Shown here in pieces: positions 1 through 64,000 of a stretch of DNA of 64,000 nt. The number at the start of each line of letters is the position of its first letter. The first letter of the stretch is position 1. The notes below the pieces were generated by a model. It saw only the letters and a list, made by a program, of their open reading frames with translations. It had not been told where the DNA came from and did not search any database. Position numbers and translations under genes: made by a program. Source of the stretch: Promethearchaeota archaeon (lineage in GTDB: Archaea; Asgardarchaeota; Thorarchaeia; Thorarchaeales; Thorarchaeaceae); contig WJMJ01000079.1 in assembly GCA_014728035.1 (NCBI GenBank), positions 1-64,000 on the forward strand, given 5' to 3'.

Positions 1-1
1 A

Positions 2-1065
2 ACCACAACCACTCCCTTTCTCTATCTCGTTCTGATCTATGTTCTCATGGGTTTTGGAAACTCTCAAATGAGTGGCTCTTTCAACGCTTGGTTTGACAAT
101 AATTATCGGGTTGCTATGCCTGGTGATACTGACCGTAAGCAATACGGCGTATTTTGGGGAAAGGTAGGCATGCTATTCCAGGTAGTTGCTACAGCTTCGT
201 TGATTCCTGGTGGAGTTCTTGCGGTTGTATTAGGTCGTCCTTGGGTCTTTCAACTTCAAGCAATTCTCAGTGTTGTAATCGCAGTAGTTGTTATGATTGT
301 TGTTAAAGACTTCCCAGAAGTTGAAGCAATGCGAACAAAACGCCCATCAATGAGTGAATATACTAAACTACTCGGTTCGGGTGTGAACTTTCTATTCAGC
401 AGTAAATTTGTCAAACATTTAGTCATCGGTGGTTGCATACTAATGTCTACTGCCATGGTTTGGGGTCAACTAATCTTGTTCCCCATATACTTCAGCTATC
501 TCCTTACTGATGTAGCAGTTTCTAGCTTTAGAACAGTTCTATTCCTCCCTGGTGTAGCAACTGCAGAACGTTCAGGGGTTTGGGCAAAACGCTTTGAACC
601 AAAGAAGTGGATTCCACGCTTCAGAGCACTTCAGTCTGGAGGTTTCATATTCTATATGGCCTTTGCAATTATCATGTTGGTTCTACCACCAACAAATACT
701 GGTATTATGCTTCAACTCATAATTCCTTTTACTCAGATTGTATTTCTTGAGTTACCTGCTTCAAATGTTCTACCAATTTTATTCATGACAATGACCTTCG
801 TATTCACAGGATTATTTGGTGGAATCGCTGAGATACTTACTCAGGCACTGTTCTGTGCACCATTGCGACAATCATTGCAATTCCGCAGATAGCACTCTTC
901 GGGTGGTTGATTTCAGTGGTGGGCTTTCCCATAACTCTCGCACTAGTTAGTATGATATCCCTAATTGGGGTCGTTCTTGTGAGAGATGGATTAAGCCATC
1001 CAAAGCCGCTTATTGAAAACGAAACAGAAACAACTCTTATCTCCAAAGAGGTTCCAGCGGAGTAA
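2..1065 (+). pseudogene. MFS-type transporter, 5' end outside window, apparent frameshift near 825-850
   Basis: Frame 2 is open from the window edge (TTTPFLYLVLIYVLMGFGNSQMSGSFNAWFDNNYR...) to a stop at 892; the other frame continues with hydrophobic helices (TIATIIAIPQIALFGWLISVVGFPITLALVSMISLIGVVLVRDG) to a stop at 1065. Confidence 0.6.
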
Positions 1066-1102
1066 TTCGCTGGACCTCAACTAGCCATTTCGGAGAGTAA
1101 TC

Positions 1103-1768
1103 TTACTCGATGGAGCTAAGATTACTTCTCCACCTCTCCTCTCTTTCTTCAATTATACCGTAATATCCATTCATTGCCGGACCAGGATTTACAATCAAAG
1201 TGTCTTGAATATAATCTGAGTTTCTACTCTCGTGGATATGTCCGCAGAGGAAAGCTACAGGATTATAGATTTCAATTATTTCTCTCATGGTCTTACTTCC
1301 CACCTGATCACCCGTATAGAGCCTATCAGTACTAGTCCCAAATGGAGGCACATGTGACACAATTACGAGTTGCTTAGATTTGTTAACTTGACCTAATAGC
1401 GAATGAGCTTTTTCTAGATAGTAAGACTCTGAGAATTCGTACATTCCTGGGAATGGTGTCGGTGTTGATCCTCCGAATCCAACAAAAACATAGTCATCCA
1501 TTTCTGTTATGGCGAAATGGATAGATTTTGGAGGCATACTGCTGTGGTCATTCATTTCCTTTAAATCGCAATTTCCGGGAATCCAGTATGTAGGCACACC
1601 TACGACTAATAATCCCCTAATAATTTGGGATGCAGTAGAGATAGGACCAAAATTAGTAATATCGCCAGCAATCACTATAGCATCAACTTGCTCTTGCTGT
1701 GCTATCCTTGCTATTTTTGGAACTACAGGATACGTACCATGAAAATCTGTCAAGGTAATAATTCGCAT
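1103..1768 (-). CDS. Calcineurin-like metallophosphoesterase
   Basis: Motifs TDFHG, GDITNFG, GNCD, SHVPPFG, CGHIHESR. Confidence 0.85.
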   Translation of the reverse strand: MRIITLTDFHGTYPVVPKIARIAQQEQVDAIVIAGDITNFGPISTASQIIRGLLVVGVPTYWIPGNCDLKEMNDHSSMPPKSIHFAITEMDDYVFVGFGGSTPTPFPGMYEFSESYYLEKAHSLLGQVNKSKQLVIVSHVPPFGTSTDRLYTGDQVGSKTMREIIEIYNPVAFLCGHIHESRNSDYIQDTLIVNPGPAMNGYYGIIEEREERWRSNLSSIE

Positions 1769-1822
1769 TTTGCCTCAGATTGCATAGCTCTACTTCATGA
1801 TATAAGCTAACTGGCAATCTGG

Positions 1823-2596
1823 TCATCGAAATAAATCTTCATCGTCAGTACGAAAAATATCCAAAGATGATTCATCGTGATTTGCAGTAAACACATATCC
1901 GCGAACAAGCACGATGGGTGTTCCCTCGGCACCTTGTCCCATCATTGGCTCTGCAGCAGAAGCAATCTCATCAATCTGACAAATTGTTGATCTCTCCAAT
2001 TTTCTACCATATAGGTCTCGTTTTCCTATATTATATTTGAAAACATCAATTCCTGCACAACCAATGGCAATATTTACGCCTCCTCTTCTCCAAGGTCTCC
2101 CCTGAGTGTCTGTAATAACCACAGCAATTTTTTTCCCAGTGGCTTCAGATATTGTTTCTAGAATTCTTCTAGCACTTTTATCAGGGTCTTCTGGAAGCAA
2201 TACATAGTGTCCTTTTTGAACATTTGATTTATCTACTCCTGAGAAATTGCAAATAAGGCCCGTCTTTGTGATTGTGATAAGAACTCTTTCATCTCTAAGA
2301 ATTTCTTTGCTCTCTTGTATAGCTAATTCCACTTGTACTGGATCGAAGTCGTTTCTTTTTGCAATTTCGATTGCTTGTGGAGTAACCTTGATTGATTTTC
2401 CATCAATAACTCTCCCTTCTGATTTTGATACTATTTTGTGAGCAATGACCAAGATATCTCCATCTTCTAGACGGATGTCAGAATCTGCTAATGCACACAT
2501 GATATTATCTTCAATTGAATTCGTTTCTGTCGTGAGAGGATAATTTTGAACTGATATTACCTCAATTCCCTGTTGATTGTCTTCACCACGACTCAT
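1823..2596 (-). CDS. cofE: Coenzyme F420-0:L-glutamate ligase
   Basis: Characteristic IAHKIVSKSEGR, VITDTQGRPWRRGGVNIAIGCAGI, EIASAAEPMMGQGAEGTPIVLVRG. Confidence 0.9.
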   Translation of the reverse strand: MSRGEDNQQGIEVISVQNYPLTTETNSIEDNIMCALADSDIRLEDGDILVIAHKIVSKSEGRVIDGKSIKVTPQAIEIAKRNDFDPVQVELAIQESKEILRDERVLITITKTGLICNFSGVDKSNVQKGHYVLLPEDPDKSARRILETISEATGKKIAVVITDTQGRPWRRGGVNIAIGCAGIDVFKYNIGKRDLYGRKLERSTICQIDEIASAAEPMMGQGAEGTPIVLVRGYVFTANHDESSLDIFRTDDEDLFR

Positions 2597-2807
2597 TTTA
2601 CGGCACCTATACTTACCAACATGGCTTTTTTACTTATAAAGCAATGAATTATTACGCGCAAATACCTAATCGCACGGGAAATACTAAATAAGATAGCTAT
2701 TCAATCTTTGATTGCAATACTATATGTTGCGCATTATACAAAAAACTCTGGAACTATAAACACTAGTCTAGATATATACTTGCTACCCATAATTGGAGTG
2801 TAAAACA

Positions 2808-4727
2808 TTGAGCGGATCAGGCGATATCAAACAGGGAACCATTGCCAAATTTATGAGAAAAAGGACTCAGTTAGTAGGTTTTGAAACGGGTCTAAACAAA
2901 CATACACAGTATGCAATTGAGTTTTTGGATAATGCAATTGATGCATTAGAGAGTTGGTGGTGGAAAACCAAGAAGAAACCGCGATTACCTGACCAACTAG
3001 ATGAGAAATACATAGAAGAGATTCGCGAAAAAATAAAGGATGATGTATATGATTCTATTTCTCTAAGTAAGAAATTAGAGAAAAAAGTTCGTGCGGGAAA
3101 ACCTGTTGATATACCCGTTAGGAAAAAAGAATCCCTTGACGATAGAGTAACTAGATTTAGGAAATTCCTTGTACCTTTTAGAGGATTGATAAATCGACGT
3201 GAACCCCTTGTGGTGATGCAACTTACTGAAGTTTTCATGCCTGACCTTGTTCCACTTGATGACGAAGAAGGTTTCAAGGTATACGAATTTACTTGCTTTG
3301 ATAATGGGGTAGGAATGGTTCCTTCTGATCTCGAAAAATTTGGTATATATCTTGCATCAAGCAAATCTGAGAAACTCCGTCAGACACGTGGTAGTCAGGG
3401 ATTTGGTTCACCATCTGCTTTTAGTGATGCTCAGAATACAACAGGAAAACCGATTTTCACAATTTCACAAAGATTTACCGCTAAGAAAGCAACTGTAGCT
3501 GACTTTTACACTACTACCTCTAACACAAAGGATTACGTGGCCGGACCTATTCAAATGGAATTGCCGTTTAAACATGGGACGTATATTCGTTTGAATTATC
3601 TGAATATCCAATATCGGAGAGGTTATGCAGATACATACGCCGAGATGGCATCATTGTTGAACTCACATGTTACAATTGTCTTCATTGATCCTTATGGCGA
3701 TGTGTACATCTATCCTCGTAGAGTCAACAAATTCCCTGAAGAACCAAAATATGCACAACCACATCCTGCAAGCATTCGAATAGGAGAATTTCAAGATTTA
3801 CTGCGAGAAACAACTGAAGATTCCTTGTACGGTTTTCTCACTCGTGCATTTACCAGACTGAGTGCTGCGAAAGCAAAATCGATTATCAAGGCAACAAATA
3901 AGGAGTTACGAAAACGACATAAAGATACAATATCTACCCGTACGCCAACAGAATCGCTGTCAAAACTTGAGGTCGAACTACTTTACAAGAATTTCTCAAG
4001 TGAAGATTATATTGCGCCTCCAACAGACACGGTTGTTCCTGTAGGTGAAGAGGTCTTTGAACAGACAATTCAGATGGCCTATAATCCTGAATTTGTTTGT
4101 GCTGTTACACGAAAACCAACATCTGGAAAAGGCCTTTCGTTTGCGGTTGAAGTTTGTATTGCCTATGGGGGCGATATCAAACCTGCGACTTCTGCTACAA
4201 TGGTCCTGTGGCGATTTGTAAACAGAGTACCAAAATTACGTGATAATAGTGATTGTGCTACTTGGAAAGCTTCGGCAATGGTTAATTGGCGAAATTACAA
4301 AGTGAAGACTTTTGATAATGGAATACCTCGTGGTCCAATAATGGTATTCATTCACGTATGTGGTGCCTATGTGCATGTTATGTTTAAAGGACAAAGCAAA
4401 CAAGCTTTGGCTGAAGATGAGGTACTCCTAAAAGAAATTAAATTAGCTTTGGAACAAGCTGGTAGAAAGTTCCGTCGGTTTATTACAAAACGAGAACGCG
4501 CTAAACGAAAAGCAAAACGGGCTGGAGTTCTTTCAATGTATGCTGACCAGTTTGCTGAAAGCTTAGTGTCCATTGTGAATGCAGCTGATCCAAAATCGAA
4601 ATATGATGCTGAGGTTGTGGCTAGTAGACTTAGAAGTTCAATTGCTGGGTATGATAGTCATCCTGAAGATGAAGAGGATGAAGAAGAGGAAGAAGAAAAA
4701 GAGCTTGTTGGAGATGATTCTGATTAG
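2808..4727 (+). CDS. top6B: DNA topoisomerase VI subunit B
   Basis: GHKL ATPase motifs (EFLDNAIDALE, FDNGVGM, TRGSQGFGSPSAF); TTG start at 2808 preceded by GGAGTG; ORF track starts at 2793 (also TTG). Acidic C-terminal tail. Confidence 0.92.
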   Translation: MSGSGDIKQGTIAKFMRKRTQLVGFETGLNKHTQYAIEFLDNAIDALESWWWKTKKKPRLPDQLDEKYIEEIREKIKDDVYDSISLSKKLEKKVRAGKPVDIPVRKKESLDDRVTRFRKFLVPFRGLINRREPLVVMQLTEVFMPDLVPLDDEEGFKVYEFTCFDNGVGMVPSDLEKFGIYLASSKSEKLRQTRGSQGFGSPSAFSDAQNTTGKPIFTISQRFTAKKATVADFYTTTSNTKDYVAGPIQMELPFKHGTYIRLNYLNIQYRRGYADTYAEMASLLNSHVTIVFIDPYGDVYIYPRRVNKFPEEPKYAQPHPASIRIGEFQDLLRETTEDSLYGFLTRAFTRLSAAKAKSIIKATNKELRKRHKDTISTRTPTESLSKLEVELLYKNFSSEDYIAPPTDTVVPVGEEVFEQTIQMAYNPEFVCAVTRKPTSGKGLSFAVEVCIAYGGDIKPATSATMVLWRFVNRVPKLRDNSDCATWKASAMVNWRNYKVKTFDNGIPRGPIMVFIHVCGAYVHVMFKGQSKQALAEDEVLLKEIKLALEQAGRKFRRFITKRERAKRKAKRAGVLSMYADQFAESLVSIVNAADPKSKYDAEVVASRLRSSIAGYDSHPEDEEDEEEEEEKELVGDDSD

Positions 4728-4741
4728 GAGGCTAGCAAATA

Positions 4742-7282
4742 ATGGCCAGGAAACGGGAATCAACAACTATTCAATCAACGCTTGGCGACTTGGTAGAGGC
4801 CGAGTCTAAAACCATTTCAAAGAAGGGGAAAAAAACGACAAAACGAAAGAAATCAACAAGATCAACGAAATCCTCATCCAAGCTTGACATGAAGGACTTG
4901 CCAGGAGTCGGAGCTAAGACCAGAGATAGCTTGATCGAAGCTGGATTCAAGACAGTGGAGAAGATAGCTAAATCTAAACCTACTGCAATTTCCAAGAAGG
5001 TCGATGGGATTGGTGAATCCACTGCTGAAACAATTGTTGAAGCTGCGAAAAAGATGGTACAAGCTAGCAAGCCAAAGAAATCTCGGAAGAAGAAATCAAC
5101 AGAATCCTCATCTAAGCTTGATATGAAGGAGTTACCAGGAGTCGGAGCTAAGACCAGAGATAGCTTGATTGAAGCTGGATTTGAAACGGTTGAGAAGATA
5201 GCAAAAACAAAACCTACTGCAATCTCCAAGAAGGTCGATGGGGTTGGTGAATCCACTGCTGAAACAATTGTTGAAGCTGCAAAAAAGATGGTAAAAGCAA
5301 GTACACCAAAGAAGACACGAAAGAAGAGCAAACCTACGAAGAGAACACCTTCTGCAGAAGAAGTATCAATTGGATTGGACGAGTTACCTGGTATCGGACC
5401 AAGCACGAAGGAGAAACTTATCGCAGCTGGTTATGACTCTCTATCTAAAATTGCATCTGCAAAACCGGCTACACTTGCCAAAGAAGTAGATGGTGTTGGG
5501 AAGAAGACTGCAAAAGATGCAATTGGTGAAGCTAAGAAACTCACAAAAAAGAAGCAACCAAAGACTCGTAAAAAGAAACCTAAACCTACTACTGTATCCG
5601 GTGATGAGCTTCGTTTGAAAGATTTACCGGGTATTGGAAAGAAAACAGCTGAAAAAATGGAAGAAGCTGGTTATGATTCAGTAGCACGGGTTGCTCGTTC
5701 AACTCCTGATTCAATTGCTAAAAGAGTCAGTGGGATAAGCACATCGAAAGCTAGTGAAATTATTGGTGTTGCAAAAGAGATGGTCAAAGCACAACAGATA
5801 CGAGAAATTGATAGGCCGGATATTACTGAGAAAGAAGAAATATCAGAATCTGAAGATACTGAACCAGCTAAGAAGGAAGAGAAGAAGAAACCAAAGTCAC
5901 AGAAAACTAAGAAAACCACGAAGACAAAGAAGACAAAAGAAAAAGAGAGTGATAAATCCAAAGTGACACCAAAAAAGAAGACTAAGAAGCGATCTAGAAA
6001 GAAAAAGAAGACTACTAAAACTCCACAACAAATTCTAGAAGAAAAAAGAGCGAAAATTGTCAAGAAGAAATCTGGATTACCCGTCCCGAAAACCATTATT
6101 GCCCTTACAAAAGAAATGAAGGCGAAATGGGACGCTGCCGATGCTCGTGAAGCGGCATATCAGGCTGGAGAATTATCTGAAGAAGAAATGAATGAAATTG
6201 AAGAAACCATAGAAGTTCTAGATTTAACTCGTAACGAAACCAAGGATAAAGTAGTTGATGTAGCTAGAGAGATACTCCAAGAAACTATGGTGACCGGCCG
6301 TCCTGCTTTTGAAATTCCTAAGAGGTCTTCTAGCAATATTGTATGGGATGAAATTCGAGATTTGCTTTTGTTAGGTATGGATACAGTTTCGAGACCATAT
6401 CATTCTCTTGGAAGTGTAGTGGATGCTACACGTACTGCAAGAGTGATGGAAATCATCTATCAACTGCTTGAATCGAATTTGCATGCCACAAAACGTGAGG
6501 TTTTCTATAGTGACGTAAATCTCTTCCGCGACCAGAAATATAGTGACCGCATACTTGAGGATGTTGCATCAATGTTGCATACTACTCGTGATAGTATCCA
6601 TGTTGTAGCATCTGCTAGAGGTTCTGCAATGGGTCGTGTTGTAATTCGAGATGGAGGTGACCGTATCGACCTTACTAAGATGGGTACGGGTGGTTGGGCA
6701 ATCACACCATTTCTAGACCAGGTGGAAATTATCGAAAGCGATGCTGAATACATTCTTCTTTCAGAGAAGGACGCAGCTGTAATGCGTCTTGCAGAAGCTA
6801 AATACTGGAATCGAGAACCATGTATTGTTCTTACTGGGAAGGGTTCAGGAGATATAGCAACAAGAGCCTTTCTTAAGAAACTGGTTAAGGAACTTGAAAT
6901 TCCTGCTTTTGCGTTAGTAGACTCGGATCCGTATGGGCATTATATTTACTCTGTATTTCTGCGAGGAAGCAAACGACTGAGTTACGAATCGCCATTTATT
7001 GCCACACCAGAGCTAAAATTACTTGGTGTACTCTCTAGAGATCTTGATGAATACGATATTCCAAAAGCGGTTCGAATACCAATGGAGCAGACTGACATTA
7101 AACGAGTCAAGGATATGATTGATGAACCATTTGTAAAGGCGAACAAAGAATGGGTTAAAGACCTGAAACTGATGCTTAAAATTAAAGAAAAGGCAGAAAT
7201 ACAAGCTTTTGCAAGCCACTCATTCAGCTTTCTAACAGATGAATATATCCCAACAAAACTAGAAACTGGGGACTGGATTTAG
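4742..7282 (+). CDS. top6A: DNA topoisomerase VI subunit A with N-terminal tandem HhH repeats and Lys-rich linker
   Basis: C-terminal Spo11/Top6A (SRPYHSLGSVVDATRTARVMEIIYQLL, ATKREVFYSD with candidate catalytic Tyr, TGKGSGDIATRAFL, ALVDSDPYGHYIYSVF); four copies of LPGVGxxTxxxLxxAGxxxxxxIAxxxPxxIxKxVxGIGxxxAxxIxxAAKxM. GGAGG RBS upstream. Confidence 0.9.
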   Translation: MARKRESTTIQSTLGDLVEAESKTISKKGKKTTKRKKSTRSTKSSSKLDMKDLPGVGAKTRDSLIEAGFKTVEKIAKSKPTAISKKVDGIGESTAETIVEAAKKMVQASKPKKSRKKKSTESSSKLDMKELPGVGAKTRDSLIEAGFETVEKIAKTKPTAISKKVDGVGESTAETIVEAAKKMVKASTPKKTRKKSKPTKRTPSAEEVSIGLDELPGIGPSTKEKLIAAGYDSLSKIASAKPATLAKEVDGVGKKTAKDAIGEAKKLTKKKQPKTRKKKPKPTTVSGDELRLKDLPGIGKKTAEKMEEAGYDSVARVARSTPDSIAKRVSGISTSKASEIIGVAKEMVKAQQIREIDRPDITEKEEISESEDTEPAKKEEKKKPKSQKTKKTTKTKKTKEKESDKSKVTPKKKTKKRSRKKKKTTKTPQQILEEKRAKIVKKKSGLPVPKTIIALTKEMKAKWDAADAREAAYQAGELSEEEMNEIEETIEVLDLTRNETKDKVVDVAREILQETMVTGRPAFEIPKRSSSNIVWDEIRDLLLLGMDTVSRPYHSLGSVVDATRTARVMEIIYQLLESNLHATKREVFYSDVNLFRDQKYSDRILEDVASMLHTTRDSIHVVASARGSAMGRVVIRDGGDRIDLTKMGTGGWAITPFLDQVEIIESDAEYILLSEKDAAVMRLAEAKYWNREPCIVLTGKGSGDIATRAFLKKLVKELEIPAFALVDSDPYGHYIYSVFLRGSKRLSYESPFIATPELKLLGVLSRDLDEYDIPKAVRIPMEQTDIKRVKDMIDEPFVKANKEWVKDLKLMLKIKEKAEIQAFASHSFSFLTDEYIPTKLETGDWI

Positions 7283-7308
7283 AACCAGTCCAATTTTCTT
7301 TTTTTATA
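7270..7308 (+). terminator. Hairpin plus T-run downstream of top6A
   Basis: GGACTGG-loop-CCAGTCC followed by AATTTTCTTTTTTT. Confidence 0.6.
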
Positions 7309-7398
7309 CTCTATCTATTGCAGGCAATAATTTCCTATTGAGATACTATGATAAGGAATGGTGATATTGTTAAACTATTGTGAAATGAGGTTGGATAT

Positions 7399-8319
7399 AT
7401 GCCTGTTAAAGATTTGGATAATCTTGAAGTTATTGATGCGCATGCACACTTTTTTACACACTCTATGCTAAAAGAATGGTTTTCAGATCCGGAAAATCTT
7501 GAGCGTATGAAGGCTCGTGTTAAATACCAAACTGATGTAGGTACTTTTGAGTTTCCTGAAGAACCGTGGGATACTGGAAAAATGTGGATTGATGAAATGG
7601 ATAAATACGGCATATCCGCCATGGGAATGATGATTAGCCCTCAAGCATGGGATGAATTCAATGAAGCAAGGAACCGATTCCCAGGACGATTTCTGGGTTA
7701 TGCTCACGTTGATCCTGAAGATAATCCTGTTGAAACCGTGAAACGAGCTGGAAGAGATGGATTTCAAGGAATCAAACTTTATCCTAGTTCTGGTAGTCAT
7801 CATGTCTATGATAAGCTGTTATTCTATCCAATTTATGAAGAAGCTAGGAAACATAATCTCCTAGTAGTTATCCATTTTGGAATTACCATCGGGAATGAGG
7901 CAAATCTTCGGTATGGAAATCCTCTAGACATCCAGAAGCCTGCACTGGATTTTCCAGAGCTAAACTTCATGATTGCACATTTTGGTGCTGGTTTCTTTCG
8001 TGAAACACTGATGTTAATGTATCAAACTGAAAATGTAGTCATGGATAGTAGTGGTAGCAATAGCTGGATGAAATACCTACCTTACGATCTCTCAATACAG
8101 AAAATATTTGAAAAAGCTCTTCGGGCGGGAGCTGCTTGTAGAGTAATATTTGGAACAGATTCCTCATTCTTTCCAAGAGGATTCAGATACAATATATTAG
8201 AAGAACAATACAAGGCAGTTAAATCCCTCTGTCCACAATTATGTTATTCGGAGGATGATGTTTCACTTATATTCAAAGAAAATATCCTTCGACTTACAGA
8301 TTTCGAGCTAGCAAAATAG
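7399..8319 (+). CDS. Amidohydrolase family protein (metal-dependent TIM barrel)
   Basis: IDAHAHFF, GIKLYPSSGSH, IHFG, IAHFGAGFF, IFGTDSSF. Confidence 0.8.
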   Translation: MPVKDLDNLEVIDAHAHFFTHSMLKEWFSDPENLERMKARVKYQTDVGTFEFPEEPWDTGKMWIDEMDKYGISAMGMMISPQAWDEFNEARNRFPGRFLGYAHVDPEDNPVETVKRAGRDGFQGIKLYPSSGSHHVYDKLLFYPIYEEARKHNLLVVIHFGITIGNEANLRYGNPLDIQKPALDFPELNFMIAHFGAGFFRETLMLMYQTENVVMDSSGSNSWMKYLPYDLSIQKIFEKALRAGAACRVIFGTDSSFFPRGFRYNILEEQYKAVKSLCPQLCYSEDDVSLIFKENILRLTDFELAK

Positions 8320-9600
8320 CTAAGCTTCCATTATTTTCTTGTCGAGCTTACCGATTCTCTTTTCCTCGCCACCCAGTTTATATTTCTTTGCAGCCTCTTT
8401 ATATTTTTTCAGAGCTGCTCTACTTTCACCTTTCTTAGCAAAATCATCGCCCTCTGATTCAAGTAATTTGCCCCAATCTTTGTAGCTTTCTCGAATTTTC
8501 TCTGCGCATTTGGCTCTCTTTTTGGCATCGGTAGTAAACATGAATATTTCCCGAGCTTTTCTATATTGTATTACCGCCCATTCATATTCATCTGATTTTT
8601 TATGTCTCTCAGCAAGATCATAATGGTCCTGAGCCATCTCACTATATCCTTTATCTATAAGATATCTACATTCTTCTACCATTTTTTCGTTCTCGGCTCT
8701 TTCATAGAGCTTCATAGCTTTTTCAAACGATTCTATTCCAGCTTCGAATTCTCTTTCTTCTAGGAATTTTTCTCCAGCTTCGATTCTAGCTTTTCCCATT
8801 GCTTCGTATACATACGGTGGATAGACAAATTCATCACCAGTTAAAGAAATGCCACAATTTGGACATGAAGGGGTATCAAGCTCTCGCATGGGATCCTCAA
8901 TTTTGACTCTTTCAGGTTTTCCTACTACGACATCGATGAAATCTCTACTTACTCCTCTTCCCTCTGGGAATAGATGTGCAACAGCGTCTCGTGTTTCGTC
9001 CTCTTCACGTTTATCTGTGAATAGATGACTGGGCAATGATTCGGGTGTATCTACTACTTTTGGTGGTTCTACTTCTTTGAATGGCATACCTTCTTTGGGT
9101 TCTGATTCAACAGATTCCCATGTCAAATCCTCTTCTGCATGGTCATATTCTTTTACAACAAAATCTGGAGGTGTGTCAGAAACCTTTGGAGGTTCGATCT
9201 CTTTAAGACCTCCCATTTCTCCTTCCACCTCATCGACTTCCCATTTCAACTCTTCAGCAGAAGCGGGTATGGTAGGTTCGTCCAATGGTTTATCTTCGGG
9301 GAGAACTGGTTCGTCTTCTACCGTTAGCAAGTCCTCTGGAATATCCGGTAGAATTTCTTCAGGTTCTTCTTTTTCTGAAAGCGGTTCAGTATCATCATCT
9401 AAAAGCAATAATGCATCGGCCATTAACTCCTCATCACGCTCATCAAATCCCATTTCGTCAGTTGAGAGGTCGGGTTCACCTTTCTCGTCACTATCATGAG
9501 ATTCAACATCTTCTGGAATTCTTGCACCACATTTTATGCAAAACGTTGATCCTTTTCCTATTTTTTGACCACATTCTGGACACAGTATTGATGAAGGCAT
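8320..9600 (-). CDS. Zinc-ribbon protein with acidic linker and helical-repeat (TPR-like) C-terminus
   Basis: N-terminal CPECGQKIGKGSTFCIKCG; second CPNCG; helical repeats (ERAENEKMVEECRYLIDKGYSEMAQDHYDLAERHKK). Start moved to internal ATG at 9600 directly before zinc ribbon. Confidence 0.65.
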   Translation of the reverse strand: MPSSILCPECGQKIGKGSTFCIKCGARIPEDVESHDSDEKGEPDLSTDEMGFDERDEELMADALLLLDDDTEPLSEKEEPEEILPDIPEDLLTVEDEPVLPEDKPLDEPTIPASAEELKWEVDEVEGEMGGLKEIEPPKVSDTPPDFVVKEYDHAEEDLTWESVESEPKEGMPFKEVEPPKVVDTPESLPSHLFTDKREEDETRDAVAHLFPEGRGVSRDFIDVVVGKPERVKIEDPMRELDTPSCPNCGISLTGDEFVYPPYVYEAMGKARIEAGEKFLEEREFEAGIESFEKAMKLYERAENEKMVEECRYLIDKGYSEMAQDHYDLAERHKKSDEYEWAVIQYRKAREIFMFTTDAKKRAKCAEKIRESYKDWGKLLESEGDDFAKKGESRAALKKYKEAAKKYKLGGEEKRIGKLDKKIMEA

Positions 9601-9679
9601 AATATGACCTGCTTCAGTTCTATTTAGAGCTTGAAGGTTCTGTATATGAACAAATTTAGTATAATTACATGAGCTCACT

Positions 9680-10315
9680 TTACAAATGCACAATTGGAAC
9701 ATAAAGAGTTACATATGTGGCTGTTGTGATTATCATTCCTAAAGCTACTCCTCCAATCGCTTGAGGGAGCGAGTGCTGTTTGAGTTTTACCCGCGACCAG
9801 ACTACTAGTATCCAAAGAACAATGACAGGTAAGGCAATTAATCCATAATAGAATATGAGTGCTGTACCAGGACCTCCTACCCCAGCTCCATGAACTGATA
9901 TTTTCGATATTGTATTTGATAGAAGAACACCAGTTGTTACAGTTATGTAGGCTGCTGAAAGAATCCGCATAACATCGCATTGAAAGATTGCGTATACTAC
10001 ATATGATAAAACATAACAAAGTATAGCAAATATGAAAAATCCGTGACGATTTACCCTTTCTGAAACGTCCAAGTCTGTACTACCACGCATTGCTGAAAAG
10101 ATGATTGGGGAAACTGGCAAGATAACCATGAACACTAAGCAAATTATAATACTCCCGCTCGGGTCGAGGATTGGTCCTAATCCTATGGGTGATGTATAAG
10201 CAATAATAATTCCTACATAAAGATTGATTAATGGAGCAGGAGTTAATCTTGAGATTATTCGAGCTGCTTGAATATGTTCTCCTTCTAGACCGATTATTTG
10301 GTCATTATACTGCAT
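9680..10315 (-). CDS. PAP2 superfamily-like membrane protein
   Basis: Several hydrophobic helices plus SKISVHGAGVGG and WSRVKLKQHSLPQAIGG motifs. Confidence 0.6.
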   Translation of the reverse strand: MQYNDQIIGLEGEHIQAARIISRLTPAPLINLYVGIIIAYTSPIGLGPILDPSGSIIICLVFMVILPVSPIIFSAMRGSTDLDVSERVNRHGFFIFAILCYVLSYVVYAIFQCDVMRILSAAYITVTTGVLLSNTISKISVHGAGVGGPGTALIFYYGLIALPVIVLWILVVWSRVKLKQHSLPQAIGGVALGMIITTATYVTLYVPIVHL

Positions 10316-10489
10316 ATAATTCTCAATCCTGATTAAAGTGGTGTAGTATCTTATTATTTGACTCTACTATTTGTTTAAAATATCTACATTTCGTAGTAGG
10401 TGTTTGTTACAGCAAACCTTTTTTTATCCTTTCACCAGTGTTCTGAATAGACGGGGTTTACAATAGAACCCTTGGGGATGTGCAAAAAC

Positions 10490-10798
10490 ATGCCAGCGAT
10501 GCCAAAAAGAGAGATCTTCGAACAGATTATTCAGAATATCACAAGTAAATATCCTGACGTTTATGCTGCTTTATTCATTAGCCCCGAAGGATTCCCAATT
10601 AACAGCTGGGGTTTGTCAATGGAACGAGCTGAAGAAGTATCAGCACTGCTAAGTTCTTTAATTGGAAAAACAAAGGAAATTATTTTCCAGGTTAAAGAAG
10701 GAGCGGACATGCAATTTATTGATGTGCAAACAACTCAAGGGAGAATACGTATTGCTCCCCAACCAGAGTATATTTTGGTAACAATGGCACATGCATAG
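10490..10798 (+). CDS. Roadblock/LC7-like domain protein
   Basis: YPDVYAALFISPEGFPINSWG...AEEVSALLSSLIGKTKEI...YILVTMA; exact start uncertain (10472/10478/10490/10499). Confidence 0.65.
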   Translation: MPAMPKREIFEQIIQNITSKYPDVYAALFISPEGFPINSWGLSMERAEEVSALLSSLIGKTKEIIFQVKEGADMQFIDVQTTQGRIRIAPQPEYILVTMAHA

Positions 10799-10887
10799 AT
10801 TGTATAGAAATGGCATTTCCAATAGCCATCTCCAAACTCCTCAATATTTATAGAGAATCTTCGCATCATTTCTTATGGGGATGATAT

Positions 10888-11817
10888 TTGGTCGATATTG
10901 CCTTCTCTACAGCAGGACTTAGTAAACGATATGGACTTACGACTGCATTAGATGATATTGATACTGAGGCACCATTGCGTTCTGTTGGTCTTCTAGGGCC
11001 TAATGGAGCAGGAAAAACAACTTTAATTCGTATCTTATTAGGAATTATTACCCCCTCATCCGGATCATTCAACGTATTAGGTCTTGATGCAAAGGATTCT
11101 ATGAATGAGATTAGAGACCGAGTCGGTTATTCCCCTGAATTCTCTCCTATGATTCCAGATGTAAGTGCAATGAAATATGTTGCGTTTATGGGTCGTCTTT
11201 CAGGACTTCGTGGAGTTGAGGCTTCACAACGAGCTCATGATACACTTCATTATGTTGGTTTGGGAGAAGAACGATACAGACCTCTGCGTGAATTTAGCAC
11301 AGGTATGATGCAAAAATGCAAACTAGCAGCTGCTCTTGTTCATGATCCTGATTTCATCATTCTCGATGAACCAACTGATGGACTTGATCCTAAGGGGAGA
11401 AAGCAGATGCTCAATCTGATTAAGCGTCTTTACACCGAGGAAGAAAAGAGCATCATGGTTTCATCACACCTTCTTTTTGATGTTGAGAAGGTTTGTGATT
11501 ATGTTTTGGTTTTGGGCCAGGGAAAATTAATATCAGCGGGGAATATTTCCGACCTTTTGTTAGCTGACTCGGAAGTTTTACGAATTCGAGTCAAAGGCGA
11601 CATTAAGCTTTTTGCTGAACACCTTAGATCTAGAAATCTAGAAGTTACAATTGAGAATTCATTTGTCGACATTACTAGAGTGGAAAATGTAGAGATGATT
11701 GTACTTGAAGAGATTCACAAAGATCCTGAGATAAGTATCCGATATATGGGTCGAAAGAGTAAGTCTTTGGAGGATGTTTTTGTATCAATTGTAGATGGGA
11801 GAAGTGATATGGAATGA
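10888..11817 (+). CDS. ABC transporter ATP-binding protein
   Basis: Walker A GPNGAGKTT, signature FSTGMMQK, Walker B FIILDEPTDGLDP; TTG start. Confidence 0.92.
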   Translation: MVDIAFSTAGLSKRYGLTTALDDIDTEAPLRSVGLLGPNGAGKTTLIRILLGIITPSSGSFNVLGLDAKDSMNEIRDRVGYSPEFSPMIPDVSAMKYVAFMGRLSGLRGVEASQRAHDTLHYVGLGEERYRPLREFSTGMMQKCKLAAALVHDPDFIILDEPTDGLDPKGRKQMLNLIKRLYTEEEKSIMVSSHLLFDVEKVCDYVLVLGQGKLISAGNISDLLLADSEVLRIRVKGDIKLFAEHLRSRNLEVTIENSFVDITRVENVEMIVLEEIHKDPEISIRYMGRKSKSLEDVFVSIVDGRSDME

Positions 11818-12803
11818 CTCAAGATGACCATGGCGAAGAAACTTATGTTCGCAAATTCGGATTCAGACGCTTTTCTGGAATTAGGCAGAACCGAATTTAC
11901 AGGGTATTTTCTGTATCATGGTTCAATCTGATTGAAGCCATTAAGCGTTCGGGTTTTACCAAAATGCTATTGATTTTCATGTTTTTCTCATTACTCATTC
12001 AAGATGTTATACTCATTCTATTCAGTTCATTTCTTCCTTTCGGACTATTTGGAGAACTGACTATTGAAGAATTGTTTCGTGGTGGTTACATCGATTCGGT
12101 TTTAGGGATGGTTTCGTTGACCAATCGAGTTACAAGTCCATTGACAAGTGCCCTTGGCTTCTTTACCTCTCTTACCACTGTGACAACTAGCTTCATCTGG
12201 TTACTTCTTCTTGCTCAGATTGGAGGTGGCTTAATTGCTGATGACCGGTTGTATATGACAACCGAGATGTATTTGTCAAGGATTTCAAGATTAGAATATA
12301 TTATTGGGAAATTAGGTAGTTTAGTAATTTTTTCGGCTTTGATTGTAGTGTTACCAGCTTTAATTCAATTCTTTTTGTTAGGAGGTGGATTAGGACTCAA
12401 TTTACTCCCTCACTTGGACCTGCTAGGTTGGGCTTTAGGATTTACAATCAGTGCAGCTATTTTTCTAAGCTTATTCGTTCTTTCTATATCAAGTCTTACG
12501 ACGAGAAGAAACTTTGCTAGTCTAGCCACTTTTATCTTCACCCTATCAATGTCGATTCTTCCCACTGCATTAGGTGGTGCCATTTCTACAACCTCGGTAT
12601 TCTTAGCTTTGGATTTCGTCGGGTGTCTTGCAATTCTATCTCTTGTTGTCCTTGGATTTGATTCTGTATTGGTAAATAATAGAACTATTGCACTTTTTGA
12701 TGGAAATGGATTTGAAGCAATTTTAGCAGTAATTAGTATATCTTTGGTTATTTGTGTTAGTCTACTGATTATTATCAACTTCTTGTTCAGGGAGGATAAC
12801 TGA
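11814..12803 (+). CDS. ABC-2 type permease
   Basis: Polytopic, 4-nt overlap with upstream ATPase. Confidence 0.75.
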   Translation: MTQDDHGEETYVRKFGFRRFSGIRQNRIYRVFSVSWFNLIEAIKRSGFTKMLLIFMFFSLLIQDVILILFSSFLPFGLFGELTIEELFRGGYIDSVLGMVSLTNRVTSPLTSALGFFTSLTTVTTSFIWLLLLAQIGGGLIADDRLYMTTEMYLSRISRLEYIIGKLGSLVIFSALIVVLPALIQFFLLGGGLGLNLLPHLDLLGWALGFTISAAIFLSLFVLSISSLTTRRNFASLATFIFTLSMSILPTALGGAISTTSVFLALDFVGCLAILSLVVLGFDSVLVNNRTIALFDGNGFEAILAVISISLVICVSLLIIINFLFREDN

Positions 12804-13747
12804 TGAATGTAATAGAACTTGAAGATGTTTCAAAAGCTTACGGTGAGATAGTCGCTATTAGTAGGTTTACTATGAGGGTAAAATCTGGCTCTATTACTGG
12901 CTTTGTGGGACCCAACGGTGCAGGGAAGTCCACAACGATTCGAATCATAACCGGATTAGCGCGACCAGACGAAGGTACGATAAGAATCTTTGGAGAGGAT
13001 CCATATGATAATCCTGGTGTGAAATCGCGTATTGGTTTTGTTTCAGAACATGATGACCTCTATCCTTGGGCTAGAGTTAAAGAATCTGTTAGTCTTCTAG
13101 CTCGCTTGTCACAACCTTTGAAAAGGGAGATTTCTTCAGACATTGATTGGGCAATATCTGCCGTTGGAATGCACAAATTCAAAGAACGTCCCGTTTCACA
13201 GCTATCAAAAGGAATGCGGCAAAGAGTAAAAATTGCAGCTGCCCTAGTCCATCATCCAGAACTCTTAGTTCTTGATGAACCAATGGGTGGTCTTGATCCT
13301 TTGGGTAGGAAAACTGTAATGGATTTACTTAAACGTTTGAACAAAGACGAGCAAGTTTCTATTCTGGTTTCAAGCCATGTTCTTGAGGAGCTAGAATATT
13401 TTGTGAATCGTCTAACTTTAATTCATAGAGGACAAGCTTTAGCAGAAGGAGCACCCGATCAGATTCGTAGTTTTATTTTCTCTTACCCTCATGAAATTAC
13501 GTATTCAGCTAAGGAATCAGATATGAGTGAGATAAATAGTCAAGTTATTACGAAATCTGACATAGTTAGAACGATGTCGTTGAACCGATTAGAAGATGAT
13601 ATAATGGAGTGCAAAGTTATCACATCAAATCCAGAAGAATTCTATGATGAATTAATTAGAATCGCTGTTGAGTTGAAAGCTCCAATACTGTCAATTGATA
13701 CTGAATCCGAAAGTGTAGAAAAGCTCTTTGAATTTCTTGTTTCTTAG
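12803..13747 (+). CDS. ABC transporter ATP-binding protein
   Basis: GPNGAGKST, LSKGMRQRV, LLVLDEPMGGLDP. Confidence 0.92.
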   Translation: MNVIELEDVSKAYGEIVAISRFTMRVKSGSITGFVGPNGAGKSTTIRIITGLARPDEGTIRIFGEDPYDNPGVKSRIGFVSEHDDLYPWARVKESVSLLARLSQPLKREISSDIDWAISAVGMHKFKERPVSQLSKGMRQRVKIAAALVHHPELLVLDEPMGGLDPLGRKTVMDLLKRLNKDEQVSILVSSHVLEELEYFVNRLTLIHRGQALAEGAPDQIRSFIFSYPHEITYSAKESDMSEINSQVITKSDIVRTMSLNRLEDDIMECKVITSNPEEFYDELIRIAVELKAPILSIDTESESVEKLFEFLVS

Positions 13748-13760
13748 TGGAGGAAGAATA

Positions 13761-14582
13761 TTGGTCGAATCAGATACAAGTTTTATAGAAAACCAGTCTT
13801 TCATTGATAAGGGGAAACAAGTCATTGCTAGGGGATTCATTTTGGTTTTCACATTCATGAAGAGCTTTATGAAAGATCGGAAGAGTCAAATTCTTATCTT
13901 ATTGGGAATCGCACCATCGATTCTTCTAATATTAATGGATATCAGTTTTCCTAGTTATTACGTTGCTGCTATTTTCTTTACAGATACTGTACAAACATTG
14001 TATATCGCGCTACTATTACCGTTGTTCGGATTATTATTGGGGACAGCAGCCTTATCGGAAGAGATTGAATCTCATACGATTGTTCAACTGGTAAGCCGCC
14101 CTATTCGCAGATTTGAACTAGTCTTCTGGAGATATTTTTCTACCGTCATCGCAAGTTTGCTAGTTGCAATTATTTCCCTAAGTTTCCTTTTCGTTGCTAC
14201 TGGTAGTTGTGTCCTTCCAGATGGAAGTTTACATAGTAACTGGGGATTACATTTACTTCCAGGAAGCTGGTTGCTTTCATTGATATGTAGTGCTGTTTAT
14301 TGTGCAATCTTCTCTTTGTTGGGAGTCGCTCTAGAAAAGCCTCTATTTTGGGGGGTAGTTATAACATTATACGAACAATTGTTGGGTGTTATTTTTTCAT
14401 TCTTTGGAGGGGGTTTATTTTCACTCAGTGGACACATTTTTCTCGTAGGAGAAGATTTGCTTCCTTATGTCTATTCAATCCCTGATTGGTCAGTTGAAGG
14501 ATCTGTTGCTTTGTTGTTGATTATTTCTCTGGTATCATTCATACTATCAGTAATCATCTTTCAGGAAAAGGATTTGTCTTGA
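13761..14582 (+). CDS. ABC-2 type permease
   Basis: Polytopic; TTG start at 13761 preceded by GGAGGA (ORF track starts at 13728). Confidence 0.7.
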   Translation: MVESDTSFIENQSFIDKGKQVIARGFILVFTFMKSFMKDRKSQILILLGIAPSILLILMDISFPSYYVAAIFFTDTVQTLYIALLLPLFGLLLGTAALSEEIESHTIVQLVSRPIRRFELVFWRYFSTVIASLLVAIISLSFLFVATGSCVLPDGSLHSNWGLHLLPGSWLLSLICSAVYCAIFSLLGVALEKPLFWGVVITLYEQLLGVIFSFFGGGLFSLSGHIFLVGEDLLPYVYSIPDWSVEGSVALLLIISLVSFILSVIIFQEKDLS

Positions 14583-14720
14583 TAGTAGCTGGAGATAGAT
14601 AACTATATCATCAAAACACTCGGATTCTTCCTTAGTGTCATTTTTATATCTTTGAATATCACTAAAATATGCCTTAGGCATGGTAAGAAGTGAGCGATAA
14701 TCCATGCAAAGAGGGAGGTC

Positions 14721-15752
14721 TTGAAGATTTCACCGAAAAAAGATGAATCCGACGATGAAGTTGATTATGAGGATTTTGAAGAAGAAGAAGAGGAAGATGA
14801 GGAAGAAGAACTACCAGATTTCGAAATAACTGATTTGCCTGGTGTTGGTCCAGCTATAGGAAAACGCCTTAGTGAAGCAGGATTCAAGACAGTTGAAGCT
14901 GTTGCCGTCGCATCCCCTGGTGAGCTGGCTGCAGCAGGGTCAATTGGAGAAACTACTGCAACTAAAATTATCAAAGCAGCTCGTGAGATGCTCGATATTG
15001 GATTCGAAACTGCAGACCTCCTATTAGATAGACGAAGGAACGCAGGAAGAATTTCTACTGGTGCAAAGTCCCTTGATGACTTATTAGGTGGTGGTATCGA
15101 AACTCAATGCATTACTGAGATGTATGGATCATTTCGATCTGGAAAGACTCAGCTTGCTCATCAATTAGCCCTCAATGTGCAACGTCCTCCAGAAGATGGT
15201 GGATTAGGAGCAACTGCGATTTATGTTGACACTGAAGGTACATTTCGACCTGAACGTCTTGTGGATATGGCTGAAGCTGTTGGTATGGATGTGGCAAAAG
15301 TATTGAAAAATGTAATCTATGCTCGAGCCTATAATTCAGACCATCAGATTTTACTATGTGATCAGGCAATGGAGATGGCTCCCGAAAGAAATGCTAAACT
15401 TCTGGTCGTGGACTCTGTCATGAGCCATTTCCGAGCAGAATATACTGGAAGAGGAACACTTGCTGCTAGACAACAGAAATTGAATAAGCATCTACACCAT
15501 CTGCAAAGAGGTGCAGAAATCAACAATCTTGCAGTATATATTACTAATCAGGTAATGTCCAAACCAGATGCATTCTTTGGAGACCCTACTGCTCCTGTTG
15601 GCGGTCATGTATTAGCACATGTTCCACAGACTCGTTGTTATTTGAGAAAATCAAAAGGCGAACGCAGAATATGTCGTTTAGTTGATTCACCAAATCTCCC
15701 AGAAGGAGAGGCAGTATTCTCAATCCTCAAAGAAGGAATACGTGACGTATAA
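14721..15752 (+). CDS. radA: DNA repair and recombination protein RadA
   Basis: Hh[65 protein letters not shown]; strongly acidic N-terminus; TTG start. Confidence 0.95.
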
Positions 15753-15762
15753 GATTGATTGA

Positions 15763-15796
15763 CCGGGAATCAACCCGGCTCAGTCTTCTTTTTATT
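15763..15796. terminator. Hairpin between convergent radA and geranylgeranyl reductase
   Basis: CCGGG-AATCAA-CCCGG followed by T-rich tract. Confidence 0.55.
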
Positions 15797-17144
15797 TGAA
15801 ATCAGCAGATTGAACTATTTCTAATACTCGGTTATTCCACTGTTCTAGACCTTCTGGATTCGAAGGATATTCTCTGTAAACCTTAGACATTTCTTTCATC
15901 AGTGAAGCTGCTCGCTGCAATTTTCTAAGAAGTCTAATATTACCAATTCCTCTTTTTACTCTCTTCAATTTTTCGAACATACTAAAAGACAAACCGTCAC
16001 CACGATTGGCAGCCATGAGATCATCAGCCTCTAAGAGTCTTTTCTCAAAACCAAAATTCATCTCTTCGTCTGATACATCTTGTAATAGTCTCTTGAATAT
16101 TTCTAGAGAAGCAAGTCTCTGTCCAAAGCCTGATTGAAATCTTAGGTTGTAATGCCAAAGACCCTTTGCAGTGAGTTCTCGTCTGGCAATCGCACGTTTT
16201 GCTACTTCCCCAAGAATAATCCCTGCTCTCATACCAGCTCCAATTCCGCCTCCATGAATTGGATTAACCTGTAGAGCACTATCCCCAACAAAAGCAATTC
16301 CATTTGCAACAAGACTCTTTAGTGGTCTACGAACAGGTACTGCTCCACCTCCTGCTTCAAGTACTTCACAATCAGCTAGGAGTGGATATTCATCCTTGAA
16401 TCTGAAGTAGTATGGTTTTGGAGACCCTTTTCCTTCTCCGCCAGTAATACCAACTCCAACATTTACTTCCTGCAACCCCTTTGGGAATACCCACGCATAT
16501 CCAGAGGGAGCATATTTGCCTCCAAGAAATACACCTGCAATTTCAGGTTCATCCATAGGTGATTTGAGTTTGACAATTTCACGGTAACATAGAGCTACAT
16601 CAGATTTCTCGATTTTCTTCTCTATGAGGTCTGAGTCGATTTTTCTCTTGATGACACCTGCAAATCCACTAGCATCGATAACTAATTTACAGTCTATTTT
16701 CTTCTCCTCTTTTTCATCGAGTTCCTTGTACTCTATGCCAACAACTTGGTCACCTCGCATCATTGGCATTGTTGCGTGACAGTCGGAAAGAAACTCTACA
16801 CCTGCTCGCATGGCATCATTTAGTAGTCTTTGTCCAAAATTTAAACGATGAACAGTCCAACCATCAAAATCAGTCCACCCTCTTACTCTTAGTTCGTTGT
16901 CAAGGCTTGGAGGATATACGTCTGCACCATCAATACTTGATGAAATCTCATCCAATTCTGGGTAATCTATACCAGTCGCATCGAAATGTGATTTACTTAT
17001 CTCATCCCCACATACTTTTTGCCCTACCAAAAATCTGGGCTTTCTGTCCATGAGAACTGTTCTTAATCCCATTTCTGCACATCTTCTTGCAGTAACTGAT
17101 CCTGCTGATCCTGCTCCAATTACAACTACATCGGCTTTTTTCAA
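15792..17144 (-). CDS. Geranylgeranyl reductase family FAD-dependent oxidoreductase
   Basis: VVIGAGSAGSVTARRCAEMGLRTVLMDRK, VIDASGFAGVIKR, AFVGDSALQVNPIHGGGIGAGMRAG. Confidence 0.85.
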   Translation of the reverse strand: MKKADVVVIGAGSAGSVTARRCAEMGLRTVLMDRKPRFLVGQKVCGDEISKSHFDATGIDYPELDEISSSIDGADVYPPSLDNELRVRGWTDFDGWTVHRLNFGQRLLNDAMRAGVEFLSDCHATMPMMRGDQVVGIEYKELDEKEEKKIDCKLVIDASGFAGVIKRKIDSDLIEKKIEKSDVALCYREIVKLKSPMDEPEIAGVFLGGKYAPSGYAWVFPKGLQEVNVGVGITGGEGKGSPKPYYFRFKDEYPLLADCEVLEAGGGAVPVRRPLKSLVANGIAFVGDSALQVNPIHGGGIGAGMRAGIILGEVAKRAIARRELTAKGLWHYNLRFQSGFGQRLASLEIFKRLLQDVSDEEMNFGFEKRLLEADDLMAANRGDGLSFSMFEKLKRVKRGIGNIRLLRKLQRAASLMKEMSKVYREYPSNPEGLEQWNNRVLEIVQSADFK

Positions 17145-17255
17145 GGTGGGTCAATCTTTGATTGAACTTCTCCAATATAAACTCAAGTGTAGTTTGGTGT
17201 GTCTTTCCAGTCGCAACTATTATCAATGAACTAATTTGGCTGATGTTGTGATTGT

Positions 17256-18566
17256 ATGAACTCGTTAGTAGTAACAGGTCTCCAATGGGGCGATGAAGGA
17301 AAAGGTAAGATTGTTGATTTTTTATCTGACCGTTTTGATATTGTTGCACGCTTCCAAGGTGGCAGTAATGCTGGACATACTGTCATAGTTGGTGATGAAG
17401 TCTTCAAATTTCGTCTTATGCCTACTGGTGCTGTTAGGGGAAAGAAAGCTGTCATTGGTAATGGAGTAGTACTTGATTTAGAGGTATTAGACAAAGAATT
17501 CGATAGTCTTAGAGGAGCTGGAATTACACCTGACCTCCGTATCAGTAATAGAGCACATATAATTACGCCTTATCACATTCAGATTGATGCTTTGCAAGAA
17601 GAATTGAAGGGTTCTGACAAGGTTGGTACTACTAAGCGTGGAATTGGTCCTACATATTCTGATAAAATATCTCGAACTGGTATTCGTGTACAGGACCTTT
17701 TGGATGCAACCGAAACTAATACTTGGGAACGTTTTATCAAGCACACAAAGCATCGCTTGAAGAGCTTTTCATCATCTGATCTTTCAGTTTCTCAAGAAGA
17801 TGCATTTGAATCTTTAAAATTACTTATGGAAAAATACGCATCATATGTATGTGACACGGGTCATTTTATATCTGAAGCATTGACCTCCGGAAAGAGCATT
17901 CTTTTTGAAGGTGCTCAAGGTACACTACTTGATATTGACCATGGAACTTATCCTTTTGTAACCAGTTCCAATTGTATATCTGCTGCTGCTGCAATTGGCA
18001 GTGGCATATCGTACAAGTCACTGGGATTCGCGCTAGGAATTTGCAAAGCATATACTACTAGGGTTGGTGCAGGCCCCTTCCCGTCTGAACTTGATGATGA
18101 AATAGGAATAACTATGCTTGAACGTGGTGGTGAATATGGTACAGTAACAGGTCGGGCAAGACGGTGTGGTTGGCTTGACTTGGTTGCATTAAAATATGCT
18201 ATTCGAATCAATGGCACTGAATTTCTCGCTTTGACTAAGATTGATGTTCTATCTGAAATTGACACACTCAAACTATGTGTTGGATATGAAATTGATGGGT
18301 GTGAATTAGACACATTTCCAGCAAGCACTTATCAATTACAAAAGGTTAGACCCATCTATCGTGAGTTCTCTGGTTGGGGGCCAATGAAAACTGATGATTG
18401 GGACTTGATGAAATCACATGGTATCAGTATGCTTCCTAAAGAAACTCAAAGATACATAACCTTCATTGAGAAGTATACAGAAACCACCATTGGGATTATT
18501 TCGTATGGCCCTGATCGTAGTGAGACTGTAATCCTCAATGATGATTATCTTCCTAAATATGCCTGA
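17256..18566 (+). CDS. purA: Adenylosuccinate synthetase
   Basis: LQWGDEGKGKIVDFL, GGSNAGHTV, GTTKRGIGPTYSDK, GAQGTLLDIDHGTYPFVTSSN. Confidence 0.95.
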   Translation: MNSLVVTGLQWGDEGKGKIVDFLSDRFDIVARFQGGSNAGHTVIVGDEVFKFRLMPTGAVRGKKAVIGNGVVLDLEVLDKEFDSLRGAGITPDLRISNRAHIITPYHIQIDALQEELKGSDKVGTTKRGIGPTYSDKISRTGIRVQDLLDATETNTWERFIKHTKHRLKSFSSSDLSVSQEDAFESLKLLMEKYASYVCDTGHFISEALTSGKSILFEGAQGTLLDIDHGTYPFVTSSNCISAAAAIGSGISYKSLGFALGICKAYTTRVGAGPFPSELDDEIGITMLERGGEYGTVTGRARRCGWLDLVALKYAIRINGTEFLALTKIDVLSEIDTLKLCVGYEIDGCELDTFPASTYQLQKVRPIYREFSGWGPMKTDDWDLMKSHGISMLPKETQRYITFIEKYTETTIGIISYGPDRSETVILNDDYLPKYA

Positions 18567-19119
18567 ACTCCATAATAACGATTGATATTATGATAAACAA
18601 AAGAATGATTCCAATGAAGGGTGGCATCCAGTTCAGAAAGATTCCAAAATATTGAGTAATTATCTGTGGAGTAAGTACTACTGCGATGAGATGTGCATAT
18701 ACTGCAAAGAATCCATATATTGCAAAGATTGGATAAATGAGAGGCCCACCTCCAATTACAAGAAGCAATATAATCACTGCCAATTTGCTCTTTGTTGGAT
18801 CTAACAATGGAATTGGTATTGCATCTTCATCGTCAATCCGAAAGTAGTAATATGGTAGAAATGTCGGCATTCTTATTCTTATCAATTCCAATATCTGTAT
18901 TCCTAGTTGAACTGAGAGAAGAATTAGAGTGTGCCCAATCATGTATCCAAGGATGAATAGATTAAGAAAGGGAATGTTATCAAACGGAACTTGGAGACTC
19001 TCTATAACCCCTACTAATACGCAAAAATTGATGAAAAAAAGAGTAATATGTCCTAGAAATCCTTTCAGTATCTGATTTGTAGTAGCCATTTGATTCAATC
19101 CCTGCTGGCTTTCATTCAT
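18553..19119 (-). CDS. Multi-pass membrane protein, unknown function
   Basis: Multiple hydrophobic helices; 4-nt overlap (ATGA) with upstream GTPase gene. Confidence 0.65.
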   Translation of the reverse strand: MNESQQGLNQMATTNQILKGFLGHITLFFINFCVLVGVIESLQVPFDNIPFLNLFILGYMIGHTLILLSVQLGIQILELIRIRMPTFLPYYYFRIDDEDAIPIPLLDPTKSKLAVIILLLVIGGGPLIYPIFAIYGFFAVYAHLIAVVLTPQIITQYFGIFLNWMPPFIGIILLFIIISIVIMEFRHI

Positions 19120-19703
19120 GTCATCTTAAAGGGTTTTGATGAAGAACTTCTAGAATCAATACCAAGCTGTTTCTGTTTTTCAATGGTTCTACTTACCAAA
19201 TCAGTGAAAAGTTCTGTAATGTTTTCTCCCGTTTTTGCTGATGTTTCATAATGTTTAACGCCAAGCCAATTACTAATCATTTCTCCGGCTTCTGGTGGCA
19301 CTAATCTGTCTGACCTATCTATCTTATTAGCTACAACTGATACAGCAGCATTGGGACAGACTGTAATAAACTTTGTATACCATTCTCCCAAATCAAGAAA
19401 AGTTTGGGGCCGAGTTACATCATAGACAATTATTGCCATTGTTGCACCAGCCATATACCTTCTACGCAATTCATTATAGGTGGGTTGACCAGCGAGATCC
19501 CAGAGAACAATTCTAGCAGACACTCTGCTTCCATCGGGCATTTCAACATCTACATTCTTTACAGCAAAAGTGGTTCCGATGGTCATAATGTACCGTTCAC
19601 TGAAACTATCTTCTGTATATCGCTTGATACAGGATGTCTTGCCTACAGCACCATCTCCAAGAGCTACTAGTTTGAACATGTGGGAGATTTGTTCTGTTGA
19701 CAC
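19116..19703 (-). CDS. Ras/Rab-like small GTPase
   Basis: GDGAVGKTS, TIGTTF, DLAGQ, NKID, TSAK. Confidence 0.9.
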   Translation of the reverse strand: MSTEQISHMFKLVALGDGAVGKTSCIKRYTEDSFSERYIMTIGTTFAVKNVDVEMPDGSRVSARIVLWDLAGQPTYNELRRRYMAGATMAIIVYDVTRPQTFLDLGEWYTKFITVCPNAAVSVVANKIDRSDRLVPPEAGEMISNWLGVKHYETSAKTGENITELFTDLVSRTIEKQKQLGIDSRSSSSKPFKMT

Positions 19704-19925
19704 GGCAGATTCATCCTAGACTGGTTCAAGTTATTAGAGTTGCAACCAACATTTAATCATTCTGGATAATGTATAAATGATATATGAATATTCATTGCTT
19801 GTGCATAACTATTGCAATTGCTAATGAATTACACTGTTTGAGCGAATTTGAGAGTTAAAGCACCAAAGGCTTTTCTTGACGGTTTGCTACCTCATCTTGA
19901 GTATAGGTATTATTGGTGATGAATT

Positions 19926-20588
19926 ATGGCTGAAGAATTTCTGGGTCGTTTAACTGAAATTGAAAAGAGTATCCAAGGGCTTGGAGAAACGCTGAAAAGA
20001 ATGGTAACAATCCTTACTACTGTTACAGAGGTCAAGTCTGAATTAAGAGTTGCAAAAACTGAGATTATTGACGCAATAAATTCTAGTGCTACTAGTGTTA
20101 CTCCCCCTCCATCTACCGAAACCATCAGTAGTGAAGATATAGCACAAACTGTGAAGGGTGAATTCGAAGAACTTTACACATTCATTGAAACTTCTATCAA
20201 GAGTATGAAGGAGGAGATAATGGAAGAAATAGACAATCTACCTACTCCCGCTCCTGCCCCTACTGTTACTTCTGAGGCAAGCAGCATCCCAGCACAAACT
20301 CCAGCTGGCGTTAGTACTCCGCCAGATAAAGCAATGAAAATTGCTGATTTACTTGATGATATTATTGGATCATTGAAGATGGGCTGTGTTGCAGGAGAAG
20401 TATTAGAACTCATGAATGAAACCAAGGGGGAAATCCAGAAGCTTGTTGAAAGCGATCCAATTACCGTGAAAATTGACAAGTGGGCTGGCATCGTCAGTAG
20501 TTATAGCAAAAGACATGAAGTTAAAGCTAGAGATGTATTGGCTATAAAGAAAGAGCTCCGTGAGGAAATTAAGAAATATCGTCCGTAG
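19926..20588 (+). CDS. Coiled-coil protein with Pro/Thr-rich linker, unknown function
   Basis: Heptad-rich N-terminus, PTPAPAPTVTSEASSIPAQTPAGVSTPP linker, helical C-terminus. Confidence 0.6.
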   Translation: MAEEFLGRLTEIEKSIQGLGETLKRMVTILTTVTEVKSELRVAKTEIIDAINSSATSVTPPPSTETISSEDIAQTVKGEFEELYTFIETSIKSMKEEIMEEIDNLPTPAPAPTVTSEASSIPAQTPAGVSTPPDKAMKIADLLDDIIGSLKMGCVAGEVLELMNETKGEIQKLVESDPITVKIDKWAGIVSSYSKRHEVKARDVLAIKKELREEIKKYRP

Positions 20589-20615
20589 TCAATTTATCCC
20601 ATAATGTACTCTTAT

Positions 20616-21047
20616 CTATTCCTCAGAGTCCTCGGAAGGTTCGAAGGCCTCCGAGGCTCCATCAGCTATCATTTTCATGGTAGCTAGAACACGAAGGAGG
20701 TCTCCTGCAGTTACAATCCCTACCATTACTTCTCCATCAATTACTGGGATGTGTTTATTTCCAGTATTATTCATCAACAAAACCACTTGGCCCAAGTCCG
20801 CATCGGGCCCAATCGATACAACCGGTGAGCTCATTATATCTTCTAGATTCAAAGAGTGATAAACGTCATCTGAGAGTAATTGTGCTGCTATAATATCACG
20901 TTGTGTTACTATTCCCGTTACAACCTCATTCTTAGTAACAACCAGACTGCCAATATCCTCAGCAGCCATTAATTTTGCAGCTTTCACAACTGGTGTATCC
21001 ACTTCTGCAGTGATGATAATTTCGGTCATGAAATCTTGGACTTTCAT
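20616..21047 (-). CDS. CBS domain-pair protein
   Basis: VKDFMT-like start; IGSLVVTKNEVVTGIVTQRDI and HIPVIDGEVMVGIVTAGDLL. Confidence 0.9.
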   Translation of the reverse strand: MKVQDFMTEIIITAEVDTPVVKAAKLMAAEDIGSLVVTKNEVVTGIVTQRDIIAAQLLSDDVYHSLNLEDIMSSPVVSIGPDADLGQVVLLMNNTGNKHIPVIDGEVMVGIVTAGDLLRVLATMKMIADGASEAFEPSEDSEE

Positions 21048-21085
21048 TGATCATTCTCCAATGGATCTTGATTATGATATCGTTA

Positions 21086-21688
21086 TTATAACTCGGTTCG
21101 CGACTTTTCAATTAGTGTTCTCTTCAAAATTTTTTCAGCAAGTGTTTTGAACACAGAATCTACAGATTCACCGGACTTTGCTGAAGTTTCATAATAACTA
21201 GCTTGGAACCAGTCTCGCAACATTATACCTGGCTCAACCGGAACCATTCTACTATCTTTCAAATCAATCTTATTTGCACAAATACATACGTCGGCCTCAG
21301 GACATGCTTCCCGAAATGATTCAAACCAGTTATTCATCGCCATGAAGGTTTCCGGACGTGTTACATCATATACTATAACTGCTCCTGCTGCACCATTCAT
21401 GAATTGACGTCTTAATTCTCTATATGTTGCCTGTCCGCCCATATCCCACAATACAAGTCGTACGTTTCTTTTCTCACCGTCATCGGCTATTACTACTTCA
21501 TCATTTGTGGCAAAGGTTGTTCCAATTGTTTGTTTATATTCCTCATCAAATACATTTTCAGTGTAACGTCGGATTAATGCTGTTTTTCCAACAGATGCTT
21601 CTCCTAATAGAACTACTCGAAACTTATATCCATCAAATCCTTCCCCGTATGAAACACCTTTACTTGAGGTTCTATCATTGTCCGACAC
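21086..21688 (-). CDS. Ras/Rab-like small GTPase
   Basis: GEASVGKTA, TIGTTF, DMGGQ, NKIDLKD, TSAK. Confidence 0.9.
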   Translation of the reverse strand: MSDNDRTSSKGVSYGEGFDGYKFRVVLLGEASVGKTALIRRYTENVFDEEYKQTIGTTFATNDEVVIADDGEKRNVRLVLWDMGGQATYRELRRQFMNGAAGAVIVYDVTRPETFMAMNNWFESFREACPEADVCICANKIDLKDSRMVPVEPGIMLRDWFQASYYETSAKSGESVDSVFKTLAEKILKRTLIEKSRTEL

Positions 21689-21789
21689 GAGTATATCTCC
21701 CTATCTTACGGTTAGTCAAAAGCGTTCTATATATTTTTTTTAGTTTTGACTATTTGTGGCAGTTTCTATTCCTTAGTATCTTTCTTAAC

Positions 21790-21824
21790 CCTAAAAAGTA
21801 TACGTGGGAGAGAGTCTCTCTCCC
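21790..21824 (-). terminator. Hairpin plus T-run downstream of pheT
   Basis: On minus strand: GGGGAGAGAGACTCTCTCCC then ACGTATACTTTTT. Confidence 0.5.
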
Positions 21825-21832
21825 CAATAGTA

Positions 21833-23506
21833 TTACCATTGATTATTTCTTGGCAGATTCAATTCAAATCCGACGACAGGCATTCCAATTTTAAATGCTT
21901 GGAGAACTTCGGGTGCGATTTCTCCAATAATACCTCTTGATTTCTCCTTGATTATAATTTCAGCACATCTACCAGCAATAAATGAGGGGTCTTCTTTTCT
22001 CTTGAATTCAAAGTGGCCCCGAAGACCGAGATTTCTCAATAGGAAACCCACCTCATTAATCAAATCTGTTACATTCACAGTGGTGTCACTAGTAATACCA
22101 CATATTGCAGGAATCTGTTGACATCTTGTTTCTGCTCTTTGGTCAGGAATTACTATATCTCCCACTTCGAAGACTTTCTGTGGATAATCTGCATGTTGAT
22201 TTTGTGATGTGAAATCTAGTAGAACTGGAAGCAAGGAATTCCGTAAGATGGAATAGTCTCTGCTTTTTGGATTTGAAGTTTTCACCAAGGCTCTATCACG
22301 ATTCATCTTTTCGTTCATAATCTCAGGAGAACTCATAATGAAACTGAGAATCTCTTGATATCCGATTCCAATCATTAAGTCTCGTGTTTTATTTTTTAGT
22401 CGAGATATGGGAAGGAGTTTTCCAGTTGTCATTGTTTCTGGCATTGTTGGCTCAATATTATTGAATCCATAACCAATAGCAATATCCTCAATGATATCTA
22501 CGTCATGAAGGATATCCGTTCTATATGCTGGTACCTTTACTTCAACAGATCCATTTCCAATTGATTTTGCACCATAACACATTCTTTTGAGTGCTTTGAC
22601 AATTTGAGTTGATTTCAAATCTAAACCCAGTAAATCTCTTACTTGATCCCGATGAATCTCTCTAATCTTAGGTGAAAGATCGGGGGTTTCCCATATATCA
22701 CCATCAGGATATCTGATGGTTACGGATTGTACTTTTCCACCTCTTTCTGCAATAGCAGCAGTGATGATATTCAATGCTTGATTAACGGTTGGTATATGGG
22801 TTCCTGTTACTTCTACAAAGATATCTTGGGTTGTTTCTGTAATCCTACCTAAGTCATTACTATTGATTACTGGGGGTAAACTAAGAATCCCATCATCAGA
22901 ATCGATGAGGAGTGGCCATTTCTTGAAATCAGAAATAATTGGACCAAATATTATTCCTTTATCATGTTCTTTCATGATAGTCGGACCGTTCATTACTTTT
23001 TCATGACCTAATGGCACGAATTGGATTTTCTTTGGACTTTCAAGCCGGTAATGAATTGGGAACTTGATATCTTCGTACACATACAAACCAATACTAGCTT
23101 TCTTTCTGTTTCTTCCATGAGTTGCAGTCAAACTCTCTTGCAGGTGCATATACTCCTTTACAAGTTCTTCATCAATTATAGCACCTTTGATGATACTACA
23201 TGCAATATATGGACGAATCTTCTCTAACCCCTCACCTACAACTATCTCCTTTCCTGACTTTGTTACTTTCATTTTAGGGAGTCCTTTCTGGATTCCCATG
23301 AAAGATTTTACTGCTCTTGCAATACCCTCTGCAGAAAGCATATCCTGTCTATCTGGATTGACTTCTATCTCTATATTATTCCCGTCTATTTTTTCTATCT
23401 CTGCTTTTATCAAGAATAACGTATCTTCTAATTCTTCTATTGATAGTTTTTTTCCAATTAGGTCAAGGAGACTATCTAATCTACATTCTACAATCATATC
23501 GCTCAC
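21833..23506 (-). CDS. pheT: Phenylalanine--tRNA ligase beta subunit
   Basis: Archaeal PheT B3/B5 features (VEVTGTHIPTVNQALNIITAAIAERGG, VKVPAYRTDILHDVDIIEDIAIGYGFNNI). Confidence 0.92.
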   Translation of the reverse strand: MSDMIVECRLDSLLDLIGKKLSIEELEDTLFLIKAEIEKIDGNNIEIEVNPDRQDMLSAEGIARAVKSFMGIQKGLPKMKVTKSGKEIVVGEGLEKIRPYIACSIIKGAIIDEELVKEYMHLQESLTATHGRNRKKASIGLYVYEDIKFPIHYRLESPKKIQFVPLGHEKVMNGPTIMKEHDKGIIFGPIISDFKKWPLLIDSDDGILSLPPVINSNDLGRITETTQDIFVEVTGTHIPTVNQALNIITAAIAERGGKVQSVTIRYPDGDIWETPDLSPKIREIHRDQVRDLLGLDLKSTQIVKALKRMCYGAKSIGNGSVEVKVPAYRTDILHDVDIIEDIAIGYGFNNIEPTMPETMTTGKLLPISRLKNKTRDLMIGIGYQEILSFIMSSPEIMNEKMNRDRALVKTSNPKSRDYSILRNSLLPVLLDFTSQNQHADYPQKVFEVGDIVIPDQRAETRCQQIPAICGITSDTTVNVTDLINEVGFLLRNLGLRGHFEFKRKEDPSFIAGRCAEIIIKEKSRGIIGEIAPEVLQAFKIGMPVVGFELNLPRNNQW

Positions 23507-25012
23507 CTATGGTATGAAATATTTCCTTCTTATCCAACTCAGGTCTCGGGAGTAGAGTTCTCTAATATCATCTATTCCCATAGCTGCCATGTATAATCTA
23601 CCTGATCCAATTCCCCACGCAAGAACTGAATCTTTGATTCCCAGAGGATATGTTACTTCTGGCCTGAAAATTCCTCCAGGTGCAACTTCAATCCATCCAA
23701 GTTTATCGTGTTTTGCAAATCCTTCTATGCTTGGCTCTGTGAAAGGAAATTGACCTGGTTTGAATTTCAACTTCTTAATTCCTACACGGGTACAAATTTC
23801 TCTGATATATCCCATTAGGTCTCGAAGAGTGAGTCCCTTATCCATTATAATACCTTCACATTGATTGAATTCCTGTGCATGTCGTGCACTAAGGGTCTCA
23901 GATCTGAAATTTCGTTCAATAATGAACATCTTCTGAGGTGACTCTCTATGTTCTGATAAATATCTGAGAGAAACTGGAGTTGTGTGTGAACGAAGACAGA
24001 GTCTAGTAGTTACTTCTTTACTGAATGGGGCCTCCCAACCAATAGAACCTGTATCTCCTCCGTCTTCGTGAACTTTCTTCACCTGTTTGTAATGTTTCTC
24101 GTCGATGATGGAACCATGGTCATAGGGTTTGTGCACTCTGAATTGGTCCTGTTCTTCTCTTGCAACATGATCTTGTGGTACAAAAAGAACATCGTTATTC
24201 CAGAATTCTGTTTCCACATACGGTCCAAACCACTCTGTGAATCCAAGACCAATGAGAATTTCTCGAAGCCAGTCATTGAATTCCGCATAGGGGTGTTTTC
24301 TTCCATAATTGATGTGAGGTGGTTGAATTTCTACATTAAATGGTTTGAAATCCTTTCCTTTCCATTTTCCTGTTTTAAGAATCTCTGCAGACAGGTCCGC
24401 AATGCCATCAATTGTATCTTCAAGAAGATCGGAGATTTCTTCTTCTTTATCTTTGATGATTTCTGTTTCAAATTTCTTGGTAATACTAGACAAGATGAGC
24501 TTTCTATCCTCGGCAGTTTTAATGCCTTTTGCGAGTGACTTTGGGATTTCTTCTTTTGAACTCAGCTTTGTCAATATTGCTTCGACATCTGAATTTGCTT
24601 CATCAGTATTTGTTTGAAAGAGGGTTTTCCCATCAGACTTTGTAATTTTTAGCCAACCATTTTTTCTTGACCAGCTTATTGCGATTCCTTTCTCTTTTTG
24701 AGATATTCCTGCTCTTGAAACTGCTTCATCCATGGTTGCCTGCCCTCCAAGTTCCTTAACGGCCTTGAAGAGACGAACTTCAGGAAGTCCTTTCTCTGCG
24801 TATGTTCTTCCTTCATCTGTCAGTGAGTAAGATACTATCTCAATGATTTCCAATTCCACAAGTTCTCTTTGAGCAAGTGAATTAAGAATCGATACGATGC
24901 GTTCTTCTTTTTGTCCAAGATGTTCAGCCAGTTTTGAAGCCTCGATTCTTTTACTTATCTCAGTTAGTTGAGTTAGAACCGACCTCTCTCCTTCTGTCAG
25001 CTGCTCATTCAT
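23507..25012 (-). CDS. pheS: Phenylalanine--tRNA ligase alpha subunit
   Basis: HPYAEFNDWLREILIGLGF, ERNFRSETLSARHAQEFNQCEG, VAPGGIFRPEV, GSGRLYMAAMGI. Confidence 0.93.
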   Translation of the reverse strand: MNEQLTEGERSVLTQLTEISKRIEASKLAEHLGQKEERIVSILNSLAQRELVELEIIEIVSYSLTDEGRTYAEKGLPEVRLFKAVKELGGQATMDEAVSRAGISQKEKGIAISWSRKNGWLKITKSDGKTLFQTNTDEANSDVEAILTKLSSKEEIPKSLAKGIKTAEDRKLILSSITKKFETEIIKDKEEEISDLLEDTIDGIADLSAEILKTGKWKGKDFKPFNVEIQPPHINYGRKHPYAEFNDWLREILIGLGFTEWFGPYVETEFWNNDVLFVPQDHVAREEQDQFRVHKPYDHGSIIDEKHYKQVKKVHEDGGDTGSIGWEAPFSKEVTTRLCLRSHTTPVSLRYLSEHRESPQKMFIIERNFRSETLSARHAQEFNQCEGIIMDKGLTLRDLMGYIREICTRVGIKKLKFKPGQFPFTEPSIEGFAKHDKLGWIEVAPGGIFRPEVTYPLGIKDSVLAWGIGSGRLYMAAMGIDDIRELYSRDLSWIRRKYFIP

Positions 25013-25253
25013 ATATCACTCAAAACTCCTGTTACTCTATAATGGTGATGGGGAATAGCCATTAACGGTTTATCAACTGGATAGAAAGAATCACTTACTA
25101 GAGTGATGTAAATTGGCGGTACATCCCTTCTTCACCTGTTAAATGGAATCAAATATGTTTCCTTTTAAAATCTTCTTACAAGGTAGGTTTTCACGTACAT
25201 AGAAGAATTAATCATATTTTGAAAAGGGATAAAGAAAACTCTGAGGTTGACAC

Positions 25254-25811
25254 ATGGTTAAACTGTTGGATGCTATCGTTGTCGTGGATGTAGAAGCGAC
25301 TTGTTGGGAAGGTAAGGCACCCCAAGATCAACAAAGCGAAATTATAGAAATTGGACTATGTTTACTAGACTTGGATAGTCTTTCGCTTTCTGAGAAATGT
25401 GGCATCTTAGTTAAACCAATCATGTCCAGCGTTAGCGATTTCTGTACTAAGCTAACAACACTAACGCAAAAACAAGTAGATAAAGGAATATCCTTCAAAG
25501 AAGCGTGTGAAATACTAATTGAGAAATACCATACTAAGAAACGAACATGGGCGAGCTATGGGGCTTACGATCGGCTGCAATTCGAACGTCAATGCAAATC
25601 TTTTGGTATCCCCTATCCATTTGGTTCAAATCATATTAACGTGAAGAATCTTTATGCTTTATTAACCAAAAAATCACGTGAAGTAGGAATGAAAAGAGCT
25701 TTGGATGAATTAGGTATCTCTTTGGAGGGAACTCATCATCGAGGACAGGATGATGCCTGGAATATTGGTAAAATTCTTCTGAAGATATTAGATACTGCTA
25801 GGTCTTTGTAG
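25254..25811 (+). CDS. DEDDh 3'-5' exonuclease (ERI1/KapD-like)
   Basis: VVVDVEATCWEG, SEIIEIG, WASYGAYDRLQFERQC, THHRGQDDAWN. Confidence 0.8.
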   Translation: MVKLLDAIVVVDVEATCWEGKAPQDQQSEIIEIGLCLLDLDSLSLSEKCGILVKPIMSSVSDFCTKLTTLTQKQVDKGISFKEACEILIEKYHTKKRTWASYGAYDRLQFERQCKSFGIPYPFGSNHINVKNLYALLTKKSREVGMKRALDELGISLEGTHHRGQDDAWNIGKILLKILDTARSL

Positions 25812-25943
25812 CGGTGCAATCGCTAATTGTATAAGACATAATGTTAAAATACCGTCCCAGAAGCTTCTAATCCGATTACAGTCGGAGACCTCTTATTCTT
25901 GACGTTATCCGTCCTACAGCTTTGATTAGAAAGGTGAAACATA

Positions 25944-27020
25944 CTGAATATACAACGACATCAACTGAAACGCAAAATTGCGAAACTAAAGGCGTACAAA
26001 GGTCGACATAGTTCATTTACCACATTGTATATTCCACCATCCAAAAATTTGATTGATGTAATCAGTTTTGTTCGTGATGAATTGGCTGGCGCTGAGAATA
26101 TCAAAAGCAAAGCAAATCGCAAAAACGTTCAAGATAATTTGAATGCTATTCTTACTGAACTTACCACTATCTCCGACCTTCCTGAAAATGGGATTGCTTT
26201 CTTTTTTGGTATTATCGAAGAAGGCGGAACAACTGAAGAGATTCGTGAAATCGTAGTCCCTCCAGCCCCAATTTCTCAGTTTATCTATCTATGTGGTAAA
26301 GAGTTCATCACGGAAGAACTCGAAGATATGGCTCAACCAAAAAGTCTGGTAGTTATTGTTCTTATTGAAGGTGGAAAGATGACGATTGGATATCTTCGTG
26401 GAAAGAGTATCGAGCTAATTCGGGATGATGATTTCTATATCATTGGGAAAACTCGTGCTGGAGGTCAGAGTGCAAAGAGATATCTTCGTTTAAGAGAGGA
26501 ACGTATGGATGCGTTCTTCAAGCATGTAGCTAAGACACTCAATGAATTACTTGTTGATAATGTTGACAATGTGGATGCTATCGTTTTGGGAGGAAATACA
26601 ATTCGAGCTCAAGAGTTTCTTGAACGAGGTGATCTTGACTATCGTCTTCGAGAAAAGGTTGTAGAGAATATTATTCCAGTGAGTGTCATTGACGAAACTG
26701 GCCTTTATCAAGCAATGAAAGAAGCATCAAGGCTCTTACGAGAAACGGAGATTTATGCAGAACGTGAGATGTGGGAAAGTTTCATGCAAGATTTGATGAA
26801 AGGCCATTCTACAGCTGCATACGGTGAAAAGGAAGTCATGGATGCATTACATCAAGGACGTATTGATACAATTCTGATATTGGAAGGAGACCCACGAATT
26901 GATGAATTAATAGATGAGGTAGAAAATTACGGGTCTGAAATTATGATATTCTCCCCTCAAACTGAGTCTGGTGCCCAATTGAAATCCTTTGGTGGTATAG
27001 CTGCAAAATTGAGATGGTAA
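25944..27020 (+). CDS. prf1: Peptide chain release factor aRF1
   Basis: YIPPSKNLIDVI, NIKS, YLCGKEF (YxCxxxF), GGQSAKRYLRLREE, GGIAAKLRW. In-frame homologous sequence LKRKIAKLKAYKGRHSSFTTLYIPP extends upstream of the called TTG (26025); best start candidate is CTG 25944 after GGTGA. Confidence 0.88.
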   Translation: MNIQRHQLKRKIAKLKAYKGRHSSFTTLYIPPSKNLIDVISFVRDELAGAENIKSKANRKNVQDNLNAILTELTTISDLPENGIAFFFGIIEEGGTTEEIREIVVPPAPISQFIYLCGKEFITEELEDMAQPKSLVVIVLIEGGKMTIGYLRGKSIELIRDDDFYIIGKTRAGGQSAKRYLRLREERMDAFFKHVAKTLNELLVDNVDNVDAIVLGGNTIRAQEFLERGDLDYRLREKVVENIIPVSVIDETGLYQAMKEASRLLRETEIYAEREMWESFMQDLMKGHSTAAYGEKEVMDALHQGRIDTILILEGDPRIDELIDEVENYGSEIMIFSPQTESGAQLKSFGGIAAKLRW

Positions 27021-27022
27021 CA

Positions 27023-27439
27023 CTACCTATCTTTTGGTACCTTTGGGATGTCCTTCAGAGTCTTAATATCTTCAGACCATTTAGTAATTTCTTCAAGAAT
27101 AGTTTCCATGTATTGGCTAAGTGCATCATAGAATCTATGTAGATGTTCTGAACGTAATTTTCCAGACTTTGATCTATAATCATCAACTCGTTTTGGTAAT
27201 CCTTTTTCCCACTTTTTTAGAAGCAATTCAGCTTTTCTATCTTTTAGCAATTTTCTCGCAAGTCTGCTTTTTGAAGCTAATTCTATTAATTCTTCAATAC
27301 CTCTTTGTATTGATATTGTATTTACCACTAATTGCTTTGCATCAGCTTTCTTATCAGCACTACGAGAAGAATAGTATACATACTTGAGGTCTCGTTTTAC
27401 TAGTAATACTTGGTTTTGGAAGCTCCTCAATTCGCGCAT
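27023..27439 (-). CDS. Helical/coiled-coil protein, unknown function
   Basis: 137-aa charged helical ORF downstream of the Cas4-like ORFs. Confidence 0.5.
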   Translation of the reverse strand: MRELRSFQNQVLLVKRDLKYVYYSSRSADKKADAKQLVVNTISIQRGIEELIELASKSRLARKLLKDRKAELLLKKWEKGLPKRVDDYRSKSGKLRSEHLHRFYDALSQYMETILEEITKWSEDIKTLKDIPKVPKDR

Positions 27440-27475
27440 GGTATTACCTCTGCATACAAAGACATTATTCTTTTG

Positions 27476-28126
27476 CTAATAGATTGAATATTGGCAAATT
27501 CCGTTTTTAGAATATGGGCACGGTCTGCACTTTTCGCCTGGTTCTGCTATTGGTTTTCTAGAACCAAACCAAATCTCATCCAAGCGTTTCAGTTCTCTCA
27601 GTATCCATTTTTGGTCATACTTCTGGGTGAAAGCTTCTCCAAAATCACATGATATACAATCTGTTGTATTTCTATTGTTTTCACAACGAGCGGCATGCTG
27701 TTGCAAACAATATATTATTACTAGTTTTGTTTTCGAGCAGGAGGCGCCGCTTTCTTGAATCGCTTGAGCATATAATGCAGCTTGGAACATGTCTTCTTTT
27801 CGAGCTTCTCTTGGTAGGTATTTGATTGGAAACTTTCTTTCTATCATCAGGTCAAGAATTGGTGCCTCTTCAAAATGAAGAACGGCCTGGTCAAATCTAC
27901 CTTTGTATCTATGGCCAATTGAAATTACTGATTCTTCACTAAACAAAAAATATTGCTTATCCCTGACCTTGGAGGGTGTTTGTTTGAGAAATGAATTGAG
28001 ATCTATACGTGCTGGTCTAGCTCGGAACATAATGGATTTAACCGAACCTGGGATACCTCCTGAAATCAGAATTATAAGAATGATAGTGCATATAATAAAT
28101 AATCCAAGGAACAATGCAGACGACAA
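27476..28126 (-). CDS. Cas4-like PD-(D/E)XK nuclease core, N-terminal TM helix (C-terminal half of split protein)
   Basis: TM MSSALFLGLFIICTIILIILISGG; GRFDQAV, DLMIERKF (ExK), QAALYAQAI (QxxxY), C-terminal CRPCPYSKNGIC; TTG start with GGATGTGAT upstream. Confidence 0.7.
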   Translation of the reverse strand: MSSALFLGLFIICTIILIILISGGIPGSVKSIMFRARPARIDLNSFLKQTPSKVRDKQYFLFSEESVISIGHRYKGRFDQAVLHFEEAPILDLMIERKFPIKYLPREARKEDMFQAALYAQAIQESGASCSKTKLVIIYCLQQHAARCENNRNTTDCISCDFGEAFTQKYDQKWILRELKRLDEIWFGSRKPIAEPGEKCRPCPYSKNGICQYSIY

Positions 28127-28130
28127 GTAA

Positions 28131-28382
28131 TCACATCCAAATCCAAAATATTGCAGAAATAATAATGATGACCAATAGCAGTATGAGAATCGTCCTGTTT
28201 GCAGCTGATTTTGATACTTCTACAGCAATTTTACTGTGTAAACGTGTTCCTCCACGACTTGCTTCCGATGAAGTTCCACCGTGTAATTGTTTAAGAAACA
28301 AACGGTATTCACAATAGAATTGAATCCTAAGATCGGATACATTTCTAAATGAAGATATTCCTTTTCGATCTGTTTTATTCAC
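28131..28382 (-). CDS. Cas4-like N-terminal module with C-terminal TM helix (N-terminal half of split protein)
   Basis: VSDLRIQFYCEYRLFLKQLHGGTSSEASRGGTRLHSKIA resembles the Cas4 N-terminal Cys and GRxLH segment, then TM TILILLLVIIIISAIFWIW; GTG start overlaps MFS stop. Confidence 0.6.
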   Translation of the reverse strand: MNKTDRKGISSFRNVSDLRIQFYCEYRLFLKQLHGGTSSEASRGGTRLHSKIAVEVSKSAANRTILILLLVIIIISAIFWIWM

Positions 28383-29605
28383 GAACTTGCACCTTCTTTT
28401 TGTGTGGATATCCCTTGAAAAGGTACACTACTATTTTCGTTGATATATTTGAGAGTTGGAATGCTCAGAATTACGAATATTAGTGGAACAACTAAAGCTA
28501 ACTGCAAATTCCATCCTGGCAAATCTGCAAAGAATCCAGTTAGTACTGGCCCAACTGCCCCACCAAAGAAGGTAAAAATAGCTGAGATACCAAATAGTCT
28601 CCCTTCCATTCCAACCGGAATTATTTTCGCATAGAGTGCTCTAGTAAGAGTAACATTCCCACCTAGTGCAAAACCAGCAACGCATGTAACCGCGATAATT
28701 GGCATTAGCGCACCAAAAATAACAATGCTAGCAAATCCAACTGCCCACACTCCTAAGTTAATCCCTTGAATTCTAACTATTCCATATTTATCTCCTAAAT
28801 GTCCTTGAGCGTATCCCCCAATTATTGCAAAAGGTAATGCTAATCCTACGACAAAAGCAATATTGTCCAATGGAATTAATAGTACCTGATTTGCAATCAA
28901 TGATGCAAAAGTCATAATAGTTGAAATAGCATCCCCCCATAGAATTGAACCTAGCAAGTACATTTTGATTGATGTGTTATCCTTAATCTCATGAAGAATC
29001 TCTGCCAAGTTTGGATTTTCTATTTGGGCTTCCTTCGGTAAATCTTTCAATAACACTGCTGGAATTAGTGCAAATAGGATAAGAAATAATCCAATGAAAA
29101 TCAATGCATGATTTCTTGATGCCAATCTTTCTATTATGACTGCTCCTCCCGCGCCAATTGCACCACCAATATATCCGAATACTATACCAATTCCTGAGAG
29201 CGCCCCCATATTTTTCTCTTCTCCTTCAGATGCTAGGTATGAATTTACTGCAGTCCAACCAGTCTGGATTCCTATTGACATCAGAGTGAACAACAGGACA
29301 AGACCCGAAAGAGAAGTGTTCAATCGCGTCATCATTATTATTGATAGACCTGCAACAAGCACAGAAATCAAAATCAGTATTCTTCTGCAAAAAGAATCTG
29401 AAGGAGCTCTATCTATTAGCAAACCAACTATAGGTGTCCACAACGCAGCGATTGACCCAGTAACCAAAGGTAATACACCAACCAGTGTATTAGTTCCCCC
29501 TGCACCAATAATCATCAAAGGCAAATATAACGCATTTATTGCAAATGCAACAGGTGTTGATGCAAAGTCATAAAATGCCCAGATTATTTTTTCGCGCTGA
29601 CGCAT
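28379..29605 (-). CDS. MFS transporter
   Basis: 12-TM pattern, PLVTGSIAALWTPIVGLLIDRAPSD. Confidence 0.85.
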   Translation of the reverse strand: MRQREKIIWAFYDFASTPVAFAINALYLPLMIIGAGGTNTLVGVLPLVTGSIAALWTPIVGLLIDRAPSDSFCRRILILISVLVAGLSIIMMTRLNTSLSGLVLLFTLMSIGIQTGWTAVNSYLASEGEEKNMGALSGIGIVFGYIGGAIGAGGAVIIERLASRNHALIFIGLFLILFALIPAVLLKDLPKEAQIENPNLAEILHEIKDNTSIKMYLLGSILWGDAISTIMTFASLIANQVLLIPLDNIAFVVGLALPFAIIGGYAQGHLGDKYGIVRIQGINLGVWAVGFASIVIFGALMPIIAVTCVAGFALGGNVTLTRALYAKIIPVGMEGRLFGISAIFTFFGGAVGPVLTGFFADLPGWNLQLALVVPLIFVILSIPTLKYINENSSVPFQGISTQKEGASS

Positions 29606-29764
29606 GAGTTTAAGTCTCCATCACTTTTTCTTCTTATTGTCGATTTTTAATTGCTTTCCAGGGGGGAGAAACGAGAGAGCTTTATTTATATGAGACTAAA
29701 GAGAATTCATAGAATAGCAGACTTCCTCAAGGAGTCAAAGGGGAACCGAACAGGTGAAATAATA

Positions 29765-30187
29765 ATGTCTGATACTGACTATGAAGGAGCCACTGCGGGA
29801 CGAGTACTTGTGTACGATGATAGCGAAACCGTGACCTTTCCAAAGAAGTTCAAGGAAGCAATGGGAACTGAAAGAGGTCTTATGGTTCTCGTGTATAAAG
29901 ATCGCTTAATCAAACTCTTCCCTCTCGAGACCGAAGATGTAAAATTCCTCTCTCTTGAGATTGGCAAACTAACTAATGATTTCTTAACAACACTCTCAAA
30001 GATTTTCAAAGAGAGTGGTCTTGTAGATTTACTATTCTCGACTGGTGTGTGTTTGCGTGGCACTAGATGTTTTTACGAGTGTTACTTCAACCCAAAACAG
30101 CTTAGTACTGATATTGACAGTTTAAGACAGAAACTTGAAGGTCTTAGTGGAGTCAAAAATATCATCATTGAGGATGTTCCAGTATAA
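29765..30187 (+). CDS. AbrB/SpoVT-like N-terminal domain protein
   Basis: GRVLVYDDSETVTFPKKFKEAMGTERGLMVLVYKDRLIKLFPLE; likely start at internal ATG 29765 rather than 29651. Confidence 0.5.
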   Translation: MSDTDYEGATAGRVLVYDDSETVTFPKKFKEAMGTERGLMVLVYKDRLIKLFPLETEDVKFLSLEIGKLTNDFLTTLSKIFKESGLVDLLFSTGVCLRGTRCFYECYFNPKQLSTDIDSLRQKLEGLSGVKNIIIEDVPV

Positions 30188-30215
30188 GCTCTAGTACCTT
30201 ATTTTGAAGGAAAGT

Positions 30216-30250
30216 CTGCGGGCGATATTCGCCCCTATCTTTCTTCTTCA
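30216..30250 (+). terminator. Hairpin with pyrimidine-rich tail
   Basis: GGGCGATATTCGCCC followed by CTATCTTTCTTCTTC. Confidence 0.45.
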
Positions 30251-30341
30251 GCATGTCGAAAGATATTTCTAAAAACCACCTCTGAAAATTCCAAGGGATT
30301 CATACTATCGTTCACTAAGAAGAATAACAGAGGATTCGGAT

Positions 30342-30980
30342 ATGCAAGAGATTGTGCAAATTATTACAGATCTTATTTATCAGGGTTATCTTGGTCTGTT
30401 TATTGCTTGTTTTATCATTAACATGATACCTTTCCTATCCCCCTCCAATATGGTTCTCGCTGGTGTTGCTTCGTTATTAGTTCCTTCAATGCATTGGGTT
30501 CCTATTGGTATAATTGTTGCAATCTCTGCGACTATTGCAAAATCTATTCATTATTATGTAGTACGTGGTTCTCGAATGGTTCTCTCAGAAGAGAGAGTTC
30601 AGATGTTGGAGAAAGAGAAGGAACGGGTTGAAAAATATGGAGCTTTAGCTCTATTCATCGCTGCTGCTTCTCCAGTTCCCGATGATCCACTAATCGTTTA
30701 TGTTGGTCTCACCAAATATAATTTCGGAAAATTCCTAATTAGTTATTTTGTAGGAAAAGTGGCAGTAACACTTGCAGGAGCATTAATTGGGTATTCAATT
30801 GGTTCATATTTCGAATCAGCTCCAATTGTAATCGCATCGATTGCATTGACCGCTCTTATTACTGGTATTCTATTCAAACGGAAAACTGAAGATGAAGAAT
30901 CAGACATGTTGCAAGATTACGTTGAATCTGCGACACAACCTCAGTCTAAAGATTCCAAACAAGATTTGGAATATGAATGA
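30342..30980 (+). CDS. DedA/VTT-domain membrane protein
   Basis: IPFLSPSNMVLAG, ALFIAAASPVPDDPLIVYVGLTKYNFGKFLISYFVGK. Confidence 0.75.
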   Translation: MQEIVQIITDLIYQGYLGLFIACFIINMIPFLSPSNMVLAGVASLLVPSMHWVPIGIIVAISATIAKSIHYYVVRGSRMVLSEERVQMLEKEKERVEKYGALALFIAAASPVPDDPLIVYVGLTKYNFGKFLISYFVGKVAVTLAGALIGYSIGSYFESAPIVIASIALTALITGILFKRKTEDEESDMLQDYVESATQPQSKDSKQDLEYE

Positions 30981-31049
30981 AAACAAGAAATGTTCACGGT
31001 TCGTAACTCTTAAGAACCTTACAAGATTCATTTCCTCAGATGGTGTTTT

Positions 31050-31445
31050 ATGACTGGAACTAGCACAACTGAAGTCACTTGTGTCAAATGCAAACGAGTT
31101 TATGAAACAGAAGTCATTGACCACATTGACCTTTCAGAAGATCGCGAACTCATCAGAAAAATAAAATCCGGAAAAGCGAATCGGGTGCAGTGTCCAAAGT
31201 GCAAAAAAGTCATGTATCTTGATCGCAGCTTTGTGATAAATTTCGAACCTCAGAATCTAATTGTTCTATTTGACCCTCATTTGAAGAATAAAGCAGATAT
31301 TGATAATATCATGAGGAGTTATGAAAGTATAATTAGCTTCAATGAGATTTTCGTAGAAGTAGGAGCTGAGACAGAATTTAAAGTGATAAGCGACCTCAAG
31401 AAATTGAAATCACTTATCACTAATTATGCTAAGTTGTATATGTGA
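31050..31445 (+). CDS. Zinc-ribbon protein, unknown function
   Basis: CVKCKRVYE ... VQCPKCKKVMY. Confidence 0.6.
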   Translation: MTGTSTTEVTCVKCKRVYETEVIDHIDLSEDRELIRKIKSGKANRVQCPKCKKVMYLDRSFVINFEPQNLIVLFDPHLKNKADIDNIMRSYESIISFNEIFVEVGAETEFKVISDLKKLKSLITNYAKLYM

Positions 31446-31447
31446 TC

Positions 31448-32551
31448 TCAGAGTTTTCTCTTTCCCAATAGGAATTCTTCAACCCATCTCTCTGCACGGT
31501 ACATTGTAGTGGGTGTTGGAGGCATTTTGAATCCGTAAGCTGATATCGATTCTAATGCACCTCCTATCCCTCTTTTTAGGGCTAGTTTAGTTCCACGAAT
31601 GGCATCCATGAGGATTGGTCCAGCGTTAGGACCATCAGTGACCTCCATTCGAATATCAATTTTTATTGGCGCTCCACCAAATTGTCTTCCATGAATGTAG
31701 AAATACGAATCTCTTGCATTGTCCATGAACGGTACAAAGTCAGATGATCCTGCTACCAGTGGTGCATCATAAGGAAGATCCTGGCTTATCGCCCCACTCT
31801 TTACACCCCTTTTTCTCATTCGCCCTCGATAATGTGAGTCCAGCGATTCTGCTCCACCTCCAACATCCAACTGGTAACTTTTGTCAACTTTTACCCCGCG
31901 TGCAACTAGTAACTGCAGAATATTTCTGTGAAGAACAGTTGATCCAAGTTGGTCCTGAATATCATCTCCGACCAATGGGATTCCTTTTTCTTCAAATTTC
32001 TTTGCCCATTCTGGGTCAGAAGCAATTCTAATTGGCACTCCATTTATGAAAGCTATACCTGCATCAAGACATGCTTGTGCATAGAATTTTGTTGCTTCCT
32101 CTGCAGAACCTGGAAGAAGACAAATTCCCATTTCTGCACCAGAATCTTTCAGAATTTTACCTACATCCTCCTCAGATTCTTTTGAGACCTTAGCTAAGAC
32201 CTGAAGCTTCTCATCAACTCCATCTTTGATTGGACCCTTTGAAACCTTCAATCCCATCTTTCCAATTTTTGCAAAACGCATTACATTGTTGGGGTCTGCA
32301 AAGATTGCTTCAGATAAATCTACTCCAACTTTGCCTTCAACAACGTCAAAGGCAGCAACGAACTTGATATCTTCAACATGATATCCTGCAAAATCTGGGT
32401 GATTAAGTCCTATACTGTCGTCTCCCGCTCGTGTGTTCTTATAGTATTCCACTCCCTGGATGAGAGCGCTAGCGCAATTTCCTATACCAAATAATGCTAC
32501 CTTTATTCCGTTCAATTGTATAACCTCTTTTATGATAGAGGAATCTAACAA
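31448..32551 (-). CDS. ino1: Myo-inositol-1-phosphate synthase
   Basis: IKVALFGIGNCASALIQGVEYY, VAAFDVVEGKVGVDLSEAIF, GDDIQDQLGSTVLHRNIL, YQLDVGGGAESLD. Confidence 0.9.
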   Translation of the reverse strand: MLDSSIIKEVIQLNGIKVALFGIGNCASALIQGVEYYKNTRAGDDSIGLNHPDFAGYHVEDIKFVAAFDVVEGKVGVDLSEAIFADPNNVMRFAKIGKMGLKVSKGPIKDGVDEKLQVLAKVSKESEEDVGKILKDSGAEMGICLLPGSAEEATKFYAQACLDAGIAFINGVPIRIASDPEWAKKFEEKGIPLVGDDIQDQLGSTVLHRNILQLLVARGVKVDKSYQLDVGGGAESLDSHYRGRMRKRGVKSGAISQDLPYDAPLVAGSSDFVPFMDNARDSYFYIHGRQFGGAPIKIDIRMEVTDGPNAGPILMDAIRGTKLALKRGIGGALESISAYGFKMPPTPTTMYRAERWVEEFLLGKRKL

Positions 32552-32718
32552 ATTGACGATGGCACATCTTTTAAAGTTTTATGACCATAGAATAGTCGAG
32601 TTATCAAGTAATCTCCAATTACACCGTCAACTGTAGAATTCTTGTATGAGCTAATATCATTGAATATGTTGTACTGGTTAATTGATATTTTTAGCTAATT
32701 GATTGTGGATAGCTAACA

Positions 32719-32727
32719 CTTATAGAG
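32719..32727 (+). promoter_or_regulatory. TATA box-like element for the ncRNA candidate
   Basis: CTTATAGAG centred about 26 nt upstream of 32749. Confidence 0.45.
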
Positions 32728-32748
32728 ATATGATTCCATACTATACAT

Positions 32749-32970
32749 GGACGCACGGATGATCCCGTTGCTCTTCATATCGTTCAATGAATGATATGAC
32801 CGATTTGCAGAAGTCTATGTGAATGTCCTGGATGGAGATTTACCTCTCACCTGATGGTTCAGAGAAGGATGGCAGCAAGTTGGTAACGAGCCTTTACGTT
32901 CATAATGAGGGTGGACCTCAAGTCCATAAATGGACTACCAAGTTTGTGGGATTGCCTGCGTCCTCTTTTT
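32749..32970 (+). ncRNA. Structured RNA candidate, family not identified
   Basis: Terminal helix GGACGCA (32749-32755)/TGCGTCC (32957-32963); 10-bp hairpin 32776-32798; GAGG/CCTC hairpin 32907-32919; AGTCCA-TAAA-TGGACT 32921-32936; T5 run at 32966; no long ORF in 32552-33032. Confidence 0.55.
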
Positions 32971-33032
32971 GTTGAAATGCAATTTCTAAAAAATGATATA
33001 TGATGCACCGAAAATACAGTGCATCGTTTCTT

Positions 33033-34193
33033 CTATTCTAGACTCTTGGCTAAAAGGTCAACCACATCGACAACACCAATGCTGCTTTCGGCCATCTTCT
33101 TCCCAGAAAGTAGGTTATTTTCACAAAAAGGACAAGCTGTCGCAATGATGGATGCACCAGTGTCTTCTGCTGAACGTATTCTATCCGCACCTATTTTTTT
33201 CGAGAGTTCTGAATCGTATGAACGTAGGCCTCCACCTGCTCCACAGCAAATAGCAGTTTCACGAATTGTGTCCATCTCAACAAGCTCAACGCCAGGTATA
33301 GCTTTGAGAACTTCTCTTGGACTATCATAAACACCAAGTTCTCTACCCATGTGACACGGGTCGTGATATGTAACTGTCACATTCTCAATCTCTTTTGGTT
33401 GCAATTTCCCTGTTTTGATTAATTCTTCTGCGTATTCCAAAATATGCAAGGTTTCAGGGAGTTCAATATCAAATCGTTCCGGGTAATCTTTGCGAAGCGT
33501 TTTCAAACACCCTGCACAGGAAACAATGATTTTTTCAGCTCCTGATTCTTTAATTGATTGTTCTACTTTCTCTGCGTTTCTCTTTGCTTCATCAACTTTT
33601 CCAGTTCTGATCATAACCGAGCCACAACAAGGTTCATCCTCTAGTATTGCAAAATCTACGTTACTAGCTTTAAGGATGGTAGCTGTATGTCTAGCTGCTG
33701 CTGGCAAGCGCATTCCTGCTGTACAACCGACGTAATAGAGAATCTTTCCAGTTTTAGGAACACTAAATCCTAATTCTTCAATCCATCTTCTTTTTTCTGA
33801 ATTATCCTCAGAATATGGATTATCATTAATGAGGATTTTTTCAGTTAGGCTATCACGGATTTCGTTTGGGATGTCACTTAGCACCTGTCTGACCTGTTCT
33901 AGACTCTCAGCAGGATTGAATTCAGCAGCACAAATCTGAGTGCAGTTCCCACAAAGTGTGCATTGAAACAATGATTCCGCATTTTCAGGAGTCTTATCAA
34001 GCTCACCATTCAATAGAGCAAGGGCCACCTGAATTTTGCCACGCATAAAACTGGTTTCAAATCCGCTGGAATTCTTCCAAACCGGACAAATACCATCAAA
34101 TCCTTTAGCCTCATACACTGCATTTCTGCAAATACCACATCTTCTGCATTGCAAAAGTTCTTCCTTAAGATATTCTAGGTCTATCTCAGTCAT
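33033..34193 (-). CDS. (Fe-S)-binding protein with two CCG domains (GlpC/GlcF/HdrD-like)
   Basis: CRRCGICRNAVYEAKGFDGICPV, CTLCGNCTQIC, YYVGCTAGMR, DEPCCGS, YHDPCHMGRELGVYDSPREVL, AICCGAGGG. Confidence 0.85.
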   Translation of the reverse strand: MTEIDLEYLKEELLQCRRCGICRNAVYEAKGFDGICPVWKNSSGFETSFMRGKIQVALALLNGELDKTPENAESLFQCTLCGNCTQICAAEFNPAESLEQVRQVLSDIPNEIRDSLTEKILINDNPYSEDNSEKRRWIEELGFSVPKTGKILYYVGCTAGMRLPAAARHTATILKASNVDFAILEDEPCCGSVMIRTGKVDEAKRNAEKVEQSIKESGAEKIIVSCAGCLKTLRKDYPERFDIELPETLHILEYAEELIKTGKLQPKEIENVTVTYHDPCHMGRELGVYDSPREVLKAIPGVELVEMDTIRETAICCGAGGGLRSYDSELSKKIGADRIRSAEDTGASIIATACPFCENNLLSGKKMAESSIGVVDVVDLLAKSLE

Positions 34194-34194
34194 C

Positions 34195-35601
34195 TCAAAG
34201 ACCTCCTAATACTCCAGGATTCATTATTCCATTTGGATCAAGTGTTCTCTTCAAAGACTCAATAAACTTCAAGTAATCCTTCATCTCTTCAACACCCTCA
34301 ATCCAATATGGTGCCAATTTGAATGGTACTGCACCAGTTTTGAATAACCTCTTTGACAATTCCACATGAGCTTTCTTCACTTTCTCCTCTTCTTCTTTAT
34401 CTGTTGGATCAAAATAGAGATGCGGATAGAAATTGTAACTGGCATGGCCTGTTTGGAAACCAGCAGTATGACCTAAGAGTCCGTATTCATCCATTACTTC
34501 CCAAATTGCTTTAATTGAGGCATGCCAATTTGATGGAGTTTGATGATGGTATAGTATTCTCCAGTGCCATCCGTGAGCATATGATGATCTGGCAAATGTA
34601 CGCATTCTATCATCCCATTCACCTCTAGGTAGTTGAGATATTCCAATAACATGCCCTTCCAGCTCTTTACAGATTTTTGAGGCTATGACAACATCTGATT
34701 CCAATTGGTCTTTTCTAATTCTTCCAATGGTCATTGATACTGTATAAGCAGGCCATTCATGCTCAGGAATTTCATATTCCTCTCCCAACATATCCATGAA
34801 AAAGTTCAGAATTCTGCCTTCATATATTGACGCAAATACTGTATTAACATCGTTCTCTTTCAATTCGATGAGAAACTTTTCAGCTTGTTCAGATGAATCA
34901 AAACCATATGTTTCATAGTGAAAATGTTTCATACGTCTCTTGATTTTCATTGATACATTTGTTATTATACCTAGGCTACCCAAAGAACCGATGAAGAGTC
35001 CAGTCACATCTGGCCCAAAAGCATATCTAAGAAAGGGACCTGGTGCATCTGGGTTTGCTTCTGAGCCTGTCTGAATTATTGTTCCGTCTGGCAATACAAC
35101 TTCTAATCCAAGAACAAGTTCAGCAATACATCCTTCTGATGAAGAGCCCGGACCAGCTCCATTTACTGCAACATTTCCAACTATAGTACATACTAATGAC
35201 GATTCAGGATAAACTGGCAACCACAAGTTGTGTTTGTTTAGATATTTATCAAGCATTCCAAAGGTCACTCCAGCTCCGACCTTAATGGACCTAAGATCTT
35301 CAAATAGCTCGATATCATCCAATCTCATTAGCTCTACAACAATGCTGCCTTTCTTTGGTATAACTTCACCTTGAAGGCTTGAACCTCCTGACCTTGCAAC
35401 CACTGGTATTTTGTGTCTATTTGCAAGTTTTAGTATAGCTGCTACTTGTTCAGTATTCGCTGGTCTCACAACTGCATCTGGTAATACCGAGTCATATCCT
35501 GTTGATGCAGAAGCTGAATATGTAAGCAGAACATCGGGACGTGTTGAAACATAATCTGTTCCTACTATCTCGATTAACTCCGAAATAACTTTTCCATCCA
35601 C
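34195..35601 (-). CDS. FAD-binding oxidase (GlcD/D-lactate dehydrogenase-like)
   Basis: DAVVRPANTEQVAAILKLANRHKIPVVARSGGSSLQGEVIP, NVAVNGAGPGSSSEG, NGIMNPG. Confidence 0.85.
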   Translation of the reverse strand: MDGKVISELIEIVGTDYVSTRPDVLLTYSASASTGYDSVLPDAVVRPANTEQVAAILKLANRHKIPVVARSGGSSLQGEVIPKKGSIVVELMRLDDIELFEDLRSIKVGAGVTFGMLDKYLNKHNLWLPVYPESSLVCTIVGNVAVNGAGPGSSSEGCIAELVLGLEVVLPDGTIIQTGSEANPDAPGPFLRYAFGPDVTGLFIGSLGSLGIITNVSMKIKRRMKHFHYETYGFDSSEQAEKFLIELKENDVNTVFASIYEGRILNFFMDMLGEEYEIPEHEWPAYTVSMTIGRIRKDQLESDVVIASKICKELEGHVIGISQLPRGEWDDRMRTFARSSYAHGWHWRILYHHQTPSNWHASIKAIWEVMDEYGLLGHTAGFQTGHASYNFYPHLYFDPTDKEEEEKVKKAHVELSKRLFKTGAVPFKLAPYWIEGVEEMKDYLKFIESLKRTLDPNGIMNPGVLGGL

Positions 35602-35619
35602 ATGGAAACCTCCTTTTAC

Positions 35620-35946
35620 CTAGAAAATGTGACGAATCTTCATTAAATCGCTGGCGGATCCCTTGACCTTAAGCTTTCGTCGAAGTAATGCTGAAGCTGC
35701 ACTCATCTCTTCAAGGAATAGCTTTCTAATTGTTTTTTCATCACTTTTAATTCGCATATCTGGGTTGTCTATTGGACCTTCATCCACCATTATAGTATTA
35801 TCTTTGACAGTGAAGTGGAATTTCTCCCCACTTTTGAGAGTGAGTAATGCTACTCGTTCCCAACCATCGATAGCTTTGATTGTTTCCTCTCGTTCCAGTC
35901 CGATAGTTATTCTTTCTCTCATTAATTCAAGAAGTTCTTGGCTCAT
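35620..35946 (-). CDS. SCP2 sterol-binding-like domain protein
   Basis: VALLTLKSGEKFHFTVKDNTIMVDEG...NPDMRIKSDEKTIRKLF...LLRRKLKVKGSASDLMKI. Confidence 0.65.
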   Translation of the reverse strand: MSQELLELMRERITIGLEREETIKAIDGWERVALLTLKSGEKFHFTVKDNTIMVDEGPIDNPDMRIKSDEKTIRKLFLEEMSAASALLRRKLKVKGSASDLMKIRHIF

Positions 35947-36114
35947 TATGGTATCACCTTGTGAATGCCAAACCTTGCATTGGAGGTTTTAGTTGTTTTG
36001 CTATGAACTGATAAAGATTCGACATTTGCCGAATTATTTCATCTATGGTATATCTTTTTTATTAGAGCCATAATAACAGTGATAAGAGCTTGATAGATTT
36101 CCAGAGTGAGCTAA

Positions 36115-36654
36115 ATGGCATCACATGATACTACCGAAGAGCGTCCAGATGAGTTAGAAGTTGAATTGAGTGAATGGTCAAAGGCCGATAGTCTAAAAGA
36201 GTCCATTCATATGTTTATTTCTCATCACCCTCCTTCACTCTATAGTCATTGTCTCCGAGTACAGGTATTAGGTCGGTCAATCTATTTTTGTGGTCGGTGT
36301 ACGGGAATTTATGGTGGGCTTGGATTGGGAATTCTTGGACTAGTCATGCTGAATATTCAATTAACTCCAGACTGGCTTTGGTTTCTTGTAGCTCTTGTGT
36401 TTGGTCATGCAACAGTTGTAGACTGGATGAGTCAAAGATTAACCCCAAGAAAAACAACTAATTTGATCCGTGCTTCAACTGGTTTTTTGAGTGGGTTGGG
36501 GTTAGCTATCGTTTTCCTTCTTGCTAATCTTTTCTTCATGCTGGCAGCCTTAGCTGTAATGAGTGCATCAATTGGTATTGTTAGTATTCTTGAAAACAGG
36601 ATGAAGTCGAACTCTGAGAAAACGCAGTTCCAAGAACCTGAAATCCTAGAATAG
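36115..36654 (+). CDS. DUF2085-like membrane protein
   Basis: SHCLRVQVLGRSIYFCGRCTGIYGGLGLG plus TM helices. Confidence 0.7.
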   Translation: MASHDTTEERPDELEVELSEWSKADSLKESIHMFISHHPPSLYSHCLRVQVLGRSIYFCGRCTGIYGGLGLGILGLVMLNIQLTPDWLWFLVALVFGHATVVDWMSQRLTPRKTTNLIRASTGFLSGLGLAIVFLLANLFFMLAALAVMSASIGIVSILENRMKSNSEKTQFQEPEILE

Positions 36655-36718
36655 GTACAATTTTGAAGTATAGTAAAAGATTTTATCATAAAACCTGTCG
36701 AAACTCTTGTGAGTCGCA

Positions 36719-37855
36719 TTGATTTATGTTGCAAAACCAATCGTAGAATCTGAAGAGATTCAAGCAGTTAAGGAAGTTCTGAAATCTGGGATGTTAGCTG
36801 AAGGCAAAGTATCGAGAGAGTTTGAGAAAAAATACTCGGAATATATCGGTGTTAAATATTCCACCGTGACGAGTAATGGAACAACTGCATTGCATACTGC
36901 ACTTGAAGCCATGAATATACAACCTGGCGATGAAGTGATTACTTCTCCATTTACTTTCATTGCCTCAGCAAATACAATTGCAATGATTGGTGCTATTCCT
37001 ATATTCGTGGATATTGATCCTTTCACTTATAATATCGACCCGGAGTTGATTGAAGCAGCAATTACACCAAAAACGAAAGCAATCATGCCAGTTCATATTT
37101 TTGGAATGCCAGCTGATATGAAACAAATCATGGAGATTGCTGAAAAACACGATTTACTTGTTTTGGAGGATGCATGTCAAGCACATGGGGCTGAAATTGG
37201 GGGGCGTAAAGTTGGTTCATTTGGTGATGCTGCAGCTTTCTCATTTTATGCAACAAAAAATATGATGACTGGCGAAGGTGGAATGATTACCACAAATAAC
37301 GAGGAGCTTTATGATAATGCTACTATGGTGAAAAATCATGGTAGAGGAAAGAAGGGAGGATATAGTCATTTCCAGATAGGTTATAATTTCAGGATGCTCG
37401 ATATAGTTTCTGCCCTTGGTATTGTTCAGCTAGAACGGCTTCCGGATGTAATCCGTGCTCAACGAAAGAATGCTGAAGAATTCTCCAAAGTAGTGAATGA
37501 AATTGATGTCCTTACCCCTCAAAAAGAACTTGATGGAATGAAATCTGCCTATCATGTTTACGCACCTGTTCTAGACTCTGATTATTTAACTCGTGATGAT
37601 GTCATCGACAAATTCAGAAACCATGATATTGGTGCTCGGAGTGTTTATACACTTCCTTGTCACAAGCAGGATACATATCTCAATATCTCTTCTTGGCGAT
37701 GGGCAAAATTTGTTGATTACCCTGACTATTCAAAATTACAGTTACCGAATTCTGAAAGAATTGGAAATCAACATTTCCAAATTCCTTCTCATGCAAGTAT
37801 CAATGAGGATGAGCGTAAACAAATTCTAACAGCTATTCAAGACATCTTCTGTTGA
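36719..37855 (+). CDS. DegT/DnrJ/EryC1/StrS aminotransferase
   Basis: TVTSNGTTALHTALEAMNIQPGDEVITSPFTFIASANTI, LVLEDACQAHGAEIGGRKVGSFGDAAAFSFYATKNMMTGEGGMITT; TTG start. Confidence 0.92.
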   Translation: MIYVAKPIVESEEIQAVKEVLKSGMLAEGKVSREFEKKYSEYIGVKYSTVTSNGTTALHTALEAMNIQPGDEVITSPFTFIASANTIAMIGAIPIFVDIDPFTYNIDPELIEAAITPKTKAIMPVHIFGMPADMKQIMEIAEKHDLLVLEDACQAHGAEIGGRKVGSFGDAAAFSFYATKNMMTGEGGMITTNNEELYDNATMVKNHGRGKKGGYSHFQIGYNFRMLDIVSALGIVQLERLPDVIRAQRKNAEEFSKVVNEIDVLTPQKELDGMKSAYHVYAPVLDSDYLTRDDVIDKFRNHDIGARSVYTLPCHKQDTYLNISSWRWAKFVDYPDYSKLQLPNSERIGNQHFQIPSHASINEDERKQILTAIQDIFC

Positions 37856-38500
37856 TTATGAGAAATATTGTAGAACATCTCGAAGATTCTTTGAGCGAAC
37901 TGTTACACTTGCAGCTTCGCTCACTCTATCATTCTCAGGATTGAATGCAATACTGAATTTCGCAAATCTGAAGAGTTCAATGTCATTCTCTCCATCGCCT
38001 ATGCAAGCAAGATTTTCCTGTGATAATCCTCTTTCTTCAAGTACTTCCTTTGCCTTCTGAGCCTTCTGTGGACCCCCCATCACATAGTGTACCTTGCCAT
38101 CATGCTTTCCATCTAATTCACCAAGCACATTGGAGTAAGCAAAATCAAGTCCTAATCTGCGTTGAAAAGGTTCCAAAAAGAACTGACTTACTCCACTAGA
38201 TATGCACCCTACGATATAGCCTCTTTCTTTTAATTCATGAATTGTTTCTACTGAACCTTCCATAAGAGGTATTGATTCAACAATCGGGTTTAATGTGCCA
38301 TCAACCGGAATTCCCTCCCATATCTTAGAGCCTTTGATTATCGATTGTTCTAGAGTTAATCTTTTTGTTTGATTTTCTTTCATTATAGCAATGAATTTCT
38401 CTCCCAATCCTAAGGCATGTGCAACTGGAAATACTGCACTTGGACCATCATATAATACCCCATCAAGATCAAAAGCAATTACTTTGATATTTATCGCCAT
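37856..38500 (-). CDS. HAD-superfamily phosphatase (SerB-like)
   Basis: IAFDLDGVLYDG, GCISSGVSQFF, CIGDGENDIELF. Confidence 0.85.
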   Translation of the reverse strand: MAINIKVIAFDLDGVLYDGPSAVFPVAHALGLGEKFIAIMKENQTKRLTLEQSIIKGSKIWEGIPVDGTLNPIVESIPLMEGSVETIHELKERGYIVGCISSGVSQFFLEPFQRRLGLDFAYSNVLGELDGKHDGKVHYVMGGPQKAQKAKEVLEERGLSQENLACIGDGENDIELFRFAKFSIAFNPENDRVSEAASVTVRSKNLRDVLQYFS

Positions 38501-38517
38501 ATCTCAACATTCCTCTC

Positions 38518-39747
38518 ATGTTACCGACATCGAAGGTTAGCAGGGGAAACAATATTATCCCTTTTGGAATATACAATATTGATTTCGCCATGAATATTAT
38601 CAGAAAACAAAAGAAAGGATTTGGTTCAATAAATCAAGTCAAAAAAAGATTCCAACAGGACAGAAAGGAACGTGACTTATCTTTTGATGTTGGTCGTATG
38701 CCTCGTGATATTCTGGAGAAAATGTTAGTTATTTGTGGCCGAGTTGGGAAAGATAATAGCGACATTTATAGGAAAAAGGCCAAAGCATTAGGTGCAGACT
38801 TTTTAGTTGAAGATTCTGGGTCATGGGTTTTTACTCATAGAACTATCCGTGATAATTATCAACCTGACTTTCATGAAGGTGTCTTACTTATTGGAACCGC
38901 AAAAGAACTACCGTCTACAAGAATTGGTTATCAAGACTCGTATGCATTTACAGACTGGTTTCTTCAAGATATAGAAGGTGATGGTCTACCTGATATCCCG
39001 ATAGGTCGTGTATATGGTCCATCTGAAACCGTCCTTTTCCATATGGATCCGACAATAATTGATAGTGATATTGCAGTTGTTTTTGACTCAGAACCAGGTA
39101 GGTCTATGCGTCACGTGGAAGGTCTAGCTGCGCTTGGATTTGATGTTGAGGTGCTTGAAAGATTTCATGATGACGATAATGAACTCATGGGTGCTAGTGA
39201 ATTCATACTACAATTTTCGGATGGAATGTATACAAAACGAATTCATGGCACACCAGACCGATGGGCATCTCATAATTCAGTAATATTGTCGCATACTCAA
39301 GCAGAGAGTATTGTCTTCAAAGGATATCCTGTGATATTCTCAGAGGCTTGTAGTACTGCCCAGGAGGGACCTTTACTTAGTGCCTTTCTTAATGGTGGTG
39401 CATGTTACATTGGATCCACTCTCGACACCATGAATAACATCGACGAGTATGATGACTGGAAAGATTGTCCTTATGCGGATGGGTGGAAATTTGGATTCTT
39501 GGACTTGTTAGACTCTTATGATCTAATTGGTCAAGTCAAAACACAGGTTGATAGAGAACTATTTTCTAGACTATCTCAGCCTGCAAAGTTACAAATTGAA
39601 GCAATTCGAAGAAGTGATTCCCATGAAATCACCGATGACACTGCTTTATCTGTTGTTGAGTGGGTGTTATATGGAAATCCTCTACGTCGTACAACTGTTG
39701 GTCCGGATGCAGATTATACACCGGGTAGGCTATTAGTTGACACTTAA
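38518..39747 (+). CDS. Peptidase C25/caspase-like (clan CD) cysteine protease
   Basis: DIEGDGLPDIPIGRVYG; candidate His in KRIHGTPDRW; candidate Cys in VIFSEACSTAQEG; FLNGGACYIGST. Confidence 0.65.
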   Translation: MLPTSKVSRGNNIIPFGIYNIDFAMNIIRKQKKGFGSINQVKKRFQQDRKERDLSFDVGRMPRDILEKMLVICGRVGKDNSDIYRKKAKALGADFLVEDSGSWVFTHRTIRDNYQPDFHEGVLLIGTAKELPSTRIGYQDSYAFTDWFLQDIEGDGLPDIPIGRVYGPSETVLFHMDPTIIDSDIAVVFDSEPGRSMRHVEGLAALGFDVEVLERFHDDDNELMGASEFILQFSDGMYTKRIHGTPDRWASHNSVILSHTQAESIVFKGYPVIFSEACSTAQEGPLLSAFLNGGACYIGSTLDTMNNIDEYDDWKDCPYADGWKFGFLDLLDSYDLIGQVKTQVDRELFSRLSQPAKLQIEAIRRSDSHEITDDTALSVVEWVLYGNPLRRTTVGPDADYTPGRLLVDT

Positions 39748-40112
39748 TTGATAACAACTTGTCTACTCTGGTGAAATGACCTCTCACCAATCACACCTCC
39801 TATGAAACCTCCTATCATTGAGAGACCACTCATCATAAGAGCTGCAAATAATAACGTGACAATATCTAGATATTGACCTGTCATAACTTCAGTTATCGCG
39901 AAAATTAAGGTGTATGTTACTAATGAGCTGATGAATGATACTTGTATGCCTTTGTTTCTTGAAGCCAGGAAGTATCCACCTACTAGACCAGCTATTATTG
40001 GTGTGAAGTAGAACAATATGAAAAATAATCCGATATTAAGAAGGATTTGTGAGAAAATCATCGAAACAATCTTTGACCTTGGAATATTTTTTCTAGTATA
40101 ATCGGTTGACAT
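39744..40112 (-). CDS. Small multi-pass membrane protein
   Basis: Four hydrophobic segments in 122 aa. Confidence 0.55.
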   Translation of the reverse strand: MSTDYTRKNIPRSKIVSMIFSQILLNIGLFFILFYFTPIIAGLVGGYFLASRNKGIQVSFISSLVTYTLIFAITEVMTGQYLDIVTLLFAALMMSGLSMIGGFIGGVIGERSFHQSRQVVIN

Positions 40113-40270
40113 CTTTTTCAGAGCTACCTACCTATTTATGGATATAATAGTATAGTCTTTTGTTTAAAATCCCCCCCAAATATCAGGATAATTCATATAG
40201 CTTTGTTACTCATTAGATGATATATCTGCACGTTCATTATTTTGTAGCGTGGAAAGAGAGGCGAAAAAAA

Positions 40271-40390
40271 TTGTCAGAAGAGAAAGAATCAATGTCCGAG
40301 AAATTAAAGAAAGTATTTGGTGTTAAAATCTCTAAACCCAAAAATCCTTTCAAAGGAAATCCCTATAAAAAAGAGGAAAAAGAGGAGTAA
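40271..40390 (+). CDS. Small highly charged protein, 39 aa
   Basis: TTG start after purine-rich AGAGAGGCG; MSEEKESMSEKLKKVFGVKISKPKNPFKGNPYKKEEKEE; terminator-like hairpin just downstream. Confidence 0.4.
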   Translation: MSEEKESMSEKLKKVFGVKISKPKNPFKGNPYKKEEKEE

Positions 40391-40407
40391 TCACCTCCCA
40401 ATTATTT

Positions 40408-40438
40408 GCCTGTTATCACGCAGGCATCATCTTTTTTT
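40408..40438 (+). terminator. Hairpin plus T-run
   Basis: GCCTG-TTATCACG-CAGGC then ATCATCTTTTTTT. Confidence 0.6.
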
Positions 40439-40440
40439 GG

Positions 40441-41358
40441 TTGGTGTTTGTCATAAAATTTTCAATATCAGTCCCTAGAAGGTATAACCTACTATCCTCC
40501 ATCCATGCTTGGATCTATCCAGATATTCAACCAGTTCCAGAAAGAACTGGTGAACAGTGGTTTGGTAGATTGTTTACATTTGATGAATCAGAAGTTCCTT
40601 TGTACATATCCCAACAATCCCCTGGTGAGGATTTAGAAATCCATTGTATTGAATCTGAGGTACCTAAGCAAAAAATCATAGAAAAAATAGAGTCTATCTT
40701 GTCGCTAAATTATGACATCCGACCATCCCTAGATATCATATCTGAGGAATTTGAATTTGATAAGCTTGAAGAGGAAATTTCCGGAATTAGGCCGTACCTC
40801 TCAGATACACTATATGAAGCATTAGTGAAATCAATAATTCAACAGCAGGTTTCATATAGAGCAGCAAATGTTTTGACAAAACGATTAGTTGAGTTCGTCG
40901 CAAGTCCGATAACCTTTCATAGTCAAGATTTGTTTGGATTTCCAAAATATACTCAACTTCTAAAGCTTGGAGAGAATGGTCTTAGAGAGCTAGGTATTGG
41001 ATTCAAATCTCCATATATATTGCAGATCTCTGAAAAAATAAGATCCGGTGAGTTAAATTTAGAAACTTTGAAAGACAGTTCATACCATGAAATCAGTAAA
41101 ATCTTGAGACCTATCAAAGGAATTGGTGATTGGACAATTCAAGCGTTATTAATTGCTGGAGTGGGAGATTTTTCACAATTTCCGTATGGAGACCTTGGGA
41201 TACAAAATCTGTTAGGCCGAATCTATAACAACGGCATACGCATAAAAAAGCAAAAAGTAATAGAAATATCATCAAAATGGGGTGAATCCGGCCCTATGGT
41301 CTTGTATTTGCTTATGTGTGCAGATGTATTGGGACTTCTTGGAGATTTGTCTCGTTAG
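40441..41358 (+). CDS. DNA-3-methyladenine glycosylase (AlkA-like, HhH-GPD)
   Basis: IIQQQVSYRAANVLTKRLV, ILRPIKGIGDWTIQALLIAGVGDFSQFPYGDLGIQ. Confidence 0.85.
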   Translation: MVFVIKFSISVPRRYNLLSSIHAWIYPDIQPVPERTGEQWFGRLFTFDESEVPLYISQQSPGEDLEIHCIESEVPKQKIIEKIESILSLNYDIRPSLDIISEEFEFDKLEEEISGIRPYLSDTLYEALVKSIIQQQVSYRAANVLTKRLVEFVASPITFHSQDLFGFPKYTQLLKLGENGLRELGIGFKSPYILQISEKIRSGELNLETLKDSSYHEISKILRPIKGIGDWTIQALLIAGVGDFSQFPYGDLGIQNLLGRIYNNGIRIKKQKVIEISSKWGESGPMVLYLLMCADVLGLLGDLSR

Positions 41359-41403
41359 AAAAGGAATAAAAGACTAGACCATGAAGAATTATCAAACTAG
41401 AGT

Positions 41404-42564
41404 GTGAATCATTTGTCGAAATCAAAGAAGAACTCAAAACTTTGGCGAATCTATTCCATGTTTTTGAAGGAGCTCAGATTGATTTCCAATGACAAATTCG
41501 CTCTATTACTGGTATTTGTTTTACCTGCCATGATTATGGGCACCATGTATGTTGCTATCAATCAGAATCAGGCTTTTGCTCCTGTTGATGATAGTGGCAA
41601 ATCTGAAGATGCACTCACTTTGGGATTAGTTGATAGAGACCCTACAGATACTTTTCCTGGAGAAGATCTATCTCAAAATTTCACTTGGTATTTACAAAAC
41701 AGTCCAAATTTCATAGTCATATTATATGAAGATGAAGCGGCTGCTCGTGACGCATTATATCGGGATGAAGTTAATGCATACGCTGTTATTCCCTATGGCT
41801 TTGAGGGAAACATCACTGGTGACATTCCTGCATTTGTGGATGTTCATATCAGCAGTACTGATTTCGAAAGCCAAGCTGATGTATTCTCTTTCTTTAGTGA
41901 AGTTGTTCAGGACTTTCGCTATGATCATGGTTGGATAAAAGGAGAAATTGCTACTGAACGAGTCAGAGAATTTGAACCAACTGGTAATTATACTGCCGCA
42001 ACTTTTGGTGTTTTTATGCTGGTTTTTGCAGTTTTCATTGCAACTTCTGCAACTGCGGCACAAGCTATTGTTGGTGATATTCCACTAAATAGAATGCTAC
42101 TTACACCTGCAACAAAAATGGAGGCAATACTTGCAAAAACAGCTGCATATTTTATCGTGGGTGTAATACAGACACAGTTTCTTCTGATATTATGGATGGG
42201 ATTGTTTCAAATTGTGCCAAATACTGATTATTTGACTTTGAATGCAATACTTGGCCTGATGTCCCTTTCAGGGTCCGCTCTTGGTGTAGTAATATCTACA
42301 CTAGTAACTACGCGCTTACAAGCAAATCAATCTTTTCTCTTTCTATTATTTGCTTCAGTGATATTTGGGACTGGTTTTGTACCCGTTGGAATTGTAGATG
42401 AAGTTTTTCCACTCAATCTGGGAAGAGTAATGATTATTGATTGTGCTTTCAAAGGAATACTCCTATCAAACTTCATGAGTGAGATTGGCATTATTTTGGT
42501 TTTCTCTCTTTGTCTCATTCTCGTTGCTTGGATTATATTTTCACGACGGCAAAGTCTCGCCTAA
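41404..42564 (+). CDS. ABC-2 type permease
   Basis: N-terminal TM, large extracytoplasmic loop, five or more C-terminal TM helices, FLKELRLISNDKFALLLVFVLPAMIM. Confidence 0.8.
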   Translation: MNHLSKSKKNSKLWRIYSMFLKELRLISNDKFALLLVFVLPAMIMGTMYVAINQNQAFAPVDDSGKSEDALTLGLVDRDPTDTFPGEDLSQNFTWYLQNSPNFIVILYEDEAAARDALYRDEVNAYAVIPYGFEGNITGDIPAFVDVHISSTDFESQADVFSFFSEVVQDFRYDHGWIKGEIATERVREFEPTGNYTAATFGVFMLVFAVFIATSATAAQAIVGDIPLNRMLLTPATKMEAILAKTAAYFIVGVIQTQFLLILWMGLFQIVPNTDYLTLNAILGLMSLSGSALGVVISTLVTTRLQANQSFLFLLFASVIFGTGFVPVGIVDEVFPLNLGRVMIIDCAFKGILLSNFMSEIGIILVFSLCLILVAWIIFSRRQSLA

Positions 42565-42638
42565 TTCTTAATTCATGTGTAATAGTCTTAAGGTATGGAT
42601 GTATAGTACTAAACACTTCATTAAAGGAATTGAATTCA

Positions 42639-42842
42639 TTGAGTGTTGTAAAAGTAATTGAACTAATCGGAGAGAGTCCCACGAGCTGGGAAGAAGCCAC
42701 AAAGAATGCACTAGCTGTTGCAAACAAGACCATAAGAAACATTGTTGGTATTGATGTTGATCACTTCACAGCAAAGGTCAAAGAAGGCAAAATTACTGCT
42801 TTCCGTGCGAATGTTAGAGTGGCTTTCAAATACGAAGAATAA
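42639..42842 (+). CDS. Dodecin family protein
   Basis: VVKVIELIGESPTSWEEATKNALAVANKTIRNIVGIDVDHFTAKVKEGKITAFRANVRVAFKYEE; TTG start at 42639 (ORF track starts at 42510). Confidence 0.85.
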   Translation: MSVVKVIELIGESPTSWEEATKNALAVANKTIRNIVGIDVDHFTAKVKEGKITAFRANVRVAFKYEE

Positions 42843-42854
42843 TATCGTTATTGG

Positions 42855-42889
42855 AGTATCCAATGATACTCCCTCATTTTTTTGGATAT
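42855..42889 (+). terminator. Hairpin plus T-run downstream of dodecin
   Basis: GGAGTATC-CAAT-GATACTCC followed by CTCATTTTTTT. Confidence 0.65.
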
Positions 42890-42935
42890 AGAATTATTAG
42901 TGGTGCCTTAATAGCACGCTGAAATATGATATTAC

Positions 42936-43493
42936 ATGAGGGACCGATATCCATCTATGTTTACAGGTGCTACATCCGAAAATGGCGAACGTCCATATTC
43001 AGATATCGATAGCACAAATCTTTGGAAGATTGCATCTGACTCTTCTATATTGCTTATACTACGTGAGAATCCCCTATTGGAATTGGCTATAAGAGCAGAT
43101 TCAAAGATATTACTTGTCTGTGATACACTCCTAGAATCGGGAGAATTAGATGAATGGTATCTTGCAATTCAACTATTATGTACTTTGGGTACAAAAAATG
43201 CGGTTCAAAGATTACTTGTGTTATATGAGATATCTGATGCAACTGACAAAGAACTAATCGTTCGAATGCTATCTAGAATAATCATTCGAAGGCGAGCAAA
43301 ACGGTTTAGAAAAACCTTGAAGTCTCTCTCTTTTACTGAACCAATGGATTCTGTCGACTGGAGAAAGATAGCTATCAGAATGCTAACAGAAGTCTGTTCT
43401 GTGTTTGGAACTTCTCCGTTGATGATTCCCCTGGATTCTCCTAAAACGGAAGAAGATAATATGTATTCCAGAAAACCAGTCCGAAATTATTAA
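42936..43493 (+). CDS. Helical protein, unknown function
   Basis: 185-aa ORF; tail-to-tail overlap with downstream CPBP gene. Confidence 0.5.
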   Translation: MRDRYPSMFTGATSENGERPYSDIDSTNLWKIASDSSILLILRENPLLELAIRADSKILLVCDTLLESGELDEWYLAIQLLCTLGTKNAVQRLLVLYEISDATDKELIVRMLSRIIIRRRAKRFRKTLKSLSFTEPMDSVDWRKIAIRMLTEVCSVFGTSPLMIPLDSPKTEEDNMYSRKPVRNY

Positions 43494-44280
43494 TTCCATG
43501 TGCAATTATTGGACTTACTAATGAATAATTCCTCCATTGTGCTAGTAATCCAAGGATAACTCCAAGAAGGAATCGAGTTGGAACCCCGAGGATATCCAGA
43601 TGTAAAACTGCAAAAATCAATGAAGTAACTACTACTGCCCAATCTTTGTATTTTTCTTTTGATGAGCTAAAGTATATTTCAAACCTTCTTTGTAGAAAAC
43701 CTCTGAATAGTATCTCTTCAGTGACTCCTATTACAAAGATCATACACACTGCCCAACCTACTAATTCAAGGGGATCATGCGCAATTAGCATCTGGTCTTG
43801 ATAGAGGGGTTCCCCAGTGGTTTCAACAGTAATGAGTGTTAGAATAATACTTAGAGCCAGCATCCCAATTCCTGCAATAATTCCAATTCCAATTTCTATT
43901 GCAGGTTTTTTTGCCTTGATTCCAATTGCTCCAAGATGTAATCCTTTATTTTTCACATATCTAATAGGAATTATAATGAAACCAAACTGGCCAATACTGA
44001 TGAAAATAAACGCCCAAGGCTCAAAGATAATGGATAAACTCGATGAAATCGTTATTAGACCCGTTACTATGGCTATCAAGGTTGTTACTGCAGTTACCGC
44101 CATTCCCAGAGCAAAAGCTGCCCCTGTTTTCAGTAATATCTTGAACATTCTATCCCAATCGATGTCACGTTCCAACCACGTACCTGGTTCAAAGATCCCT
44201 ATGCTTGAATCAGCTTCTTCCATTTCCAAACGGTCGGGATCATCCATTACCATTTTGAGGTACCTCTTATCGTCCTTCAC
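43441..44280 (-). CDS. CPBP family intramembrane metalloprotease
   Basis: TEEILFRGFLQRRFE, FAVLHLDILGVPTRFLLGVILGLLAQW, PIIAHGINNFG. Confidence 0.85.
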   Translation of the reverse strand: MKDDKRYLKMVMDDPDRLEMEEADSSIGIFEPGTWLERDIDWDRMFKILLKTGAAFALGMAVTAVTTLIAIVTGLITISSSLSIIFEPWAFIFISIGQFGFIIIPIRYVKNKGLHLGAIGIKAKKPAIEIGIGIIAGIGMLALSIILTLITVETTGEPLYQDQMLIAHDPLELVGWAVCMIFVIGVTEEILFRGFLQRRFEIYFSSSKEKYKDWAVVVTSLIFAVLHLDILGVPTRFLLGVILGLLAQWRNYSLVSPIIAHGINNFGLVFWNTYYLLPF

Positions 44281-44397
44281 TAAGTCTAAGATAAGCCTTT
44301 AGTTCTAAGTTGTTAATTTGCTGCATTAGTAGAATCTAAAACAATATTTGCGAATAATATCTAAGATGTATCTATACTAAATTCAGGTGAAATCCAT

Positions 44398-46395
44398 TTG
44401 GAAAATTTTGATGCTCCAATGAATCCTAGACGTGGGACAGCTATTCTAATTGCTACAATAATCGTAGTATCTGGAATTGCAGCAATCGTGATTGTTCCAC
44501 GTGGATTGAAAATAGTCGGTTCTTCTGTTCGAATAGCTGTAATTGATTCTGGAATTAATGATATCTCAAATCTTGGGATGGCTATGGTAGCCGAGAAAAG
44601 TTTCATAAATGAATCCTATGGATATTCGTCAACTGATCCAACTACTGAAGATAGCAATCCTGATAGTATACAACATGGGACCATCATTGCAAAAATTCTA
44701 ACAGAAAATGCGGAAAATGTTGCCATAGTAAATGCAAAAGTTGTCACTTCTCGGAATCTTGCAACTGTGGCAGGTATAGTCAATGCAATAGAATGGTCGG
44801 TAGAGGAGGCTGATTGTGAAATAATTAATCTAAGCCTAGGAAGTGCAATTGTATCATCTGATTCTTTTCGTGAGATAATAAGATGGGCATTTCGGAAGGG
44901 TGTTGTTATTGTAGCAGCAGCTGGCAATAACGGGCGTGGAGGGATTGTAGGTACATCAATTGAATCACCATCTCTCTATCCTGAAGTAATTTGTGTAGGT
45001 GCAGTTGATGAAGAGGGAGATTTATACGAGTTCTCTGCTAGAGGTCCGCTTAGTGATCGTACAATAAAACCAGATATTTGTGCAGTTGGAGTGTATAACA
45101 GTAATGATGGTATCGTTTTTGGTACGAGCTTTGCTACACCACGTGTGACTGCAGCTGCAGCAGAAATCATTAGATATTGTAAAATAAACGAGCTGAAATG
45201 GACTCCTGGAATGGTAAAAGCTGTACTTATGCAAGGGGCAAAGCAATCGCATTATGAACCTTGGGAAACTGGAGCTGGCTTGGTTGATTTAGAGTATTCA
45301 CTACGATTTGTTGAAAGTGTTTCCAAAATGGATGGATTGCCCATGATTGCTTATGCAACCCCCAGACTCAATCCATTTGAGTTCGAGAGGTGGTATGTTA
45401 ATACCACTATTTATCTTACTATATCCCTTTTTTGTTCAGGATACGGTGAATTTGGTATAGAATATGCTGGTTCTGCAAAGGACTATATTATAGGACCATC
45501 GGAAATTGCTATAAATCAATCAGGCACTGTTGAAATCCAGCTTTATGTGAACTCCACTAAGAAACTACTCAACCTTCAAGGAGTAGTTTACTTCTCAGAA
45601 GATAATTATCGGAATGTTTGGTCACAGTTTCAATTTGATGCATATGTTCAACGGGCATCTGTTGCTTTTGATTTCACCCATACCTCTTGGAAAATGGATT
45701 CGATTTATGGTCAATTTAGAAATCTCTATACTGCATTGTCTATCCTGAATATTTCGGTAGAATCTATTCAAAATCGAGGTGATATTACAATTAGTAATCT
45801 TCAACGATTTGATGGAGTCATTGTATTTAATCCGTGTTCTTGGTCTATATCCGGAATTGGTAATTCTCTTTCATTAAATGAATCAATCCAATTCACTGAA
45901 AACGAAATTGCAACATATTTTAATTATTGGAACAATAGTGGAAATCTAATGATTCTAGGACTCTCTCCAGAGTATTCAGATATTCAATCAGCAAATTTAC
46001 TCTTGAATTCTTTTGACTATTCATTCATTAACATTTCAATTCCACTAGTCACCACATTTCTTAATGGTGTTCCTTCAACCTATTTGGTTGATTCATTAAG
46101 TCCACATCCCATTATGGATGGTATAAATTCCTTTGACTTTAATGGCTGCCCATTAGAAGTTCCATCACAGGCAGATGTTCTTGCTACTGCTGAGGTGATT
46201 ACTTCAACAGATAATGGAACCATAACTGAACAAATGAATCTCATTTCAACTTACAATACATCTGTATCTGGTAGAATTGTCGTATCAGGTAGCAATTTCT
46301 TCATGGATAACTATGCACTTGAGGGATTTTATCAGTCAAATCAAAATATCCAATTAGCATATCAGTCTATTTACTGGTTGTTAGGAATCATCTAA
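44398..46395 (+). CDS. Membrane-anchored subtilisin-like serine protease with site-1-protease-like C-terminal region
   Basis: N-terminal TM; IAVIDSGIND, HGTIIAKIL, GTSFATPRVTAAAAEI; C-terminal HTSWKMDSIYGQFRNLYTALSILNISVE. Confidence 0.85.
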   Translation: MENFDAPMNPRRGTAILIATIIVVSGIAAIVIVPRGLKIVGSSVRIAVIDSGINDISNLGMAMVAEKSFINESYGYSSTDPTTEDSNPDSIQHGTIIAKILTENAENVAIVNAKVVTSRNLATVAGIVNAIEWSVEEADCEIINLSLGSAIVSSDSFREIIRWAFRKGVVIVAAAGNNGRGGIVGTSIESPSLYPEVICVGAVDEEGDLYEFSARGPLSDRTIKPDICAVGVYNSNDGIVFGTSFATPRVTAAAAEIIRYCKINELKWTPGMVKAVLMQGAKQSHYEPWETGAGLVDLEYSLRFVESVSKMDGLPMIAYATPRLNPFEFERWYVNTTIYLTISLFCSGYGEFGIEYAGSAKDYIIGPSEIAINQSGTVEIQLYVNSTKKLLNLQGVVYFSEDNYRNVWSQFQFDAYVQRASVAFDFTHTSWKMDSIYGQFRNLYTALSILNISVESIQNRGDITISNLQRFDGVIVFNPCSWSISGIGNSLSLNESIQFTENEIATYFNYWNNSGNLMILGLSPEYSDIQSANLLLNSFDYSFINISIPLVTTFLNGVPSTYLVDSLSPHPIMDGINSFDFNGCPLEVPSQADVLATAEVITSTDNGTITEQMNLISTYNTSVSGRIVVSGSNFFMDNYALEGFYQSNQNIQLAYQSIYWLLGII

Positions 46396-46790
46396 AGAAT
46401 GGGTGCAATATTCTCACAGGCAGCTTTCGCTGCATATACAAGAAGACCTGATTTCAATCCTTTATTAGCTGCTAGTACAAGAATAGCTTTTTCTCCTGCA
46501 CTCTTCATAATCATTTGACCTTGCTGATTGGTGAGTAGAATTTCTTCTAGCATGCCTTGATCCATTCTTTCTGCAGCCAAATCCGCGACTCCAAGGATTG
46601 ATGCTGCCATAGCTGCGATTTCCGCCTCCTCAAGACCTTGTGGTACCGCTGAGGCGATTGGAAGACCCTCCTTTGAAAGAAGCATCCATGCTCTTATGCC
46701 CGTTGCAAGTGACGTGGCCTCTTCCATAATCTGCCTTAGCTTTTCTTGTAACTGTTCAAAGTTCGGGTCAAACATAATAGCCACTCTCAT
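46392..46790 (-). CDS. Roadblock/LC7 domain protein
   Basis: GIRAWMLLSKEGLPIASAVPQGLEEAEIAAMAASILGVADLAAERM...ILLTNQQGQMIMKSAGEKAILVLAA. Confidence 0.85.
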   Translation of the reverse strand: MRVAIMFDPNFEQLQEKLRQIMEEATSLATGIRAWMLLSKEGLPIASAVPQGLEEAEIAAMAASILGVADLAAERMDQGMLEEILLTNQQGQMIMKSAGEKAILVLAANKGLKSGLLVYAAKAACENIAPIL

Positions 46791-46868
46791 TACGGCAGTT
46801 ATCTATCCTTCTTGTGATATTCCACATTAATAAACTTTGATTAGTTGAAGTCACCTGTGATTAAGTCA

Positions 46869-48077
46869 TTATTTTACTTTTCTTGCAAACCTTCTTCCGT
46901 AGTTTCGAGCTTCCTCTAATTCTTCTTCGGTTGGGACCCACTTTACAGTGAATGGCTCTTCGACAATATCCATCTTCCCTTTCTTCATACTTTCTTGAAT
47001 CTTTTCAACTGCTCCACCTGCCCATCCATAAGACCCAAAGGCTGCAGCTTTTTTGTCGACTGGTTTCAAGGCTTCAAAGTCGGACAGCAATGGTGCCACC
47101 GTTGGAAGAATTTCATTGTGTAAAGTAGAACTTCCAACTAGAATTCCTTTTGCTTCTAGTAAATCTGCCATTATGTCTCCTCGATCACTATGTGGTATCA
47201 ATCGTAGAAGCGGTTCTAATCCTTCATCATCAATTCCCTCAGCTATTGCTAAAGCAATTTTTGTTGTGCTTTCCCACATAGTATCCCAAGCAATTATGAT
47301 TTTATCTTCCATGAGTTCTCCTTTTGCCCATCCTAGGTACTTCTGGACTATCTCAAGAGGGTTCTTTCGCCAGATGACACCATGAGAAGGTGCAATGATT
47401 TTTATCGGAAGTTTCATTTCTAAGACCTCTTCAATTTTCTTTTTGACCATTCTACTCAATGGCCAGAGTATATTTGCATAGTACTTTTCTGCCTCACGCC
47501 ACAAAGTTGTCTGGTCTACTTCATCAGCAAATCTTTTTGCTGTTGCGAGATGTTGACCAAATGCATCATTTGGCAGAAGAACTTGTTCTTCGACATAATA
47601 GGTGAACATTGTTTCCGGCCAATGTAACATGGGAGCTTCAAAGAATTTCAATGTCTTTTGACCTAAATCAAGCTCATCACCAGTTTCCACTGTGTGGATA
47701 TTCCATCCATCAGGATAATGCTTCTTTAATGGCCCAACTGCTTTTTCTGTACAGACTAATGTGGCATTAGGCACCATTTCTAATACTTCTGGTATTGATC
47801 CCGAATGGTCCATTTCAGTGTGATTAGAAACAACATAGTCTATTTTTTCCGGATTGATTACAGATTTTATTCTTCTAAACATCTCATTACTAAATGGTCC
47901 AAAAACAGCATCAATCAATGCAATTTTCTCATCCACCAATAAGTATGCGTTGTACGTTGTACCGTGATGCACTGTATAACTGAACCCATGAAAATGTCTA
48001 ACATTGTAATCAACTGCTCCGACCCAGTATAGGTCTTTTACTATCTGTTTTGATTTCATTGTGATCATGTACCACAT
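46869..48077 (-). CDS. fprA: A-type flavoprotein (FprA/flavodiiron protein)
   Basis: Diiron motif NHTEMDHSG, MLHWPETMFTYYVEEQVLLPNDAFGQH, APSHGVIWRKNP, flavodoxin domain GSSTLHNEILPTVAPLL. Confidence 0.9.
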   Translation of the reverse strand: MWYMITMKSKQIVKDLYWVGAVDYNVRHFHGFSYTVHHGTTYNAYLLVDEKIALIDAVFGPFSNEMFRRIKSVINPEKIDYVVSNHTEMDHSGSIPEVLEMVPNATLVCTEKAVGPLKKHYPDGWNIHTVETGDELDLGQKTLKFFEAPMLHWPETMFTYYVEEQVLLPNDAFGQHLATAKRFADEVDQTTLWREAEKYYANILWPLSRMVKKKIEEVLEMKLPIKIIAPSHGVIWRKNPLEIVQKYLGWAKGELMEDKIIIAWDTMWESTTKIALAIAEGIDDEGLEPLLRLIPHSDRGDIMADLLEAKGILVGSSTLHNEILPTVAPLLSDFEALKPVDKKAAAFGSYGWAGGAVEKIQESMKKGKMDIVEEPFTVKWVPTEEELEEARNYGRRFARKVK

Positions 48078-48190
48078 ACAATTAACTATATTTAACTGGG
48101 TTGGTTTCCAATTGGGAAGTATCTAATGTTTTATAGGAATTATCAAGTAGGTTTGGTGTTGGATATTATAGATATACGGATACGATCGAT

Positions 48191-48799
48191 TTGAAAAAAA
48201 CAGTAGATTTGCAAGTAGAATCCAAAGAAGAGATAATACAATGGAAAAAAGGCGTTCGGGTGTTAGGTATTTCTGAGAGCTTCTCAAAGGAACAAGAGAA
48301 AAGCACCGTTGTAGGTGTAATTATGAGAGGTGATAGAAGAGTTGATGGTTTTGGGTTCTGTAGACCTGAAGTTGGTGGTATGGATGTATCGAAAAATCTT
48401 CTTAAGATGTATTCAAAGTTAGAAAGAGATGATATCCGAGCATGGATTCTTGGCGGTACTGCTATATCTTGGTTCAATATTGTGGATATCGTTTCATTGT
48501 ACGAAGAGAGTGGGATACCAGTCGTAGCAGTTTCTTATAACCCCTCTGATGGAATTGACCAGTACATTAAACAATATTTTCCTAAAGATTGGAAAGAGAG
48601 ATTAGAAGTCTTTCATAGGGGTCCTGAGAGAGAGGCTATTAATCTTCGTCATGGATATCGTGTCTTCATTCGATACATTGGCTTTTCTAAAATGAGTGCA
48701 GTAAATCTCATTAACGCGTTTACAATAGATGGTAGAATTCCTGAACCAGTGAGAATGGCTCGATTAATCGCTAGCGCTATTCAACGAGATTTATTATGA
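48191..48799 (+). CDS. DUF99 family protein (endonuclease V-related)
   Basis: RVLGISESFSK, VVGVIMRGDRRVDGF, ILGGTAISWFNIVDI, PVVAVSYNPSDG. Confidence 0.8.
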   Translation: MKKTVDLQVESKEEIIQWKKGVRVLGISESFSKEQEKSTVVGVIMRGDRRVDGFGFCRPEVGGMDVSKNLLKMYSKLERDDIRAWILGGTAISWFNIVDIVSLYEESGIPVVAVSYNPSDGIDQYIKQYFPKDWKERLEVFHRGPEREAINLRHGYRVFIRYIGFSKMSAVNLINAFTIDGRIPEPVRMARLIASAIQRDLL

Positions 48800-49402
48800 T
48801 TTATTGGCAATACAATATTTCTGATATAGCTTTTTCAATTCTATCCCGATTTCAGCAATAATATTGTAAGATTCATATTCCTCAATGAAATCGTCAATGT
48901 TTTCAAGAAAAGAATGAACTCGTTCAGTAGGAACTCCTGCTCTTACTATTGTTAATGCATGGACATACATATCAATCCTATCAGCTGCTTTCACAACGTG
49001 GGATTCCGTTGTTTCTTGTTTTAGAAACTCATGAAACAAAGAGATTGTACAACTTGTATTTTCTTTTCCAAAGAGTTCTTCTAGAGCTTTCTTTTCCGCT
49101 TCATGTTTCAACTCCAAAAACTTGCTATCAAACTCAGTTGCTTTCTTTGGAATGTCAGATATAATTGATTCACCGATATCATGGATAACCGCCATAGTGA
49201 CAGCTTTTTCTAAATCTATCATTCTTTTCTCTCTGATTAATGCTTCTGCAATTAGCAATGAGAGAACTGCTGTTCCAGTAGTGTGATCTGCAATTGACTC
49301 TCTGAAAGAGTCAGGTATTCCTGCCATAACCCAACCTGTTCTTTTCAAGTGCTTTAGTCTTTCAAAAGAAAAAACTGCTTGGATTATTTCAGAAGCAATC
49401 AA
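48794..49402 (-). CDS. HD-domain hydrolase (YfbR-like 5'-nucleotidase)
   Basis: GWVMAGIPDSFRESIADHTTGTAVLSLLIAEAL, VIHDIGESIISDI, KAADRIDMYVHAL; likely TTG start 49402, since a terminator-like hairpin (49426-49442) lies inside the longer ORF. Confidence 0.75.
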   Translation of the reverse strand: MIASEIIQAVFSFERLKHLKRTGWVMAGIPDSFRESIADHTTGTAVLSLLIAEALIREKRMIDLEKAVTMAVIHDIGESIISDIPKKATEFDSKFLELKHEAEKKALEELFGKENTSCTISLFHEFLKQETTESHVVKAADRIDMYVHALTIVRAGVPTERVHSFLENIDDFIEEYESYNIIAEIGIELKKLYQKYCIANKS

Positions 49403-49425
49403 AAAATCACCAAAAAGAGATGGGA

Positions 49426-49442
49426 AAGGGAGGATGTTCCTC
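49426..49442 (-). terminator. Hairpin downstream of BMP-family gene
   Basis: GGGAGGA-ACA-TCCTCCC on minus strand, followed by TTTCCCATCTCTTTTT. Confidence 0.5.
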
Positions 49443-49462
49443 CCTATATCCAAAAACTCGTG

Positions 49463-50560
49463 CTACAAGTAAGCTGGCCATGTTTCATTTGCCAAATAGT
49501 ACTCATTGTAATACTTGACAGCTGCTATTGTATAATTGCTGATATACGTTGAGCTGTACTCGAAGCCAGTGATATTGACCCATCCTCCTTGAAGGCCAGT
49601 TACGTTTGATTGGATACCAGAGAATCTATTCCATAGTGTTTCATAAAGAATGTTGTATGTTGCTCTGTCAGTACGTGCAACTACACTTGTTGCAACCCAA
49701 CTGGGGTCAACTGGAATATCTGGATTAGCTGTTCCATAGTAATTCAAATCGTATTCTGCAGCAACTATGATTGGTCTCCTCTGAAGGTGATTAACATTTG
49801 GATCCAAGTACCAAGTTTGATTTACAGCTTCAAGACCAGCACGGATTCCTCTCATACTAGATCTAACAGGTGTAAATACAACTGTTGCATTATCTTCAAT
49901 AAAGAAATCATAAATCATGTCTTCTGCTGTATCATCATCATAGAAGGAATCAATATATCTGGTTGGAATGAGCGTGATGTTCAAATTATATGTTTCATTC
50001 GCTTCAATAACTCCTTCGATGAATCCATTAACAAGTTGTGTAATTTTTTCATTATCATTTACTGCAGCTAGTACTCCAACTGATTCGTTTCCAGCTCGTT
50101 CTGATGCTAAGAATGCAGCAATGATACCACCAAGATATGCTCCTTCGTTCATTAGAAAGTCTGCACTTACAATGTTATCACCGGAAACTTGTCCATTGAT
50201 TATTGCAAAATACTGGTTAGGATGTCTTTCCGCGACAGTTTCTAGTGCAGATTCAAAGAAGTTTCCTACAACTAGAATAAGCAGAAACCTTCCACTTGAT
50301 GCAAGGTTATCGAGAGTATCTTCAGCATCATCTAATGTGGTATTGAATGGTTCGTATGTTACTGAAACGTCAAATGACAGATTTTCTAATCCTTCTTGTA
50401 CTTGATTCGCCATACTTAGGTCGTTTAATCCCGGCTCCATTGTTACAATGGCAACACGAGATGGTTCATATGGATTGGCGATGAATAAAGTGGCGCCAAC
50501 TCCTGCAAATACTATTACGACGATCACTAAGGATGTCACGAGAGTCGATTTCGAGCTCAC
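49463..50560 (-). CDS. BMP family (PnrA-like) substrate-binding protein, membrane anchored
   Basis: N-terminal TM; FLMNEGAYLGGIIAAFLASE; GTG start at 50560 with GGAGGA upstream (ORF track starts at 50647). Confidence 0.8.
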   Translation of the reverse strand: MSSKSTLVTSLVIVVIVFAGVGATLFIANPYEPSRVAIVTMEPGLNDLSMANQVQEGLENLSFDVSVTYEPFNTTLDDAEDTLDNLASSGRFLLILVVGNFFESALETVAERHPNQYFAIINGQVSGDNIVSADFLMNEGAYLGGIIAAFLASERAGNESVGVLAAVNDNEKITQLVNGFIEGVIEANETYNLNITLIPTRYIDSFYDDDTAEDMIYDFFIEDNATVVFTPVRSSMRGIRAGLEAVNQTWYLDPNVNHLQRRPIIVAAEYDLNYYGTANPDIPVDPSWVATSVVARTDRATYNILYETLWNRFSGIQSNVTGLQGGWVNITGFEYSSTYISNYTIAAVKYYNEYYLANETWPAYL

Positions 50561-50738
50561 TATGCTTCCTCCAGGGTCAATAAATCCGAAGCCTATTACC
50601 ACAGATTTAAACTTGTTGCTCCGCGAAAAATTGGTTTCAATTGACAAAAGATATAGGTAGTGGGTTGGTTTCTAACATATTATGGTGTAGATATGTTCTT
50701 ATATACGCCATTGGTAATGAGAGAAAATAACAACTGAG

Positions 50739-51464
50739 TTGGTATATATGGCAGAGGAAACTCTTAGCGAGGTAGCAGCATTACTTGAAGAAGCCTTAGC
50801 AGTTCATCATTCAGTTGAACACGTTGTTCTTAGCACTAAGGAGGGTGTGGTAGTTGCCGCTGTTTCGCGAAAAGAGAATGCTGACCCAAATGTTATAGCT
50901 ACTGTTACTGCCGCTCTGGTATGGGGTGGAAGTACTACTCTTGTCCAACTTGGTCAAGTGAAACCTTTCTATATTTCTCATGTTACAACTAATCAGGAAA
51001 TCATTACATTTGTTCAACCTAACTATAACCTTGCTGTTGTTTTACTTCATGATAAATCGTTTACTCTAAAAGCTCATATCTCCGAATTTCAATCTTTAGC
51101 AACACGAATTGAATTGCTAATGCAATCTGCAGTAATTTTTGGAGAACAGACAATTCTTGGTAGAATTGTAGAACAAGTTCCAGATATTACTCAAGCTATG
51201 CTACTCACTCAGGAAGGACTGCCACTTGGTTCTGTTGGATTCGATGAAGATATTGAAGTTGCGGCTCTTGTCAGTTCTGTTTTCGCAAACGGTCTAACAT
51301 TTTCTCCTGACACATCTAACATCACGGTTCATACAACAAATATGACCTTACTAATTGCAAGACTCGATGAAACAAGATTGGTATGTATTCTTTGTAGGGG
51401 TCAGAATCCTGATGAGATATGTACTAACGTTTTGAGTGTTATTAGAGACTACAGTGAATATTAG
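50739..51464 (+). CDS. Protein with two tandem Roadblock/LC7 domains
   Basis: Repeat 1 VEHVVLSTKEGVVVAAVSR...IATVTAALV; repeat 2 ITQAMLLTQEGLPLGSVGFDEDIEVAALVSSVF. Confidence 0.75.
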   Translation: MVYMAEETLSEVAALLEEALAVHHSVEHVVLSTKEGVVVAAVSRKENADPNVIATVTAALVWGGSTTLVQLGQVKPFYISHVTTNQEIITFVQPNYNLAVVLLHDKSFTLKAHISEFQSLATRIELLMQSAVIFGEQTILGRIVEQVPDITQAMLLTQEGLPLGSVGFDEDIEVAALVSSVFANGLTFSPDTSNITVHTTNMTLLIARLDETRLVCILCRGQNPDEICTNVLSVIRDYSEY

Positions 51465-52180
51465 TTCTCGGCACTTGCTTTTTGCGCCTTTGTTTCATCA
51501 GAACTTATTTCTTGATCGGAATCATCATTCTCGATAAATTCAAAATCCCAGTCTTTCAGATTGATTGTAATGTAGCAATCTTCACCCTTATCTGGGCAGT
51601 CAATCCTTATAGTGACATGGTCAGATGTGGACTCTTTAATTTCGGGGTTTAGACATCCATCCTCAAGTTTTTCCATTAGAAAAATAACATAAGATCGGGT
51701 GATAGTGTTTAGACTTCCTTCTAAAATTGACTCACCCATCTCTGCTAAATAGTGCTTTTTCTTCCTTCCTTCTCTTTCAACACGAACAAGACCAACTTTT
51801 TCCATTCGTGTTACATGCCAGCGTACAGTATCATGATGAACCCCTATATTGTCTGCCATTTGTTCTTGGTAACATCCGGGATTGTTCACAATAAAAGAAA
51901 ATATCTGCTTTGCTGTATCACTGCGAAGTGATAAATACGCTTTTTCAGCTTCTTGTGAACGTAACATTTTCGGAAAATATATTCTTTTGCCAGCAAATTT
52001 TATCGAGTTTATTAGACCTTCTTTTTCTAAAATTCTAAGATGCCATGTTAGTGTTCCTAGTGGTGATTCCAACAAATCTACGAGTTCGAGAAGATATGTA
52101 CCTGGATTCTCACAAAGAACCGTGTAAAGGTCTCTCCGAAAGGGATGAAGAAGTAAAGCTAGGCGTTTTTGCCTTCCCAT
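51461..52180 (-). CDS. Transcriptional regulator with two winged-helix domains
   Basis: LLELVDLLESPLGTLTWHLRILEKEGLI and CYQEQMADNIGVHHDTVRWHVTRMEKVGLVRVEREGRKKKHYL. Confidence 0.85.
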   Translation of the reverse strand: MGRQKRLALLLHPFRRDLYTVLCENPGTYLLELVDLLESPLGTLTWHLRILEKEGLINSIKFAGKRIYFPKMLRSQEAEKAYLSLRSDTAKQIFSFIVNNPGCYQEQMADNIGVHHDTVRWHVTRMEKVGLVRVEREGRKKKHYLAEMGESILEGSLNTITRSYVIFLMEKLEDGCLNPEIKESTSDHVTIRIDCPDKGEDCYITINLKDWDFEFIENDDSDQEISSDETKAQKASAEN

Positions 52181-52323
52181 ATTATTTCTCCTCAAAGCTC
52201 GCTATTCTTCATGAGTGATTTCAATGATAAAAGGTCTTCGACTTGGTACAAGTACTGGCCAACAGAACTCTTTATTTTGAACTATACCATGAAGAATTTG
52301 TAAATTTCAAAATGGGAGCGACT

Positions 52324-54156
52324 ATGTGCGGAATAACTGGTATTGTTACAAAGAATAGTGAAAACATCGGAGAATTATTGGTGAAATGTAGTAGAAAACT
52401 TACCTACCGCGGTTACGATTCAGTCGGGGTTGCGGCAGTTTTGGATAATACAGTTCATCTTAGAAAAGATGTTGGCACGATTGATGACGTTGATGCACGA
52501 TTGAAATTATCTGAGATGCAAGGGGATCGAGGTATTGCTCAACTCAGATGGGCAACATATGGAGCTCCCACAAAAATAAATGCTCAACCCCATTTTGGTT
52601 GCGAACCAATTTTCTACGGTGCACATAACGGAAATATCCATAATTATGCAGAATATCGTCAAGAGCTCATCGATGCTGGACATATTGTACGTTCTGAAAA
52701 TGATGGTGAATTATGTGTTCATGCAGTAGACAAATACTTCGAGCAAACTGGTGATATGTTTGAAGCCGTGCGAAAATCAATTAATGACCTTCAAGGTGCA
52801 TTTGCCTTTGCTATCGGGCGTGCTGATGAACAAGAGATTTACGCAGTAAAGATGGGTTCTTCATTAGTAGCTGGAATTAGTTCTGAAGAAACCATTGTTT
52901 CTAGTGATTTACCATCTATCCTTCCAATTACTAATCAAGTTATATACCTTCGAGACGGTGAGATGGTCCGTCTAAGGCCGTCTGAGGTTGATGTTTTTCG
53001 TATTGAGGATGGGAAAAAACTTGATCGCCCAACAGAAACAACGGACATAGATGAAAGAGCAGCAGAAAAGGGAGGATATCCCCATTTCATGCTAAAAGAA
53101 ATCCATGAACAACCCATGGTAGCTCAAGATGTTGTTGGAGTCCTTGAAGGAAAAGAATGCGAAGACTGGCTGAAGTTAATTGAAGAATCTTCACGACAAT
53201 ATTTAGTAGCATGTGGTTCTTCACACAATGCTGGAATTGTAGGTACATATTATTTTAATCATTATGCTGGAATACCTCTTATTCCGGCAATAGGAGGGCA
53301 ATTTCTACCTATGTATTCGAATACATTGGATGAAGACAGCCTCTGTATACTGGTATCCCAAAGTGGTGAAACAAAGGATATTATGAATGTACTCAATCTC
53401 GTCGAAGAGAATAATTTTGGAAATACTCTTGGTATAGTAAACGTCATTGGTAGTACCCTCATGTTCAATGCTGACTCCTATATCCCCATGGCTTGCGGAT
53501 ATGAGATTAGTGTGCCTGCAACAAAAACATACTTCTCCCAGACAATTATCTTCGCTTATCTAGCGGCAAAGTTAGGGGAGCGAAATGGAAATCTGGATAA
53601 GAGTGAAGCAAAGACTATCCTAAAACATCTCAGCGAAGACTTACCAAAATACACCCAAACCACAATTGATAGAACTGATATACTTGCAAAGAATTTAGCT
53701 AGGACATTGATGGATGTAAAAGACCTCTATTGTCTGGGATACGGATTTACTGATGGTGTTGCAAGAGAAGGTGCACTGAAAATCAAGGAGATTTGTTATA
53801 ATCATTGTGAAGGGATGTATTCGTCAGAATTCAAGCATGGTCCATTGAGTATTGTCACTGAAAATTACCCTGTGATTTTTGTAACCACTCCCGAAGATTC
53901 TTGGATGGTAATTAATCACATAAACGAAGTCAAAGCAAGACATGGAAGAATTATAGCTGTAGGAGAGAGGGAAGAAAAAGTAGAAGCATACCTTTCTTCT
54001 CCGATGGATTATCTTGAGGTGCCAAAAGCTCCTCTTGTACTAAATCCAATACTTGACGTGATTCCTCTTCAATTATTGAGCTACTATCTTTCAGTGGATT
54101 TAGGAATAAATCCAGATCTTCCAAGAAATCTATCAAAAACCTTGACAGTTGACTAA
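52324..54156 (+). CDS. glmS: Glutamine--fructose-6-phosphate aminotransferase
   Basis: MCGITGIV Ntn start, YRGYDSVGVA, SIS domains (VACGSSHNAGI, LVSQSGETKD), C-terminal LPRNLSKTLTVD; true start ATG 52324. Confidence 0.93.
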   Translation: MCGITGIVTKNSENIGELLVKCSRKLTYRGYDSVGVAAVLDNTVHLRKDVGTIDDVDARLKLSEMQGDRGIAQLRWATYGAPTKINAQPHFGCEPIFYGAHNGNIHNYAEYRQELIDAGHIVRSENDGELCVHAVDKYFEQTGDMFEAVRKSINDLQGAFAFAIGRADEQEIYAVKMGSSLVAGISSEETIVSSDLPSILPITNQVIYLRDGEMVRLRPSEVDVFRIEDGKKLDRPTETTDIDERAAEKGGYPHFMLKEIHEQPMVAQDVVGVLEGKECEDWLKLIEESSRQYLVACGSSHNAGIVGTYYFNHYAGIPLIPAIGGQFLPMYSNTLDEDSLCILVSQSGETKDIMNVLNLVEENNFGNTLGIVNVIGSTLMFNADSYIPMACGYEISVPATKTYFSQTIIFAYLAAKLGERNGNLDKSEAKTILKHLSEDLPKYTQTTIDRTDILAKNLARTLMDVKDLYCLGYGFTDGVAREGALKIKEICYNHCEGMYSSEFKHGPLSIVTENYPVIFVTTPEDSWMVINHINEVKARHGRIIAVGEREEKVEAYLSSPMDYLEVPKAPLVLNPILDVIPLQLLSYYLSVDLGINPDLPRNLSKTLTVD

Positions 54157-54539
54157 TCCTGGTCTCCAGTTTCACCAATACGAATAGCTCTCATAGCGGG
54201 GTCTGTAACATTTCCGGAGTCAAATCCTTCTCGGATGTCTACTATGTCTTCGTTAGACATTTCGAAAATACCAAGCAGCTCATTATGGTCCGCAAGTGCC
54301 CACTGTCCATAGATGGACACACCATCGTTTGAATGACATTCCAATAGTCCAATAGTACCTGCACTTGACCACCAATTCACGCAGTCGGTAGTTATACTGT
54401 TTTGGGTAAGAAGGGCAATCCATAATTTTTTGAGTTTTGTCGGCCCATACTTCTGCCTAAATGTAATCAAAATATTCTCTCTAGCTTTTGAGAGAGCTTC
54501 AATAATTCGAGAAATTTCATTATCAGTGAATAAAGTCAT
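54153..54539 (-). CDS. Unknown protein
   Basis: Start ATG 54539 preceded by GGAGGATTCT on the minus strand. Confidence 0.5.
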   Translation of the reverse strand: MTLFTDNEISRIIEALSKARENILITFRQKYGPTKLKKLWIALLTQNSITTDCVNWWSSAGTIGLLECHSNDGVSIYGQWALADHNELLGIFEMSNEDIVDIREGFDSGNVTDPAMRAIRIGETGDQD

Positions 54540-54639
54540 AGAATCCTCCTGAAGAATCATCGTTCTAATGTTAAAAGGTGTATGAAATAGCACGCTATGA
54601 ATAAAAGTGAATGATATGTTGTGTATCTGAGGCAAAATA

Positions 54640-55536
54640 ATGACTCGTTCTCGTATTGGGCTTTTCTCGTCGGATCCGTGGTCAAAACGTGTCGAAACAC
54701 TTTCGCAAGCTCTTTCAAATTTGGCAGTTGAGATTATTCATGTTATCCCTTGGAAAGTTGCAAGAGTTGGATCCACAAAACACCATCTGATTCATTCTGG
54801 AGGTGTAGATCTTTCCACACTCGATACAATGTTCGTTCTCGACTTGGGGGCGAATGATATTGGTGCATTTTTCAATCGGATTGGATTACTATCTGCCCTT
54901 ACCGAGATGGGTGTGCGAATAATTAATTCTGTTTCATCAATACTTCTAATGAGAAATAAATCAGAGTCCATGAGAAAGTTGATTTCTGCAAAACTCCCTG
55001 TTCCAAAAACTCTGATTACGGAATCGATTGATGACGCTGCTAGATTTGTTAGAGAAAATTTTCCATGTGTGCTTAAACCAATTACGGGATTCGGTGGTTT
55101 AGGAGTCCAATTAATCGAACGAGATTTTGACTTAGAGCATGTCTATGATTATCTGAAATTTCATTCTCAGATGTTTGGCAAAGGAGCTTATATTCTACAG
55201 GAATATGTTAGAGGTCCTGGATTTGATATCCGGGCATTAGTACTCGATTCGGAAGTAATTGCTACAATGCAGCGCGTTAGTACTGGTGGGATTGTCACAA
55301 ACATTCATGCAGGAGGTACCCCTCGTCCAAATACGGTAGATGTATCTGATCTTGCTATTACTGCGGCAAAATCGGTCAAAGGGTCGTTTGTCGGAGTTGA
55401 TATCATTCCTGATGAAGATGGTAACCCTTGGGTGTTAGAAGTGAATGCTACTCCAGGATGGACTGGTATTCAGAAGGTTACAAACCTCAACATATCTGAG
55501 TGTATTGCTGAATGGCTAGTAGACCAATCTGTCTAA
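54640..55536 (+). CDS. ATP-grasp ligase, RimK family
   Basis: LPVPKTLITES, FPCVLKPITGFGGLGVQLIE, FDIRALVLDSEVIATMQR, VLEVNATPGWTGIQKVT. Confidence 0.85.
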   Translation: MTRSRIGLFSSDPWSKRVETLSQALSNLAVEIIHVIPWKVARVGSTKHHLIHSGGVDLSTLDTMFVLDLGANDIGAFFNRIGLLSALTEMGVRIINSVSSILLMRNKSESMRKLISAKLPVPKTLITESIDDAARFVRENFPCVLKPITGFGGLGVQLIERDFDLEHVYDYLKFHSQMFGKGAYILQEYVRGPGFDIRALVLDSEVIATMQRVSTGGIVTNIHAGGTPRPNTVDVSDLAITAAKSVKGSFVGVDIIPDEDGNPWVLEVNATPGWTGIQKVTNLNISECIAEWLVDQSV

Positions 55537-55542
55537 TTACAA

Positions 55543-57183
55543 TCATTCACGTTTAGAAAGTTTATCAGCTCCTAGCCAAAGCATACAAATACCAAAAATC
55601 GGAAGTGCCCACATACTAACCAACAATGAAAGGGCTAAATTAGAATAGACTAATTCTATGTATGAAGCTATAATAATAGCACCTGTGATTCCTAACATGT
55701 TTAGGAAAAGTGACATCAATGAATTCAATTTGAAAGATGAACTCTGTTGATTCTCATAGGTTGGATTCAATGCTGTAATTCCAATTCCTAAAATCGTTCC
55801 TCCAGTGGCTGTAACGAAGATATTGATACAAACCAGAACTGATACAATAAATGAAAAACCAAATAACAATGATGTGATTATCCCTGGTAGTAATGAAACA
55901 GGTATCATTATGATTATTGCTCCGATGCTTCTTGCCCTGATAAATTTCTTTGAACCATTTGGTGATGATTTTAGAATCCAAAGATGATCTTTAGACTCAA
56001 TGAAACCGACCCCACCAATTGTTATTGCAGATATCATTGCTAATGACATATTTACTGTCATTGCCAATATAATAACAATAGAATTCTGAAATTCCATTTC
56101 AGAAAAGAATTCCATATTTAGAAGAAATGGCAGTAGGATTGCAATGAACATTCCGTAAAGAAGTCGAGATATATTATGCGCTTTTCTACCAAAATCTTTG
56201 AGCGCTGTAACTAACAATATACCACCTGCACTTGGATAAATTCTTCTAATCGTCTTGATGAAGATATTCTCTTTTCCAACTGTTACAATTGATTCTGATG
56301 TCAAATCCGATTCAAGTCTAAATATCCGATCAGCACTCATTACCCCTCCAAATACTGACACAATAAAATATATACCAAACAAGATGAGACTAGGCAGAAT
56401 TGTTGACTGTATCATGTTACTCACAGAAATGATGAGTGGATCGTTTATTGGTAATCCAGAGAAGAATAATGTTAGACCTGTTATTACATCAGCTCCCCAT
56501 GTAGCTGGCAAAACCAAAAAGATGTCCAGTCCCATTATAGCTGCCATTTGTGGTGCAAAATACATGAGTCCATATAACGGCAAAAGGAAAAGTAAAACAA
56601 AAATCATACTGAATGCTTTTGCTATATCATCTCCACGTTCAGAATTTCCTAGTTTTGATTGAATTGCGGTGCTGATGACTACTGCTAACCAAAGGGTGGT
56701 CATTGCAAAAAAGAAGATTGTCAGATATATCATTAGACTTCCAATGAATGTGACATGATATACTAGTATGAATGGTGATAGAAAGATTGGTGCAATCATT
56801 AAAGTAAGTATAAGGTAACTAGGTACTTTTCCAATAAACGTACCCAATAATATTTCTCTTGTGGTAACATTGTTGCTAAGCATAATTTCCCATTGTCCGA
56901 TTTTGATGTTTCTGACTGCATATATGATTGGATAGACTAGAAGCATCATCCAGAGTAGGAATATCACTGACCTCATAGCTCCTGGAAATGCAATCATTAA
57001 CAGTCCTTCTACATTTCCAGGTAGTAGTAGAATAATTATCGATTCAATATAGGGAACAATTTGAAATGCCCAAAAAATAGCAAAGATGGAAATAAATCCA
57101 ACCAATGGTTTTCTAAATCCTCTAAATTTTGAGGTTTGGACTAGAAACTCTGCTTTTGCAATTGCTTGCCAATTGCTTGCCAT
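55543..57183 (-). CDS. ABC transporter permease
   Basis: 12 or so TM helices; ATG 57183 with GGAGG RBS. Confidence 0.75.
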   Translation of the reverse strand: MASNWQAIAKAEFLVQTSKFRGFRKPLVGFISIFAIFWAFQIVPYIESIIILLLPGNVEGLLMIAFPGAMRSVIFLLWMMLLVYPIIYAVRNIKIGQWEIMLSNNVTTREILLGTFIGKVPSYLILTLMIAPIFLSPFILVYHVTFIGSLMIYLTIFFFAMTTLWLAVVISTAIQSKLGNSERGDDIAKAFSMIFVLLFLLPLYGLMYFAPQMAAIMGLDIFLVLPATWGADVITGLTLFFSGLPINDPLIISVSNMIQSTILPSLILFGIYFIVSVFGGVMSADRIFRLESDLTSESIVTVGKENIFIKTIRRIYPSAGGILLVTALKDFGRKAHNISRLLYGMFIAILLPFLLNMEFFSEMEFQNSIVIILAMTVNMSLAMISAITIGGVGFIESKDHLWILKSSPNGSKKFIRARSIGAIIIMIPVSLLPGIITSLLFGFSFIVSVLVCINIFVTATGGTILGIGITALNPTYENQQSSSFKLNSLMSLFLNMLGITGAIIIASYIELVYSNLALSLLVSMWALPIFGICMLWLGADKLSKRE

Positions 57184-57185
57184 CA

Positions 57186-57974
57186 CTAACTCCTCCAACG
57201 AAGCAAATCTTCTTTGTTTACCTTACTTCCAACAATTTTTAGATATGCATCTTGAAGATTATCTCCTCCCACTTTATCTACCACTTCTTGAGGTGTTCCA
57301 TAGGTTGTAAGAGTACCATTTGATATAATTCCAATAACATCACAGATATCTTCTGCTAAATCTGTCATATGTGTGCATATGAAAAAGGTAGTGTCTGTTT
57401 TTTCTGCCATGGCTCGAATGATCTCTTTTACTAAAGCACTTGCTGCTGGGTCTAATCTTGAAGTCGGTTCATCCAAAAAGACCAGCTGCGGATCATGCAA
57501 AATTGTTGAAGCAACCAATACTTTCTGTTTCATACCAGAACTATAACTCTCAAGCAGGTCATGCTGTCTACCTTCAAGACCTAGTAACAACAAGAGTTTT
57601 TCAATCCGTTTTAACAATCTTTCTCCAACAAAATCATTGAGGGCTCCAATAAACTCAAGAAATTCTACCGCTGAGAGTTTAGAGTAAAGACCCGGAGATT
57701 CAGGTAATAGACCTGTGACTCTTTTGATCTCCTCTCGCTGAGTATATACATCGAATCCACATACTTTCGCTCGTCCATTCGTTGGTAGCAACAGCCCTGC
57801 TAACATTCTTACAGTCGTTGTTTTTCCTGCACCATTAGGTCCGAGATAACCAAATGTAGTCCCTTTTTTTACCTTTAATTCTAAATCTTTGACAGCTTGA
57901 ACTTTCCCAAAGTCCTTTGATAACCACTCTGTTTTGATATCGAAAACTTCTGTCATATTATCCCTTTCACTCAA
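57186..57974 (-). CDS. ABC transporter ATP-binding protein
   Basis: GPNGAGKTTTVRML, YSSGMKQKV, LVFLDEPTSRLDP. Confidence 0.92.
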   Translation of the reverse strand: MSERDNMTEVFDIKTEWLSKDFGKVQAVKDLELKVKKGTTFGYLGPNGAGKTTTVRMLAGLLLPTNGRAKVCGFDVYTQREEIKRVTGLLPESPGLYSKLSAVEFLEFIGALNDFVGERLLKRIEKLLLLLGLEGRQHDLLESYSSGMKQKVLVASTILHDPQLVFLDEPTSRLDPAASALVKEIIRAMAEKTDTTFFICTHMTDLAEDICDVIGIISNGTLTTYGTPQEVVDKVGGDNLQDAYLKIVGSKVNKEDLLRWRS

Positions 57975-58089
57975 GAAATTATGGTAAGTTAAGCTTTAGC
58001 ACGAAAATATGCATTTTTCAACACTTTTTTAGACTTTTCGAACAATTAACTACGCTCTTATCCAAAAAGATTTAAGAGGGTGCAAAGGC

Positions 58090-58158
58090 GACTGATTCAA
58101 GTCGGACTCGCAAAAACTGAAATGCGAGCATAACGGAACCCGCACTAGTAGATAGTGC
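58090..58158 (+). promoter_or_regulatory. Three consecutive hairpins in the leader of the coiled-coil gene
   Basis: GACT/AGTC 58090-58103; CTCGCA/TGCGAG 58107-58128; GCACTA/TAGTGC 58142-58158. Confidence 0.4.
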
Positions 58159-58187
58159 CAGCAAAACAAGTTCTGAGGTACATATTA

Positions 58188-59129
58188 TTGACAGAAGCGG
58201 CTGAAACCACGTCAGAAGATATTGAGTTCCTTCGGGCCCAGCTACGGGAATTAAAATCCCAAGCTCGTGAAGAATTGGAACAGCTTCGTCGTGACAGAGA
58301 TAAAATGCGTGAATACAAGGGTATTCGCGATGAGCATAATAAAGAAGTTCGAAGTTTAATCGAATCTGTAAAAGCAGAGCGAGAAGAACGAGATCGAATA
58401 AATGAAGAAATAAGTGAAGCTAAGGGTAAGAGAACAGCAATTCATTCCCAGCTTAAAAGTGTCTATGATGAGATTCGTGAATTGAGAAGCAATCTTGTTG
58501 GTAGTCCTTCGACAGACCAGCGAAAACTGATGCGTAGGGTTGATGAACTCGAATGGAAACAACAGACTGAGCAGCTTACGATTGACGAAGAAAGATCTAT
58601 TGTAGAGGAAATTGCTAGAATTGAAGCAAAATTAGTCAAGATTGGTCAAGAAAAAGAAAAACAAGACCGAATCAGTGAATTGCGCAGGTTAGCCCGACGA
58701 TTAAAGGATGAAGCTAGTGAGGCCCATCAGAAAGTACTAGACTTGTCGGAGCAATCCCAAATTCATCATCAAGAAGTTGTGAGAATCCGACCCCAGCTAG
58801 AACAATATAAGAAATCCGCAGACACTGCACATCAGAACTTTGTTGAATGGCTTAAGAAAGTTAAAGCTGGAGAAGCTCAACTCAAAGAAATTCGTGGTAA
58901 GATTGATGAAATCTATGGAAAGCTTCGCAAACAAGATGCAGTTGGTCACCATGACCGGCGAGGCCGCCGAAGAAAACAGAAGATTCAGGAACAAGAACGC
59001 CGTGATGCTGCTCTTGAAAAACTTGAGGCTGGCAAACGACTCACATTTGATGAGTTTATTTTAGCACAACGTGCAGCGACGGATGATAAGAAGAAGGGTA
59101 AGAGTTCCGACGACGATGAAGAAGAGTAA
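58188..59129 (+). CDS. Archaeal coiled-coil protein (COG1340-like)
   Basis: Long charged coiled coil; TTG 58188 preceded by GAGGT (ORF track starts at GTG 58155, inside a hairpin). Confidence 0.7.
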   Translation: MTEAAETTSEDIEFLRAQLRELKSQAREELEQLRRDRDKMREYKGIRDEHNKEVRSLIESVKAEREERDRINEEISEAKGKRTAIHSQLKSVYDEIRELRSNLVGSPSTDQRKLMRRVDELEWKQQTEQLTIDEERSIVEEIARIEAKLVKIGQEKEKQDRISELRRLARRLKDEASEAHQKVLDLSEQSQIHHQEVVRIRPQLEQYKKSADTAHQNFVEWLKKVKAGEAQLKEIRGKIDEIYGKLRKQDAVGHHDRRGRRRKQKIQEQERRDAALEKLEAGKRLTFDEFILAQRAATDDKKKGKSSDDDEEE

Positions 59130-59162
59130 ATGAGGTCATTTTGACCTCACACTCTCTTTTCT
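59129..59162 (+). terminator. Hairpin downstream of coiled-coil gene
   Basis: TGAGGTCA-TTT-TGACCTCA. Confidence 0.5.
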
Positions 59163-59176
59163 AGGGGGTCATATTT

Positions 59177-60436
59177 TTGAGTAGTGTGAGAGAGAGACCT
59201 GTAAGTAAAAGGTCTGCTTTTCGTATTTTTTACATTTTGGCTATCGGGTCAGGCGTCATGAGAACATTTTCTGTTGCCTTTGATGTGGTAGCCCTTAATA
59301 CTATGTTTTCAGACCCCCTTGCCTTTGGATTTGTATCACAATGGGTTAGTATCTTAGTCACATTCTTTCTAGTTCTGGTTTTGAGTTTCCCCAAAAAAGT
59401 AAATGGCAAAAAGCGATCCTTGGGCTTCTCCGTTGACCCCGATTTCGGTAGAATTTCGCTATTACCTCGGAAACCGATGTTGTATATTATACTCGCTGGA
59501 ATTTTTGCAGGGATCTCTACATATTCGTACTATCTACTGGTGGGTGCAAGTGATGCATCTACAATGCTACCGTATGGGCAACTTGTAATCATCTATCTAC
59601 TTCTGGGTGACTTATTTGCAGAAAAAGATACACCAACAGTAATTGAAATCCAATGTATAATTTCCATTATGCTTGGAGTCTTGTTAGTTGGTGTGACTCC
59701 TGGTGGTTTCGATTTACCTACTCTGTTTATCGTTCTTGTACCAATGAATATTTCTTCAGGGCTAGTGACATTTTACCAGAGAAAGACAAAACGGTATGAG
59801 ATATCACCTGGGCTACGTGTTGATTCGATTAATATGCGTCTCTGGACTCTATTGTTTCTGAATATCACTTACAGTATTTTTGCCATTCCGACCATTCCAA
59901 TCGGGGCTTGGAGTCTAATGGCTGATACATTCAGTTCCACCTTCTGGTTTATGGTTGGATCTTCATTGACGACGTTTTTTGCTTTGGTAATGTATGTACG
60001 TGCATTAGGCCGAGGTACAATGGCTGTAGTTAATTCTCTATCATCCGTTTCTGTCGTGCTTGGCATCCCTCTTACTTTGATTGGAAACCTTTTCGTACCT
60101 GGTGCGTTCGGCACTATCGATGCTGATGCATTCCTTTGGACTATCAAGATATTTGGCGTTATTCTTGTGATGATTGGTGTAGTAGCGTTAGAAGCATCTG
60201 ATGTTCGAGCTATTGTACTTGTTAGAGTGAAACCACAGACTGGAGATATTTTATCAGAGCTGTATGATATCAAAGGCATTCAGCGAGCAGCGGCTATAGC
60301 GGGCACCTATGATTATCTACTCACAGTTAAAAGTAGAAGTCTTGCAAAGACCAGAACGGGAATACTGAAGAAAGTTCAAGCAATACCTGAAGTATACGAT
60401 GTAGAAACCCTAGTAATCTTGAAGGAACACAGATAA
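59177..60436 (+). CDS. EamA/DMT-type transporter fused to C-terminal Lrp/AsnC ligand-binding (RAM) domain
   Basis: About 10 TM helices, then VRAIVLVRVKPQTGDILSELYDIKGIQRAAAIAGTYDYLLTVKSRSLAKTRTGILKKVQAIPEVYDVETLVIL. Confidence 0.75.
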   Translation: MSSVRERPVSKRSAFRIFYILAIGSGVMRTFSVAFDVVALNTMFSDPLAFGFVSQWVSILVTFFLVLVLSFPKKVNGKKRSLGFSVDPDFGRISLLPRKPMLYIILAGIFAGISTYSYYLLVGASDASTMLPYGQLVIIYLLLGDLFAEKDTPTVIEIQCIISIMLGVLLVGVTPGGFDLPTLFIVLVPMNISSGLVTFYQRKTKRYEISPGLRVDSINMRLWTLLFLNITYSIFAIPTIPIGAWSLMADTFSSTFWFMVGSSLTTFFALVMYVRALGRGTMAVVNSLSSVSVVLGIPLTLIGNLFVPGAFGTIDADAFLWTIKIFGVILVMIGVVALEASDVRAIVLVRVKPQTGDILSELYDIKGIQRAAAIAGTYDYLLTVKSRSLAKTRTGILKKVQAIPEVYDVETLVILKEHR

Positions 60437-60452
60437 CAAAGGAGGATATGAA

Positions 60453-60701
60453 ATGACAAAAAATGTACAAGCTTACATTCTGATGGATATCGAACTGGGA
60501 AAGACAGACTCTGTAGTTGACAAATTACGAAGTATTGATGAAGCAATCAGAGTGTCAATTACTACAGGAATCTTTGATGTGATTGTTCTGATTGAGGTTC
60601 CTGACTTAGAAGCACTCTATGACATTACAGTCCATAAGATTCATACTATTCCAGGAATCAAACAGACTACCACGGCTGTTATTGAAAAGATGATTGAGTG
60701 A
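60453..60701 (+). CDS. Stand-alone Lrp/AsnC ligand-binding (RAM) domain protein
   Basis: QAYILMDIELGKTDSVVDKLRSIDEAIRVSITTGIFDVIVLIEVPDLEALYDITVHKIHTIPGIKQTTTAVI; GGAGG RBS. Confidence 0.85.
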   Translation: MTKNVQAYILMDIELGKTDSVVDKLRSIDEAIRVSITTGIFDVIVLIEVPDLEALYDITVHKIHTIPGIKQTTTAVIEKMIE

Positions 60702-60812
60702 ATATTCCCAATATCTATACTTATTAGCACACTAGATAGGTTCATGGCTGTCAAAATATGATGCTATAATTTGATTGTATTTTGATAATAAAACCATGGT
60801 AAGGTGGTTAAA

Positions 60813-61757
60813 TTGGAAGCAGTAAAATCAAGCAAATTACGGAAGACCTTTGGTGACGTTGTCGCTGTTGATAGTCTTGACCTTAATGTGTCCCCTGGTA
60901 CTATTTTCGGCCTTTTGGGTCCAAATGGTGCAGGTAAAAGTACAACTATTCGTCTAATCTCTACACTATTGTATCCAGATTCAGGAACCGCATCTGTGCA
61001 TTATTTTGATATTCTAGAGGAACCTGTTGCAGTTAGACGTATAACTGGAGTCTTACCTGAAGAAGGAAATCACACCCATTATGATAGTTTAAGTGCATAT
61101 GAGAATTTAGAATATTTTGCGAAGCTCTACGATGTTCCAGAAGATAAAATTCACAGGAGGATTGAAGAACTTCTACAATTTATGGATCTCTGGGATCGGA
61201 AAGACGACAAAGCTGGTGAACTAAGTACAGGAAATCGTCAGCGACTTGCACTATGCCGAGCACTGTTACATGAACCAAAAGTGGTTCTTCTAGATGAACC
61301 TACTTCATCTCTAGATCCCATAGCCGCTAAGAGAGTTAGGGAGTTGATTCTTAATCTCTCGAAGACCTATGGACAGACCTTTTTCATCAATTCACACAAT
61401 CTTGCTGAAGTGCAGAGAGTCTGTGACCAAATTGCTATTATTAATGAAGGAAAGATTTTGATTTCTGGCTCAACAGCTGAACTCCGAGCAACATTACAGA
61501 CTGAACAAGAATATCGTATACGGATAATGGGCGATATTGAGCATGCCAAATCCATTATTGAAGCGGAAGATTTTGTAGAATCTGCGGAAGCAGAGGTTGA
61601 TACAATTGTTGTCATGATAAGAAATCCAATAGAGAACAATTCGGTTCTGATGAAGAGTCTTCTTGATGCTGGAGTTCAAATTATAGAATTTGCTGAAGAA
61701 GAAACTACTTTGGAAGATCTCTATCTTCAAGTTGTAACAGGAGGAGATGTAGAATGA
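60813..61757 (+). CDS. ABC transporter ATP-binding protein
   Basis: GPNGAGKSTTIRLI, LSTGNRQRLALCRALLHEPKVVLLDEPTSSLDP; start GTG 60804 or TTG 60813. Confidence 0.92.
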   Translation: MEAVKSSKLRKTFGDVVAVDSLDLNVSPGTIFGLLGPNGAGKSTTIRLISTLLYPDSGTASVHYFDILEEPVAVRRITGVLPEEGNHTHYDSLSAYENLEYFAKLYDVPEDKIHRRIEELLQFMDLWDRKDDKAGELSTGNRQRLALCRALLHEPKVVLLDEPTSSLDPIAAKRVRELILNLSKTYGQTFFINSHNLAEVQRVCDQIAIINEGKILISGSTAELRATLQTEQEYRIRIMGDIEHAKSIIEAEDFVESAEAEVDTIVVMIRNPIENNSVLMKSLLDAGVQIIEFAEEETTLEDLYLQVVTGGDVE

Positions 61758-62500
61758 GTCTAGAGAAATCTATGGTCGTTGCAAAAACTGATCTTAAAAT
61801 GGCTCTTGATGTACGCTATGTGAAATACAGTATGGTTATAGCTGGAGGCTTTGGTCCAGTAATGGCTATAATCATGGTAGTAGGCTCGTTGCTTTTGGGA
61901 ATTCCTGAATTATTGAGTCTCATGGTATTATATGCATCGTCGATGATTGGTCTATTTGCGATTATGCCTGCTAGTCTAATTGCTGCAAATGCTCTTGTAG
62001 GAGAAAAAGAACAGAGAACTTTGGAACCACTGCTTTGTACACCCCTTACCGATAAGGAACTACTTATGGGAAAAGTTCTTAGTTCCTTGATTCCCAGCAT
62101 GGTGATGATTATTGTAGGTACATTTGCCACCATGATTGCTGCAAATGTGACATTGTTTCTCTTGGAAAAACCATTGATGCTCATTCCCGATATAGCTGGC
62201 TTAGTACTGATATTTGGAGCTGGCCCTCCTATGGTATTAGCTGTTATTGCAGTTATGATTCTTATCAGTGGAAAAGTGACAAGAGTCTATGAAGCTTACC
62301 AAGCTAGTGGCTCAGTCATTTTGGTTTTCTTAATCCCTATGTTTCTCCCACTTGCCAGTATGCAAAATGAGATACTCGACCCTAATGCAGTATGGCTTTC
62401 GGTTTTACTGACAGTGTTGCTAGGGATTGCCCTTATGACCATCACGTGGTTAATCGCCTTTTCGAGGTTCAATAGAAACAATATGGTCCAGCTTGTGTAA
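61754..62500 (+). CDS. ABC-2 type permease
   Basis: LVGEKEQRTLEPLLCTPLTDKELLMGKVL plus TM helices. Confidence 0.85.
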   Translation: MSLEKSMVVAKTDLKMALDVRYVKYSMVIAGGFGPVMAIIMVVGSLLLGIPELLSLMVLYASSMIGLFAIMPASLIAANALVGEKEQRTLEPLLCTPLTDKELLMGKVLSSLIPSMVMIIVGTFATMIAANVTLFLLEKPLMLIPDIAGLVLIFGAGPPMVLAVIAVMILISGKVTRVYEAYQASGSVILVFLIPMFLPLASMQNEILDPNAVWLSVLLTVLLGIALMTITWLIAFSRFNRNNMVQLV

Positions 62501-62503
62501 ATC

Positions 62504-62536
62504 TAGAGGGGAGCCCCTCTCCCCTTTTATTCTTTT
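62504..62536. terminator. Hairpin between convergent genes
   Basis: AGAGGGG-AG-CCCCTCT then CCCCTTTTATTCTTTT. Confidence 0.5.
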
Positions 62537-63054
62537 ATTCTCCTTAAGCCGACAGGATATCTTTTGGCAAGGTCTCTATAGGTTTCCTTGAATCTTGTTA
62601 ACTCTTCCATATGTTGTTCCTTTACATCAGTGATTATTTTTGCAGGAATACCAACAGCTATCTTTCTAGCAGGAACTTCAAAATGCTGCTTAACCACTGC
62701 TCCCTCGCCTACCACAGCCCACTCGCCAATCACCGCATAGTCAGAAACAATTGCACCCATACCAATAACAGCATCATCTTTGACCGTTGCATTATGAATA
62801 ATACATCCATGTCCAAGAGTGACATTATTTCCTATTGTTGTAAGCTCATTAGGTCTTGCATGGACTACAACATTGTCTTGCACGCTAGTTCCATTTCCAA
62901 TTAGTATTTCTCCGTAATCTCCCTTTACAACAGCTCCTGGCGCAATATAACACTCTGAACCAACAGTTACTTTTCCAATTACAGATGCGGAATTGCTAAC
63001 ATAACTATTATTTCCAATATTTGGTTTTCGTCCTTCAAACTCGTATATTGTCAT
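62527..63054 (-). CDS. Gamma-carbonic-anhydrase-like hexapeptide-repeat protein
   Basis: Left-handed beta-helix hexads: SVIGKVTVGSECYIAPGAVVKGDYGEILIGNGTSVQDNVVVHARP, VTLGHGCIIHNATV. Confidence 0.88.
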   Translation of the reverse strand: MTIYEFEGRKPNIGNNSYVSNSASVIGKVTVGSECYIAPGAVVKGDYGEILIGNGTSVQDNVVVHARPNELTTIGNNVTLGHGCIIHNATVKDDAVIGMGAIVSDYAVIGEWAVVGEGAVVKQHFEVPARKIAVGIPAKIITDVKEQHMEELTRFKETYRDLAKRYPVGLRRIKE

Positions 63055-63170
63055 GTAAATTCACGTCAAAATATTGCTCATTTGACTTCAAGTATTTATC
63101 CCCCGAAATCTTAAAGATGATAATTCGCATTGTTAATCAATAAATTGACTGCAAATGGGACGTCATATCT

Positions 63171-63566
63171 ATGTCTGAAAAACAAGATGAGAATGTGTAT
63201 CCACTTTTTCCGATTCTGAAAGGGGAATCTGTGGGTGAAAGTGGAGAATTTAGTGGCAGAGTGTACATTGTCCAATCTCCTGATGAGCTTTCTACAGAAT
63301 GGGAAGCAGATCACATTGTTGTGCTACATCATGATTTAGCTAAATATCTAGATGATAATCCTGGAATCTTAGATGATCTGTTTTCCAATGTACGAGCTGT
63401 AATCGCTGAATTTGGCGAGTCAATTAGTGATTTTGCTTCATTTTCTTATGTGCGTGAAGCTATAGGGATTATCAAGGTTCAAGATGCCACACATGTACTG
63501 GAAAATGACATGCATATCCGTGTTGTTGCAGAAGAAAACATTGGCGAGATATTCTTCGTAGATTGA
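63171..63566 (+). CDS. Stand-alone PEP-utilising-enzyme swivelling-domain-like protein, catalytic His apparently absent
   Basis: GEFSGRVYIVQSPDEL...DHIVVLHHDL...VRAVIAEFGESISDFASFSYVREAIGIIKVQDATHVLENDMHIRVVAEENIGEIFF. Confidence 0.55.
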   Translation: MSEKQDENVYPLFPILKGESVGESGEFSGRVYIVQSPDELSTEWEADHIVVLHHDLAKYLDDNPGILDDLFSNVRAVIAEFGESISDFASFSYVREAIGIIKVQDATHVLENDMHIRVVAEENIGEIFFVD

Positions 63567-63658
63567 AACTGATATAGACAATCTGAAAATATATTCTAAC
63601 AATTATATTGCAACAAATCTTTATGCTTTATCACTAGTAATTTGTAAATGGGAAGGAT

Positions 63659-64000
63659 ATGACTGAAGATATTGCAGATAATTATGTACCAATTCTTTTT
63701 GATAGAATTTCAATATTGAAACGAATATTGAAGTACATAGCTATTGGGATTCCCCTTTTTTTGGGGTATGCTATCGTTCTACTATTAATTTGTGATGAGA
63801 ATCCAGTACTGTTACTTATTCATCTCTTTCTACAGGTGACTGTAGGATTCTTTGGTATTCGATATACATATACACTAGGTCGTGATACCAGGGCAACAAT
63901 TCACATACTTGATACAACTGAAATCAAATCTTCAGAATTCCAAGACTATGCGATTACCTCAGATAGTATTTCTAAGGTATTCGAGAGGTATCTATCCAAT
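63659..64000 (+). CDS. Membrane protein, truncated by window edge
   Basis: Open from ATG 63659 (GGAAGGAT RBS) to the end: MTEDIADNYVPILFDRISILKRILKYIAIGIPLFLGYAIVLLLI... Confidence 0.5.
   Translation, partial: MTEDIADNYVPILFDRISILKRILKYIAIGIPLFLGYAIVLLLICDENPVLLLIHLFLQVTVGFFGIRYTYTLGRDTRATIHILDTTEIKSSEFQDYAITSDSISKVFERYLSN

Follow-up and report, generated by a model that had tools for sequence, protein, structure and literature searches.

What is encoded between two enzyme genes, both on the - strand, that leave a gap near the middle of a 64,000-nt stretch of a Thorarchaeota (Asgard archaeon) genome (the whole analysed stretch is termed the window)? According to the original prediction, this gap holds a discrete, previously unannotated RNA gene equipped with its own promoter and terminator. 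We find that the segment is almost certainly a real RNA gene (Table 1). On balance we favour the reading that it is an independent, Thorarchaeota-specific gene, transcribed from a TATA promoter, whose product would act in trans as a ribonucleoprotein scaffold. The gene is about 215 nt long here and about 215-250 nt across its homologues. As predicted, it has no open reading frame other than a trivial 50-amino-acid frame, and insertions and deletions among the homologues have lengths that are not multiples of three.

Table 1 Features of the RNA locus and its flanking genes, in window coordinates
Feature	Position	Strand	Basis or remark
Structured non-coding RNA gene, 5' arm to 3' arm of closing helix	32749..32963	+	Folding z score, homologues, covariation, border identity
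TATA-like promoter box CTTATAG	32719..32725	+	TTAT at -29 from 5' arm
Oligo-T TTTTT, likely transcription end	32966..32970	+	T-rich stretch shortly 3' of closing helix in homologues
P1 closing helix, 5' arm GGACGCA	32749..32755	+	Pairs with 32957-32963; 96.9% of cells paired
P1 closing helix, 3' arm TGCGTCC	32957..32963	+	Perfect complement of 5' arm
P2, 5' arm GCUC	32770..32773	+	Partner GAGC at 32888-32891; 95.2% of cells paired, few sequence changes
P2, 3' arm CGAGC	32887..32891	+	Covariation count
P3 hairpin (10 bp)	32775..32799	+	Sequence variable, structure kept
P4 stem domain around three-way junction	32800..32883	+	Upper P4: both-side changes in 4/4 pairs
P4a hairpin GAAU-G-UCC...GGA-G-AUUC with internal purine mismatch	32819..32843	+	Near-invariant sequence
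P4b hairpin CUCUC-ACC-loop-GGU-UCA-GAGAG	32844..32864	+	100% and 96.3% of cells paired
Three-base UCA bulge of P4b	32859-32861	+	Kept through helix changes
P5 hairpin YAC..GUUC / GAGG..GUG, less certain	32893..32915	+	Single-sequence segment folds
P6 hairpin GGAC-CUCRA-(stem)-ACCAA-GUYU, less certain	32913..32945	+	Shares bases with P5
myo-Inositol-1-phosphate synthase gene, divergent neighbour	31448..32551	-	PF01658; not part of RNA gene
Fe-S (CCG-domain) oxidoreductase gene, convergent neighbour	33033..34193	-	PF02754; not part of RNA gene

The + strand of the segment has a predicted folding energy of -87.2 kcal/mol, against -59.4 +/- 4.3 kcal/mol for 200 dinucleotide shuffles (z = -6.5). 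The - strand reaches z = -2.1 against dinucleotide shuffles, and the homologues likewise fold better than their shuffles (z from -1.9 to -8.5). The overall fold comprises a closing helix (P1), an inner helix (P2), a hairpin (P3), a domain built around a three-way junction (P4, P4a and P4b) and two further hairpins (P5 and P6).

Covariation was counted over 38 predicted pairs of P1 to P4b in 27 homologues; P5, P6 and lower P4, which itself aligns too poorly for pair counting, lie outside this formal count. Paired combinations occupy 94.1% of cells, compared with 36-46% when the structure is slid along the alignment, a control that removes relatedness, and 83.7% in shuffles, a control that leaves relatedness in. 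Both sides change in 24 of the 38 pairs, the counted structure being derived in part from the same 27 sequences, and the covariation score is 0.347 versus 0.165, with 0 of 500 shuffles as high. At the level of the alignment, covariation confirms the predicted closing helix along with the remaining main helices, and a covariation-supported fold of this kind is what an independent structured non-coding RNA gene would be expected to have. That the segment is no gene but an intergenic stretch structured by chance or at the DNA level is extremely improbable: the both-side changes, the conserved promoter box and the family-wide conservation described below all speak against this idea, which the covariation has in practice already refuted.

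The perfectly complementary 7-bp closing helix of the original prediction is present and covariation-confirmed, with GGACG/CGUCC replaced in homologues by GGGCG/CGCCC and GGAUG/CAUCC. So is the predicted 10-bp hairpin, P3, in which both sides change in 7 of 7 tested pairs and 85.9% of cells are paired. Two shorter hairpins had also been proposed; these exist, but as parts of the richer fold described above. The 5' arm of P2 is missing in genus g5. P4a is 97.1% paired, with both-side changes in five pairs. The UCA bulge of P4b is retained where the surrounding helix has become UCCUC/GAGGA (loci L057 and L067) or CCUU/AAGG (L069), and P4b is not recognisable in the diverged homologue L068. In P4a and P4b, paired bases are more conserved than pairing alone requires. 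This, together with the persistence of the UCA bulge through changes of the helix around it, is the pattern that a recognition site would show.

P5 and P6 were assigned from single-sequence folds and covariation judged by eye. P5 competes locally with a GAGG/CCUC hairpin. The inner stem of P6 forms in most homologues; in genus g5 the outer helix of P6 has been replaced by ACGAGUC/GAUUCGU. Three further candidate interactions were rejected: pairing of the 3' tail GUCCACC with an internal GGUGGAC, which is lost in genera g1 and g5; pairing of GAAUGU with AYGUUC, which fails in part of genus g6; and a kink-turn in P6 or P4b, where the GA pairs are unconserved.

The borders of the predicted RNA coincide with sharp borders of conservation in a comparison with the sister species, in which identity is 88% over the RNA, 71% over the promoter stretch, 62% upstream of the promoter stretch and 38% in the 3' flank. 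The TATA-like box foreseen upstream of the 5' arm recurs as TTA[TA] at -28 to -30 in 27 of 27 aligned homologues, and the run of T residues foreseen after the 3' arm follows behind a short spacer. Judged by these sequence features, the RNA has its own putative promoter and defined ends. Together, the covariation, the conserved boundaries and the promoter box at a fixed distance argue for a discrete gene, as originally proposed.

The synthase and oxidoreductase genes each adjoin the RNA in most homologue loci. The upstream neighbour is a gene other than the synthase in L050 and L062, however, and the downstream neighbour varies too. As the synthase is usually but not always the divergent neighbour, the RNA is not a leader of the synthase gene. 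An element like TTTAAAGTTTTATGNNCATAGAATAGT recurs between the synthase gene and the RNA (32552-32600 in the window, and in homologues). It is also found in a genome that lacks the RNA (G009, described below), suggesting that it is probably the synthase promoter. Inositol-1-phosphate synthase is encoded twice in several genomes of the family, by an RNA-adjacent copy about 74-83% identical to that of the window and by a second paralogue, located away from the RNA, that is about 43% identical to the window's copy.

In about ten homologue loci the next gene downstream, encoded on the same strand as the RNA, is a single-stranded DNA-binding protein (SSB)-like OB-fold gene (PF21473) (for example L045, L049, L058, L061 and L068), and its product has an RGG-rich tail in several of them. 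This arrangement is what would be expected if the RNA were a cis-regulatory leader, a riboswitch-like 5' UTR element of a neighbouring gene. We regard that explanation as very unlikely, because a same-strand coding gene does not follow the RNA in all members: in the window and in many homologues both neighbours are on the opposite strand, and the upstream and downstream neighbours vary. The T-rich end directly after the fold also argues against a leader, as does the presence of several copies of the OB-fold family in most Asgard genomes. The RNA motif is absent from the regions upstream of the SSB genes of family f10. The OB-fold protein was considered as a dedicated partner of the RNA and is a weak candidate, given that its family is multi-copy across Asgard archaea.

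The sister species contains an 89% match in a BLAST-type search, which also gives weaker matches in further genera of their shared Asgard family. R1, a covariance model built on the core, finds the RNA in 32 genomes of the Candidatus Thorarchaeota family. A second model (R2), built from 27 sequences, finds it in 36 of the 47 genomes of the family, which represent 11 of its 13 genera (E <= 0.001); a further pass of R2 over 39 genomes used looser filters. At the same threshold R2 detects the RNA in 0 of 184 other Asgard genomes. One match outside the family, in G107, was rejected: its E value went from 0.001 with R1 to 0.76 with R2, and it lacks the RNA ends and looks coding-like. Weak R2 matches in other Asgard families (E 0.02-1) were likewise set aside, the conserved 3' motif and the ends being absent from those that were read. 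An exact-pattern scan of 85,462 species, which may omit records of the window's own genome, returned 17 stretches, of which 15 are labelled Candidatus Thorarchaeota. The other two, from Sneathiella and Porphyromonadaceae, are about as many as chance predicts on a rough estimate.

Among the 11 family genomes that lack a match, the synthase copy that normally lies beside the RNA is absent in eight and cut at a contig end in two, so in these ten the RNA locus is probably unassembled. Only in G009 (genus g9, 93% complete; locus L095) are both neighbouring genes present around a short spacer that contains no RNA. The retention of both neighbours without a detectable RNA suggests that the function is dispensable, or has been replaced, in genus g9. 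There is one copy of the RNA per genome except in G025 (L011 and L065), where one of two copies is on a 541-bp contig, and G021 (L070 and L086), where one of two copies is at a contig edge; these duplicates may reflect strain mixture or contamination. The RNA gene is lineage-specific and conserved across the Thorarchaeota family. Computation shows that its borders are discrete, that its multi-branched fold is conserved, that a promoter box stands at a fixed distance from it and that genomes usually carry one copy.

Could the gene encode an RNA of a known kind? Rfam yields no match for the window segment or for any of 13 homologues. The RNase P RNA model finds nothing between 31000 and 35000 (E up to 10) or in the 13 homologues, and the genome's RNase P RNA is on another contig (G000:C151, E = 3e-47). 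Similarly, the Archaea_SRP model matches neither the segment nor the 13 homologues, and the SRP RNA of this genome is also elsewhere (G000:C25, E = 1.6e-20). These results bear out the original view that the RNA is neither of these two. The loose resemblances noted in the original prediction, CAGAAGTC, TCAGAGAAGGATGGCAGCA and GGTAACGAG, are not RNase P or SRP motifs: homologues conserve none of these sequences beyond a UUCAGAG portion and the GAG(C) that belongs to P2. The 5S rRNA model (RF00001) has no match at the RNA locus, the 5S gene being at G000:C9, and the window contains no tRNA or tmRNA that ARAGORN detects.

The RNA might instead belong to an established archaeal type from which it has strongly diverged, for instance the H/ACA or C/D guides with their L7Ae sites. 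It is a multi-hairpin archaeal RNA of plausible size, and the asymmetric internal loop of P6 is loosely kink-turn-like in some homologues. We nevertheless consider such an identity quite unlikely. There is no Rfam match, the GA pairs of a kink-turn in P6 are unconserved, the 3' end is in the closing helix rather than at an ACA box, and neither a conserved ACA tail nor conserved C/D boxes are seen in the homologues. A search for rRNA targets found only cross-genus complementarity of at most 8-10 bp to 16S or 23S rRNA, within conserved stems; this comparison is coarse, using partial rRNA loci from the sister and one genome with flanks. Long complementarity is not consistently present, so nothing points to an rRNA guide. 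In the sister genome, the match to 16S rRNA (L160, G001:C2:589938-592348) spans 2411 bp rather than the approximately 1535 bp of its relatives, which suggests about 870 bp of additional sequence in the form of an insertion or an intron.

In the favoured reading, transcription would start from a TATA promoter belonging to the RNA gene itself, and the transcript would be released at the U-rich end. P1 and P2 would hold the molecule closed. A protein or a tertiary contact would probably dock at the three-way-junction domain, with its P4a and UCA-bulged P4b hairpins, both nearly invariant in sequence. We infer a scaffold that acts in trans because the strongest constraint falls on the sequence of paired elements around the three-way junction and bulge, and because the neighbouring genes vary. 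Counting against it are genus g9, where G009 has no detectable RNA despite both neighbours, and the conserved P5 loop and P6 internal loop, which may serve instead to base-pair with a target RNA. Such loops, for example the A-rich P5 loop or CUCRA/ACCAAG, would be the working parts of a regulatory RNA acting in trans on mRNAs by base pairing, and AYGUUCA, the A-rich loop and ACCAAG are indeed conserved and single-stranded. We judge this alternative improbable given the large rigid fold, in which conservation is strongest inside helices, and given that the rRNA complementarity noted above is short, inconsistent and confined to conserved stems.

To the sensitivity of the models used, the RNA appears to be a new family that is unrelated to any in Rfam, although what it does biochemically may yet prove familiar. 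Whether it would constitute a new class of stable ribonucleoprotein RNA of Thorarchaeota origin, with a housekeeping-like role and a UCA-bulge protein-binding hairpin undescribed for other RNAs, we see as evenly balanced. Text searches, to which most subscription papers are closed, returned neither a description of this RNA nor any catalogue devoted to Asgard-specific structured RNAs. Because it covaries, occurs throughout its family and comes from relatives of eukaryotes, the RNA offers a concrete target for RNA sequencing, pull-down and structural work.

Compared with known systems, the Thorarchaeota RNA resembles archaeal RNase P RNA (RF00373) in being a single-copy, multi-branched archaeal RNA with its own gene, in a size range of 200-330 nt, but it coexists with a separate RNase P RNA in the genome and is unmatched by that family's model. 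Like archaeal SRP RNA (RF01857), it is closed by a long helix and branches at the opposite end, whereas the genome's SRP RNA lies elsewhere and the family model again leaves the Thorarchaeota RNA unmatched. Structured non-coding RNAs uncovered in bacteria by comparative genomics, such as OLE (PMC9723947, PMC12286853), belong to another domain of life, are about 600 nt long rather than about 215-250 nt, and show no similarity to it by cmscan; like the Thorarchaeota RNA, however, they are standalone, strongly covarying and lineage-restricted, and were discovered from sequence before their function.
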